A stretch of 64,000 nt of DNA from Xiphias gladius (taxonomy: Eukaryota; Chordata; Actinopteri; Istiophoriformes; Xiphiidae). This document shows, piece by piece, positions 1 to 64,000 of the stretch (position 1 is the stretch's first letter; each line of letters begins with the position of its first letter). The notes under the pieces are model-generated. The model was not told where the DNA came from. It was given only the letters and a program-made list of their open reading frames with translations, and did no database searches. Where the stretch lies: the NCBI RefSeq assembly GCF_016859285.1, contig NC_053420.1, forward strand, positions 9,248,001-9,312,000, read 5' to 3'. The position numbers and the translations under genes are program-made.

Positions 1-544
1 TGAAACCGAATCTTACTGTATAATGTATGATTCTACATCTGAATTGAAATAAAAATAAAGTTGTTAATTCAGAAATATATAAACACTGATATTTTTCTGA
101 TATAGTACAGCATGGAAAGCTTTCCACAGTAGTTATATAAGTATATTGCCATAGCTCAGAGCATAAAGTAGGCTACTGACATAATTTATTCTATTTCCAT
201 GGTTACCACAAACAGAGCACCTGGCTTCCCCTCAGGGAGCCACAAGCACACGTTTGTGCAGATATTTCTGAAATGACTGACGGCTGATCAGAGGCGGAGG
301 GAGGTTAAGTTAAGCTCAGAGGCAAGAGCTCTGGAGATGATCCAACCAACAGTCTGGGCTATATCTCACAGAAAATCAGTAGTGAGGAGATAAATAGCTC
401 AGATTCAAGTGTCTATCTCTGTACCGGGACTCACTTGACTTTAGCTCATGTCAAAGTTGTAACTGCACACTGTAAAAGTCTTGAGCGGCAGCTGTTTCAG
501 AATCTTATTGTTATTCCCAAAGAAACAAGTTGTCCATCTGGTAG
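1..544. other. Gene-free left edge, nothing recognised
   Basis: No coding exon, RNA gene or known repeat is apparent. If the minus-strand Lys-rich gene at 1568-2273 continues leftwards, this stretch is intron or lies 3' of it. I looked for a tubby-domain exon on the minus strand here and did not see one. Confidence 0.4.
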
Positions 545-915
545 AATGTTTACCATCTTCGCCGTCTTATTTTAGTGTGCTAGCATGCTGACATTTGCTA
601 ATTATTTGGCTATAAACCAAAGTATTGCAGAAATCAAATTTTTGGCCTGAGAATGGCTCGAGATGAAAAGTTAAGGGATCACCAGAGTGATATCAGTTCA
701 TCCTGAGGGGGGCACGACTGTACCAAATTTCACGGTGATCCATTCAATACCACAAATGCCAACATGAGGTTGGCGTCGGAGGAAAAGCCAGGGAATCACC
801 AGAGTCAATAGGTGTTGAGATATTTCAGTCTGGACCAAAGCGGTGGAGCAACAGACCGACAGCCCACCACTGCAGTTCTTACAGACATGATGCTACGATG
901 GCTAAAAAGTTAAGG
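545..915. repeat. Dispersed repeat, 'GCTAGCATGCTGACAT' family, copy 1
   Basis: The segment shares a colinear set of landmarks with 34137-34470. These are a GTTTACC...GCTAGCATGCTGACATTT...TAATTA block, then an ATTTCAnGGnnATCC block, then GAGATATTTCAGTCTGGACC followed by AAGCGGTGGA, and a final GATGCTACGATGGCTAAAAA block. Two diverged copies in one window show it is an interspersed repeat. I recall the same motifs from many percomorph genomes, but cannot assign a transposon superfamily from sequence alone. Boundaries are approximate. Confidence 0.7.
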
Positions 916-1567
916 TCTCAAAAAATGTACTGGGACCTAAGAAACAGTATTTGTACCAAAACTTCCAGTCATCTTTTAAAATCCTCTCCAAGTGAAACTA
1001 AAGTGGTGGATGCCATAGCCTGGAAAGATGCCCTCTTATCTCTCTTTAATTTCAGTTTTTCAAGCTGGAAATTTACTCAAGGCTTCATGTGTCATCATTC
1101 AATCTTTTTGTTACTATGGCTAATTAGTTAGCAGGCTTGTTGGCTAATCGGTGTTTTCTATTTAGAGTTATTCCAATAGAAAACTTGCTCTATTGTTTGG
1201 AAAAAGAAAAACAGTGTTTCCAGACCTCCTGCAAAGTAAAACTTACAGCCTCAGAGGAATGAGGCCAAACAGTCCTGGGTTGACGACTTCCATTTTTTAA
1301 TTGTAAGTGTTAAGTGGCATTAAACAAGAACATTGTCAGGATTGCACCAGTTTTAATTACATTTTCCACAGTAATCCCTTACGGGCAAGTTACTCACATA
1401 ACTGTTGTGCTTTGTTGCCTCTCCTACCAAGTCAGTGTTTCCACTCACTCACCATTACACAATAAAATCATCTAATCCTCTTAACAACGTTAGTCTGGTT
1501 TTATAACCCTTGTTTTGATCACACTGCTAATGCCTTTGGAAAACTGTTTTCCTGCTTCTTGCCATAC
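916..1567. other. Gene-free, probable intron of the Lys-rich minus-strand gene
   Basis: There are only short chance ORFs and no splice-bounded open segment. The donor at 1567-1566 (minus strand) opens into this stretch, so it is probably the next intron of the gene below. Confidence 0.35.
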
Positions 1568-2273
1568 CTTTAGATTTGGATGTCTTGTCTTTGGCAGAAC
1601 TTGCAGATTGAGAGCTGTCCTTTGTTGTCTTTTTCTTTGTTTTCTTCTTTGGGGTGTCCTCATCATCGTCGTCATCATCATCGTCATCTGTGCCTGAACC
1701 TAAAGTGTTGGCAAACATTTTCATCAAACTAATTTTGGCCTTTTCTGGGATGATTGCCAAAATATATTAATATTTAGTGTTTATTTGTATGATTTATTTG
1801 TATATATCAGGAATTAATTAAATTCTCAGAGGTCTTTACACACCCCAGTTTCAACACAATTCCTATATTTCCTTTGAAAGAAAAGCCATTAATGACTCAC
1901 CTTTCTTCTTTTTTGGAGCACTTTTGGCTTTCTTTTTTGGTTCTTTCTCTTTTCCTTTTTCCTTTTCTGGTTCCTCCTTATCTTTTTCAGGTTTCTTTTT
2001 CTTCACCTTCTTTCCATCTATAATGTTGATAATGAAACAGCAATTTAACCAATGTGGTTTGATAACATTAATAGAAAAACACTGCACTCTTCGAAGGAAA
2101 TGCTTAAAATATCACAGGCTCTTCCTTCAAAGTTTCTCACTCTGGATGGCTGGGCTGTCCTCTTCTGAAGCATCATCGGTTTTCTTTGTCTTTGATTTTT
2201 TGGGCTTGGCTTCAGTTCCATTCAGCTTGGCTTCTGCTGTGCCATTTGCCTCTTCTTTCTTCTTTTTTGGCTT
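1568..2273 (-). CDS. Lys/Glu/Asp-rich protein, three internal exons; possible TULP1 N-terminal half
   Basis: Three minus-strand exons chain perfectly in phase: 2273-2141, 2017-1901 and 1744-1568. Each has an AG acceptor and a GT donor (GTGAGA, GTGAGT, GTATGG), and all junctions are phase 1. The product is low-complexity and highly charged. Exon one reads KPKKKKEEANGTAEAK and ends in an acidic EEDSP stretch. Exon two is almost all K, E and P. Exon three has KISLMKMFANTLGSG, nine consecutive Asp, then PKKKTKKK and a Ser-rich tail. No folded domain is visible, and both ends of the protein are missing. Vertebrate TULP1 has such a Lys/acidic N-terminal half with an 'AMFLVGEGSPDKK'-like stretch ahead of its tubby domain, which is why I suggest it. 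The tubby domain would lie left of the window. Other Lys-rich proteins (triadin- or nucleolin-like) are not excluded. The exon structure is solid; the name is a guess. Confidence 0.6.
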
Positions 2274-5152
2274 CTATGAAGGTTCTTTAAAGATACAAAA
2301 CTGATTCAAATGAAAATTTGGGAAAAAAACATATCTTGGAAGACTAACTAAAAATAGCAGAATTTAAAGATCTTAATTAAAAATAGTAATAATAATAATA
2401 ATAATAATAATGATAACTCACCATGAAAGGGTCAGATGTGAAGGGAGGCGAGGGGAAGAAAGGAAACAGTAGATTAACAAGAAATATATTGTTACTACTT
2501 CTACAGCTATTAATATTGTGGTTCCGTAATAAAACATAATCTATTAATTTTATGTTCAATCACTCCTCACACTAACTCCTCACATTATAGCGCAGTAACG
2601 AAGTCACTCAGTAATAGCAAATGCTACATGTGGCTTCTGGCAGAGCTGTACTGTAAGCTGCTGAGTTCAGCTTTTATTTACGACAAGTAAACATTAAGAG
2701 CTCATGTTTAGTTACAGCGAGTCAATGAAGTAACTGGGCATGAGGTGACTACAGTGATTCTGTGCACGTAAACCTGAATTTTGGGGAACTGAATAATCTA
2801 TTACTATTTTTGATGGTACAGTTCTGTAACACAAAGAAAAAAACAAGAAAAAAAAACAATTTTTGTAACAATTTTATATAACTTTTTCAGGCCATCACAC
2901 ATGTGAGTGAACAACAAACAAGCCTGCTGGTATGCCCAAGGAAAATATAGGGAGAGCCAGGGGTATTAAACTGCAGTATTTGAAAGTCAGTTTACATCTG
3001 TTAACTCTCTCTTGTCTGATGTGCTTTATTTAAAATGAACTTTATTTCCTGCATATTTTGTATGAATGTAATTCTAACCCTTTCCCGTTCGCGGTTCTTT
3101 CTCCACCGCCTGCAATACTGGTTTCTCTCAGGGCCGTCCAGACACAAGCTTAAGGTAAAGCCCCGCCCAATGTCCAACCACTAATGCATTCATCTATGTG
3201 ATGATTTTTGTATACCATAACTGCTACATAAAATAGACAAATATATCCATGTTATAATGAACAAAATGGAGCCATGTCTTTCTTAAGTGTGAGGAGTCAG
3301 AAAACTAAAGCCAGGAACAAAGTGGCAGGGAAAGCGTGTCACTGTCCAAAGTCACAGAGAAAGAGGTCAGTGTGATTGCAGCCAGCGGAGACAGTAAAGG
3401 TAATCCTATTAGATGTAGATCTTGCATCGATGGAGGTCTATTTGTGTCCACAGACAATCCACAACTCAGTGTAATGGCAGATTTGTCATAATGTAATCAG
3501 CTGTTGTATAGAAGTTTGGAAGGCCATTATATTTAACTGGTTATCAGTTGTAATAATACTTCAATTTATGACAAGGGCTAGTCTTTTTGTAGAATTACAC
3601 TTATTTGACAACAAATTATTAAAAACAAGAGATATACAGGAACTGCCACACTGTGTTTTCAAATGTTTGGTTATTACTCTGATCTCAGCATATGTTTTTA
3701 AAATAATGTGTCTGAAACTCTACCAGTGACCTTTTTTGTTGCTTTGTAAATACTGGAGGAGCTGACACATATACTGGTTAAATATAGTGATTAACTAAGA
3801 GGATCTAGCTATAATGAACCAAATCATGAAATTATGATCCAATAATCAATACTGCGTAAAACAAACAGAGATTTTTAACCACGTTGCTGCATTGGTGATG
3901 TAAGATTTGCTTGACTAGCTAAAAAAGGAGTTGGTTAATTGTTCATACATATGGTTTACAAAAAAAAAGAAAGACAAAACAAAGATTGTCAGAGGCCTTA
4001 AAGACGGAAACAGCATAAAGACGGAAATGCCGTTGCAGACGTCACCACAGTAGCGCTGTAAGTGGTTTGGGCGGCCAGATTACCGACTGCCTTCAATCCC
4101 TCATGCCTGCTTTTACACATGCATTGCTCAGCAGATGAGCCCCATGAAATTGGGCATCATCAACCTGAGATGCAAGTAACTGCTAGATATACAGGCAGAC
4201 CGTACTCTGCAGCTGCCTACGAGGATTATTTCCAGTATTGAAGTCATGTCTGAATATTGTCTCAGTTGGATAACCGGTTTCACTCTGATGTTACATTTCC
4301 CATGCTGGCATTCAAACCAATTACCTTACATGTGGGTCAGAGATTATTTTCTACGTAATCAATCTTCCAAATGTCTTTGATTTAAATTTAAATACATAAA
4401 GTATTCTACATCACAAACAGAAATTTGAGATTGAAAAAAAAGACTTAATGTGTGTCTCGTGAACCCACTGCGCCCCAATTCTAAATATTGTTATATGACA
4501 ACAGCAAAAGTGTTAATTGACTCTTATCAAAATACCTTTTGTTATCCCTCAAGTCTCACTCTCAAGATATCATTACATGTCATGACTAGGCAGCTGAATG
4601 AACACCGAGGAGTAATCTCATTTGAAAGTCAATAAAAACATCCATAAAACCACAACCCCACCCTTTTACCTTCTCTGCAGACATGGCGTGGCCTTTCTTC
4701 AGGTCTACCACTGCTGCTTTTTGGAGGTGAGAAAATAAAAAAGCAGGCGTCTCAGCTGAGGTAATGAAAGAGTGAGAAAGCCCTGTACTCACTGTGTCTC
4801 CATCAGCAGAAAGTTGTTAATAGGATTTATGTGTAAAGCCATCTGCTCTGTAGAAACACGTCAACGGGAGAAACCAACAAAGGCCCCAGGAGGAGGGAGA
4901 AGTCTTGTTTGTTACGTGTGTTCACTCTCCAGAAACCTAAAACTCAATGTGACTTTTTACGTCCAGGATATTTATGCCAGCTGTAGCACAGTTGTCACAA
5001 GATGCTTGTCCTTATGTGCTTCCTTCACACCTATTGCACTTTACAGGCCAGGCTGGAGGAAGCATCTGTGAATACAGTATAACATTTTTGCTCCCCATTT
5101 CTGGTGTCAACTGAGGGGATGGGATTTCAGATTTCCTAAAACTTAGATTTAC
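2274..5152. other. Probable intronic / gene-free DNA
   Basis: AT-rich sequence with an (AAT)n microsatellite at about 2386-2411 and A-rich runs (2834-2860, 3960-3980). No protein-like exon with matching splice phases was found. A GT-AG bounded segment at 4674-4719 (minus) was examined and rejected. If the exon at 5153-5201 belongs with the exons at 1568-2273, this is one large intron. Confidence 0.4.
2386..2411. repeat. (AAT)n microsatellite
   Basis: About eight tandem AAT/TAA triplets. They lie just upstream, on the minus strand, of the Lys-rich exon at 2273-2141. Confidence 0.85.
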
Positions 5153-5201
5153 CTGAACCTGCTGCTGCAGGGCTGAAGCAGAATCTTCATCCTCTTGAAT
5201 C
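5153..5201 (-). CDS. Candidate 49-nt acidic exon, perhaps upstream in the Lys-rich gene
   Basis: On the minus strand a CCCAG acceptor precedes base 5201 and a CAG|GTAAAT donor follows base 5153. The frame between them reads IQEDEDSASALQQQVQ and ends in phase 0. The acidic, polar composition fits the N-terminal part of the gene at 1568-2273, but at least one further exon would be needed to join the reading phases. No start codon was identified. It could be a chance open segment. Confidence 0.3.
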
Positions 5202-5384
5202 CTGGGGCAAAAATAATGAGAAATACATGGTATTACCTAAATGCAACAATATTACAATAATAATACAACTTACTGGTTACAGTTTATTACAGCTGTAATA
5301 AATAAATATTTAATATACCTACGAGAAAGTTTTTTATTTTTCTATATATATTCTAAAACGCTTGCTTTTACATATGTGGTCTGC

Positions 5385-5570
5385 AATTATAATTTTCATT
5401 ATCATGTTACCATTAATCTTCTCAACAGATCATTCAATCGTTTGGTCCATAAAATATCAGAAAACCTTTATAAAAAATGTGAATTTCAATTTCCTAAAGC
5501 CTTGTTGGCATATTCATGTTGCTTGTTTTGTTTGACCAACCCAAGAATATTAAGTTTAATATTATAAAAG
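5385..5570 (+). repeat. Degenerate copy of the 'AATCGTTTGGTC' dispersed repeat
   Basis: Landmarks in order are TTTTCATTATCA, ATTAATC, TCATTCAATCGTTTGGTCCA, TAAAATATCAGAAAA, then TGCTTGTTTTGTTTGACCAACCC and AAGAATATT. The same order appears at 45905-46150 and about 37040-37390 in this window, so it is an interspersed repeat. Family name unknown; boundaries approximate. Confidence 0.6.
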
Positions 5571-5864
5571 ACATTTTATCATATCATCATACCATAAAAG
5601 GCATTAATTATTATGAGTTAACTGACAGACATTCATCATCAATAGCTTATCTTTGTTTCATCTGCACATTCAGTTATGTTGCCTTCCACTTGCATATTCT
5701 ACTTTTTATGATCAGCTTTTTGGTGATTATACACATACACATATAGCAACAGATGGGCAACAAACTAAAGGAAAACCATGAAAAATTAGTTAAGAAATAC
5801 AATGACAATGCCCCCATCCATAGAGCATGAGGGGTCATTGAATGGTTTGATGAGTATTACAATG

Positions 5865-5901
<37 letters not shown>

Positions 5902-5927
5902 AATATCTATCTATCTATCTATCTATC
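5865..5927. repeat. (TCTA)n / GATA microsatellite
   Basis: About 15 tandem tetranucleotides, interrupted once by AAA near 5901-5904. Likely length-polymorphic. Confidence 0.95.
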
Positions 5928-8900
5928 AAAACAAACATAGTGCCCTTTCGTTGGTAACCAGCAGCCATGCCTGTATCAAAAGCTTCTCATCTTAGCCCTC
6001 TCTGGGAGCCAGCCAGAGAGCTCTGTGGTACAGGTGTCATTTTCTACATTAACAGGTCACACAGGGTATGGGAACTAGGCCTAAGCAGGTCTGTCTGACA
6101 GCAACAAGTAAAGCGTTCCCTTGCCACTTATTGGTTAAGCAACACTTGGCTAGTACCAGCGGAAAGTGGGTGTGGCAAAGCAGGAATAACCATTCAGAAA
6201 GCCATAAGGCCTCGGTTAGGGCTAATGGAAGGCACGACAAGGACAGCTTAGACCTACGAAAAAATGCTTGCATGACAAATACATTTGCGGATATGTGTAT
6301 TGTTGTTTGGTAATGCTGACACACCTGTCCTTTGTCCAGGCCTCTTTCACGATGTGATTGTGGAGAGGCATGGTTGATGTGGAAAAAGGTTACATCCAGA
6401 TTTTGGTCTTAATGAACAAACATGGAAAAGGGAGTGTACTTACTGAAGGAAATCTAATACATCCTTTATATAAAGATGTGTCAGTATGAATATGTAAAAC
6501 ATGCATTAATACAATCTGTCACCCGACAGTGGTTTTGCCAGGCGGCACCGTAACTGACTCCATCCAGCTTGTGAATACCCATAAGTTTCCATACACATCC
6601 TGCAGCCCACAGAGGGGGTCACATGACCCGACTTCTAAGAGGATTTTTAACAAAGCAACAGGTCCCCCGATCGACTACCACACAACCAGGATGCCCTGAT
6701 CCTTCATGTGGGATTACTCTAATTAGCCATTCACCATCTGTGAGCATTTCTAGGGTATTCCATTGAAAAGCTCTGGAGGTTTCCACGAAAAAAGAAATAT
6801 GGCTTGGGTGTAAATTTACTTTACAGGAGAGTAAAACGGATTCAGGTCAAACAAAAATGTGTAGATTTATTTCCGGTATGTAGAACTCAATCAGGATACA
6901 AGTTTAAAATGAACAAGAGTTTAAACATTGGGGAGAACAGTTTATGAGAAGAAGAGCTCTTGTATGACTTATAGACAAGCTGGGAAAACCCAGGTATAAA
7001 GGTAGAAACAACGAAAAAAGAAAGGTTCTCTTCACTTTAACAGCTACAGGTAAGATGCTTTTTCATATAGTCTCCATTTGCTCCCAGTGTGCAACAGTGT
7101 GAGTGAGTGTGAAGCAGGACGACGCTGAAAACATGTGAACCTCCCTAAATCATAAGAGATCAAAAAAGTAGTGACAATAAACTGTTCTAAAAACATAGTG
7201 TGATTGTCTCAGTCAACCACCAGATGCTGCTGTTCCCCAAGAGACAAAAACATAATGCAAGAAGCAGCTGTGAGGCACCAGGGGGCACATGGAGGTATAG
7301 TTATTTAATTACATACATATTTCAAAAAATGACTGACTAGACCTCCGTAGAAATGTTTCAAATGTATAATTATCCATCGGAAAGGTTTTTTTCTACAGCC
7401 TCAAAGCTATCTCAGTCCTGTCTGGCTCTAGTCTCAGGGTTCACACGAGGAGATGGGAGGAGCGAAGTCACAGCTGAAGTGAACAATAACACATGTGATA
7501 GGAAATAAAGAAGGAAAAGTAACGAGTTTTGTAGTTTTATAAGGCTAGACCCTTTGTCTCTCTGCATCACCGCAGTGCTCACACTGTCCAGTCTGCTGAC
7601 TGTTGAAAAGGGTCTAGACTAATGGCTTTGCTGGCATCTCTGCAAACTCTTGACAGTAACATGGCAGTTGGCAGGCGGCCTAAGGAGGGCCAGTGACCTC
7701 AAGGGAGCAGCGGAGAAGCCATCAAGACCTTAAAGAGACAGAAACTACAGTGTGCTTCTCACCATACACTGTGTTTCCAAATTTTTACTACTGTGTTTTA
7801 TTACTGCTAGCAAGATGGTAAACACTGCTGAAGCAATGACAAGCAGCACAAGAGAGTATAACAGAGAGGCTGTAAAACCAGCTCTTACTACACTAACAAC
7901 TGTGACAACAAGCCTGAATGAAATGTAAACACATTAATCAAAATTATGGTGAAACAGGGACCATTCAAAGCAGTTGTGCAAACAGTAAGCCAGGAAAAAT
8001 TATGTTAAATACATAAAGGTAGAGCTTCCAGTGGCGGTGACCTGTGTTTGAGGAGGGAGTGTGATGATGATATTTTAGTTCACCCATGGGTTTAGGCCGA
8101 AACAGCACGTTGGTGAGGACGTGAACTCGGTGGCACTGTACAGCCGGGTGAATCATCAACTCGGAGAGGACCTGTATCTCAGGAAGGACAAACAATGAAG
8201 ATGTGGCAGGGAGATCTCGGTTAAATCCCCAAAGGAGAGATTGGTCAAGGAATGTGGAGGAGTAGAAAAGAAGACAATGGCAGGAGATCCCATTCGTTCA
8301 TCATGCATGGAAATATGCTATTCAGGAGCAAAAATAGTCTCTTGGTTTTTAGATGGAATGAAACTCATGGTTTAAACACTGATTCAACAAGTCATACCCT
8401 GTTTCATATACCAAATTTGGAATGCTATCTGAGATGAGAGGTTATAAAAGGTCAAATAAATTATTGTTTATCAAGACAGTAAGTTTTCATAGTGCCTCTT
8501 TGAGAAATGCTCTGAAATGATCACAATGCAACAGAAAATAAAACTTATGCATGGATGAAAAATGGAGAGATAGGGCTGCCCCCTCAGAGTTGTGGAATCA
8601 AATTGTTGGTCCAAAGAACCACGATTCGACTCTCAGTTTCTAAGTTGACTGGCTAGAGCTGGTTGGGCAAATTAACAAGGCCCAGTAAATATTTAACACA
8701 GTCGTTGTCTGGCACTGTAGAACGCTAACTTATTATTATTATGGCTGGCTAGTTGCATCCTTCCCATTCTGTGGAAGAGGAGGACTTGCCGTGTCCCAGG
8801 TTCACCCAGAGAGCTCTGGACCTGAGGCCCCCACTCACAGAGAAAAAGAAAAAAAGCCATTACGGACAGCATCGCCGAATGTGTTGCATAGGATCTGAGG

Positions 8901-9016
8901 CCAGTAAACAATGTTCAAAAACGACTGGCCCGCTAGAGCCAAGGGACACAGTAGCTAAGAGACTAAGAGACTGGTTGTGTGGTAGAGACAATCTCGCGAG
9001 CGCTGGAGTCAAAATA

Positions 9017-9223
9017 TGACACAGCTAAAAGAGGAGGTCAAGCAAGTTTTACCGCTCACAACTGGACTTCACAGCAAATGGAAACACACAGTACATGACT
9101 GTGCCGGCCTACTTCACTGATGATAACTGCAGACTGGAGACACTTGTTATAGAAACTACACAAAACGATGAAACCCACACCACCACAAATGTTGCACAAA
9201 GGCCAACAGAGGCAAATCATGGG
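9017..9223 (+). pseudogene. hAT-family (ZBED-like) transposase fossil
   Basis: Frame 9062-9223 reads NGNTQYMTVPAYFTDD, then LETLVIETTQ and DETHTTTNVAQ. This matches the hAT transposase pattern 'YMTVTAHFIDD ... LQSFVLQT ... SHTGENIA'. Just upstream, in another frame (9017-9058), lies LKEEVKQVLPLTT, which matches the 'V...LTTDLWTS' stretch that precedes it in hAT proteins. A frameshift near 9059 therefore separates the two parts. Only this small piece of the catalytic region remains. No BED finger, dimerisation domain, terminal inverted repeats or target-site duplication were found. It is an inactive relic of a DNA transposon. Confidence 0.65.
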
Positions 9224-11962
9224 TAAAAAGTATTGATAGAAGAGCATCACTAATGATCCAAAAGACTTTTCGAAACAAAAACAAAAAAAAGGAAATTTAT
9301 GACAAAACAACCATGAACCAGGCTACATTAAGCATGAACTGCTAGCATGTAAAAACACATTTTGTTAGCAGACCAGTGTTAGCACGGTAGCATGTGTAGC
9401 AGCACTCCTTTCTGCTGCCGAAAACTTTCCACCACTGAGTTAAAGTCTGTGTAGATGCAATGAGTTTGACTTGAAATAAATCCTCGACAGCCAGTAACTA
9501 AACTTCAGAGGTTTATAATGAAAACATGAAAAGTTACAAGACCTTTTTCATCAGGACTCGCCTCCATCCACAAAAACATTTGCTCCCTTACGCTAATTAA
9601 CGCCGACTGAGAGTGACTGGCCATGCCAGCATTAATAGAAGTAAGGATGCATCTTCAACATTTTAAGCACTAAAAGAATCAACATGAGCAAAAATAACTC
9701 TTCACTTACCAAAGACGCACAAATTTCAAAATGTTATACTGTTTACTGATCCAACTCATCCAATTAAATTTAAGACTTTTTAAGGCCTTTTTAATACCAC
9801 AGAGAAAATACAGTTCAGTACCTTTTTCATGGTCATACCAGTCAAAGAATGGCAGAAAACCACTAGGGACAAGAAGGCATGCAATTCATTGTTAAGTACA
9901 TTAATTTATTGACATTTATATCACTTTTTTCAGTACTTCCAAGGTGAATATAATAATAATTCCTAGTAATAAAACTGATCAGTTAATGTGACCGGGACCC
10001 AGATGTGGCAGAAAACTGGTGGATGGATTAACTACTTACAAAATCATTATTAAATGATTATCAAAGTCATTTTAAGATTTAAACTCCGCACAAAAAAGGA
10101 CTGAAACTCCTCCTGCATCCGCTGTCGCACTCGCAGTTTATAGCTGTAACATGTAACATTTGGTTTGGTGAGAAGATAAGAGACAATGCTCCAAAAGTTC
10201 CCCATGAAGGCTCAAGCGGCAATGTGCCAAATCTAATAAAGGGGAAACCGAGAACACACCATCGCTCACAAGCCTCTCTGGTATCTCTTCCTTGTTAATA
10301 AAATCCTCCTAGCTAGATAATGGGGGGTTATATTATGGCTACTCAATAACACATGGTGCATGACTTGCCCTTATTGACCCATAGAGAGAAAAGAAAAAGG
10401 TTGGAGGTGAGGCAATTGAAATACACAATGATATGTACAACGTACAGTCTGTCACTGCTGTATTGTAAGCACACTCCCAAACAGACGTCCCAGTGGAGAG
10501 AGGGGGGGGACGTCCTCCGACACTGGCGCTGTAGTGTCCTCAAAAATTCAAAAAACCTAGAGGCGGAGGCATGCAGATGTTTAGGTGAACGCACTTGCAC
10601 GTATGCCTCTCACAGAGACGCGTGACATTAAGTATAATTGTAGCTAATGGAAATGTGTGTCACACTGGGAGAGCTGCATAAGAGTACTGCTTATTTTGAG
10701 TATGTTTGCGTCATACTATGGACATCTTTCAAGTTTTGACAATTATGTAAATGTTAAGACGCAGTTTGTTGTATCAAACAACTGGAGGAACATGCTTTGG
10801 CATAACACTGTGTTTTTTGCCAGCTGCCTTTATGTACAGTATGCTGCATACTGTAAATTCCAAAGACAACTGTGTGTTTAAAACCGCTGAGAAGAAGCAG
10901 TTGTTTCTCGTCATTTTTACAGCTGACAGTAGATTGCGTGATCTTTGAAGTGCTTCCCATTGCACCGATAGCCGTGTTAAGGGGTCAGTGTGTTTCTGGA
11001 GCACAGACAACAGTAGTTTACAACTTTGCACGGATGGATCCAGTATGGGAAGAGTTGAGAATGTTAATATAATTCCTTCTCGCATGCCCCCGGCAGTACA
11101 CAGTGCTCAGAGAACTGTGTCCCCCATCTGACACCTGCACAGAGGGTCTTTACAATAACGAAAGTACACCATGAGAGGGAGAGATTACCCCTGGAAAATT
11201 AGAATAACACTAGAGAAAGTTAAATCGCTGTGTGTTGGCAAAACCATTGTTTTATTTGACTAAGCGTGAACTTAAGCCTACTTTTGTGCACTTTCTATCA
11301 TTAAGCGGAATGCCATTTAAAACTATTCAGTGTAAAAGTTGCATTGAAAAACACGGCAAAGGAAAAGTACTACATTTGAACCACTGAAGTGTCTAGAAAG
11401 AAGCGATGTGGAGGGTTAGATGAGAATCCCTGAGCCACTCAGAGCGAAAATAAAGGCGAAGCAGCCAGAACCTTGTGTGAACTGTAACACAAGCAGCGCT
11501 GAGCCTCGTGAGAGCTTGACACACATCTGAAATGGAGGACAAAGTATCCAGGAAATAGTGCTGCATTTACAGCTTCCATTTCCTAGTCTCTGGGTGTCTG
11601 TGATATAGACCAGCCTCCCCGGAGTGATCCAGACGACCGTGAATCCCTAACAGACGAACAGATGCCGTAACAACTGAGCTGGCACGAGCTGGCATTAGCC
11701 TGAGAGCAGAGAGTGAAAGTCCTGAGAGTGGTCACTGCCCTGAGTCCCCGACAGAGAGAGAGGGTGGCGGGGGAGAGTGCAAAGAGCCAGCACTCCCCCT
11801 AACAGACTTGTCCCCTCCGTTTTTCTGAAACATGCAGTGCTCTTTTGAAACGGTGCCAGTGGAGGCTGGCCCAAGCCCTTGCAGCCGAAACTTTTACAAG
11901 CTCAGTGTTTGCGAGCAGGAAGAGAAGGACACAAAGTGAGATTTGTAAAGGAAGCTCGCAGC

Positions 11963-12007
11963 CCCTCTCCTCTGCTCTCCTCTGCTCTCCTCTTCTCTCC
12001 TCTTCTT
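11963..12007. repeat. Pyrimidine-rich CTCTCCTCTG tandem repeat
   Basis: Four to five imperfect tandem units of about 10 bp (CTCTCCTCTG / CTCTCCTCTT). Confidence 0.85.
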
Positions 12008-13292
12008 CAACCCGCCTGAGATGTCAGCCCAATTATTCATGTTTGATTTCATTGTTCAGTCAAACTCCAAATTCTTCAAGAATATGCACAACATGTTTTA
12101 GAAAGAAGACTGGATGAGGAGAGAAGCGACTTAAAGTATATGTAAGGACATAATTGCTTAAAAAAATGAAGAGTCAGTGACGTCACACAGGAAGCTGTCT
12201 TGGATATTGCCTGAGGAAAGATACTGATGAGTGTCCATGGCACTCGGTGGTGTGGAGATACTTACGTTGTGCCCTTTTCAGGACTTGTACATTGGATTAT
12301 TTCAGTGATTTTCATTTCCTGGTGATGATTCACACAAAACACTATCTTTGGATCAGATAGTTCCTGGAGGCTGACTCCTCCCTCGCCCTTATTTTCACTT
12401 CAGATCTCAATGACACATTTTGTAACTTGAGTGACTGTATCGAGGTAAACATCTCAGACCGCTTGTTTGTTATATTGACAGCAAACACTGGTTGCCATTC
12501 ACTGCTACAGTCAAATTAAATCAGAACCCCGGTGGTTACCATTTTCTTCTATCTGCTGTGCAACAAATCTGAATAAAAACACAGGCAGGTGCAGAACAAC
12601 TAAAGACGTCCGGAATGACTACCGAAAATGGGAACTGTGAGGCATGTACTACCTGGGAATGATGCCAACTGCTGACAAAAGGCTTTACTGCACGGCTCTG
12701 AGAGAAGCCTTTAACTCATTTGCTCTGAAATGCCTCGGGAATTTCTGACACTGAATTGTTTAGCCAACTGTAGATAAATCTCTCAGACCTTTTGGCTTTG
12801 ATACAAGAAAGCATGTAAGTAACCACTTCTGATTCCTTCACTCGAGGTTATTTCTCTGTCTGCCTCTCTCTATTTCTGTCTTCCCTCCCAGCCTCTAATA
12901 CTACAGTCAATTGAGTGTCTATTTGATGGCACATATTCTACAGTTCATGTGACTGCTCCCCTTTATTCGGCGAGAATACTCTGTCAGCTCTGAGACTCTG
13001 TCTACTTTGATGCATATTCCGCATGGATTTTGAGTCTTCAGCAGGAGCGTGTAAGCAAAATTTTGTGACTTCATGATTTCTTTTCCTGTTTCCCTTTCTC
13101 CTTGCTGTCTCTCCTTCTTGGCAGCAGGGCAAAAGTGGGCAGGAAGAGAGGAGGGCATGGCCCAGAAACTGCTCTTGAGCCCCAGCCCCTGTTCGAGTGG
13201 GGTTGCTTGCTGGTATACTACTCAGCCTTTCCCTCGTCTTTCAGGCGAAAGAGAGGGATAAGTCTGCCTTTTTGTCTCCTTTCTAACCCGCC

Positions 13293-13319
13293 TTTTTTTT
13301 TTTTTTTTTTTTTTTTTTT
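13293..13319. repeat. Poly-T tract
   Basis: A run of 27 T residues. It may be the tail of a retroposed element on the minus strand, but no element body is recognised beside it. Confidence 0.9.
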
Positions 13320-15337
13320 GTCGCCACCATGGCCCTCTTTGCGGGTGAACACTAGCCTGACCTGTACAAAAAAGTCACCTCCAGGTATTTCTGAATTTTT
13401 GATTCTGCTTCTGTTTGGGCCTTGATACTCCTCTTTGTACTGAAGTCTCCCTTTACTGGTGTCTGTTGCACTTTTACACTTCTTTTACCGTCACCTTCCA
13501 CACTGCACACGTGTCTGCTTTGCTTGCACCGAACACAATGCCTAAATCTCCACCGTTTTTTGCTCGAATGAGACAAAACAGGATTTTTGCTTTTAATGTT
13601 GTTTCTGGGGTTAAAAGCATTAACAAATAATTACCAAAACATTTGTACATAGTTACTGTAACAAGCAGTCAGATTACATAGCGGAGAAAAAAAGAAATTT
13701 CAGTGGTTATATTACTGCCTCTTAAAGTACAGAATTGTAGTAAAAAGAACCATTTAGGTATAATTTACGGGTCGGGGCCTAAAGACACCACAACTCCAGT
13801 GGCTTGAACAAATAAATTTCACCACATCAAAAGAGATTATTACCTCTAATTTTCAAATGGAAAACTCTCTGAGATCAACGGCGTTTAGCCCTTTTTACTA
13901 AACATTATGGTTTCCGTGTTGCAGGATCTCCCTCAGCTGTAGTGAGGCTACCGTTGTTTATCTATTTTACCACAAAAATGAGAACCTATACCACATAGGT
14001 TGAATAAGCACCTCGAAAAATATGTGGTTTCTACATCATAACGGGAAACTCTATCATTTCTGAATTGTTATTGACTGCTGCTGTTTGATAGACCTGTTCA
14101 AAAAACCAGTATGAACCAGATCCCTCTGTTGCAAGCATTGTTCTATACATGAAGGGGCTTGTACTGTAAGATTGCAGGGTCTCGGTTTCTGATTGAGTCT
14201 TTTCGGTTCATTTGGGGTTTTTTAACCACAAGAAGTACAGAAGCTATGAAAATTTTAATATTAAATTAGTAACATATGTAAAAACAACAGCTCTTTTGCT
14301 GAACTGATTCATGTTCTTATATGAAACAGATTTAAACTGATTGCCTACACTTTTGGGTACATGCTACTTGGTGTGCAGTTATTTGTGGTTTTTGTGCATA
14401 TTGAGTCAGCCGTTGGGTTTGAGTGTGTGAAAACGACAAATTAAGGCATACTGTACTGTACAGAAAGGGTGAATGAAGAAAAAAAAAGGGGGAGGGATTA
14501 GTGAGGATGGGCAGAGAGAGAGAAAATGAACTTATTTCCTCCTCCCCCCAAGTTCTCCTCAGATGAACTTGCTATGCTGCTTGATGACATGTTGTTTGGA
14601 AAGCCATATCCTCTGCTATTTGCATTTCTCTCCTCCCCATGGTTAGAGTGACTCTGTTGTTAACAGGATCAAAGTCTCTTCTTCTTTTGATTGTTGGTTT
14701 TATCAGGTCGTAATGCATACATGCATTAAGCTCTTCCTGTTTGTTAGCAAAAATGATTAATGGGCTATAAATAGCTTTTGATCTGATACTTTTGTCAATG
14801 CCATATCATGTAGAAAACCACTTAAAAGTATTCTAGCTCTGAGCAACCAATCGGTAGACGTCAAAAAATGCACACTCTGTAAACGCCATGAGAAAGCCAT
14901 CTTGAGAATAACATCTGGATAGTCCAGATGTTCCACCAGTGTCTTAGCATTTGTCTTAACCTCTGTGGAATTGGCAGCTTTCCCGTGACGGGACAGAGCC
15001 ACGTACGACAATAGTTCACTGAGTAAACTTTTAAACACTCTCCTGTGATCATTGAAACTTTCAGGCTCTCATTTTATTGCCATCAGGCAGCTAAGTTTGA
15101 CTAAAACAAACCATAAAAAAGTACTTGTAAAGACTTTTTTTTTAGGTAGGTCTCTTGAGAATGTTACGGTGTGTATAGAAAGATCCATCTGTCATACTTC
15201 ACTCAGTGATAAGTACAGCAGTATATAGATATGACATACAAGCCCAGAGAAAGGAAACTTACACAGCCCATAACAAAAAATCCTCCAAAATCAACAGTCT
15301 TGTAGCCTCATCACTCTAATAAAACATCATATATAAA

Positions 15338-15470
15338 TGTCTGTGAAGATTCTCAGTCATCCAGATCGTGGTTATCCAAGAAGAGTAGAATCGAGGGCAA
15401 CTGGAGTTCATGACACAAACAAACCCACAACAGACCACTTAAAAGCACTTCAAACAAAATGAAAATATCT
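15338..15470. repeat. Dispersed repeat fragment, 'GATTCTCAGTCATCCAG' type
   Basis: The stretch GAAGATTCTCAGTCATCCAG, then GTGGTTATCCAAGAAGAGTA and GGGCAACTGGAGTTC, resembles a short fragment I recall as abundant in teleost genomes. No second copy exists in this window, so the call rests on recall alone. Confidence 0.35.
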
Positions 15471-18080
15471 AAGTAAGTAAGCGCTGTCAGCACCAGCCTT
15501 AGCATACCAGCAATGGCGGAAAATGTTGTTAGTCCAGAATCTGCCATTAAATAACAGTCATCCCCATCAATTTAATAATTCACAGTTACATTGGGAGCAG
15601 TTTAGATATTATAATGCTGCATGTATCAAAACCACGCTGTGACAGACACAGTGCAACTATTGATCATAAACAACTAGAGCAGAGAACATATGCAGTCAAC
15701 TCGTAGCAGTAGCATTTTCAATAAACCTGGCTGTTGGCTTTAACGGTTTCTGTCTTACCATGTCCAATGATACAGGCAGTACCAAAAAATGTAAATCGGG
15801 AAATGAAAATCAGTTTAGTATTTTATTTTGTCAACCTGCGTAATGTAGAGAGTGCCCACCACCTTTGGTGTAGGGGTATTTTATGTTGGCCCATTGCCCT
15901 TCATGTTAAAGCACTTCTAATCAGTCACAAGCAGTGGCAAGCAGTCAAATAAACTGTATACTGGTTTGTGTTAAGAGGTCACAAACAAAAAATACTGGGA
16001 CCCACTGGTGTAGACTAGACAGCAGTTGCTAACATGAGAGACATTACGATATTTTCCTCAATTACAGATGGGTTTTTAATTTTTAGTATTTGTATTTTTT
16101 TTCTTAAACTCCTAATATTTAAGATTAGTGATAAGGTTGTATAAGTGATAAGATTTAAGACAAATGATTATCTGACACTCAAAATGGTTTTAGAGATGAA
16201 AAAAAAAGGCCAAAAGAAGAACAGAGAGTAAGCACCAAACAGGAAAACAGCAAAAACAAAGAAGGAAGGCTTACAACTGAAGAAATTACTCTGTGGGGCT
16301 CAGTGTGGTTTAATTCTAACTTCCCTGCATATAAGGTGTCTCCAAAAATTGAAAAATATAAAATTTAAATAAGAATTAACAAACGCCAACTTATTCAAAA
16401 GTTTAAACACACATCTTTCCATGGGGATAACAATGTGACAGCAAAAAAAATTCAACAGTCCTCTCTAGACTGAAGGTATGCTTATTGGCCTCACACATGA
16501 AACGTATATAACTTTCATGTACTCACTGTCAGTCAGTGTGAAAACATACAATACAGGCAGATTGGACAGAGGTTCTCTTCTGGATTCAATTTGCAAGTAC
16601 TTTTCGTAAGAAAATATAGAGGACAGCTCAGTTGTTTGATGCTTCACTGAAATTACAAATAATTGGAAAGATTATGTTCTTAATAAAGCCGTCAAAACCG
16701 TTACTGCCAGCGAAGATGTATGGCAGACTGAGCTGGCGTGGCGGACAAACGTAAACCCCTGCTGACCTGAGATGATTAAACAATATGCATCAGAGACGAG
16801 GAGATTCAACTGATACCTCCAACTCATACAAAACATAAACCACTTGTCCAACATATGGACAAAGTCTGCTTAGGGAACAATGGACCTTTCACTAGCTGTG
16901 TGAACACCTAACTCACATAGCCTGAACACTGCACTGAGCATCTGGTAGCAAGCTATGCCACCATACCTTATTGTGTAGTGTCATACCCCCTTTCTGACAT
17001 GGCATCCTTTCATTGCTTGGCTCCCAAATCTCTCCTCCCCCCTCAGTGGTGGGTTCTGCCATGCTGCATCCACGACATCACCCCCTTTTTGTCTCATTGA
17101 GATTCAGCTTGGCACACAGACAATGCCCATTTCTTGGCACCAAATATTGGAGAGAGCCGCATAAGAGAACCAACCTCAGTCTTTTCCCTCACAGTCGTCC
17201 CCCGAATTCCGCCGACCATCATGGACCAACGCCAACTTGTAATGGGAATTTTTTTTTGTGCCTTCGTCTGCTAAATTCTCAGTTTGTCGGCACCTGGGCA
17301 TATGAAATCACGGATATCTTTAATAATGTTTACCACTGTAAGATGAGGAGAGCTGCTCTTGGCATTTCTATCACACTGAATGTTCGATATGTTCCTTGGC
17401 ATGCTTACCGTACCGGTACCTGTTATGGATTCATAACAGTTTTCCTTCGTTATACTCTGCAACAGAGCAGCCATTTTCCTATCATCACCAGCTTGGGGAT
17501 ATATTGTGAAAGTCGAACCACTACTTCCGGGTGTAAAAAAAGAGAGAGAAAAAAAAGAACCATTTGCTTTAGCTCTTGGTTGCAAGCTTAACCACGCATC
17601 CATATGGAGTCTCAATGGAGGTGCTAATTAGTGCTTATCTTTAGCATAGCGTCTGTTAAAAAGGTTGATGCACAATCACTCACAGGATATTTGGAGACAA
17701 TCAAGGTAAGAATGAATAAAAAACATCAAAGCGTACCTGTTTGCATGCCTGACTGGCCTGTGGTTGAGAGATGTATTCAGCTACTGAATCACACTAGTAA
17801 CTCTAAAGTTGTAGTAGCAGTTTAGCTCATTTTTAAAACAGCTGAGGCAGTGGAACGGATGTTTGAATCAGATTGGCTGCTGATAATTTAATGAAAGAAT
17901 GTCAACACTTCATTTTAAGATGCGAATATTGTGAGAAAGAGAGATGCAAGTCAGATCATGTTAGATAATGCAATGTGGTGTTGTGTGCTGACTCAGTAGA
18001 CCAGAAATTAAAAGAGGACGTCCGTACTGTGGTGTAAGCTTTAAGTAGTCGTACTTTTAATCGTTACAGATGGATGAGCA

Positions 18081-18118
18081 GGTGTCAATCCTACCAATAG
18101 ATTGGTAGGATTGACACC
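18081..18118. repeat. Perfect 18-bp inverted repeat, 2-nt spacer
   Basis: GGTGTCAATCCTACCAAT is followed by AG and then its exact reverse complement. The structure is a near-perfect cruciform or hairpin with no mismatch, 1.7 kb upstream of the let-7 pair. It is too short for a normal pre-miRNA (no loop). Confidence 0.95.
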
Positions 18119-19843
18119 AGAGGTTATTAATTCTTCACCAGGGAACCACGCACTAATGGCTACAAATTTTGTTTGTAGCTCACACAACTTTTCCTGTATA
18201 AACAGCTGAATGCAGTCCGGCTTTCACTCCATCCCCTCTGCATTGGCCAGCCAGTTAGAGGAGTTTGATACCATTTACCATCTAATTAATTCAACATCTC
18301 AATTAAGGCCTCCCGCTCTCTGATGCCCTTGTGCCTCTTCATTCTGCCCCAGTGAGCATGGCCTGGCACCACAGCCGCACAGCCTTCCAAAACATTTCAA
18401 TCACTGTCAGCATTAATTAGACCAAAGAGGAATTCAGAATGTTAATGAACTGCCCAGCCGCTTTTCAGCGACCATGGTTCACATGCTAATTTATGCAAAG
18501 TGTCCAAGTCTTTGCATGGGTTGACCATCGTTGTCTACCATAACAGTGTCTGGGCCCAGACAGATCTGCCCAGCTTGTGTTCCAGACTCTAGCTGGCACA
18601 GTAAACAGACTCCTTTCTCAATGGACTTGAAGTGGCTTTCACACTGAGCAAAAATGGCAATTTTCTGAAGTCAAACCTTCAACTTTTTTAAAGCAAAAAC
18701 AAAAATCACTTGCAAGATTTCTTGGCATACAACTTGTGATTCAGCAACAATCAACTCTCTGAAATAAGTTATGAACAAGCAATTCCTTTAAGTCAAGGTC
18801 AACATCTGCCATACCATTATTTGCGGAAAAATAAACAGTCTATCTTATGGATAGGGATCTGAAGGAGGAAGTACAAGTTAACAGGGTGCACCACAGATGT
18901 TGGGTATGGGTGCCAAACGACTCCCTAAAATGGCTGAGGTACTGCCATTTTCCATTTTTCTTCCTTTGCTTTGGATTAGTTTCTGGTTGTAGAGACGAAA
19001 GGGACCAAACCGGGGAAAGACATGCTCTAACTGAGCTATTTTCTCTGCCTGCTGGGAAGTAGACCTGGAAAGACCTAAGCCAAGTTTTAGAGAAACATAG
19101 GCACTAATTCTTGGCACAGCTGCCCTTCATTATGTGCCAACTTCTCTGAATGTAAATGATCTTTCCAAAAATTGCCACACTTTCTGTTGTGACCTTAATG
19201 TGTAGGTCATACGAAAGTCGCATTTCTTTTGTACATGTCCACTGTATGCTAACGTTCAGTATGTCCATCACCTGTTGCTCTTAAACACTGGCCAAAACCA
19301 TTTGCACTGACGAGTGCAAGTGGTCAGATACTTTATATCACTGTAATGCTGTTTGCAAGCCTGGTGAACCAAGTCTTTATTTTAGTCTACAATGTCGTCG
19401 AGTCTGGAGAGGAAATTGCTCCTAGAAGGTAATTCCTGATAAAACTGTTGCCAGACCACCTCATTCCATGCTAGGGGTTGTCATTTGAATAATGTGGCTG
19501 AATGATGTGTACGTGTGCATGTTTGAACTATTATTTTGGATGCAGCTGCAGAAGTATTCTGCAAAATGTATTACAAGAAATGCCCACGTGTTTTAACAGT
19601 CACAGGAAATGATTTGAAAGTCTACTTAGCAGGTTTTTCGGTGACGCACTGCCACTAAAAACACCCTGAAATTACAAGATGTGTTAAAACCTTCACATCT
19701 CGTCCTCTACGCAGACTCAAAATAACTTTTCAATCATTGTTTGCCCCTGTTGGATACTGGCATGTAAAAACTCACTTATTCTCTCTTTATTTTGTCTCAC
19801 AGTTCAATCGAAAAGGTGTCCACTGCTGCTTGCAAAAGTATCT

Positions 19844-19937
19844 GTCCTTAAGGCTGAGGTAGTAGATTGAATAGTTGTGGGGTTTGAGTCCTCCCTCTGA
19901 GATAACTATACAATCTACTGTCTTTCCTAAGGAGACA
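19844..19937 (+). ncRNA. let-7k-like microRNA precursor
   Basis: The 5' arm (mature 19855-19876) begins TGAGGTAGTAGATTGAATAG and ends TT, so the let-7 seed GAGGTAG is intact. The 3' arm (19906-19927) begins CTATACAATCTACTG and pairs with it, separated by a loop of about 29 nt. The stem extends outward through CCTTAAGG/CCTAAGG. The mature sequence differs from let-7f only by A for T in GATTGAATAG, and matches the variant I know as chicken let-7k. Let-7 microRNAs repress lin28, ras, hmga2 and similar mRNAs and promote differentiation. It sits 346 bp upstream of a second let-7 in the same orientation, so both probably come from one primary transcript. Confidence 0.93.
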
Positions 19938-20195
19938 GGTTGATCTACTGTGATGCCAATAGCCTGTGCGCACGTAAGAAGCTCCATGGATAAAGGAACT
20001 CATGGACTGAGTAAAGTAAATTTAAGAGATAACCCATCCCTCACCTCTGGGTAAGAAATTGCAGATACGACAAAGGCTTTATATATTTACCAGATGCAAT
20101 GGGGGAACTGATCTCTTCTAATAACATGTTCTGAAGTTAGTACATATTGAGCGAAGTCTTGTTTTTAAGGATGCTGTGCTTGAAGTTGAGCCTAG

Positions 20196-20280
20196 CAAGG
20201 TGAGGTAGTAGGTTGTATAGTTTGTGGGATGGAGTAAATCCTACTCAGATGATAACTATACAGTCTATTACCTTCCTTGA
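20196..20280 (+). ncRNA. let-7a/let-7j microRNA precursor
   Basis: The 5' arm (mature 20201-20222) begins TGAGGTAGTAGGTTGTATAG and ends TT, which is the canonical let-7a sequence and the same as chicken let-7j. The 3' arm (20256-20277) begins CTATACAGTCTATTACCTTC. The stem closes with CAAGG/CCTTG and the loop is about 33 nt. It is the second member of the cluster with the let-7k-like hairpin. Mature let-7a copies are identical across loci, so the locus name cannot be fixed from the mature sequence alone. Confidence 0.96.
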
Positions 20281-23200
20281 GAGGTACAATGAGTGCTTGG
20301 AATGACGCTGACTCACACATATCAAATGATGAAGGAACCACTCTGATGCCATCTTGTGGACAAAGACTATCATCACTCTAGAAATTATCTAAGATTTGGG
20401 ATCTCCACTGTTTGCACCCGAAGCTGTATTCACAAAAGAGTAATTCACAAAGCATATTAACAGATGAAAGTACGTCCTATGTCTGAGAGATGTTAGTGGA
20501 AGACCAGACGACTGCTGAGTCACAAACACCTACTCACACTCAGTAATGTTTTGTGAAAACAGGAGAATAGTCTAACAAGCTTGTAAACCATATTTTGATG
20601 GCCATTTAAAAAGGATTCAATTTGCTCTACAAATCGAAACCATCCAATAACACCAGAGATGGCGGTCACGATGCTGTCATACAATGTTTGCTGCAAATAC
20701 AGTTTGCAGCGCTGATGATTGCAGTCACTCTTCAAACCACAAATGCGCTCTTCAGGCCCTCGTTTCTCTGACAGGTCATTAAGTGCACACTAAATAATCA
20801 CCAACTGCAATAAACACAAAAATAAAGGTAATTTCATGACCATTGCCGGGTTGTCCAGTAAAATAGTTGCTATATGTAGAATTACCGCATCAAAGTAAGA
20901 GGACTTGTTTTGTTAGCTGGAAAAAATATCACAAGCTTATGGTATTTGATGTTGGACACAACATATTTAGCAAGTCAATATTTTAATTTGTTTCCCGGAT
21001 TAAACCTGTGACGCAGTTTATAACATACTGATATGAATTCTATGTATCTGAATTTAATTGGATTTTTTCCCCTTACGCTCCTGTGTATTGACTAATATTT
21101 TATTCCACATTCACTGACTGACTGATCACCTGTTAAACACCAATCATTGTGGACACAAGCAGGAAGTTCATGAAGAAGTAATCTACAGCAATGGGTGTCA
21201 ATGCCACAAATTCTTTTAGCTTAGGACTACCCAGTGTACCCTACTAAAAGTTGTTCTCTGCAGCTTTTGTGAATTGCTCTTAAGAGAAAACTCTTACTTA
21301 GGAACTTTTTCAGTGTCATTTGGGAGAATTCCTAGAGGTGAGATAAGATCCTGCGTTAATACGGCCCTAAAATATAAGAAATTATCATAAATGAGTGGGG
21401 GCAGCAGTAGAGTAAGTATTTTATTACGAATATCTTTGTAAATGGACAGCAACAGTTGTATGTGTCCGATACATTGGTCTGTCAGATAAATAAAGAATGA
21501 AGAAAACCTAACTGTGATCTCCTGCTTCTTTCACAGGCAGTTTAGAATTGTGACTGTTGTTCAGTGTGATTGTTTTCTGAATGATGCATTGCATTCGATA
21601 TTAAAATCTTTTGGTAAAGGTTACAAAATGTATCACCCAGTAAACCAAGTGTGTGAAAAGTTAGTTATTAAGCTGTACGGTCTTGTAAAAATCAGCACCT
21701 TTCTGACTTCATGGAGCTCTCGCAGCAACGTCTTTCAAAGAATGCACTTTTGGAAATATATGGCCATTTTATATCCACAGTAAGATACCTTATTTACAAT
21801 GATGATGATAATGATGAAAAATTCAGACAGAAATGTCACAATCAAAGTCTTACCCATGTGGAAATAGGAAATGAGTCTTGCATTTGAGAGTTGCTTGAAA
21901 GTGCAGCATTTTGCTATTGTAGTCTAAACAAATTAATTTATAATACATTTTGCCAGATAACGGTGGTATGGTGGTATAAATATGCACAAACTGTTTATGG
22001 CAGGCAGGAAGTGAATACTTACTAAAAAAAAACATTAAGCAAGTTTAATTCAACTTAAGATTCATTACACACTGTATGTGCAGAAGAAAATGAGCCGTAT
22101 TAATTATTTTGAAAGCCGAGAAAATCAGACAAAGGGCTTGACTAACTAACTACAGATCTGCAGACACCTGAGAACAAATCTAATCAACATGCAGTACATC
22201 CTAAACTAATGAGGAACTTAAGACAAACAAACATAAAAACATACAAAACAGCGCGTCACACGTTGGTGCAATATGTTGACTCAAGAAAAACACATTTTGC
22301 TCTGATAGTTTTGTCTTCTTTTATTATATTCCTTCTGGATGCACTGCAAATATCTCATCATAATACTGTACTTCATAAGAAGAACACAAGAATAAAAACG
22401 GTCTAAAAATGCGATGCAGTTTGCCAATACATGTCATTTTAATAACACTAACAGATTTTAGGTTGCATTTCTTTGTCAGTTTAGCAGACGTGTAAGAAAT
22501 TCTAAAAGTACATATTCCTGAGATTGCTTGTTAAAATTTTACAAAATGCTTCAGTTATTACAAACCAGGACAAATAATAAAACCTATACAGCATATTGTC
22601 AATGCTTTTTGTTAATGGCGGTAGTACAACTGGTAGATAGGTCACATATCGATGATATTGTAAATACACTGATCAGAAAATATGAACACCTGTACACCTC
22701 TTCAATAAATGCTACTTCTGTGATATTTGTAAGGTTCAATTTTTGTTGAGACTGTGTCAGACTAGTTGACTTAACCCCTCGGTCATCTCTAAGGCTGTAC
22801 TTCATCGTGTTTTCGCATTAGAATGTTATTAGACTGCACTGTTTCTGAAATGTTTGTCTGATATTTTGTCTACTTCCATTTACATGGGAGAACAAAATAT
22901 TATAAACAGATTTCTGTGTAATCCAATCCAATACAACAACAACAGAACAAAGTACAGATTAAAACAAATACCATGCAGCTGGCTTAACACTTGTCTGATG
23001 GAGCCTCAAATATGATAAAATAATTAAAATGTTAAAAAAGGTAGGGACTTATTGCAGGTTTTTTGTACTTTTCTCATCACCGTGCATGCATGTCCCCACA
23101 CATTCCATGTTTCAGACTTCTGAGTTCATCAGTTTAAATTGACAGATCTAGTTGGCATAGTGTCTATGTCTAGTGTAAAAGTTGTACTCTTCCTGTTTAT

Positions 23201-23557
23201 TTGAAGACAGTCATTTGAATTCCAAAGACAGTGTAATCTGTGTTTGAATGAATATGAAGAACTGGAACTTTAACAGAAACAGAGTGATGTGAAAATGGCT
23301 GTAAGAACTGAAGTATTGTAAGCTGAAGTTGCCCTTTCAAATCAAGCAGAAGTGGCCATTTCCCTCTGAAAGACAGTTTTTGCAATCCACACCAGCACGT
23401 GCACAATTAGCAACATATACAAGAACACACAAAGATTCCTTAAGATAACAGACAACAGATCTCTCTATGCACAGGTCTGGATTTGTTTACTGATACCATC
23501 CTTATCTATAAAACTGTAGCTGTCAGATTTCAGTACACTGCAAATGCTGTAAGTGAC
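20281..23557. other. Gene-free region between let-7 and the minus-strand adenosine receptor
   Basis: AT-rich DNA with short chance ORFs only. No known repeat or RNA was recognised. The let-7 primary transcript may extend into it. The reverse-strand poly(A) signal at 23558-23563 marks its right boundary. Confidence 0.45.
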
Positions 23558-23669
23558 TTTATTTACCTTTCACACAATGTCAACATGATTTTCAATGTTT
23601 AATTATACTCAAAAGTCAATTAAACTTGGTACTTAAGAACACAGAGCACACATACAAGGAAATCTGCCT

Positions 23670-24909
23670 TCAACCAGAGTTGGCCACACTGCTAATGTTA
23701 CTGCTGATATTGTTGTCTGTCGTCTGGCTTGACTGAGATCCTTGATTTTCCTCTCCACATGCAATATACTGTCTCCAGATCTTCAGGTATGCAGTCCTGA
23801 TCTTTTGTATTTTGAACGCATAAACAACTGGGTTTACAGCTGAGTTAGCATGAGAAAGCAGGATGCCCACATGGAGAGCTATTTTTGGTACATTATTCAG
23901 GCCACTAAAGTAAGTAATGCAGTTCATTATATGGAGGGGGAGCCAGGACAGGGCAAACAGGGCCAATACCAGGGACAGAGATCCTGCCAGTTCTTTCTCT
24001 TTCCTCAGGTAGTTCTGAGATTGTTTCTGGGCACCGTTGCCTGGTTTATTTCTAAGGTTTCTTCGAATGGTACAGAATACAAAGCCATACAATACAGTCA
24101 TAATCAACAGAGGTGTCAAAGTGCAGAGAAAAAAGTTGAAGTAAACCAGGTATGACTTGGGGATCACGGTTACAAAATGGCAGACATTGGTAGAGTTGAC
24201 TGAATTAGACCGGTTTCTGGGGTCGTACCATCCAAGCATCGGAGCAAAGCTTAGTGGTATTGCAACAAACCAACATGCTGCTACCACAAACCATGAATGT
24301 CTCCGTGTTACAGTCCTTTTGTACCTAAAAAGAAAAACACTAATTACTAACACAATAAATTGTGTTTTCAAAAAATGAATAGTACAATTAGAAATTATAT
24401 AAGTCATTGTAGCAGTGTACAGTGAATCAACGCCTTTTTGTAATGCAAGCCATGCAAAAGAGTCAGAGTTGAGGTTTAGACAAAGATAGATAAAAATGTA
24501 AAGCTAATGATTCAAAGCCATTCACAACAGCACTGTTTTATTTTTCTCAGCACAATAAAACATGTAGAAAAAAATCCTACCTGAGAGGGATATACACCCG
24601 GAGGTAACGGTCCAAAGCAATAGCTGCAAGACACATAACTGAGACCAAGGTCAACAGGATGACCAAACAGCTGAAGAAGAGACAACAGTGAAATGAAGTC
24701 TTCACTCGTCCGTCCACCACCACAGCCAACGGTATGGCTATACAGCCAACCAGAAAGTCAGCGACAGCCAGAGAGACGATAAGGCAGAAGGTGGGCAGTT
24801 GAATGCTTTTATTGGTCCACAGAGCCAAAATAACCAACATATTGCCCAAACAGCAGCTAACAGCAATGATCACCTCCAACAAAGTGTAGATCACTTCACC
24901 CACGCTCAT
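23670..24909 (-). CDS. Adenosine receptor, A3-type (class A GPCR)
   Basis: Two exons, 24909-24581 and 24324-23670, join in frame (CTCAG|GTAGGA donor, TTTTAG acceptor) to give 327 residues, a normal adenosine receptor length. The start codon at 24909 sits directly before TM1. TM1 has [12 protein letters not shown]2 [12 protein letters not shown]3 ends in DRYLRV, TM6 is [13 protein letters not shown], and TM7 is [14 protein letters not shown], i.e. the NPxxY motif. Extracellular loop 2 carries the CHF ligand-contact motif and NRS/NST glycosylation sites. Ser-His at the start of TM7 is typical of A3, where A1 and A2A have Thr-His. The intron after [11 protein letters not shown] is at the position shared by adenosine receptors. 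The protein should sit in the plasma membrane, bind adenosine and couple to Gi. A minus-strand AATAAA lies at 23563-23558. An A1-like assignment is possible but less likely. Confidence 0.93.
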
Positions 24910-26396
24910 CGTGCTTCCAATCTGGCTAATGTTTGAGGGTTACTGGTGTTACGTTTCTGCATGCGAGTCTGAGTCCGTTCCAGTTATCATTCATCTCAAT
25001 CGGCGAGGCGTCTGAGGAAGTACTTGCCCACTCTGCTTCTTTTTTATTTCAAGTTGTGATGACACCAGATGAAACTTCCTGCAAGCCTTGCACGTGAATT
25101 TTCTGCAGGCTTGTATTTTTTAAATTTGTTTACATGGTTAGGCGGCGTTTAACTTTTAATACTGTACCAGGTCAGACTGTAGGCCGCTGCAGTAGATTAC
25201 ATGGGTGTCAAGAAAACAGACCAAAAAAACTAATAAGAGCCCTCATCTTAATTCTGTCTGTCGGGAGGAAACGAGACACTTTTTTTTTTTTTTTATCAAA
25301 TGGGACTGATTTACAGATGAATACTTGCCAATACTTGCGAAGAGTTACATGCAAGTTTTAAGTTTTGTGATTACCGACAGACATTTCTCTCCATCTTAGG
25401 TGCTCCCTCCTTTGAAACTACCACCCTGAGGCCTGACAGTGTCGGTTTACAACAACCACATTCACACTGCTAACATCATAAAGCCCTGATTTTTCTACAA
25501 GCTGTTCAAGAGTGAGCTGAAAGCAGCACGTTACAGTCATTTTCACTATGGACGGCATTTTTTGTTGAATTGTGTGGCTCATGTCACTGCCGTAACATTA
25601 GTGTCTGTGTTGGGCTTAAAACAGAGTATGGGCATGAAAAGTTGTAATAAAGGGAATGTTGCAGGGAATTAGCGTGTTCCAGAGACATAGTTTGTTTTTC
25701 TCATACACAGTGAAAACTGTTTCCTAGGAAACATCCAACATTTCTCTCAATCTTGATCTTAATCTAAAAACTGATAAATTTTTTTTTTTCTCACTCATTT
25801 GGTTTCATTTCTTCATGCTGGTGGTTGTAGTGGTTGTGGTCGTGGTATATGCTCTAACTCAGCTAGTTGTTGGATTTTTCTGTTACTTCACTTCAAAAGA
25901 GAACCGTTGTTTAAGTTTGTTTACATGTGAAGAAAATCTTCAACAAAACTATTAAGAATGTACAATGGAATTAAAGAGCCACCACTGTTACCACTGTACA
26001 GCCTTTAGCGACTTTTTCTCTCATGCATCTCATTCAATTGACTGCACGGCAGCTGACACAGGCGTGAATGAGCTTCTAACTTTCTCTCAGTGATCATTTT
26101 ACAAGTAACTATAGCCAAAATCACAGCACAGACGTTGTCTTTAACTTATGTCCATGGGGATTTTGTCGGACGACGTCGCAGTTATAAAATCAGCATTTTA
26201 GCAGTGCAGAGCACCAGCTTGGAAATGGCTTGGAAGTGACTGCTGGTTAACGTGTAGTCTTAATGGGCCATGTTTAAGTCACTATTTCACACTTGCTCCG
26301 TTGTCTGACTACAGAAACAGAAAAACATGTAAGTCAGAACAGCTATATTGGGAATTCGCGCAAATCTCTTAATTCATTCTGCTTGTTATCGCTTTT

Positions 26397-26428
26397 TGCA
26401 CGTCATTTACGCCATTAAATGACGTGCA
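26397..26428. repeat. Perfect 13-bp inverted repeat with CRE-like core
   Basis: TGCACGTCATTTA, a 6-nt spacer, then TAAATGACGTGCA. Each arm contains TGACGTGC/GCACGTCA, close to a CREB/ATF site. Confidence 0.9.
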
Positions 26429-27959
26429 TGAAGCTAAAAATGCATAGACATTACACGTGAAATGTCCCTGAAAGTGCCGTGCTGTTTATACACCATCCCA
26501 TGATATCGTAGTTGTCAGTGGTATAATGCGGTCCCCTCTCATTCCTACTGTACAGAGTGCTGCAGGCATGATGTATTTCTTAAGGCAGACCCTAAAGTTA
26601 GTATCAGCCTGGTTCCTTCAACAAAAAGCCAATGGTATTTTTCCATCGGCTTTGGATTAATGCAGAAAATAAGCCCTGTGACAAATAAAAGTTTATGATA
26701 CTTGATACGTGTTTTGTTCAGCAAGATAATCTTCAAAAAAAGAACATCACTTTTATGATTTTTGAAGCCTTAATACAATCACCAGAAATAAAAAGCTAAT
26801 GTTAAGCTATAAATGAAGTAAACCATGGTCACATGACTTAAATTTAGTAATAGTTTGCCAAAATGAGAGTATAAACACTGGCTGTAAAGGCAGACTGGTG
26901 AGTAGATCGGTTTTTGTGTTTGGTGAGATCACGTTTAATGTCCCCGACAAACTGTGTAGTCTCATTTGGCCACTTGTTAGCAACCACCTTTTCTGTTGAG
27001 CTTGTATTAACAACAGACCTTACCTAAGGCATCTAACCAAATACCCATTCAAAAAACAGCATCGACTTAGGGGCGAGGGAACTGGAAGTGCGAAAATGCT
27101 AACATATTTCCGAGTTTTCGGACTCACTCCTGCAGCACTCTATACATAGTCGGTACAATCTGACAGATGCAGTGATGAAAGGTTGTTAAGAACATTTATG
27201 AGAAGGGGGCTGACAAACAGATTTTTGACCTGAGTCATGTACCACTTTTGTGCGATCAAGTGATTACAAAATGTGATTACTGTGTAAAAATCACAGGGGC
27301 CCCAAGGTCACCAATTTCACTTCTTTTGTCCGGATTTAGTATTACTGGTGCAGCACATTTAAAAAGGATGTGCATGCAAAGCAAACACTGACTTTCTCAA
27401 AAATATATCACATAACAAATAAAATGTGATGATCGCCACAATACCACAAGGAACTAGGTAAAATCATAACCATAAATTACAATGAAGGCAAAAAAAATTT
27501 AAAAATTACATTTTTTTAAAGGTAAAAGTGGCATGCTGCTGCTGTCCTACGGCCACAATGTATGGCACAAAATTTACAATTCAGAACAGTGGGCCCTTTG
27601 AGAAATCTCACAAAATAAATAAAATGAAACCCACCAGAAAAATTGACAGTAAGCTACTGAATCAGAGGCGGGAGGCATCATGGAAGGGCAAGCTCAGGAT
27701 TTTGGGATAGTGACGGCTGTGGTAGAGCAAAGCTCATCGTCAGAGTTAATCTCAACACTTTTTTGTAAGTTTTTTGTTTTTACCCCCATCTTACTTTGGT
27801 GTCAGCCTCCAGTAGTTTTTTTTAAGTATTTTGTGTTTTTGTTGCCTGAATCAGAAATTCTGTCTAATCTTTCTGTCTGTCCGCTGGTATAGTAACGAGG
27901 CAGAAACCACTTTGATAAGTGTAGTTGTCTGTATGTGTATGTGTATATGTGTTTATCCA

Positions 27960-28320
27960 TCATGCAGTAGCATCAGGGAGGCACCCGGTCGGTCAAAATT
28001 CATTCTGCAGAATGACAACCGCAGCAAACATACTTCCAAAGTCACAGACAACTGGCTTCAGTGACAAGAAGAATAAGGGGTCCTGCAACAGGTGGTCCGG
28101 CCCCCACAGAGCCTTGATCTCTACATCATGGAGTCAGTCTAGGAATACATAAAGAGACAGAAGACACTGAGACAGCCTAAATCCACAGAAGAACTGTGGC
28201 AACTTACCTTCAAAGTACCTTCTAAAACTGTGCTCAAGTGTACCGAGGAGAACCGGTGCTGTTTTAAAGCCAAAGTCCGAGACGGGAAATATTGATTTAT
28301 GTTCTTTTTTTTTATTGCAC
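27960..28320 (+). pseudogene. Tc1/mariner transposase fossil, C-terminal part
   Basis: One frame reads ILQNDNRSKHTSKVTDNW, matching the Tc1 'FQQDNDPKHTSK' block that carries the second catalytic Asp. Further on, in a shifted frame, RPPQSLDLYIMESV matches 'WPPQSPDLNIIESVW' with the third acidic residue retained. A third stretch, QPKSTEELWQ, then KAKVRDGKY followed by a stop, matches the transposase C-terminus. Internal stops (after NWLQ and after MESV) and frameshifts make it non-functional. The N-terminal DNA-binding part and terminal inverted repeats were not found. Confidence 0.8.
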
Positions 28321-29661
28321 TTTGTATGGTTTTAACTGATAAATAAAAGCTATTAATGACATTATTTTTAAAGGCATCCCACTGAATTTTCCGCTTGACC
28401 TAATCTGAGAGGAGTGCAGCTAATTGTTGATGTTGTCTGTGTTGGCATAACATTAGCAGTTAGCTGCCTAGCTGGAGGGAGTAGGAAAAACATTAGCTAC
28501 GTGGCATGTTAAACAAATATCCCCGTTCTCTCTTTGGACTACATAATATTCGGCTAGCTAGCAAATAGCGTTGATGTTAACGTACACGAAGGGCTTGATG
28601 CCAAAACATTAAAAAATAAGCTCCCAGTAATGAGCCAAGATAACGTGTACATAAACACAATTGTCAAAACTGCGTAATAAATCAAAACTGACTCGCCAGT
28701 TTGCAGTTTTGCGCACAGGTGACAAAAAGCAAGTTGACAAGTGGTCAAAACTTCAGTGGGGTAAATTCGCAAGTAACAGTGGTTAACCCCAAATCTGCAC
28801 CAGTCGGCTACATCCGCTTCTCCAGAGTTGAAAGCGTAGCCTCAGAGGTTCAGGGAGATTGTTATTTTGTTACATTTTTTCGTTCTGTCCCCTAATTGTC
28901 AAAAATTGCTTAATGCAACTTTTAATCCAGTGGCCAGATTTTTTTGGTATTATTATTATTAGATTGAGTCTGCAAAAGAGGCACTGTGTTCTACCCCACA
29001 CATGGGGAATATCGGCACAGTAACTGCCTTTGGTTTTGATGGGAAGGCGAGGGAATGTGTCGTGCTTTTACTCTTTTGCATCACGTCGTCAGTTTTAACA
29101 CATACGATGACTAATGAGTCAGTCTCCAAAAATAATTACTTCATGTGAAACCGGTGCCTGTTTGTCCTAGTGTATGTGAAAAAACAAGAATTAAAACATC
29201 TTTAAATTACGCAATAGTTAAATATTCAAATGAACCAATAAAGAAAAATATGGAGAGGCATGAAACAAAGACGTGTAAAATGCTCTCTGGCTGGTGCCAG
29301 GCAGACTTTGTCTCATGAACACCATTCACTGCTATAGAAGCAATATGTCTGTACATTGACATTAATATTCAAAGTCACTCTCTGTTTATTTTTGATTGAT
29401 ATTTTTTTGAACACCAATATCCTTTTGGAAAACGGCTGAGGTTGACCAATTAATATAGACACAGACAGAGGCAGCATAGCGGTGGAATCATTATGTCAGG
29501 GTGAAATTAATTCTGCATTCAGCTGCAATGCTTGTTGAGGGCATTGAGAATCATTGTGTTAATTGGAACCGATAATAATAACCAATAATTACTGTCATGT
29601 AATCCCTGAGGCACATGCGCAAGAGGATCCCTTCAAGACTATAATCAAATTCAATACTGTT

Positions 29662-29688
29662 CAATTGTCAGTAAGATACTGACAATTG
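29662..29688. repeat. Perfect 12-bp inverted repeat, 3-nt loop
   Basis: CAATTGTCAGTA, then AGA, then TACTGACAATTG. This is an exact hairpin in AT-rich intergenic DNA. Confidence 0.9.
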
Positions 29689-31802
29689 GCAATCAATAAT
29701 GGATGTGCACAAAATAATTTTGCACGATTAATATCTCACGTCATGTTACATTAATTGTTACTATATAACCACACTATCACAAAGGAGATTTTTTACATCA
29801 CTGGGTCGATCCAAGAGGAAAGAAATAGAAATGAGCAAACTGCAACAAAGAAATGGGTGAACAATATACGTGCACTAAATACAGTATAATAGGTGTTCTC
29901 GAGTGCCGAATCAATACATTCGATACATACTGCAGTGTTGTATTTTTTTTTGCCAGTTTTGACATTTACAGTCACTGGGTCACCAGATGTGATAATTCAT
30001 TTATTCTCCTACTTGACCTAATGAAGGCATGTGGGATGACAGAAGCCTAATAAAACTGATTCAGCGTCTGCTCCTGAACACTCTAATGCATACACCAGAG
30101 CCTGAGATCACAGGCAGTGTCCCAAAACAACATCCTGAGTCATCGCTTTCTTTAAAAAAAAATAAATAAAATAAAAATGTTGAGTGATCAGACTGAATAT
30201 ATTTAAAGGCAGATATTGAATATGCTCCCTTAAGCAACTGAAGACCATCTCAGTGATTGCCTGCTCAGTGATACCTGCTGCCAGCCAAGTCTTTTCATCC
30301 TCAGATGGACAATTAAATTAAGTATTGTGTAAGTAATTGAACTTTTGGATCTAATTCTCCGAGATACAGAAAGGTTGGATTTAGATTGTGTGGAGAACAA
30401 CATAAAGAATAAGAGATATAATGGGGAAAATGTGCCTTTGAAATTGAATGCAAGCCCGTGAGAGAGACACTAAAACATTTATTAATTATTTTTAAGAAAC
30501 AGCACTTAAATGTGTACATTATAACATCACAGCTGCTCAAAAATTACATAATAATAAAAAAAAGTTTTTGGACCAGATGGACAGAATTTTAATTAAAAGC
30601 TCGGAGTTAAAATGCTGTACTATGCTTTTACTGATGAGGATAAGTGATGAAATAGACCAAAGCTGCCATATGTCTGTCATTACATAATTCCAATTAGCCC
30701 TATATCTTTCAGGTATTGTTGTTGCATTATTAAAGGAGAACATGAGTATGCGTAATTTAGTTGATCCATAAGAAGGAAAGACCCTTCAGTCATACTACGA
30801 TGATGATCCTAACAATAATAAAACTCACAGATTAACAGTCATTTCTCATTTGTTTAATCTGTACAAAAACCAAGGCTTAAAAATGACCAGTTGTGGTTTT
30901 TACGACAGGTGATTGAGCGTACTATTTCTTGGCTAAGAGCAGTGACTTCTGGAAGTCTTGTCATCACTGGTCATGACTGGATGTTTGAAAGTCCAAAAAT
31001 TCAGAAAATAAAGTATGGGCTGCTATTCATTTTCTAAGATAGCTATGAGTTACAATCAAACATTTCTGAGTTTGGATAAGTCTGGTTATTTAAAGAATTG
31101 TTACTAAGATATGTAATGAGCAGGAGATTTTATGGTTGATAATTAAACTTGTCAGTGCTATCTATGGGACAAGTTTAATAATAATCTAATGGAGTTATAA
31201 TTATGTAATACTGACACTATTTCTCAAACATAACTTTGGAGTTGCATCACCTACTCACTTACATACTGATACTGACATATTTGTAATAAGATGCGCACAT
31301 CCATCTTCAGTTGAGCCTTTCTTATCTTTAACACCCTATTCAAACTGCATCATGCTTTTTGTAACATAAATACTACAGTTCCACCCAAAAACCACACACG
31401 GAGACACACACAAACGCACTTAATGTGAGCAAAACTATTGCTGCAGCGTGCTGCAGAAAGCAAAGTCCCTCCCCTCAATTTTATGACTCCTTTTAACAGA
31501 CTAGTGAGAGAGTGAAAGAGAGAGAGAGAGTAAGGATGTAGAAGAGCGATGATGCACCGGTACCCAGTCTTGTGCAGAGCTTGAACAACATACAGAGGAA
31601 TAATCATTCACCTCCCATGAGCACAAGTACCACTTACTGTGTAAATGTGGCAAAAAAAGTACACTTCTTACAGCTAGAAACTACACATAATGGAGGATGT
31701 TTCTATACTAAGGCAAAACCCAAAGTGGAGACAAGTTTCAACAGCCAATTTAAAATTTTTAACAATCTGAGCAAAGGTAAGCGAGATCTGCGAATAGTAA
31801 AA

Positions 31803-33748
31803 ATGTCTCCTGGCATCAAGTCTCGGGAGCATGTGGACATGGTGTACATCTCCATTGAGACAGCTATTGCCCTGGCCTCTGTGCTGGGGAATGTGCTGGT
31901 GGTGATGGTGGTGTGTGTGAACCGGGCTCTCCGCAACACCACCTTCTGCTTCATCGTGTCTCTGGCTGTGGCTGACATCGCTGTGGGAGTATTGGTCATT
32001 CCTCTGGCTATTATCATCAGTCTGGAATTTAACACTCAGTTCTACACCTGCCTCTTCCTCTCCTGCCTGCTGCTCATCATCACCCAGAGCTCCATCCTTT
32101 CCCTGCTGGCTATCGCCATTGACCGATATCTGCGAGTCAAGATTCCCACCAGGTGAGGAACTGTTCTAAAACAACTTAGTTACACTTTGAATGATATAAT
32201 TAGGTTAACACATGACTTTGAAATAAAATGAGGGAAAGAGAGGAAAGGTTTGTTTGGTAAGATTGTAATGGTTGATGAATGTTGTAATGACATTAAGGTA
32301 TCAATGTGGTAATTGACTGTCTGTATACAGTAAGAAGAATAAAATATTCATAACCGAGAGCAACAAAAAGTAGTCGTCAACATAATCTCTACTGGTTATG
32401 ATTGCTTATTCCAAGCCATCATAAGATTTCTTGATATGATTGAAACTCTTCCCACTAGGATTTGTGTTATTGACAAAAGTGCTCTGCCTTCATTAGCTAG
32501 ATTTCACTAGAATTCAATTGATACCACATTACACCATATGTCAAATCAAGTCAAATCAACACAAATAACTTATATATATTACGCAAAATTAGAAAATTGT
32601 CTTAGATTTCCCTCAGTATCAACATGTTCATAATAAGTCACTTAATTGAACGCAAAAAAATGAAGTTACTTTCTAAAGTTGCCCCAAAAATATTCTAGAA
32701 GAACAAATAATTATAGCAGTAGTAGCACCAACAGCCTCTGACCTTTTTTTATATTGGTCTTAGCATCAGAGAAGCTAAACATGTGCTTTTATTCTCCAGA
32801 CTGTCAATCAAGAGTTGGTAGTTCTCAGTGCTGATGCAAATCAATGCGCGGCACATCTAAAGCTTTTAAGCAAATTAAAATGGCCCTATCTGCCTAAATA
32901 ACTGACATAGGCACAGTACATTACGGGATTTGGCAGCCGCCTACACTAATTTTTTTGTTTGAAATCCTGATGTCAAAAGTTGGCAATGCTTCTGAACAGT
33001 AACCTATGGACTAGGATTTGTTCAATGAAATACTATTACAATATTATGCATGTGTGTATCTGGTTGATGGAAAGATCTGTCTTCATTTCATGTCCAACAT
33101 CCCTGTTCCAGGTACAGCATCATAGTGACCCAGGGGAGGGCATATGTGGCAGTTTGTCTGTGTTGGATCCTCTCCTTCCTCACTGGATTGGTTCCAATGA
33201 TTGGCTGGAATAACCGTGATGCCCGAGGAAATCTCAGCACTTCCAGCGAGATTGTCTGCGAATTTACCACTGTCATGAGGATGGACTACATGGTATACTT
33301 CAATTTCTTTGGCTGGGTGGTGGTTCCGCTGACCATAATGATTGCTCTGTATGCAGAGATCTTTAGGGTGATCCGGCGGCAGCTTAACCGACGTGCTGAG
33401 GCCACTTCTGACGGAGAAAGGTACTATCGGAAGGAGCTGAAGCTGGCCAAATCACTGGCCTTGGTGGTCTTCCTCTTTGCTGTGTGTTGGCTGCCGATAC
33501 ACATTATGAACTGCATTGACTTCTTCTGCCCAAAGTGTTATATACCCAAGTTTGCCACATATGTAGGAATTTTCATGTCCCACGTAAACTCAGCCCTCAA
33601 CCCAATGGTTTATGCATTCAGGATAAAGCGGTTCCATGTCACGCTGGTCCAGATCACTCGCCGTTGCATGTTATGTAAACGCACAGAGCCCACCCCATGC
33701 CCCACTAGCACACCAGCCCTTACGGAGAAAGTGGATGGAAACCTGTAA
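31803..33748 (+). CDS. Adenosine receptor, A3-type, second copy
   Basis: Exons 31803-32152 and 33112-33748 join in frame (ACCAG|GTGAGG donor; TTCCAG acceptor) for 328 residues. I chose the ATG at 31803 because [10 protein letters not shown] precedes TM1 at the usual distance; the frame is open back to 31572. Motifs seen are GNVLVVMVV (TM1), [10 protein letters not shown] (TM2), [13 protein letters not shown] (start of TM3, very like human A3), [12 protein letters not shown] in loop 2, NLST glycosylation site, [13 protein letters not shown] (TM5, A3-like), [13 protein letters not shown] (TM6) and [14 protein letters not shown] (TM7). The C-tail has a Cys pair (CMLC) suited to palmitoylation. 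The protein is expected to be a Gi-coupled receptor in the plasma membrane. Poly(A) signal AATAAA at 34043-34048. It is the divergent partner of the receptor at 23670-24909. Confidence 0.95.
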
Positions 33749-34136
33749 CAAGAACTGGAGTGTTTCTGTGTACTTTGCTTTCAGTGAGACGGTGCAGCGA
33801 TGAGACTCGTGGGATTACGTGGTATTTGGAATATGAACCCATTACCAGAGACAACAAAGCACTTCCCTGAGTCGTGGAACAAATTCATTTCTGACTCATT
33901 CACATTTCCATCCTTCTGCATTACTTTGTTTTCACTCGAGGCTTTCTTAATTGATTCATATTGAATTATAATATGTATGTCAACATAATAAGTACTACAA
34001 CAAACATTTCATGTTCAAAAAGCTTGTCGGTAAATTCCCCAGAATAAACATGCATATCTACTTCATTAAATATGCAAATCTTACATTTCTTATTTCACAT
34101 TTACAACAGTTTAAATAAATGTTAAACAACACTGAG

Positions 34137-34470
34137 AGTCTTCGGCCATGGCAGCAACGTTGTGAGTGCTTTAAGCTAAATGCTAACATGCTCAAAAGGA
34201 CTGTTATCATGCTGATGCTAAGCATGTATAATGTTTATATGTTTACCGTATTAACTTTCTTACTTTATCATGTTAGCATGCTAACATTTTATAATTAGCA
34301 CTGAACAACAGTAGTTTTGCAGGTATTTGGAGGTAAGGCTAAGCAATATTTCATGGCAATCCGTACCACAGCTGTCAAGATGTTTCGCTCAGGACCCAAG
34401 CGGTGGACTGACTGACCAAAATTGTCGAACAGAGCCATGCTGCTAGCATGGCTAAAAATTGGAATATTGG
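34137..34470. repeat. Dispersed repeat, 'GCTAGCATGCTAACAT' family, copy 2
   Basis: Shares ordered blocks with 545-915: GTTTACC, then TTAGCATGCTAACATTTTATAATTA, then TTTCATGGCAATCC, then AGATGTTTC, AAGCGGTGGA, and a final CATGCTGCTAGCATGGCTAA block. It lies just downstream of the plus-strand adenosine receptor 3' end. Confidence 0.7.
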
Positions 34471-35400
34471 CTAAAAAACAGCATTTAGTACAAAGAATTA
34501 ATTTGCAAGAGCTTACCTTGTTTTTTTTTTTGTAATCACGTGAACAAAAGCGACAGAGTCAGAATGGGAAGATTTATTGAGTAAAGATCAATAGAGACCA
34601 TTCAATATACAGGGAGGAAAAGGCCCTGACTGCACTGAAAATTAATACCAAAGTCACTAAACCAAATGAAACAAAACTCTGGCAACATCACAGCAATTCA
34701 GCCATTTGTCTTTATCACAGGATGCAGGCACCTCTTTAGCTAATTCAGCTAGTTTAAGCCATATGTCAATAGCTATGGCAGATTGTTGAAAAGGCGCTGA
34801 AGCATTTCAGTAAATTAACTGCAGAGCATTATGCCTTAGTGATTTATTCCTGCTCTAAACTCTAAAGCTTCTACTAAAGCAATGTCAGTTCTGCTTTCTC
34901 ATCAGTTTGACTTCTGCCTGGTTTCAGTTGGACCATTTCCAGTCAAATACATTAAAAAAAGAGTAGTATAGTATATGCATGTTGAACTGTTTTTTTCATT
35001 TGATGTGGTTAAATCACCAGGTTTGTGTACATGCTTACAGCTCCAGAAAGATATTTATTTAACTCAGATGTATATACATTCACCTACCAGGTATTCTGAC
35101 ACCCTCAGACTTGAAAAGTTGAACAATTTCACATGAACGCACGAAACCACTCTCTATCTCTCTGTCTCTGTCTGCCTCTCCTTCACCAACACATCAATAC
35201 GTAGTTCACCATCTGTCACCTTTATCCATGTTGAGGGATTTGAAACTGCTGAGCACGGTCTAATCCTCAACCCTCGTCTTAGTGCGGCATTCACTGCCTT
35301 CACACTTCACACTTGCCTGGGCTGGGGGCCTACCGAATGGTGAAGGGGCACAAGCACCGTGTAGGTGTGGAGACAAAACGCCAGGAGACTCTATTAGTTG
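34471..35400. other. Intergenic, promoter region of the small membrane-protein gene
   Basis: No coding feature. A poly-T run lies at about 34520-34531 and a TCTCTGTCTG-rich stretch at about 35152-35182. The right part presumably holds the promoter of the 35580-35921 gene; no TATA box is obvious. Confidence 0.35.
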
Positions 35401-35439
35401 TGTTCATCATCTTGTCGTCCTAGACTAAACTTCTGTGAG
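35401..35439 (+). other. Predicted non-coding first exon (5' UTR) of the small membrane-protein gene
   Basis: TTCTGTGAG|GTAAGA is a strong donor at 35439/35440. A matching TTAATTTGCAG acceptor ends at 35562, 17 nt before the start codon. The 5' end of this exon is not determined. Confidence 0.55.
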
Positions 35440-35579
35440 GTAAGACCTTTCATATTCATCCCAAGACAGCTGCAACAAATTTGTGAACTTTCATACGAGA
35501 CACTATCTGTACTTTTATCATTTGAATATTTTTAGAGGACTAAATGAAACTTTAATTTGCAGCACCAAACCACAATAAA

Positions 35580-35921
35580 ATGGCTGACACTGATCAGGCA
35601 GAGGGTGGCCAAGATCTGGAGGCTCCAGAGGAAGAGCTAGATGATGAACAAGCCCTGCTACACTTCAGTAAATACTGTGAAGCCCGGCGTGCATTACCTT
35701 GGGAGCAGTGGACCTTCAGAGAGAAGGCAAACTATTATATGGACCGCATCTTCCTCGGGGTCTTGATCCTTTTTTTCCTCATGCTGCTGGGAGAATTTGG
35801 CTATAAAATGTGGTATGTGATGAACGTGAAGAAGATTGCAGAGTTTGTGTCAGATTCGATGGTCTTTCTGTTTGACTGGCTCTTCACACATGAGAGAAAT
35901 GAGGAGCTGGCTGAATTGTAG
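35580..35921 (+). CDS. Unrecognised 113-residue single-pass membrane protein
   Basis: I do not recognise this protein. It is complete, from ATG (context AAAATGG) to TAG. Residues 1-25 are acidic (EEELDDEQ). Residues about 26-55 are amphipathic and aromatic, with WEQWTFREKANYY. Residues about 58-76 form one strong hydrophobic segment (FLGVLILFFLMLLGEFGY). After it come a basic MNVKK, then an amphipathic VSDSMVFLFDWLF and an acidic tail. There is no signal peptide. Positive residues lie mostly after the membrane segment, so topology is uncertain. A 5' UTR intron (35440-35562) and an AATAAA at 36129-36134 frame it as a compact transcription unit. The charged ends and balanced codon use argue for a real gene. 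Function cannot be assigned from sequence. Confidence 0.72.
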   Translation: MADTDQAEGGQDLEAPEEELDDEQALLHFSKYCEARRALPWEQWTFREKANYYMDRIFLGVLILFFLMLLGEFGYKMWYVMNVKKIAEFVSDSMVFLFDWLFTHERNEELAEL

Positions 35922-36639
35922 TTTGATAATAGAGCAACTGTTAATCTATTCAGTATACCCAGCATTGCTGTGTGGGATGATCACTCAGTTGTGTTTTCTA
36001 CCATGTTTACCATGCGCATGTGATACTACAAATGCCCAGTAAAGAATCCATTTATCGTTACATCGTAATTACAGATTCAGTAATGTATGAATGATTTGTG
36101 AACTTTATTTTTGATGATGACTTCATGGAAATAAAAAAATGTATGCCATTGACTGTATCATTATTCTCTCCTACAGTATAGTGCACACAAGATTTATAGC
36201 ATCCCCACTTTCTGGTTGTTGTTTTTCATGTGTGCATTTTTATTGCGTAGTTAACCCATTCTGCTTGATCAGTTTTATCCTCAATAAAATGTCACTCAAT
36301 TTTAAAATTGGTATTGGAACAGATACAGCATATGCGATATTGGCACACAATGTACATTTTTAAGTTTTAAGCATTTAAGAGACAATTAAAGGGGAAATAC
36401 CCCGCTGCAAAGGGTTAAATTGAGATATGATAAGCTAAGTCTCCTCTACTACTATACTCAAGTAAGATACAGTGTTAGGTAGTTGTACTCGAGTGTTTTC
36501 GTTATGTGCTACTTTAAACTTCTCCATTTTAGACAGACGTATGGCACTTTTTACTGTTGTTGCTGTTTACTTTGATGATTTGTAGAAGAGCTTTAAAACC
36601 AAATATATTCGGTTTACTACACTATTAAGACAAAAAAAG

Positions 36640-36790
36640 CAACAAATTTTCACATTTGAACAGCTGAAACCAGTTAATTTTTTTCTGTCTGATAAATGAC
36701 TAAAACGATTCACTGAAAACCAAAATAGATATCATTTAATTTTCGGTAGATCCAAAAATCAATTAATCAAATAATCGTTGCAGCTCTAAA
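36640..36790. repeat. 'AATCGTTGCAGCTCT' dispersed repeat fragment
   Basis: TTCACATTTGAACAGCTGAAACCAG, then TAAATGACTAAAACGATT, then TCAATTAATCAAATAATCG, ending in TTGCAGCTCTAAA. This is the 3' part of the family also seen at 5385, 37040, 38845, 39095 and 45675-46150. Confidence 0.65.
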
Positions 36791-37039
36791 ATAATGGAAC
36801 AAATGTGATAGATTTCTTTCATTCATGTAAGCATTTTTTTTGTTTTTGTACAGAACTTGAATAAACATTTTAATGAAAGGGCTACATGTAAACATATATT
36901 GATCAAACTTTTCAATAGAAGGTATGTCTCCTTCTTGTATGCAGCCAGTTGGGCCATTGTTGTACCCAAGGGGGTGGATATTTTTCCTCCAGTGTCTTAG
37001 TCATATCCATATTATAAAAATAGCTGAAACAGATTCATC

Positions 37040-37570
37040 GTCTGCCAGTTGAATAATCGATTAATCAACAATGAATCTCATTATTATTTTCATGAATACT
37101 CATTTGGTAAATTAAATGCCAGAAAATGGTGAAAAAATGTCCATCACAATTTGCTAGATCCCAAGTTGACATATTCACATTGCTTGCAAAACCCAAAGAT
37201 ATTCAGGTTACGGTGACAGAAAATGGGGAAAAATAGCAAATCCCCACAGCCTAATGAGGATTTGAAAAGCAGGGACTAGGGAATGTTTGGAAATTTAGCC
37301 TGAAAATGTACTTTGACAGATCGATTATCAACATAGCTGCTGATTGATATTGGATTCTCAATTAACTGACTGATCATATCAGCTCTAAATGATGGAATTA
37401 GCCAATTAAGATGTCATTTAACCCAGATAAAGCAAGTAAGGTCTTCTTTAGTTATATGTGGTGTATTTTAACACACTTTTTTTTAAAAAAATGATGGACG
37501 ATAAAGTTCCAGCAGGTTTTAACACATGAAAGCCTCTAAGTTGAGCTGTGGTGTCACTCTGTTCTTTTCA
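37040..37570. repeat. Compound repeat unit, upstream copy (direct repeat flanking the rplp2 promoter)
   Basis: The left part is a copy of the AATCGATTAATC family. From about 37250 the sequence is colinear with 39335-39600: GAGGATTTGAAAAGCAGGGA, TTTAGCCTGAAAA, AAAGCAAGTAAGGTCTTCTT, GTTCCAGCAGG, then ACACATGAAAGCCTCTAAGT. It is a direct repeat about 2.05 kb from its partner. Confidence 0.8.
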
Positions 37571-37944
37571 CTTAGCTGTTGTAAAACCTAAAATAATCCA
37601 TCTTCTTTCAAAGGAGGAGAAATAGGAGCCCTGAAGTTCAGTGGTTGAGCCAAAAATAGCCAGTTTTGCAGAGATTTGCACCTTCTTGTTTAGGACTTTG
37701 AAAATGATCTGCTGGATATTGATCCACCAATCTTACAGAATTTTATTCAAATCAACACATTAACAACAATGACACCGTGTTGACATGAAATAGAAATTTC
37801 ACACATAAACTAATTAAGGTAAGTTGTGAGTTAATTATATTAACATAGTATAAAGATGAAGAAAAACAAACCTGAGGTGTGTATTAGCTGTAGGTGTTAT
37901 TATGTAGAAAAAAAAAACAAACAAACCTAGTTTGTTTATTGGAA

Positions 37945-38084
37945 AACGCTGACGTAGGTGTCTAGCATCCAAACGGACCAATGGAATCGACGCCCTCCCT
38001 TCCTCCACACGGTCCGGTCCCGCCCCTTCCTTCTCCCGGATTTCCTGGCGTGACCGACGTTTCGTGTCTGTTTAGACTTAAAAG
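37945..38084 (+). promoter_or_regulatory. rplp2 promoter and first (non-coding) exon
   Basis: A CRE-like TGACGTA lies at 37950-37956, an inverted CCAAT context (ACCAATGG) at 37977-37984, and a GC-box-like CCCGCCCC around 38020-38027. Immediately downstream is a pyrimidine stretch CTTCCTTCTCCC (38026-38037). Ribosomal-protein genes start transcription inside such a tract and give a 5' TOP mRNA whose translation is controlled by mTOR/LARP1. The exon would run from about 38031 to 38084, where AAAA|GTAAGT is a strong donor. Confidence 0.75.
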
Positions 38085-38844
38085 TAAGTCAGACTTTCGC
38101 TATCTTAAACCACTTGTGCGTCGATTAGCCGGCGTGTCGCAGTGTTTTTAATGTGACATGTGCTGCACGGGTGCTAATAACAACGGATAAATGTGGCGCT
38201 GCCGGAGTAGAATCTCGGCTCCAGTGGAAGACAGGCGGAAAAAAAAAACCCCACTGGGCGCCATGCTGCCTCCGTTAGCCCCGAAAAACGCGTGTCACAG
38301 TTATCACGGCCTAAGACTGCGGCAGAGGCTGCCACAGCAGCTGCTGACAGTGAAATACAAACTCTAACACGCCTTTTTATTCTTGGCTTCTTGTCCGTGT
38401 CAGATTGAAGTTTAACATCGTTTTAGGATAGGGACAAGCGACGCTAACGTTAGCTAAGCCAAACCTCAAAGTCGGCTCCTCCCAAGCAGATTTGCTCGCT
38501 TGTCGTAAGAGTGCCGCAATATATACAGTAATTCGAAGCAGCTACTGTTATTTTTCTGCCTGAGTTCTGTATGTTTAACGGTGTTTACTTCACGTACGTA
38601 CCGTTATCGTGATAGGTAGGGTTAAAAATAAACCTACCAGGTGGGGGAAGCGAGCACGTCAGCCACCTAGCGGTGAACCCAGGCTTTAAAAATGGCTGGC
38701 ATATTGGTGAAGGACAGGATACTGTTGCGTTTGAGTTCTTTGGAGGATACAGGAGTTTGTACTAGTTATCTTCAGGAATACAAGAATCATACAGTACTAG
38801 GTCCAAAATGATTATGTCACCTATCACTCTCGATACCACAATTA

Positions 38845-39085
38845 GAGCTGAAATTAACTGTAAATAAAATAATCTCCATATAATGTTATATTATGGATAT
38901 ATGAAATTGTTGAATATTTTTGTTTTGTGGACTGTTTCTCAGACAAAACAAGCAGTGTGACTCAGTCGTATGTGAATCTGTTGTTGTTTTTTGTGCATTT
39001 TGTAGACCAAATCATTAATTGAGAAAACAATCAACAGATTAATTGAGAATGAAAATAATCGTTACTTGCAGCCCCAGCAACTAAC
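38845..39085. repeat. 'AATCGTTACTTGCAGCCCC' dispersed repeat copy in rplp2 intron 1
   Basis: GAGCTGAAATTAACTG, AATAATCTCC, then ATTAATTGAGAAAACAATCA, ending AATAATCGTTACTTGCAGCC. This is a degenerate copy of the same family as 36640-36790. Confidence 0.55.
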
Positions 39086-39094
39086 AAGACTAGG

Positions 39095-39600
39095 GCTGCA
39101 ACTAAAGATTGTCTTCTTTATTAATTTTATTGTCAGTGAAACTCCATAAATTAGAAAAAAAAGGTCATTCTGTTTACTATATATAACAAAGGCATAAAGT
39201 CCTCGCATTTTAGAAGCAGCTGTAAGCAGCAACGGTTTAGTGTTTTGTTTTTGTTTTTTTCCTTAATTGTTTAATTGTTCCAGAAATATTTATTAAAATC
39301 ATAAAAAGGAGGAAAGTAGAAAATCCTCATCTGGCTAATGATGATTTGAAAAGCAAGAACTAGGGTGTGTTTGACAATTTAGCCTGCAAAATAACTTTTG
39401 AACTCTGAATGATGAAATTAGCTATTTAAGGTGTCAGTAGACTCAGCCAAAGCAAGCAAGGACTTCTTTAGTTATTTGTGGTGCATTTTAACCCACATTT
39501 AAAAAAAAAAAAAACAAAACAAAAGGATGGATAGCAAGGTTCCAGCAGGTTTAACACATGAAAGCCTCTAAGTATAGACGTGGTGTATTTAATGTAAGTG
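39095..39600. repeat. Compound repeat unit, downstream copy
   Basis: Begins TAGGGCTGCAACTAAAGATTG, the start of the AATCG family. From about 39335 it is colinear with 37250-37570: TGATTTGAAAAGCAAGAACT, TTTAGCCTGCAAAA, AAAGCAAGCAAGGACTTCTT, GTTCCAGCAGG and ACACATGAAAGCCTCTAAGT. An A-rich stretch (about 39501-39524) is expanded relative to the other copy. Confidence 0.8.
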
Positions 39601-39708
39601 TAATTCTATTCTACTACTTTCCCAGACTTGGCATCAGTGTTGCATATCCTGTAAAGTTGCACACACACTGTTCACGTGTCATTTTGTGTCTTCATCTGTC
39701 GATACAGA

Positions 39709-40356
39709 ATGCGTTACGTGGCCGCTTACCTCCTGGCTGTGCTCGGTGGAAACACCAGCCCCTCTGCAAAGGACATCAAGGCCATCTTGGGCAGCGTGGG
39801 AATTGAGGCAGATGACGAACGCTTAAACAAGGTTTGCAATTTAACAGCAGTATATTATGCAGTTCCAAAAGCTGTTCAAATTCTTTTCCAGTGAAAACGC
39901 TCTGTGTCTGACATTAAATCTTATATATTTCTCTGCAGGTCATTAGTGAGCTGAATGGAAAAGACATCAATGAAGTCATGAACTCAGGTAAAGGTCCCTG
40001 AAGGAACACAACTATAGATTTCAGTATGATGTGCATGGAAGATGACCAAAAATTGTGTTTCTTACAGGCCTCTCGAAGTTAGCCTCTGTACCAGCAGGTA
40101 GTGCTGTGGCGGCTCCTGCTGCTGCTGCTGCTGGGGCCGCCGGAGCTGGGGCTGCGCCTGCTGCTGGTACGTGTATATAGCCCCCTCATTCTTAACTTAC
40201 AGTCGAATATCAGTGCTGAAGATTCTTTCTAACATTTGTCTGTTGTATTGACTGTTGTCTTTATCTGTCTCGTTTCCAGTGGAAGAAAAAAAGGAAGAGA
40301 AGAAAGAGGAATCAGAGGAGTCAGACGAAGATATGGGCTTTGGACTCTTTGATTAA
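39709..40356 (+). CDS. rplp2: 60S acidic ribosomal protein P2
   Basis: Four coding exons: 39709-39831, 39939-39987, 40068-40166 and 40280-40356. All have GT-AG borders and join in frame to give 115 residues, the normal P2 length. It begins [15 protein letters not shown], the dimerisation helix region. It has the [17 protein letters not shown] and LNGKDINEV helices, then an Ala/Gly hinge encoded by GCT/GCC runs. It ends in [18 protein letters not shown], the conserved tail that contacts elongation factors eEF1A and eEF2. P2 pairs with P1 and binds P0 to form the lateral stalk of the large ribosomal subunit in the cytoplasm. Ser residues in the tail are casein-kinase-2 sites in the family. The upstream non-coding exon is at about 38031-38084. 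The poly(A) signal AATAAA is at 40382-40387. Confidence 0.98.
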
Positions 40357-40387
40357 TCTGCCTTCTTCGTGTTTAAAAAGCAATAAA

Positions 40388-43133
40388 AATGTAAAAGGTT
40401 TACACATCATTTTTTCTTTTTGTTCTTTAATTGGTTTAAAATTGATCCTACAAATTATGACTGTGCACAGGTAATTACTCCCAAAGACATTACCATTAAG
40501 TGTTGTAGAAATACATTGTCTGGCTTTCAGGTCTTGATGTTGCAAGCTACTTTGTTGCCTGCTAAAAATAATCAAGACTGGGCAACCCGTCATCATTAGG
40601 CAATCCAGACCCTGCATGTGGTCAGTCTGTCCTGCTGCCGTCGTCCAGATAACTGAGACCACATGATGGCACAGGCTTAAAGGAACAAGAAATGATCCAA
40701 ACACAAGGGTAGCCACACCACCAAAAACGGCTTTGGAACCTGCTTTCACTCAACAAATGACTGACAGCCTTAGTTATTTCATGTATTTGTAATTTTTCAG
40801 TGGTGTTTGGTCAGGCAGTTCACGCACTTCACATTATTTCTGGCCCTGCAAAGACAGACTGTAGTTAAAATGTCTTTGGTCGGGTTACTGGCAAACTTGT
40901 GAACAAGTTACAACTTCCAAATTAAAAGGAGAAGATGTCACGCAGATGGTAAAGTTTCCCCACAATGGATGTAGGTAAAAGGTTTAGCTTGCCAAACAGG
41001 TTTAAATAACAACTTTAGTAATGTTTGCCGTGCGTGCAGAGACACCACAGTGCCACAGAGCTGTCATTACTCCTGTGCTTTCCGTGGTCTGAGCCAAGAC
41101 TGCTGTGGAAAAAGCTCTAGTGTCCTAGCGTGTGTATGAGATTTGAGTCATCAGTCACATCACAGTTCCATCTTTTGCAATTCAATTGTTACACAGCTTT
41201 GATCGTGCAACAGCATGTTTAAGTCACTGAGCTCAACACTGTTAAGTAATCCTTGGAAGAAAAGTGACCTAGATTTTTCTACTACCTGCCTGTTTGTCTT
41301 ACCTGATACATCATCTGATCTTGGGTCAACAAGTTAAGTAAGATGAACTTTATACTTTACTAAGAAAAAAAGAAACAAACAAAAAAAACTTATCGGAACT
41401 TAAAGAATTGAGACATTAACGTTTATGAAATTATTTCACTTCATGATTTGCATTAACGCCAAGTAGATTTACAGCATGACTCCCGTGTGGCACTAGGACT
41501 GCTGTGTTCACAGAGTGGTTCCTTCCATCATCTTTTCCTCTACTTGCCTCTGCAAACCCCTTCTCTAGGGTATTAAATGAGCGCATGTGTTGCATAGCAT
41601 AGTGCTGCGCTAGAATCCCCATGTGAGCCTATTAGCTCTGGCAGGACATTTGGGCAGTCGTCTGTTTTGTTGGAAAGGTCTCCCACCTGCAGGGGAACCT
41701 GTTCCACAGGTGAGAGCCATCACTGAATGCTTTACCCATACAACTGACAGACTGTCACATTCCATCTCATTATTTCCTGGCAGCCTCTGTGCTGGCAGTC
41801 TATTATAGATGCTGTCAATAATGTCTACATGAACACACCATGAGCACATTCGTAATTGATGTCGAGGCATTTTTCCTTCGTGTTTCCCCGTGTACACGAT
41901 TTATTACAAAACACTGAACTGATTAACCCGAACTGCGCATGTGGTTGCAGCAGTCATGACATGTTCATTTCAGTCTAAGGTGTTGCAGGAATGTACTTTT
42001 TAAAAATACGTTCCCCTGCTGCAGGCTGTTGTCTCTACTGGTCTGTTGCCAGTTCCCTTTTTTTTTTTTTTTTATCTTTTAAAAATTGTCTTGCAAGCTT
42101 TCAAATTTATGTTGCAACCTATTGTTGGGGGTCCTGACCCCAGGTAAGGACACGCTGCTTTAGAGCTCAAGAGGTCTGTGGACCCCGAACAATATCATTA
42201 ACAGTCAAAAAAAGAGATACTCCCATCCACAAGTCTTTGCCTTTCCTAAACAAGTCCAAACAAATACATATTAGTCTGCAGCTGTTCGATGCTACTCATT
42301 CCATCAGATTCACCCTTTGTGCAGGAGGAAAATTTGGATTTCTCGGAATAAAAGTGGCTGAGCCTGATGACCGTTTTCCTGCTGGCGTGAGGCTGCGACT
42401 GCCGCTAGTGAGGCCCGTCTTATTTATTGATTGCGAACAGCTGCACGGTTACAGAGATTTACGCGTGAGCGCAATTACCAAAGAATAAAGTTTGACAGTG
42501 ATGAACAGTTTCACGATGACAAAAATAAAATGGTTCTGCATTAAATTAAATATCTTTTATTTGAGTATGTAATATGAATGCCAGCACTCATATCAACAAT
42601 CATTTCACATTTTAGTTGAGCTTCTTTTAAATAACATTTTAAATCCTAGAAATGTAAAAAACATATTGCACAGAGTTGTCTAGCTTCTATATTATATCTC
42701 AAAGGTTATTGCACTGCTCTTTCCTATTATCACAAATCAATGTACAGAAAGTATCTTATTCAATGTTGGATTTGTCAAAAGAGCATCATATTTGTAGTGT
42801 CATAAGTAGAAGTATGTGATTCTGAAATACTGCAACATGATTTAAGACATTTCAATCTGATCTTCGATGCGAAGCACAGACTCAAGTCTACCAAAGCCAT
42901 TCAACAGTTTTTTTTTTAGTAAACACTGTGTTGCAAACAGTTTCAGTTTAAAAATGAAATATTTTGAGCTTGTACACGGACTAAGAAGTTGTAGCTCTTC
43001 TGCTCTTAAAAACAAATGTTTTTAAAAGGGAACTTGTGCTTGCAAAACCTCCTTAACCACATCTGGCGCTGAGAAAATATGAACAGTAAAGGTTTCCCTT
43101 GGAGCAGTGGTGTTGCTTTCGCATGGCCGTGTT
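40388..43133. other. Intergenic between rplp2 and bcl2l14 (convergent 3' ends)
   Basis: No gene recognised. It includes poly-T at about 42060-42074 and short chance ORFs such as 41610-41897 (-). The 3' UTR of the minus-strand bcl2l14-like gene covers the right part; a minus-strand AATAAA lies near 42557-42562. Confidence 0.45.
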
Positions 43134-45514
43134 TCAGTCATCACTGTCGGACCATGGATGATCTGTACATGCCTGCAAACGAGAACAGGAGTTTTAAACC
43201 AAACCTCTCGATGTGCCTGTTTTTCTCCGCGACTGTTCAAATTGCTATGTACAGCTATACAAAGCAAAGAGCAGGGATAGTTCCAGAAAAAAAAATAAAA
43301 AAGAACATTGGGGAGAACTGAATTAGAACGCTTATACATGGGTTAAATAATATAAAAACACTAAAGCTGTGTGCTTCTAACGTTTAGTGTTCTCCTCTGC
43401 TTTATTTCCTTACGCCCGCATCTTACCTGTTGGTATTCAAATCGGTCCCGTAGATAACGGTTCCCCAGGCCTGTAATGTGACCTAAATTCTGCATGGAGA
43501 GCCCGGCTATCCTGGCTGTAAAGTCGAGCGTAAAGGCCAGCTTGACCAGCTCGGGTGCTGTCGGTGGGACGGTGGGACGACTTTGGCTCGGCGACGCCTC
43601 TTTTTCGAGATAGGCATCAGCCAGCTTCTGGAAGGAAGAGTACGTCATCCGCTGGAAGAAGCTGCTCAGGGTGGGGTTATCTCTCAGCTGGGGGAGGTAA
43701 GGAGAGGAAGGCCGTCAGTAACTACAGTACGCGTTGACCTCCTGGGGATGTAGTGCTCACAAACATTCGTGGTAAAAAGTAGAAAATCAATCGTAAAAAA
43801 AAGCTTAAACGCTTAAAAAGAACAGCTGTTGGTGAAATTAATTTTGCGATGGAAAAAGGCCAAAAGTAGATGATGTTTTTGAGGTCATTTCAGCCCAGGT
43901 GCAATGATTTACTGTTAAACGCTGATGCACAAACATTTATAGATGCCAATAACGTTTCTTGTTATCATTATTGATTATCTGCTGGGTGGCTTCCCACTTT
44001 AACGTGAAGTCGGATCGTGGAGTTTGTACTTTCTGTTATGCGACTTTATGGTACTTTTTATGGTTATGAACGTGCTTTTACCTCCTGCTGAAACTGCTGA
44101 GGCAGCTTCGACAAACACCCTTGCTAAAAAATACTCGCAGGATTGATCTGATTAATTCCTTAATAGTTAACCAAACGCACGATTTTATGAAAAGCTGGAC
44201 TATGTCAGAAGCAATTAAAGCACTTGTCCTGTAGTTTTATCAACTCAATTCTTTTACCTAAGACAGCAATGAATACCAACCTTGTCATCTATGGCGTCAC
44301 CCTGCTCCTTTGTCAAAGCAATGATCCTGTTGATTACTTCCTCTGGGACAAAAACAAGACCGTGAGGAAATAATAATCAATGTGCAGAACGACTCACGAT
44401 ACCAGAATCTGTTTTTGTAATGCACAGTTATAGGGATTAAATACGGAGTGGTTATGAAACTCATTTTTGAGGAGAATAATGTGTAAGATACAAAGATGCA
44501 CAACAAGGAGAAGACATGATGAAGTAATACATTCTGGAAATTCACAAAGTGAACAAAACTTTCACAAACTAAATTTAGCAGTAAAACACCGTTTTCTGCC
44601 ATTAACTGCTACTTTGCAGTGTTTAAAAGCTGCCATGCATTTGACATTTTTTCACACTTTAATTGTGGATCAATGAGCGTAAAGAGTAACTGGTTCCTAC
44701 CATCTGAGAGACGTTTAACTTCCTCGTTTTCTTTGACCTCGTGGACAATTTTTTCCATTTCCTCTGACACTTTCTCATAGTACGAGTATGTCGGTTCCAC
44801 CCTGATAACAGCTGCAAAGCAAAGGAAGCATTGAGAGTATTATTACAACAGTCACGTGACCCAGATTTATTTACCCAGTGAGGTTCAATCCCCAAATTTA
44901 CCTTCAATATCAGTGATGTCAGCAGGGATGAGATCTTTACCGGGTTTGTTTGGTTTTATCAGAGACAGCCGCCTTTTGGAGAATCTTCTTTTTAAGGACT
45001 TTCTTCTCATGGACTTCTTCTTTTGCGAAGTGACTGGAGTTGCGGGCAGGCAGGCGGTGGCAGCATCAGAGGCCACTTCTGCCGTGGAGTCCTTTGGCGT
45101 CTCTGAAGGACTGGCCTGCTCTTCATCTTTGTCCTCATTACTCTTGCGAGAGAAAAAGCTTAATATATCTTTCCAAAATGACTGTTTCTTGTTCTTCCTT
45201 GATTTTTTGGCCGGCTTCTCTGATTCCTCAGGACATGTTTCAGGCTGATTTGCGGGAGGTTCGAACGCAGAAAATACACCAGTTTCCCTGTCGTCCAATC
45301 CCTCGGCCAGGTGAAGGGAAGGGTCACTGGAATGTCGTCTCGGCTTTTTTGTCACCCACTTTTCTTTCCTCCCAGACCTCTCTTCCCCCAGAGCCCCATC
45401 GTTCAGGCTGAGGCTGCGCTTGACGTAAACCTCCAGCAGACGGATTGTATCCTTGTGAGGCACCGAAATCAACTGGCCGTTATTGGGCCTTTGTTTTTCC
45501 GTCTGCATTTCCAT
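43134..45514 (-). CDS. bcl2l14: Bcl-2-like protein 14 (Bcl-G) homologue
   Basis: Five coding exons on the minus strand: 45514-44902, 44811-44701, 44342-44281, 43687-43427 and 43172-43134. All have GT-AG borders and join in frame to 361 residues. The N-terminal 200 residues are polar and charged, with RRKSLKRRFSKRRLS, a likely phosphorylated basic stretch. The C-terminal Bcl-2-like part has RIIALTKEQGDAIDDKL (BH3 position), FFQRMTYSSFQKLAD, ELVKLAFTLDFTARIAGL and HITGLGNRYLRDRF (BH1-like). These align block by block with human BCL2L14 (GDQLERKL, FQDGLSYSVFK, ALVIDVTAKL, LGFGTKYLKENF). No C-terminal membrane anchor is present, as in human Bcl-G long form. The last exon adds only 12 residues, so the BH2 segment seen in human is missing or diverged. 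Bcl-G is linked to apoptosis and intestinal or immune homeostasis. Confidence 0.85.
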
Positions 45515-45674
45515 TCTGGGATGGATATGAGAAAAAGAAAACAACATCACACATACAACAGGTTATTAGATTCTTCTGCATTGAACCTCTGCCACTTTCA
45601 CCCAGAAATCACTTGTGCTTTACTTTACTTGCGCAAACAATGAGCTTCTTCAGGGACGCCTTTAGAGTTTAAAC

Positions 45675-45870
45675 AGTTTATTGATTACTTGATTAGTCGA
45701 TCAACAGAAACTTTTTCAAGCAAAATTGCCAAACAATGCTTAGTCCCAGCTTCTCACTTGTGAGGATTTGCTGCTTTTACTGTCTTATGTGATAATAAAC
45801 TGGAAATATCTCTGGGCCAAAAGATTAGTCAGTTAATCAATGATGAAAATAACCATTAGCTGAAGCCCTA
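45675..45870 (-). repeat. 'AATCGATTAATC' dispersed repeat, reverse-oriented copy in bcl2l14 intron 1
   Basis: GATTACTTGATTAGTCGATC, then CAGAAACTTTTTCAAGCAAA, then GTCCCAGCTTCTCACTTGTG, AGGATTTGCTGCTTTT, and TTAGTCAGTTAATCAATGAT. This is the reverse complement of the family consensus inferred from the other copies in this window. Confidence 0.7.
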
Positions 45871-45889
45871 AACTCCATCCAGATGCAAC

Positions 45890-46150
45890 TGACTCTTATT
45901 TCCATTATCAGTGGATCTGCCAGTTACTTTCCTGTTACTTAATTTAATCCATTAAATGCCAGAAAACAGCGAAAAACATCCATCACAATTGTCCAAAGCC
46001 CGTGTTGAACTATTCAAATTGCTTGTTTGCCTGACCAACGGTCACAAACCCAAAGCTATTCAAATTACTATCACAGAGAAAGCCCATTTGAGAAGCAGGA
46101 AACCAAAAGTTTCTGCGTTTTTTCTGTCCATTGTCTTATCGATGAATAGA
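45890..46150 (+). repeat. 'AATCGATTAATC' dispersed repeat, forward-oriented copy in bcl2l14 intron 1
   Basis: TTAAATGCCAGAAAACAGCG, CATCCATCACAATTGTCCAA, TTCAAATTGCTTGTTTGCCT, GACCAACGGTCACAAACCCA, then CCCATTTGAGAAGCAGGAAA. It lies about 20-40 bp from an inverted copy at 45675-45870, so the two could pair in the pre-mRNA. Confidence 0.7.
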
Positions 46151-46334
46151 AGATCGCCCGAGCTTTAAATTACATATAGTTACAAAGGTTTATTAAGTGG
46201 ACCAGAGAGCCCTTATTCTCTTTCATTCTATTCTATTGCAAGTCTGTGGATTTTTCTTTTTCTTTAGCTGCAGAAATGTCGAAACGTTTTCAAAAACTGT
46301 ACAATGTCGGAGGAATAGGAAGATCCGTAAAACA

Positions 46335-46377
46335 AGAAGAAGAAGAAGAATACGAAGAAGAAGAAGAAGAAGAAGAG

Positions 46378-46409
<32 letters not shown>

Positions 46410-46413
46410 GGAA
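46335..46413. repeat. (GAA)n / (TTC)n microsatellite in bcl2l14 intron 1
   Basis: About 79 bp of GAA/GAG triplets with one TAC interruption near 46351. On the transcribed strand it is a long pyrimidine (TTC) tract starting about 60 nt after the first donor site. Confidence 0.95.
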
Positions 46414-46472
46414 ATGTCTGTAGCTGGTGGTTATTCGGTGCCAGAGTATGGTCACTGCATCCGCGGACTCAC

Positions 46473-46790
46473 CTGGTCGCCTTCACCGGTCCGCGGGAGT
46501 TTTCGGGAAGTCACCGAATGTGCGTGTCTCGCCGCTGGCCGCCTTAAAAATAAGTCGGCTCCGCACACCCCGACGTGCGCGCGCCGGCCCACGTACCTCC
46601 GCCACGTTCGGACACGTCCCACCTTCCGCCCTCAGCTGCCGCCGCCCGCCGTCATCTCCACCTGAGGAGGCGTGGGCGGGGGGAAAAACATCACCTGCGT
46701 CCCTCGCGGAAAGGGGCGCTTGTTTACGGTTTCGCTCTCGGTTCCGCGTCGAGTTTTCACCGTGGCTCGGCTTCTTTTCCTGTCAGAGGC
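46473..46790 (-). promoter_or_regulatory. CpG-rich promoter and non-coding first exon of bcl2l14
   Basis: The stretch 46440-46790 is much richer in G+C and CpG than its surroundings. On the minus strand GCGACCAG|GTGAGT at 46473/46472 is a strong donor. The next acceptor (ATCCATCCCAG) ends at 45516, one base before the A of the start codon context. That gives a 5' UTR intron of about 0.96 kb. The transcription start is not determined and no TATA box is evident. Confidence 0.6.
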
Positions 46791-49700
46791 CGCCCTTGAT
46801 AAGAAGCGGGACTGGGTGGAAGGGCTGCAGGGTATAGGGTACTGCAAATGATTGAAAAACTCTTTAAAAAAAAAAAAAAACCCAATAAAGAGTAGGAGGA
46901 GGTTGGTCTCAAGCCACTTTGTAGGGTGGTACCACAGATATCGTGTTTAGATAGATAGACGGGTAGATGGGTAGATGGGTACAGAGGGTTTTCAATGCAC
47001 ACTGGACATAGAACATGACACCAGCTTTTAGTTCAGGACATAGTGACAGATTTTACTGTGATGGTTTATTATCAGTGGCTTCGGGGTTTTCGTGCATCTC
47101 TCAGCGTCCTCCTCTCATTCGTGATTCCTTGAGTGGTTTATGTTTTCGCTGGCTGCTGCAACGCTAATCAGCTGGTATATATATATATATTGTAATGAGC
47201 CACATCAATTCATCAGTGCTTTTACTTTTGTAATGTTGTTAATCATTTACCACACGCCGCGTACCAGTGAACGGACCAGGCTGTTATGTCTTCACCTCAC
47301 ACAGTTTTCCCCAGATTTTGTATTTGCTACCCCCCCACTCCACTCTTTGCAGTTTACAGACATGCACGAGTTGGGATTGGCCTGATACAGAGCCTGGGTA
47401 AAACACTGTGAAAGATTTCCAGGAAGCGATCAATGTAAAACAGTTCCCAGTCATTCATAGTAGCTTGTTTGTTTTTTTTATGACCGGTGCATCAGACTTC
47501 ATGACTAATCTCTTCTCGGGCTTGTTTACAGGAAACCTAAAAACCTTTTCTGTTACCTAAATCAACATTGCTGGTTAGCAGTCCAGTGGTGGAACTGGTT
47601 TACCCAAGATACCAAATATATCCGCTTGAGCTCTGGGGAAATAGGTGGAAAACAATCCACGAGAAACTTAGGGTATTTCCATGTGAAGTTATACGAGCTG
47701 ATACAGAATTTGACTGTATGATACTGTCAAACAGTGTGGAGTAAGATGGTTTTTCCAAGCTTAAAGCTACTTCCAGGGAAAATCTGTTTACCGGCTTTTT
47801 GGTCGGCAGAAACGATAATAGACTTATAATCGCTCTAGAGACTTAAAAACAATCCTTCTCTCTCACAACAAGTAGCCAACAAATTTACACAAAAACAAAT
47901 TAGTGAGACCCTTCCATCAGTTCGCTTTTGTGTAGTACCACGGTAAAGCCATAGGGTGCCATGCTAAAAACTGAAAAATAACTTCTGTCTGCTTTCTCTA
48001 CGGTGCAAAATAACATATCCTATGCCCGTAAGTTATAAAACATTTCCGAAACTTACAATATGTCCCCGCAGGCAGTGGTGAAATGTAAATAAGTACATTT
48101 GCTGAAGACCTCTACTTAAGGACAAATACAAATTTTCATTTCATGCTGTTTTGTGCTTACACTCCACTATAATCTTTAGAGGGAAAAAGATTGTACTTTT
48201 TACTTGATTACATTTAATCACAGGCTTTGGCTAGGAGTTACTTTAGAAATTAAGATTTCACATACAAAACACAAGGCGAGCTATAGATCAAAACACCCAA
48301 CAGTATATAAAACAGTTCAAATGAATTCCACCTCGAACAGCTGCAACAGTAAACTGCTGTTCACATCAGTAATAATAATCCAATCATATAATATAAAAAT
48401 GTGTAACACACACAGGGGCCATTTTTCTGTGTAATTAGCACATCTCTGTTTCATTTTTTACACATATTTTGCATCTTTGACATATGCAAATGATCCGAAT
48501 ACTTCCTCCACCACTGCCTGCCCTGTGGCTTGAGTGCCTTGCTCACTGGTATATCAGTAGGTCTTTCCCCTCTGTCTGCTCAAATCTCCCAGTCACTCTG
48601 ACGCTTCCAAATAGCTCCCTTCACAGATTAGCTTCAACGTGCCTGTGACTGCACACAGTAAGCAACCAGTACAACGAAATGCAGTCTAGCGTCTAACCAG
48701 AAAGTGCCAACAATAGCAAAAGTGCATATGGGGATATACAAACCTAAACTAATGTACGGCATGAGTAACAGACCAACAGGGTCAAGCAACTGTGATGCTC
48801 ACAAAGTAAACAATTCACGAATGTAAAGCAGCTATGATATGTAAATATGTTACTATGATATTAAAGTATGAACAGAACCTAATAAATAGTATATGATATT
48901 TGTGATTAAGAGTGTGTAATCTGGTGAGAAAATGTTTTTGTTTTTTTGATTACACAGAATAACAATCCAGTTTATTTCAGAATTTTGATGCCCATGATGA
49001 GTTAATTTCTCTTCATCAGCTTTCCCTGTGGTTAATGTAGCAGTCTTTTTAATTCATGTAATTATCTGTTTAGTGTTATCCAGATTCATCTATGTGTTGG
49101 ACTAGAGTTGGATGACCAGTATTCTTTGCACAATAGTATCACCTCTCTAATCAGACGGTGTAAAAATTTCTGGCTTTTCCCAGATGTGAAAAGCAGCCTG
49201 TGGCCATCTACGTCGTCCACTGTCTGATCCCCGGTGACACGTTAGGTCATCTTCTTCATTTTTCCATGGCTGCTAAGCAGGACAAATGTGAGAGTCACGT
49301 TTCGTCCCACAAGGACTGGTGATTGACCTCCGGGGCTGACACACTGCAGCGGAGCAGTCAGCTTGCAGTTACCTGTCGTAAATCTTTATCTCTGTGAATC
49401 ATTACTCGCCCTCTCCCGTCTAGGGACTCCCCTCTCCGGTCTTATAACAATAGATGGGAATTACTTCACCCAGGCAGAGCAGAGGTGAGCAAACAAAACA
49501 TATTTAAACACATTCTGGAGACTTTAAAGTCTCCCTAAATGTCTACATTCAGAATTATTAATTATCTGTGCAGACAATATACCCTAAATGCTTAGTTGAT
49601 TTACTTTGATATTAATTACAATGGCCCATTTGATATATTGACAGCTGGTCATCACAAACATTTCTTTAAGTCACTCAATTATTAAAGTAGACCAAAATGT

Positions 49701-52700
49701 CACTTGAATTATTGAAGAAGTCCCTCTGCCACAAACTCTCATCACAGGAGTTTCTTGTCATATCACTAAAAGGAGAACATAAGACAGAATCTGCTAATGT
49801 GTAACATTGTGTTATATTTCCGGGAAACACGTGAAAAACTAGTACTGCACTTGTAATGGCAATGGCAATATTCTATACTTCTGTTATTGGCAACAAATCT
49901 CATGGAAAAAAAAAACCAAAAACAACAATGCGTTAGTCCGGCTGTCAGCGGTTTCCCACTTTTCAAGCATGTGTGTGGCTCTCAGCTTCATGCTCACTGA
50001 TTTCTGCGGAAGACGCAAATCTTTTAAACCAGGTCACAAATGCATACACTATTTTTTTTAAAAAAAAGGCTCTGTAATTTCCTTAAATGGGTGGGCACTG
50101 CATGGTTTTAGCAAACGTTACTCAAACAGGAGTAAACGGTGCAGTGGATTAGGACACACTTGATGCTCTGATGAGCAGGACGGCGTATGTGAGATCAAAT
50201 CAAAATAAGCTACAGCGTGTCATCCAGCACGACAGTGTGGCTCATTGGTGTGTTAATTTTCTGAAGAAAAAAAAAAAAGTAGCTCTACGGCACAGAGAAA
50301 TAAGGTACATCAGGCTTTGGCTACATGGGAAATTCTTGTTTGTAGGATCAATTTATTGTTGGTTTTGGTTTTTCCATGGGATTTGTTTATAGTAGGAAAA
50401 ATAGTAATACCACCAGCATGATCGATTAAAGGAGTAAGTAAGGAAAAAGACAAATTTACTATTTAAGTTTTACCCAGGTAATAGCTCAAGATATATTCAA
50501 ATTGATACATGTGTTGTCTTGAAAGTTGAAACAGCAGTGAAGTGATACCTTAATGACATCAGGGGTTTCCAGTGCGGGTGGAGCGAACAAACTAGAAATG
50601 ATAAACGGAAATGAATTCCAAAACATGAGGAGGAGTGTGTTATCACACTGTGTCAGGATGCCTGAGCCTCCATCACTCCCAGTAAAAAGCTGGGTGCGTC
50701 CACATGTCCGTCCTTCACCCTCTTTGGTGCTGAGACAGCGGATGGAGCACCTCGCATGATTAGTTGGTCTCGTGCCGAAAATTTGCTGTAATGTATTGTA
50801 TTTTAATGCCCTGTAGTCAATAAAAACGTTATAAAAGTAACGCAAAAGCCGTGTCTCGACATTCCTGGTCAGCAAAGTCAGTGATCCTGTCGCCTACAGT
50901 TGACAGGATCACTGTCAACTGTAGGTGAGCGCGGCCGAACTTAAATCAATATCGTACCCACGAGGATTGCTTTGCCACTCAGTGTTACACCTGCCGTGCT
51001 CCAAAGCAGCCCTGTGTTCGCACTCTGTTCGGGAACGTAAGAGCAAGGTCACTGCAGCGGTGAACCGGCCTGATGCCTCTGTGTGCTCTGCCCTGCATCC
51101 AGGAGTGTTACCGTCACTCAAAGAAACCGGAGACTTTGGAGGGATTCAACGCAAACACAAGCCGCCCGGTTCCAAGTGACTTTGCCCTCTGGAGGGCGTG
51201 AACTCCAGTGCGCAGGCTGCTGTCTGTGCAGCTCCGATATTGGCTTGTAACATGTCTGCTGACAAAACAGTAACCCAATCTACTGATATGAGACTCACTG
51301 AGCTTTCGCGCGAGATCCGTCCCTTGAAGCAGTGGGACACGGCTTGTGACTTAGAGAGTAAAGGGAAGAACGGAGTCATGCGACGGTGATATTTTTAGAT
51401 CCATTAAGGGCTGCAGGAGAGTCTGCTGTGTCACAGTGATTGGACTATGTGCTGGTCTGTGAATGGATTTCTTGGGGGGGGGGGGCAAAGGCAGGATGGA
51501 TGTGATCTCTTTGTTGAACACACAATGAATTATTAATGACACACTCACATTGGCTTTGACCTTGCCAGAGTCACCTGTCTGTTAAAGTCTAAGATGCTAT
51601 CAGGCCTCATCTTTGGGATATCACTGTACGATCCGGGATCAGCAGGACCTGACCATTAAGTAGCGATTGGATTAACACGCCTCTGAACAGACTGCAAAAA
51701 CACATCTCGTATGTTTTCGGCAGAAAACAACTTCAACAGCTTCATCTCGATGAGGGAGGAATCGGCTCAGAAAATCTAAAGTCACAAGCAACACGCATGC
51801 AAATGCACACCCTTCAAACAAGACGTAATGATTTAACATATTGACCGAGAACTTGTCTTTGATGTTGACTGCATGGGGACAGTAGAGCATCAAGTGAAAC
51901 AGCCAGTTCCGAGCATTGGAGGCCAAGATAGATAATCTTATAAATGATTCATCCGGTCTGAATATTTAATTTGATGCTTTTGCTTTTGAAGCAATGCCAG
52001 TCAAAGAGATTGTCGAGCACGCAGCACTAGAATTTCCCTGTCTAGTGAAGTGTGCCAATAGACAGAGGAAGCTAATTATGCTTTTATTCCACTTTTTTGA
52101 TGAATATCCCAGACAGCAGCAAAACCTCCTCAGTATGTCCGTCTGTTGCATATATGTTTAAAAAAAAAAAAACTGGATCTTTTTCCGTCTCGTGATGTAA
52201 CACAGTCTTAGGCAGGACTCGCAGGGGGAACATTTTTGGATAGAGAGATAGATGGAGAGACCGAGAGGGAGAGAGAGGGAGAGGGATGCCATCATAATAT
52301 TCAGTACTGAGAACCAGCAGTGAGAAGGCGTTAATAACAGCTAACATGAGCTGATAATGAGTATTCAGCCCTGAAGCCGTACGCTGACACTTACACCTCC
52401 ATTCATTACTATTGTTATTGAACACAGGGGGAAAAAAGTTGAATAACTTTAAATTTGCTTGATGTCGTAATGTCACACGTACAATTGATCCCAGAAATTC
52501 CATCCTCCCTCCAGATCAAATCTTCCGAGGGAAACTTCACACAGTTAGGATACATGTTTAATGAAAGGCACTCTTTACAGGATAAATAAAACATAGCAAA
52601 TTATGACACTGTATACTGTACAATGTTGACACATACAGTAACAGTCCTCAAATATTAAGTGCTTCATAACATAGTAAAGTGCTGAGTACCCACGTGACTT

Positions 52701-54265
52701 GCTGATGCCACCTTATTGCATTTCATTTTTAATAAAGGTATTGCTTCGTCCATGAGTGAAAAATGCAACATATTTGTTCTCCACCCACATGTCATCATTA
52801 TTGCATATTGTAGGATTATTAGAAAGGCATTCGTTGAGTTACAAATACATCCATTGCCGTTTCAATACAAGCTGTATTTATCTGTATAATAAACTCACAT
52901 ACATTTTCAAGACTGAAAATGTGGCATGCATAAAGTATATAGGACCGATTCATATTTCCAAATGAGACACAAATGCCATCATCTGTTGTCATAATTTCAC
53001 AAATCCGGCTGAAGTATTGGCTTTCCCTATCACATCGGATATAATGATCATCACTATATGATTAAAATACTGTAATATATTTAGCTACAATAAATATGTC
53101 AAACTTCAGTTATTGCTCAAAAGAGTTAAACCTCATTTCGGCACACTATTCCATGCAATTCAAATGATAGAACAAAGGCAAAACGGAGAAACGTAAATGT
53201 GTTTTCCCTGTCAACAGCTGATGGTGCAAAGCTCCAAGAGTGCTTAAGAGATGTGTTGAAAAAAACTCTCAATGCAGTGCAATGAATTGATATGGTTTGT
53301 AAAGGGTAAATTCACATTATAATGACACGTTAGAGCATATCCAGCCAAATTTGCATAATCTGGTGCAAAATGCTGAATAATATGAAATGAAACAATGTAG
53401 ACAAAATAACCTGTGACTTAATAACTGAAAATGTTGCATGCAACTACAGCTTGTACTATAATACGGTGAATGTGAAGCAGTTCCATGGCTTAATTTATAT
53501 TTTGTAGCCTACTGTTTCTACAAGATTAATAGCAGATTTGCTAAAGTGCCACTATTCATCACAGAGATATTGTTAAACTGTGTCATATGGAGAAGTGCTG
53601 CCGGCTGACCATTCACAACTACAGGCTTGCCGATAAGACCATGTATGCGCTGACGGCCTCTTGCCCAACACTGGACTCGTTTACCTGTCCTTGAAAATCA
53701 TGCCAAGATCTATCTAGACTTTGCTGAATATGACGAAGTGTAAACAGTGTAATATGAGCTCCGAGTATATATGCAGCTTTAAATGCTACGATTATCAAAA
53801 CCGTTTTTGATTTCTTTTCTTTTGTGGGATAAACTTACACTGTTACAAACCAGAAGAATATTTTAAAACTTACCTAGCCTTTCACGTCTATATTTACTTG
53901 GTTTTCAAGGTGAAACATTTGTCTATAGTACAAATGAGCCATCACTTTTTTCTTCAAATTGCACGAAAGATAATTACACCTTTCAGATCTTCTCGTCAAG
54001 GTTAACTGACATTGTAGTTGCTGAGTTGTGTTAATTGCACTTTGACACATCCACAAGCAGACAGACAAACTTATGTAAAGGCTGTCTCACCACCACATAG
54101 TGCCTATTAATACTGTAATAATATGCACAAATGCTACCTTGTTTGGAATACAAAATAGTGAGAAAGATAAACTGTTATCAACAATGTTATCTGACTAACA
54201 GACATATTTGATTTGTCTGTGTATTTCCCGTGCCCTGGATATAAATAAACACTTTAGTTTCTCTC
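46791..54265. other. Gene-free region between bcl2l14 promoter and kcna10
   Basis: About 7.5 kb with no supported gene. Contents are poly-A at about 46866-46880, a short TA repeat at about 47175-47191, GA-rich DNA at about 52250-52285, and overlapping hairpins at 50879-50927. A G+C-richer block at about 49180-49500 could be regulatory. The right end holds the 3' UTR of kcna10. Confidence 0.45.
50879..50927. repeat. Two overlapping perfect inverted repeats (alternative hairpins)
   Basis: CAGTGATCCTGTC (50879-50891) pairs perfectly with GACAGGATCACTG (50902-50914) around a 10-nt loop. CCTACAGTTGACAG (50893-50906) pairs perfectly with CTGTCAACTGTAGG (50912-50925) around a 5-nt loop. The middle segment is shared, so only one hairpin can form at a time. 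Confidence 0.93.
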
Positions 54266-55972
54266 TCAGTGCATGCCATTCTTCTCATTCTGCCAGGTGC
54301 CGTTACTTTTGTTTAGTGAAGGTGTGCTTTCATACTTGTTAGCTGCTGACATTTTCTGGGCAGCCTCTGCTGCTGCATCCATCATCTGTTTCTCCTCCTG
54401 CTCAGTCTCTCGGTGGTAAAAATAGTTAAAGTTGGAGACGATGACTGGGACAGGCAAGGCAATGGTCAGGACACCAGCAATGGCACAGAGAGTGCCGACC
54501 ATTTTGCCTCCCATGGTAATGGGGCACATGTCTCCGTATCCCACAGTGGTCATTGTCACCACAGCCCACCAGAAGCCATCAGGGATGCTGACAAACTGCG
54601 TCTGGGGCTCATCCACTTCTGCAAAGTAGATGGCACTTGAGAACAGGATGACCCCTATAAAAAGGAAGAAAATGAGCAGTCCCAGTTCCCTCATACTGGC
54701 TTTCAAGGTCTGACCCAAGATCTGAAGGCCTTTTGAGTGTCGGGAGAGCTTAAAAATTCTGAAAACTCTCACTAGTCGGATGATTCTTAGGATTGCCAGG
54801 GACATGTTCTGACTAGAGTTCACATCATCGTCAGGGGTTGTAGCCAGCTCTGTGCCCAGGGTTACAAAGTAGGGAATTATAGAGACTATGTCAATAATAT
54901 TCATGATGTTATTGAAGAAATCACTCTTGCTGGGGCACACCACAAAGCGGACACCGACTTCAAAGCAGAACCAAATGATGCAAATAGTCTCCACAATAAA
55001 AAAGGGGTCTGTGATGTAAGCCACGAGGTCTTTAGTGGCGGGATGAGGGGCAGAACTGTCTTGGGTGCCATTGATAATGTGAGTTAAACCTGGGATAAAG
55101 TCATTGTCCTCCCTGAACTCTGGCAGAGTCTCCAGGCAGAAGATGAAGATGGAAATGACGATGACAAACACAGAAACCAGGGCTACAGATCTGGCTGCAC
55201 TGGAGCTCTCTGGGTATTCAAACAAGAGCCAGAACTGCCGTTGCAGTTCGTTGGTGGGCAAAAGGACCTCTGGCTCCTTAATGAACCCTTCGTCTTCACG
55301 GAACTGCTCCATCGCTTCATGACCCAACTCGTAGAAAATGATTTCATTAGCAAAAACATCTAAGGGAACATTGGCTGGTCTGCGGATTCTCCCCCCGGAT
55401 TGGTAGTAATACAGAATCCCATCAAAGGACGGGCGGTTTCTGTCAAAAAAGTACTCGTTTCTCATTGGGTCGAAATAGCTTATCCGCTTCATGGGGTCAC
55501 CAAGCAGTGTCTCTGGAAACTTATTCAGGGTGCTGAGCTGGGTCTCGAACATCAGGCCTGAAATATTGATGACAACTTTCTCATCTTTTTCTTCCATGCA
55601 ATGTCTTTCAAACAAATCTTCATTCTCATAGCAATCCTTCGCCATTTTACTGAAGACGCTGTCAGCGGGAGACTCGCTGTTGATCAGGAGCTTCAGATTT
55701 GAGATCAGGCTTCCACTGCTGGAGTTCGCTTTTGTGGTCAGAGTCTGGGGGGAGGACGGTGACAACCCCTCTTGACCAGACTGATGCCGATGTCGTCCTT
55801 TGTGTGGCGACTGGGGAGGAGAAGTCAGGCGGTGGGTTAACAGATTCTGATCAGGGGCCTCTGAGGTGGGTGAAGTCGGGTATCCAGAATCACTCGGATC
55901 ACCCAGGTTGATCCCGACATCATCCATGTTCTCAAAATTAACAAGAGGCACCTCCATTGCCTGTCTTGTCAC
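54266..55972 (-). CDS. kcna10: Voltage-gated potassium channel, Kv1.8 (KCNA10)
   Basis: An intron-free coding sequence of 568 residues. Residues 1-130 are a polar N-terminus with [13 protein letters not shown], matching human KCNA10 'MEVALVNFDN', which fixes the identity and start. The T1 tetramerisation domain follows ([43 protein letters not shown]). Six membrane segments come next, with S4 [20 protein letters not shown] holding the gating arginines, and the selectivity filter [10 protein letters not shown]6 contains the PVPVIV hinge. Kv1.8 forms tetramers in the plasma membrane and carries delayed-rectifier K+ current; in mammals it is known in kidney and vestibular hair cells. Human KCNA10 is 511 residues; the extra length here is mostly N-terminal. 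The mRNA probably has an upstream non-coding exon ending at 57120. Confidence 0.96.
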
Positions 55973-57260
55973 TACCCACAGCTCCCTCTACCACTGTGTT
56001 TCGAGTGCAGGAGACAGAGGAGACACCACCAGCAGTGCCACGCCGAAGATCCTGGCAGGGCGTCTCTCCTCCTGGTTGTCATTCAGGCAGCTGTATGCTA
56101 CTTTTGGATTCAACCCTCTGTGTAATCTGTGAAAGAGGGGAAAAGCAAAGTTGTCTTATATTTTGTTAAATGGTGCAATACAGTTTTGTTGGTAAAGAGA
56201 TTCTGTCAGCTCCTGTTTGCATCAGCAGAGAACCTGCCATCTGATACTTGACTTGCAGTTTTTTTTTTTTCCTCAATTCTCTCTCATGACTTAAATGAAA
56301 ACACAAAGTCTGCAAGTTCAGCTGTGAAAGTGCTTACAATGAGTATGGACAGTATTATTACTGCTCATGTGCACATATTTCATTTCCTTATGGAAAAACA
56401 TCTGAGCATTCACTTATGACTGAAAGCAGACAATCGTGAAAACCCAAAACACATTTATTCCTCTCGATATTTAAATGTTTGTCAGTTTCTAACTACTGAC
56501 TACGGTAATCCACCAAATCCTGTTCGGGATAGTCTGTCAGCATAATGTTTACTTTATCTCTAAGTAGCCGTTTATAACTCTATTTGTCTGGTTTGGGCAG
56601 GTAACCAAATCCCGACATCTACTTTTAAGTTGCAACCTCTCTGTCCACTTGACACCGGGGGCCATCCATGCTCAGAGATACTCATCTGACTCTATTTCCA
56701 CTTGCATTGTGGCAGATAAGGTAGCAGTCCAGGATATAGAATTGAATCTTCTTATGTGAGGATATCATGATACGGCTTATGCAAAAAAAAAACAAGTGCA
56801 TTGATTGTGCCATGTCAGCAAAGGGGGGGTTACCGAGTCCAAGAGAAATGACGACGGAAAAGTGTAGCTAGGTTCACATCCTTGCATCTTAGACACTTAA
56901 CTGTTTCTAAAAGCAACTTATTGCCGCTAAAATCTTACCACTGCGTTAACTTTGCCTTTCCTCACATTGAGCTGACATTGAAAAAGACTACAGGTTCAGC
57001 TACATCACCACCATTATTAGATCAGAACATTTGAATCCCCACGAATACGTGCAAATATACACTTAATTAAAAAGTGCGAAGTTTAGATCCAGCTGCGTAC
57101 AGATGTCCGAACCACTCACCCGTGTCCCCGGCTCTGCAGAAGTTGTCGTGCCCTCTCTACCTCCCCTGCCTGGCAGCTGCGCTCTGCTCCCCCTTCCTCC
57201 CTTCACCCTCTCCCTCATTCAGACTCACAATCAAGACTGTCTCTTGCTCTATTAAAGCTC
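55973..57260 (-). other. kcna10 5' UTR, intron and predicted first exon
   Basis: On the minus strand a long pyrimidine tract and TTTCACAG acceptor end at 56127, so the coding exon begins at 56126. A strong donor, GACACGG|GTGAGTGG, follows base 57120. The intron is therefore about 57119-56127. The first exon lies upstream from 57120, with its start unknown (perhaps near 57250). Poly-T at about 56260-56270 and an A-run at about 56782-56791 lie in the intron. Confidence 0.6.
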
Positions 57261-57305
57261 CCATTGGGTAATGCGATACCCTATACGAAACCAGAGATGC
57301 CAGAG

Positions 57306-57382
57306 GTACCCACACACACTCACAAACATACACGTGCCCACACACAAACATCGACAAACACAAACACACACACACATGCATG
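57306..57382. repeat. Imperfect (CA)n tract
   Basis: CACACACTCACAAACATACA and similar imperfect CA-rich units just upstream of the kcna10 first exon. Chance ORFs in this block are artefacts of the repeat. Confidence 0.8.
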
Positions 57383-59412
57383 CAACCTACTGTGTTTTGA
57401 ATGTGGGGGTCACCTGGCTTTGTTCTCCTTGCTCCCTCCTCTGTCAGTGGGATAAGTGAAGACGTTATAGGTAACTCTCTGATAGGAGATTTACTCTCCA
57501 AGAGCCAATTGCTGTTTGACGTGGCGAAGGGAGAGTGGGGACCCGCTCTTTCCCCCCTCTCCTGCAGAGTAAGCATCCACATGCAGGATCATCCAATCCA
57601 CCCTCACCTTGGGGATTATACAGTATTCTTCCCCCGTTACAGCACTTGTCATCGCTTTCCATACCTGCAGCAGTGCACATCTGCCTGGGAGATTCAGCTT
57701 TCTCCTTTTTACAACCTTAGTAATACATGCTGACGTGAGCTCGTTTCATCTGACACCACTATTCTATGAAAGTCTAGTCATATTGAAACTGTCACAAATG
57801 TTTTCCAAATCTTTCCAAACATCTCCAGACAACATTTCTTTTCAATTTGTAATAGTCCTGCCTGGTGGTCGTGATGCAAATCTATGAACATATGCCAGTT
57901 CCTCTTTGGAAAAACAAGAATTAGGAAGGACTACGGCCAAATTTATTGAAATACTCAAATGCTTCACTGAGGTAATTTATTCTTGGAACACATTTCCCCA
58001 AGAGGTGTTATATATAGATTTGTAATAGGGTTGAGAGTAAAAACAGCAATTTCAAGAAAATCCTGCAGATGTGTAAGTGGTTTCTCATTTTTGTTGTCCC
58101 TGCCAGCTCCAGCACCTTTGCACCTGCCAGCTATTGAAAGTTTGTCAGATTAATAAAGTAGCTCTGTGGCTTTGAAAAAATATGACAAGGCTAATTAAAA
58201 GGTAAAATTCAAATTAAAGAAAGGCTACACTTTTTTTCCTAGGTCTGCTGAAATCTCTCGAGGAACAAAAACTTCAATCAAAGTTAATCTTGTACTTTGT
58301 CAGAAGGGCGGCCAATTTGGCAACGGGGGCTGAATATTGTGTTACCTGACAGAGAACCAGTTAGCTGAAGTCAGAAATCATTCCCTCATCTCACTCTCGT
58401 CCTGCTGCACCCGGGGGTTGGCTCTCTGCTAGTACCCTGTAACATTGCGGCGCACGCAGCACCACTGCAGGCACGGGCACACGGCTTCAAGGTCACAGAA
58501 AACCTTTTTAAGTCTTCACAGGATATGCTTTGCTATACATCGTCACGCGCCGTCATCTCCCGGACTCTCATTGTGTGTGCTCACGGGAACATCATGCAAA
58601 TGTGCATTCATGAATATAAACTTGGCATGTTTGTTTGATATACGTTCAGGAATGCCAATCCATATAGAGTATTGAGTAGAGGGACACACAAGGTCCTGCA
58701 TGTGCAAGCACAAACATCGCACTGTCCCAACATCCTCGATGTACAGTATGGGGATCTTTTTCTCGTGTGATCCTGCACCGTCCTGGATATGTCATTGAGA
58801 ACACAGTCAGCTGAGGCACGACCTGTCACTTAAACACTTCATAATAAGATTTGCCGCAAGGAAAGAGAGACAGGAAGATGGACAGTGGAGGGGACGAGAC
58901 GTAGACTGCGCAGGTCAGACAGAGAGGGTAAATAATCGATCCATTCCCCTGCCAAACAATTTGTGTCAGTAAAAGTGGGAAAGGGGAGGTAAATGGGTGA
59001 GATATGAATTACAGGATGAGGTGGACTGCAGCTACTGCAGTGTCACTCGTCCCAGGAGTCCTGACAGGGTACCAGAGGGATAACGTCCCTCCCTCTGTCC
59101 TTCCGTACAGCCCTCGATCCATCATCCATCCCTCCTCCCTCCCTGCATCCAGACCAGCTCTCCCCCCGATGACATTGTCACCTTACCCGTTAACAGACTG
59201 TGTTGACAAAGCACTTTCTCCGTCAGTATGCTCGTGTGTGAACTATACTGTTGCTGCATAGGTATAAACACCCACTGCACACCTTTATATAGCTCGACTT
59301 TGAGCCATGGATGCCTGGCAGGAATAGCAACGTTTGCTGAGAAAACACAATTATATCCGCAACACTGACGTGACTGAACTTTATTAGTGAAGGAAGTATT
59401 TCTACTTTCAAA

Positions 59413-59466
59413 ATGCTACTTAAGTAAAAGTATGTATGTATGTATATATATATATATATGTATGTA
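59413..59466. repeat. (TATG)n(TA)n microsatellite
   Basis: Tandem GTAT/TATG units, then alternating TA, then TATG again. Confidence 0.9.
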
Positions 59467-59774
59467 TAATGATTTCCTGTATGATTTTTTAAATTTACTA
59501 ATATCAATAGTCTCTTCACATTTTAATATTGCTCTGCATGCTTATAAATGATTTCGATAACTCCATTAACATTTGTCCATGGATGAAAAAATGCCTTTTG
59601 GTTAGCTCCAGCATATTTACAGCAATGTTCATTAATGTGCACTGTCCCTTTTAAATAAAACAATAAATAAATAAAATGAGCAAAATGTACTTAAACTTTT
59701 CAAAGGTACCGTTTTTTATTGTTGGATCGTTGTAATGTACGGTATTTTTAAGGCTGTTTTTCTGTCATTTTTTT

Positions 59775-59940
59775 CTTTTATTTGGCAGGAACGATAGAAA
59801 GATGACAGGGAACGAGGGTAAAGAGCGGAAGGATGACAGGCAACAAAGGTCCCTGGCCGGACTCGAGCACAAGACGTTGCGACTACACGGTCTGTGTCTT
59901 AAATTCCCTAGGCGTCAGGTCGCCCCCTTGTATGTAAATT
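59775..59940 (+). repeat. tRNA-like SINE or related dispersed repeat
   Basis: GGCAGGAACGATAGAAAGAT, GACAGGGAACGAGGGTAAAG, then CCTGGCCGGACTCGAGCACA, GTTGCGACTACACGGTCTGT, and CCTAGGCGTCAGGTCGCCCCC. The GGnCGGACTCGA...GCGACTACA...CCTAGGCG stretch resembles the reverse complement of a tRNA-derived head. I recall this unit as common in teleost genomes. Boundaries approximate. Confidence 0.65.
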
Positions 59941-60689
59941 CTTAACCCGTGCAGTAACTAGTTCCAAAATACTAAAAGCTGTTGTCTGTAGATGGCAGTA
60001 GCAGAAGCTTTGAGCTACTCATCTTGTGCACATGATCTAAGTAATTCTATCTCAAAAGCCCATATGCTCATCCATTAAGGGTGACAGGATTTCAAAGTGC
60101 ATGTCAGGAAGTACGGATTAGATATTCCAGCGTAGTAATCTTATCGCTGTTGTAAAGACAGCTGGTTATTCCAGTCTAGTAATCCTATATATTGTGGCAA
60201 AGGCTCCTCTCATTGCAAATAACATGCAAGGTCGGATCAGGAGCATACAAGGGCATCTGCAGCTACAGTGTATAAAACCCCCATATAGCCCAAAACACAG
60301 TGTTCATTCAAAACCTCACGTGACTGCCACACGTTCATATGGATTCAGTGTTAATGGCTCTCAGTAGAGCCGAGCCTTGAACTCAGGAGCAGTGATCAGT
60401 CACAGGTTTGGGATCCCTGGTGGGTACACTTGATATCCAGATGGGGTCATGAGATTTTAAAGACAGATACAAAGATGCAGTTTTGATAATGTTTAATAAA
60501 AAAAAAATCAGGTTTGACTAAATTATTATTTCTATTTAATTCTTTTGGAAACTTCTTCTATGGTCTTGAAAATAAAGTACAATTGAAAACAATAGCTATA
60601 TGGGGCGTTGTGGAGGCTTGAGGGTTTGAAAAGCTGACCATTTAGTTGCAATGTCCCCAGTCTAAGTCTCGTTTTTTTTGTTTAATCTT

Positions 60690-60965
60690 TATTAAACTAG
60701 GAAAGTCTCATTGAGATTGAAAATCTCCCTTTCAGATGCGTCTTGGCCAAGGTAGGCAGCAATGACAATGAGTTACAGACACGTAACACAAGACACCAAA
60801 CTAAAACCAAGTTAATTGGACATCAAGATTCTAAAATACATCAAAACTTCGGCAGCCAGTTTCTGCATCAGTGATTTGAATTCACAGAGACCAAAGTCTA
60901 TAATGACTGCAAAAGGTTCCAGGCAGAGGGAGCAGCATAAATTCAAAGCTATTTTACAAAGTGTA
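60690..60965. repeat. Dispersed repeat, 'AAGTCTCATTGAGATT' type
   Basis: TTATTAAACTAGGAAAGTCT, CATTGAGATTGAAAATCTCC, then CTTGGCCAAGGTAGGCAGCA, and farther TTCCAGGCAGAGGGAGCAGC. I recall this as a widespread teleost repeat. No second copy is in the window, so the call rests on recall. Confidence 0.45.
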
Positions 60966-60984
60966 GAGTAGACTTTTTTTGAAT

Positions 60985-61075
60985 GTCATCCCTCCTCTCT
61001 CTCCCCTCATTTCCTGTCTTTTGTTTACAGCCACTATGAAATAAAGGCAGTAATGTCTGAAAAGAAAAAAGAAAA
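60985..61075 (-). repeat. SINE-like 3' fragment, reverse orientation
   Basis: TGTCATCCCTCCTCTCTCTC, CCCTCATTTCCTGTCTTTTG, then TATGAAATAAAGGCAGTAAT and an A-rich end. Its GACAGGAAAnGAGGGnAGAG motif, read on the minus strand, matches the body of the element at 59775-59940, so it is probably the same or a related family inserted in reverse. Confidence 0.55.
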
Positions 61076-62759
61076 GCAAATTCTCAAATTCATGTCACAA
61101 ATTGATAACTCGGGCATCACAAAAAAACTGCCCTACCGCCTGAGTTTCACAAGCCATTAAACCATGTGTTACCCAGCATCATAAATACAGTATACTGTAA
61201 ATGGTTCACTTCAATGACATGTTAAACGACATGTAAAAATACTCTAGTATGAATACAATTTTTTGTCTTGATATATATTTTACGGATACATTCGGTAAGT
61301 TATTTTTACGTTAACCTTTTAAAATGCACTGTCCCCCCAGTGGGACACTTTGGCCTCTGCAGCGCGACTTTAGTTGCGTTTTGGTCTGTACTGGACTCAA
61401 TCTTCACCCAGCCTTGACCAATTGCACATTGTTTGATAGCCTTGTGGCTATGGCGCCACGTGTCAAACATCTTTTGTGCCACACAAGAGATACTAGTGCC
61501 GGCCTTATATTCCCCTTTTTATGGCAACACAAAACATAGGTGAGGCAAAAAAAAACAAAAAACCCAAACTTTAATTTCTACTATGTTTATGCCTCTTATA
61601 TTCATTCTGACTTTTTGGATGTAAGAGTTACTTTTCAAAGGAGACCAGGGCAATGACTGAATTTGAAAGGGTTGAACAACAGTAACCTTTTTATTTTTGG
61701 TACATTATTTTCAGGCTTGTGCGTAAAAATGGGGGTGTCTGGTAACAGGTGAATAGAAAACGTAATCGGGTTGCCATTATGTTTCTTTCAAAACATGTCA
61801 TACAAATTAGCTTAATATAAGCATAATCTCTGGGAGACAGGGTTGTCTGGACACTGAAAAGTCCATTCTCAGTCTATGTGCACTGGAGGCATCAAGTTTC
61901 CACGTCACACTTGTGTAAGTTGCGTATTGGACCATAATTGACCTCCAGACTATTTGTAATGTCACAAAATCGTCTCGTATGCACTCATATTAAACTCAGA
62001 TTAAGCTGTGCTGCTGTCAGAGTGTCAGACTCTGCACATACATAGATCACTCTGCATAGAGAGGGTGAAAGTGAAGTAACAATAAGCGAACTTATTGATG
62101 AGGGACTTTAAATCAGCCTATTTATCAGTAAATTCTCACCTATTTAAACAGTTTTCTCTCTGTCCTCTGTGAGTGCACACTTCCTTTCATTTTCTGGACC
62201 AAGTATTTGGCCTGTTGTTGATAGAGATGCCTGCGCTGACCGTGAGCGCCGTTACTCCACTAAGGAGATTATGCAACACAGGAGATCAGCCCCGAGAATC
62301 ACCCTCATAGATGAACAGTGTGGACTAAATACTACAGACTTAATTGAAACGTCTGGATTGTTTCCAGCCTCACTAATCAAAAGACAAGCGCTAATCTTGG
62401 ATGACTCCTTGGACCCGACACAGCAGGGGGGGAGGTGAGTGTTCACAACAAACCAATCAGAGTGCGGCCACAACATTTAGCACTGCAATCCTCAGTGGTT
62501 TAAAGTCACTGATTAAATTACACTTTTATTTTGCAAACAACCATTCCTTGGTTGTATTTTTTTTCGTCACTTCATCTGCTGTTAAGAGCACAAAACCATC
62601 CTTTAATATAAACTGATGAACACTTTAAATTCATAACACACTGTAGATTCCTCCAAAGCACAAACACACACATTGGGAAGTTTCATTTTCCATCCAACAG
62701 CCACACAGGGAGGACGAATGCCGTAAATCACCTACTATTTTGACACCAACATTGCTCAC

Positions 62760-62846
62760 CATTGTATGGGGAGGATCCATGGCTGCAGGCGCTCCAAGCT
62801 CATCCAAAGCCTCCCGAGTGTCCTCCCCACGCTCCCATATGGCCCG
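62760..62846 (-). CDS. Unassigned candidate exon, possible translation start
   Basis: On the minus strand GTACACTACAG ends at 62847 and ACAATG|GTGAGC marks a donor after 62760. The 87-nt segment is open in phase 0 (RAIWERGEDTREALDEL, then GAPAAMDPPHTM). It contains GCAGCCATGG, a near-perfect Kozak context at the ATG of MDPPHTM, so the open frame before it may be 5' UTR. A strong donor (GCGTGG|GTGAGT, after 63318) lies upstream and could end a non-coding first exon. I do not recognise the protein. It might be a separate gene running left, or a remote 5' exon of kcna10. Confidence 0.4.
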
Positions 62847-64000
62847 CTGTAGTGTACAAAACATCATGAGGAGAAATGATCAGTGCGATTCATGAGACTG
62901 AATCTTAGCTGACATTTTTTAACACCAAACTGTTGATGGTCAGATAAAAAAGGACTTTAATAGTGAAATGTAATGCACAATTAAAGTTTTCAGCATCATA
63001 ATCCTAAAGGTGTCAATGCTATCACTACTAATAAGGAAAACAACAATAATAATACCACTCTGACAACAAAAATAATCATATTAGCGTTTCATTTATCAGT
63101 TTTACTGCTTCAATTTAACACTATCTATTTAAGGGCAGTCTAAAAATCAAGGTGTATCAGTTTCTCCTTGAGTATTTTCTAATTTGGCTTATTTAAACGT
63201 TAACACAAATTGTTCTATTCTTTACAGTATTCTCACAATGTATCAGTCTTAATATTACAAGCATTAAATTGAGTATACCTCGTTATCCAGCGGTGAAAGA
63301 AGCTTGTCCAAACTCACCCACGCATCCTCTTAGATTAAGCATCTGACCCGGCGGCGGCAGAGTCTTAAGGAGCAGTTGAGGTTTTGACAGAAGGCAGGGC
63401 AGCTACAGTTAAATGTGGCCAAAACAAGACAGATGTTTTGACCAACAACACAGTTTCAATCGATTTGATCAGTCTGAGTACAACGCAAATAAACAAATCC
63501 TCACCCGGCTACCTATTCTTGTTATTTCAGCTTTTGTACAGGGAACACACGGTGTACCTTTGGTTACAAATATTTTTAGGGACTGTAATACTGTAGTAAT
63601 GCAGCAACAAAATCTACAAGACCTTCACATAAGGTCAGTAGATGTCACCTGAAGCCTCTTAATTCTTTGTCTTTTCTGAATACAAACCGTGTTCTTTCCC
63701 CTTGTCTGTCTGTCCGTCCGTCCGCCCCCCATCAGTGTAACTAGCCAGAAACTTAAGCGAACTTTTGTTTGTGCAGCATGGGGCTCATTTTTCTCATTGC
63801 TAGTAAAGTCCTGAACCTGTCCGTCTGCCTGCCAGGTGCTCTTGCTTGGCTCTCTATCATATTTCACACTCGTGTGTAGGATTCACTGGTCATACGCCAG
63901 TTTTTGTCCCTGTGCTCACCTCTCTGCCCTCTCTCTTGTCCATTTACTCTTTGTTGAAAGTCAGTGGCAGTTGATAGATTAAAAAAAAGAGAGGGAGTGA
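62847..64000. other. Right edge, no identified gene
   Basis: Possible upstream non-coding exon on the minus strand ending at 63318 (GC-rich CCGCCGCCGGG, then donor GTGAGT). A (GTCC/GTCT)n stretch lies at about 63700-63725. No other feature recognised. Confidence 0.35.

Follow-up and report, generated by a model that had tools for sequence, protein, structure and literature searches.

A let-7e/let-7a microRNA pair of the swordfish genome and its second copy

Described let-7e/let-7a pairs and the swordfish hairpins

Two-member clusters in which a let-7e gene lies beside a let-7a gene are already catalogued in fishes and, with a different nomenclature, in chicken. The table of a study on fish let-7 evolution gives dre-let-7e/let-7a-5 for zebrafish, ola-let-7e/let-7a-2 for medaka and fru-let-7e/let-7a-3 for fugu, one pair per species. 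The chicken let-7j-let-7k cluster is placed by its published coordinates on chr26 at 1442697-1442779 and 1442897-1442979, 200 bp from start to start, and is reported as expressed in lung and trachea. The mature sequence of the first gene is likewise well recorded. The complete 22-mer has been published as let-7e in sturgeon (18,018 reads), in zebra finch and in flounder (2 clones), the flounder table also crediting it to platypus, Tetraodon, fugu, zebrafish and chicken; it is given for silver carp under the name dre-let-7e, for common carp as let-7-x and for chicken (gga) as let-7k, and it is contained in the let-7e qPCR primers of two fish studies. The records from sturgeon, flounder, the two carps and zebra finch come from small RNA that had been sequenced or cloned. 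Gar is among the species added in MirGeneDB 2.1.

The window analysed here is the whole 64,000-nucleotide stretch C21:9248001-9312000 of the swordfish genome, and it contains a pair of this kind. Both hairpins are on the + strand, hairpin 1 at 19849-19930 and hairpin 2 at 20195-20280, and both exceed the gathering score of the Rfam let-7 family (RF00027; 53.5 bits), with 69.2 bits (E 2e-12) for the former and 73.4 bits (E 1.5e-13) for the latter. None of 200 dinucleotide shuffles folds as well as either sequence (z -4.65 over 90 nt and -7.56 over 94 nt). The predicted mature 5p sequences, read directly, are TGAGGTAGTAGATTGAATAGTT at 19855-19876 (+) and TGAGGTAGTAGGTTGTATAGTT at 20201-20222 (+). 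The first is an exact match to the published fish let-7e/chicken let-7k 22-mer, UGAGGUAGUAGAUUGAAUAGUU, and the second is the let-7a sequence, so that a let-7a gene lies on the same strand within a few hundred bp of the let-7e hairpin. We take chicken let-7j to carry the let-7a sequence as well, which would make hairpin 2 its counterpart. In both stable hairpins nucleotides 2-8 of the 5p arm form the seed GAGGTAG, and the seed 8-mer TGAGGTAG starts at 19855 and at 20201, a spacing of 346 bp. The 8-mer was rejected as evidence in its own right, being seen twice in the window vs 1.77 times expected by chance. As such, the let-7 call rests on the covariance model and the fold, by which these are two genuine let-7 microRNA genes, side by side and far above chance.

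The original prediction of a two-member let-7 cluster, with a let-7k body in the first hairpin and a let-7a body in the second, is therefore borne out. It had also presented the GATTGAATAG body as uncommon and new to fish, which is not supported: this is the body of standard fish let-7e, and the pair is the one tabulated in zebrafish, medaka and fugu. The differing names used in fish and birds probably misled it. Its view that the let-7e/k sequence is ancient finds support in the published records from teleosts, sturgeon, zebra finch, chicken and platypus. Its suggestion that mammals may have lost the pair needs narrowing, because platypus (oan) is among the species to which the 22-mer is credited in a published table, and any loss thus looks therian rather than mammal-wide. 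Running against a therian loss is a 2009 pig cloning study in which the 22-mer is listed as ssc-let-7k with 6 reads, an entry that we largely discount, since the let-7e and let-7j sequences of that study, too, seem to be unusual variants.

The swordfish locus is thus a known, ordinary let-7 cluster, and the modest extra value of describing it lies in its double copy, the swapped slots of its members and the absence of a GRAG motif. The window pair is like the tabulated fish clusters in its dre-let-7e mature sequence and in the type of its partner, a likeness of mature names and sequence rather than of precursors or flanks, but the swordfish genome has two such pairs where the table has one per species. 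As in the chicken cluster, two let-7 genes lie close together, although the spacing differs (200 bp start to start in chicken, 346 in the window), the comparison being one of coordinates and of the mature 22-mer.

For the expression of the pair, we infer that a single + strand primary transcript would carry both hairpins, and that Drosha and Dicer would release from it two 5p guides which, having the seed GAGGTAG in common, would have overlapping targets. The hairpin 1 guide departs from let-7a at two positions, with A in place of G at nucleotide 12 and A in place of U at nucleotide 16. Nucleotide 16 (A) stands opposite an A in the 3p arm and is unpaired in the fold, a mismatch present in both copies of the pair in the genome. 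Since nucleotides 12 and 16 fall in the 3' pairing region, this guide would have its seed targets in common with let-7a and diverge from it at sites that need 3' pairing. In a let-7a binding study, pairing from nucleotide 11 onwards shapes the affinity of 3' sites, with nucleotides 11-14 mattering more than 13-16 (PMC8940178), which makes distinct 3'-assisted targets for the hairpin 1 guide plausible.

let-7 pairs and their slots across the genome

A whole-genome Rfam let-7 search over 690.8 Mb returned at least 22 rows, 21 of them above the cut-off and one an antisense echo. Fourteen of the 21 hairpins form seven two-member pairs, these counts being lower bounds. One of the seven is a second let-7e/let-7a pair, located on C18 in the same order and on the same strand as in the window. 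Its hairpins are 90% (first) and 87% (second) identical to those of the window, and in a hairpin tree the two first hairpins pair with support of 100/98 and the two second ones with 91/95. Between C21 and C18 the mature 5p arms are identical and the 3p arms almost identical, the marker in the 3p arm of hairpin 2 reading TTACCTTCC in the window vs TTGCCTTCC on C18, while the spacer DNA aligns poorly and with many gaps.

These comparisons bear on whether one or both window hairpins might have decayed and be unexpressed in swordfish. The C18 copy could make the window copy redundant, and no CNNC motif was found in the 30 bases checked downstream of window hairpin 2. However, the arms have been kept while the spacer diverged, which argues for selection on both copies, and we regard decay as very unlikely.

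The pairs are of four kinds, namely a/f, a/b, a pair with a let-7h-type second member, and e/a. For the swordfish pairs we use the human cluster names let-7a-1/let-7f-1, let-7f-2/mir-98 and let-7a-3/let-7b on the assumption that they apply. To our knowledge, one of the four kinds is absent from humans, in whom we know of no let-7e/k-type (let-7e/let-7a) locus. Such a set of four is consistent with a single ancestral tandem that was duplicated twice, and the kinds would then descend from the two genome duplications early in vertebrate history.

Short markers in the 3p arm tell the two positions within a pair apart. All seven first-position hairpins and none of the seven second-position ones contain CTGTCTTTC, and [CT]T[GA]CCTTCC is found in none of the seven first members and all seven second members, although the 14 hairpins are not independent, several pairs being late duplicates. 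Judged on the swordfish's own pairs, the window pair is like the let-7a-1/f-1, f-2/mir-98 and a-3/b clusters in its two-slot layout and 3p markers, but the names are swapped relative to slot, with the let-7a sequence of the window in the second one. By these markers, the let-7e/k-like hairpin thus occupies the slot of let-7a-1/let-7a-3 and the let-7a-sequence hairpin that of let-7f/let-7b. We read slot identity from the markers because the hairpin tree is too weak to settle it and agrees with this reading only weakly: the seven first-slot hairpins form one side of a branch (support 65/11, 70% of bootstrap trees), the second-slot hairpins are not recovered together, though holding them together is not rejected (p 0.41), and the same goes for two rival groupings, all four let-7e/let-7a hairpins together (p 0.19) and hairpin 1 with let-7f (p 0.20), neither of which is rejected.

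That the AU test does not reject the first of those groupings (p 0.188) would suit a rival reading, in which the pair arose by tandem duplication within one lineage, independently of chicken let-7j/k, and the let-7e/k body evolved twice. The clean division of CTGTCTTTC between first and second positions speaks against such an origin. So do the published records: the same 22-mer, two sites off let-7a, appears in zebra finch as well as in sturgeon, flounder and carps, and pairs of this kind are on record for three other fishes and for chicken. We consider a separate origin extremely improbable. We are confident instead that the pair is the canonical, catalogued vertebrate let-7 tandem known as let-7e/let-7a in fish and let-7k/let-7j in chicken, one of four kinds and present in duplicate. 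Chicken 'let-7k' and fish 'let-7e' are accordingly indicated to be one gene under two names, a gene that we take to differ from mammalian let-7e. Naming let-7 genes after their mature sequences obscures their lines of descent.

The pair with a let-7h-type second member occurs twice on one chromosome, at C18:14672602-14672983 and C18:26649007-26649636. It presumably resembles human let-7f-2/mir-98, and its second member mir-98, so that what is called let-7g/h in fish may correspond to let-7f-2/mir-98. The let-7h 22-mer, which is that of the second member in swordfish, is listed in a published table for dre, fru and tni.

The GRAG motif and LIN28

The GRAG motif, which is bound by the zinc fingers of LIN28, is described as conserved in all human let-7 except let-7a-3, which alone is reported to escape LIN28, and Lin28a is described as binding pre-let-7a-1 over ten times less well once GGAG is mutated (PMC5368188, PMC5311490). 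In swordfish, GRAG stands just before the 3' stem in 15 of the 21 hairpins. It is missing from six: all four hairpins of the let-7e/let-7a pairs, and the first hairpin of each a/b pair, one on C2 and one on C8. We take these last two to be of let-7a-3 type from their let-7b partner. The motif is thus missing in 4/4 hairpins of the let-7e/let-7a pairs vs 2/17 others, a contrast that is suggestive only, as the four may amount to just two independent losses. Its position reads TGAG and GATG in the window and TGAG and GGTG on C18, so that none of these four has the GRAG of a LIN28-regulated precursor there.

This pattern raises the possibility that the pair, besides being an ordinary let-7 cluster, is a LIN28-insensitive source of let-7 through loops lacking GRAG. 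We hold this to be rather unlikely. The restriction of the loss to these four hairpins and to two of let-7a-3 type fits it, as does the reported escape of human let-7a-3 from LIN28. Nevertheless, GGAG is present elsewhere in the loop of window hairpin 2, and both second hairpins, on C21 and C18, retain a GNGAY motif. In chicken DF-1 cells, moreover, let-7k-5p is reported among the 4 of 17 let-7 species that move opposite to Lin28B, as assayed by qRT-PCR among near-identical family members (PMC7823903). As reported, a Lin28B-responsive let-7k contradicts the prediction of LIN28 resistance, at least for chicken (PMC7823903). A broader version, in which let-7e/let-7a (k/j) would be a second LIN28-evading group beside let-7a-3 and its loss in therians would have removed a LIN28-tolerant let-7 source, strikes us as more doubtful still. 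If the LIN28 prediction were true, non-therian vertebrates would have some let-7 that the usual LIN28 switch does not control. One study of Lin28a and let-7 reportedly mentions let-7k (PMC7259951).

Flanking genes and upstream elements of the two copies

What is added here to the catalogued pair is a second copy in the same order, flanked by an adenosine-receptor-like gene and, further on, by a trio of Kv1 genes. These neighbours recur at both places in the swordfish genome. In the window, the adenosine-receptor-like gene lies at 23670-24939 on the - strand, convergent to the let-7 pair, with a Pfam 7tm_1 match over 23670-24407 and a predicted structure of at least two exons. Its translated matches lead to C18:16346728-16347927, beside the C18 let-7 pair and likewise convergent to it. 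That C18 gene matches at 40% identity, its alignment is interrupted by one TGA, and it may be decaying. The window has a further adenosine-receptor-like gene at 31572-33748 (+), about 6.6 kb from the one at 23670-24939 (-) and 43% identical to it over the matched part.

The second synteny anchor is a Kv1-type potassium channel gene at 54266-55972 (-), with Kv1.2 and Kv1.3 as its best PDB matches, which from its position would be of KCNA10 type. A trio of Kv1 genes lies on the minus strand downstream of each let-7 pair, at C21:9302269, 9324430 and 9340215 and at C18:16440649, 16464270 and 16479939. The first 150 kb of C18 compared gave no Kv1 match, and the whole-genome search placed the trio just beyond that stretch.

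Upstream of the hairpins, three elements on the + strand are collinear between the C21 and C18 copies, the best E being 1.7e-12. The element at 17079-17156 is 81% identical over 78 columns to C18:16342540-16342615, and a whole-genome search with it returned only the window and C18 places; it is possibly a promoter or an exon of the primary transcript. The others lie at 13098-13143 (83% over 48 columns; E 1.8e-6 in the controlled run) and at 11850-11901 (79% over 53 columns; E 3.5e-5 in the controlled run). Among 22 control comparisons (one reversed, 12 with other C18 stretches and 9 with other loci), one gave matches at E 1e-3 or better, namely two with a best E of 2.5e-4, vs three in the real comparison. 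The C21 and C18 pairs are probably ohnologues, the locus having doubled through the teleost duplication.

Two minor features of the window lie at a distance from the pair. At 44885-45550 (-) there is a 221-aa open frame that includes a lysine/arginine-rich stretch and has no Pfam match at E 0.001. Inside the Kv1 gene, 54431-54544 (-) matches the Rfam family K_chan_RES, the potassium channel RNA editing signal, with 114.5 bits. The potassium channel RNA editing site is known in KCNA1, and the match in this KCNA10-like gene may be just coding similarity.
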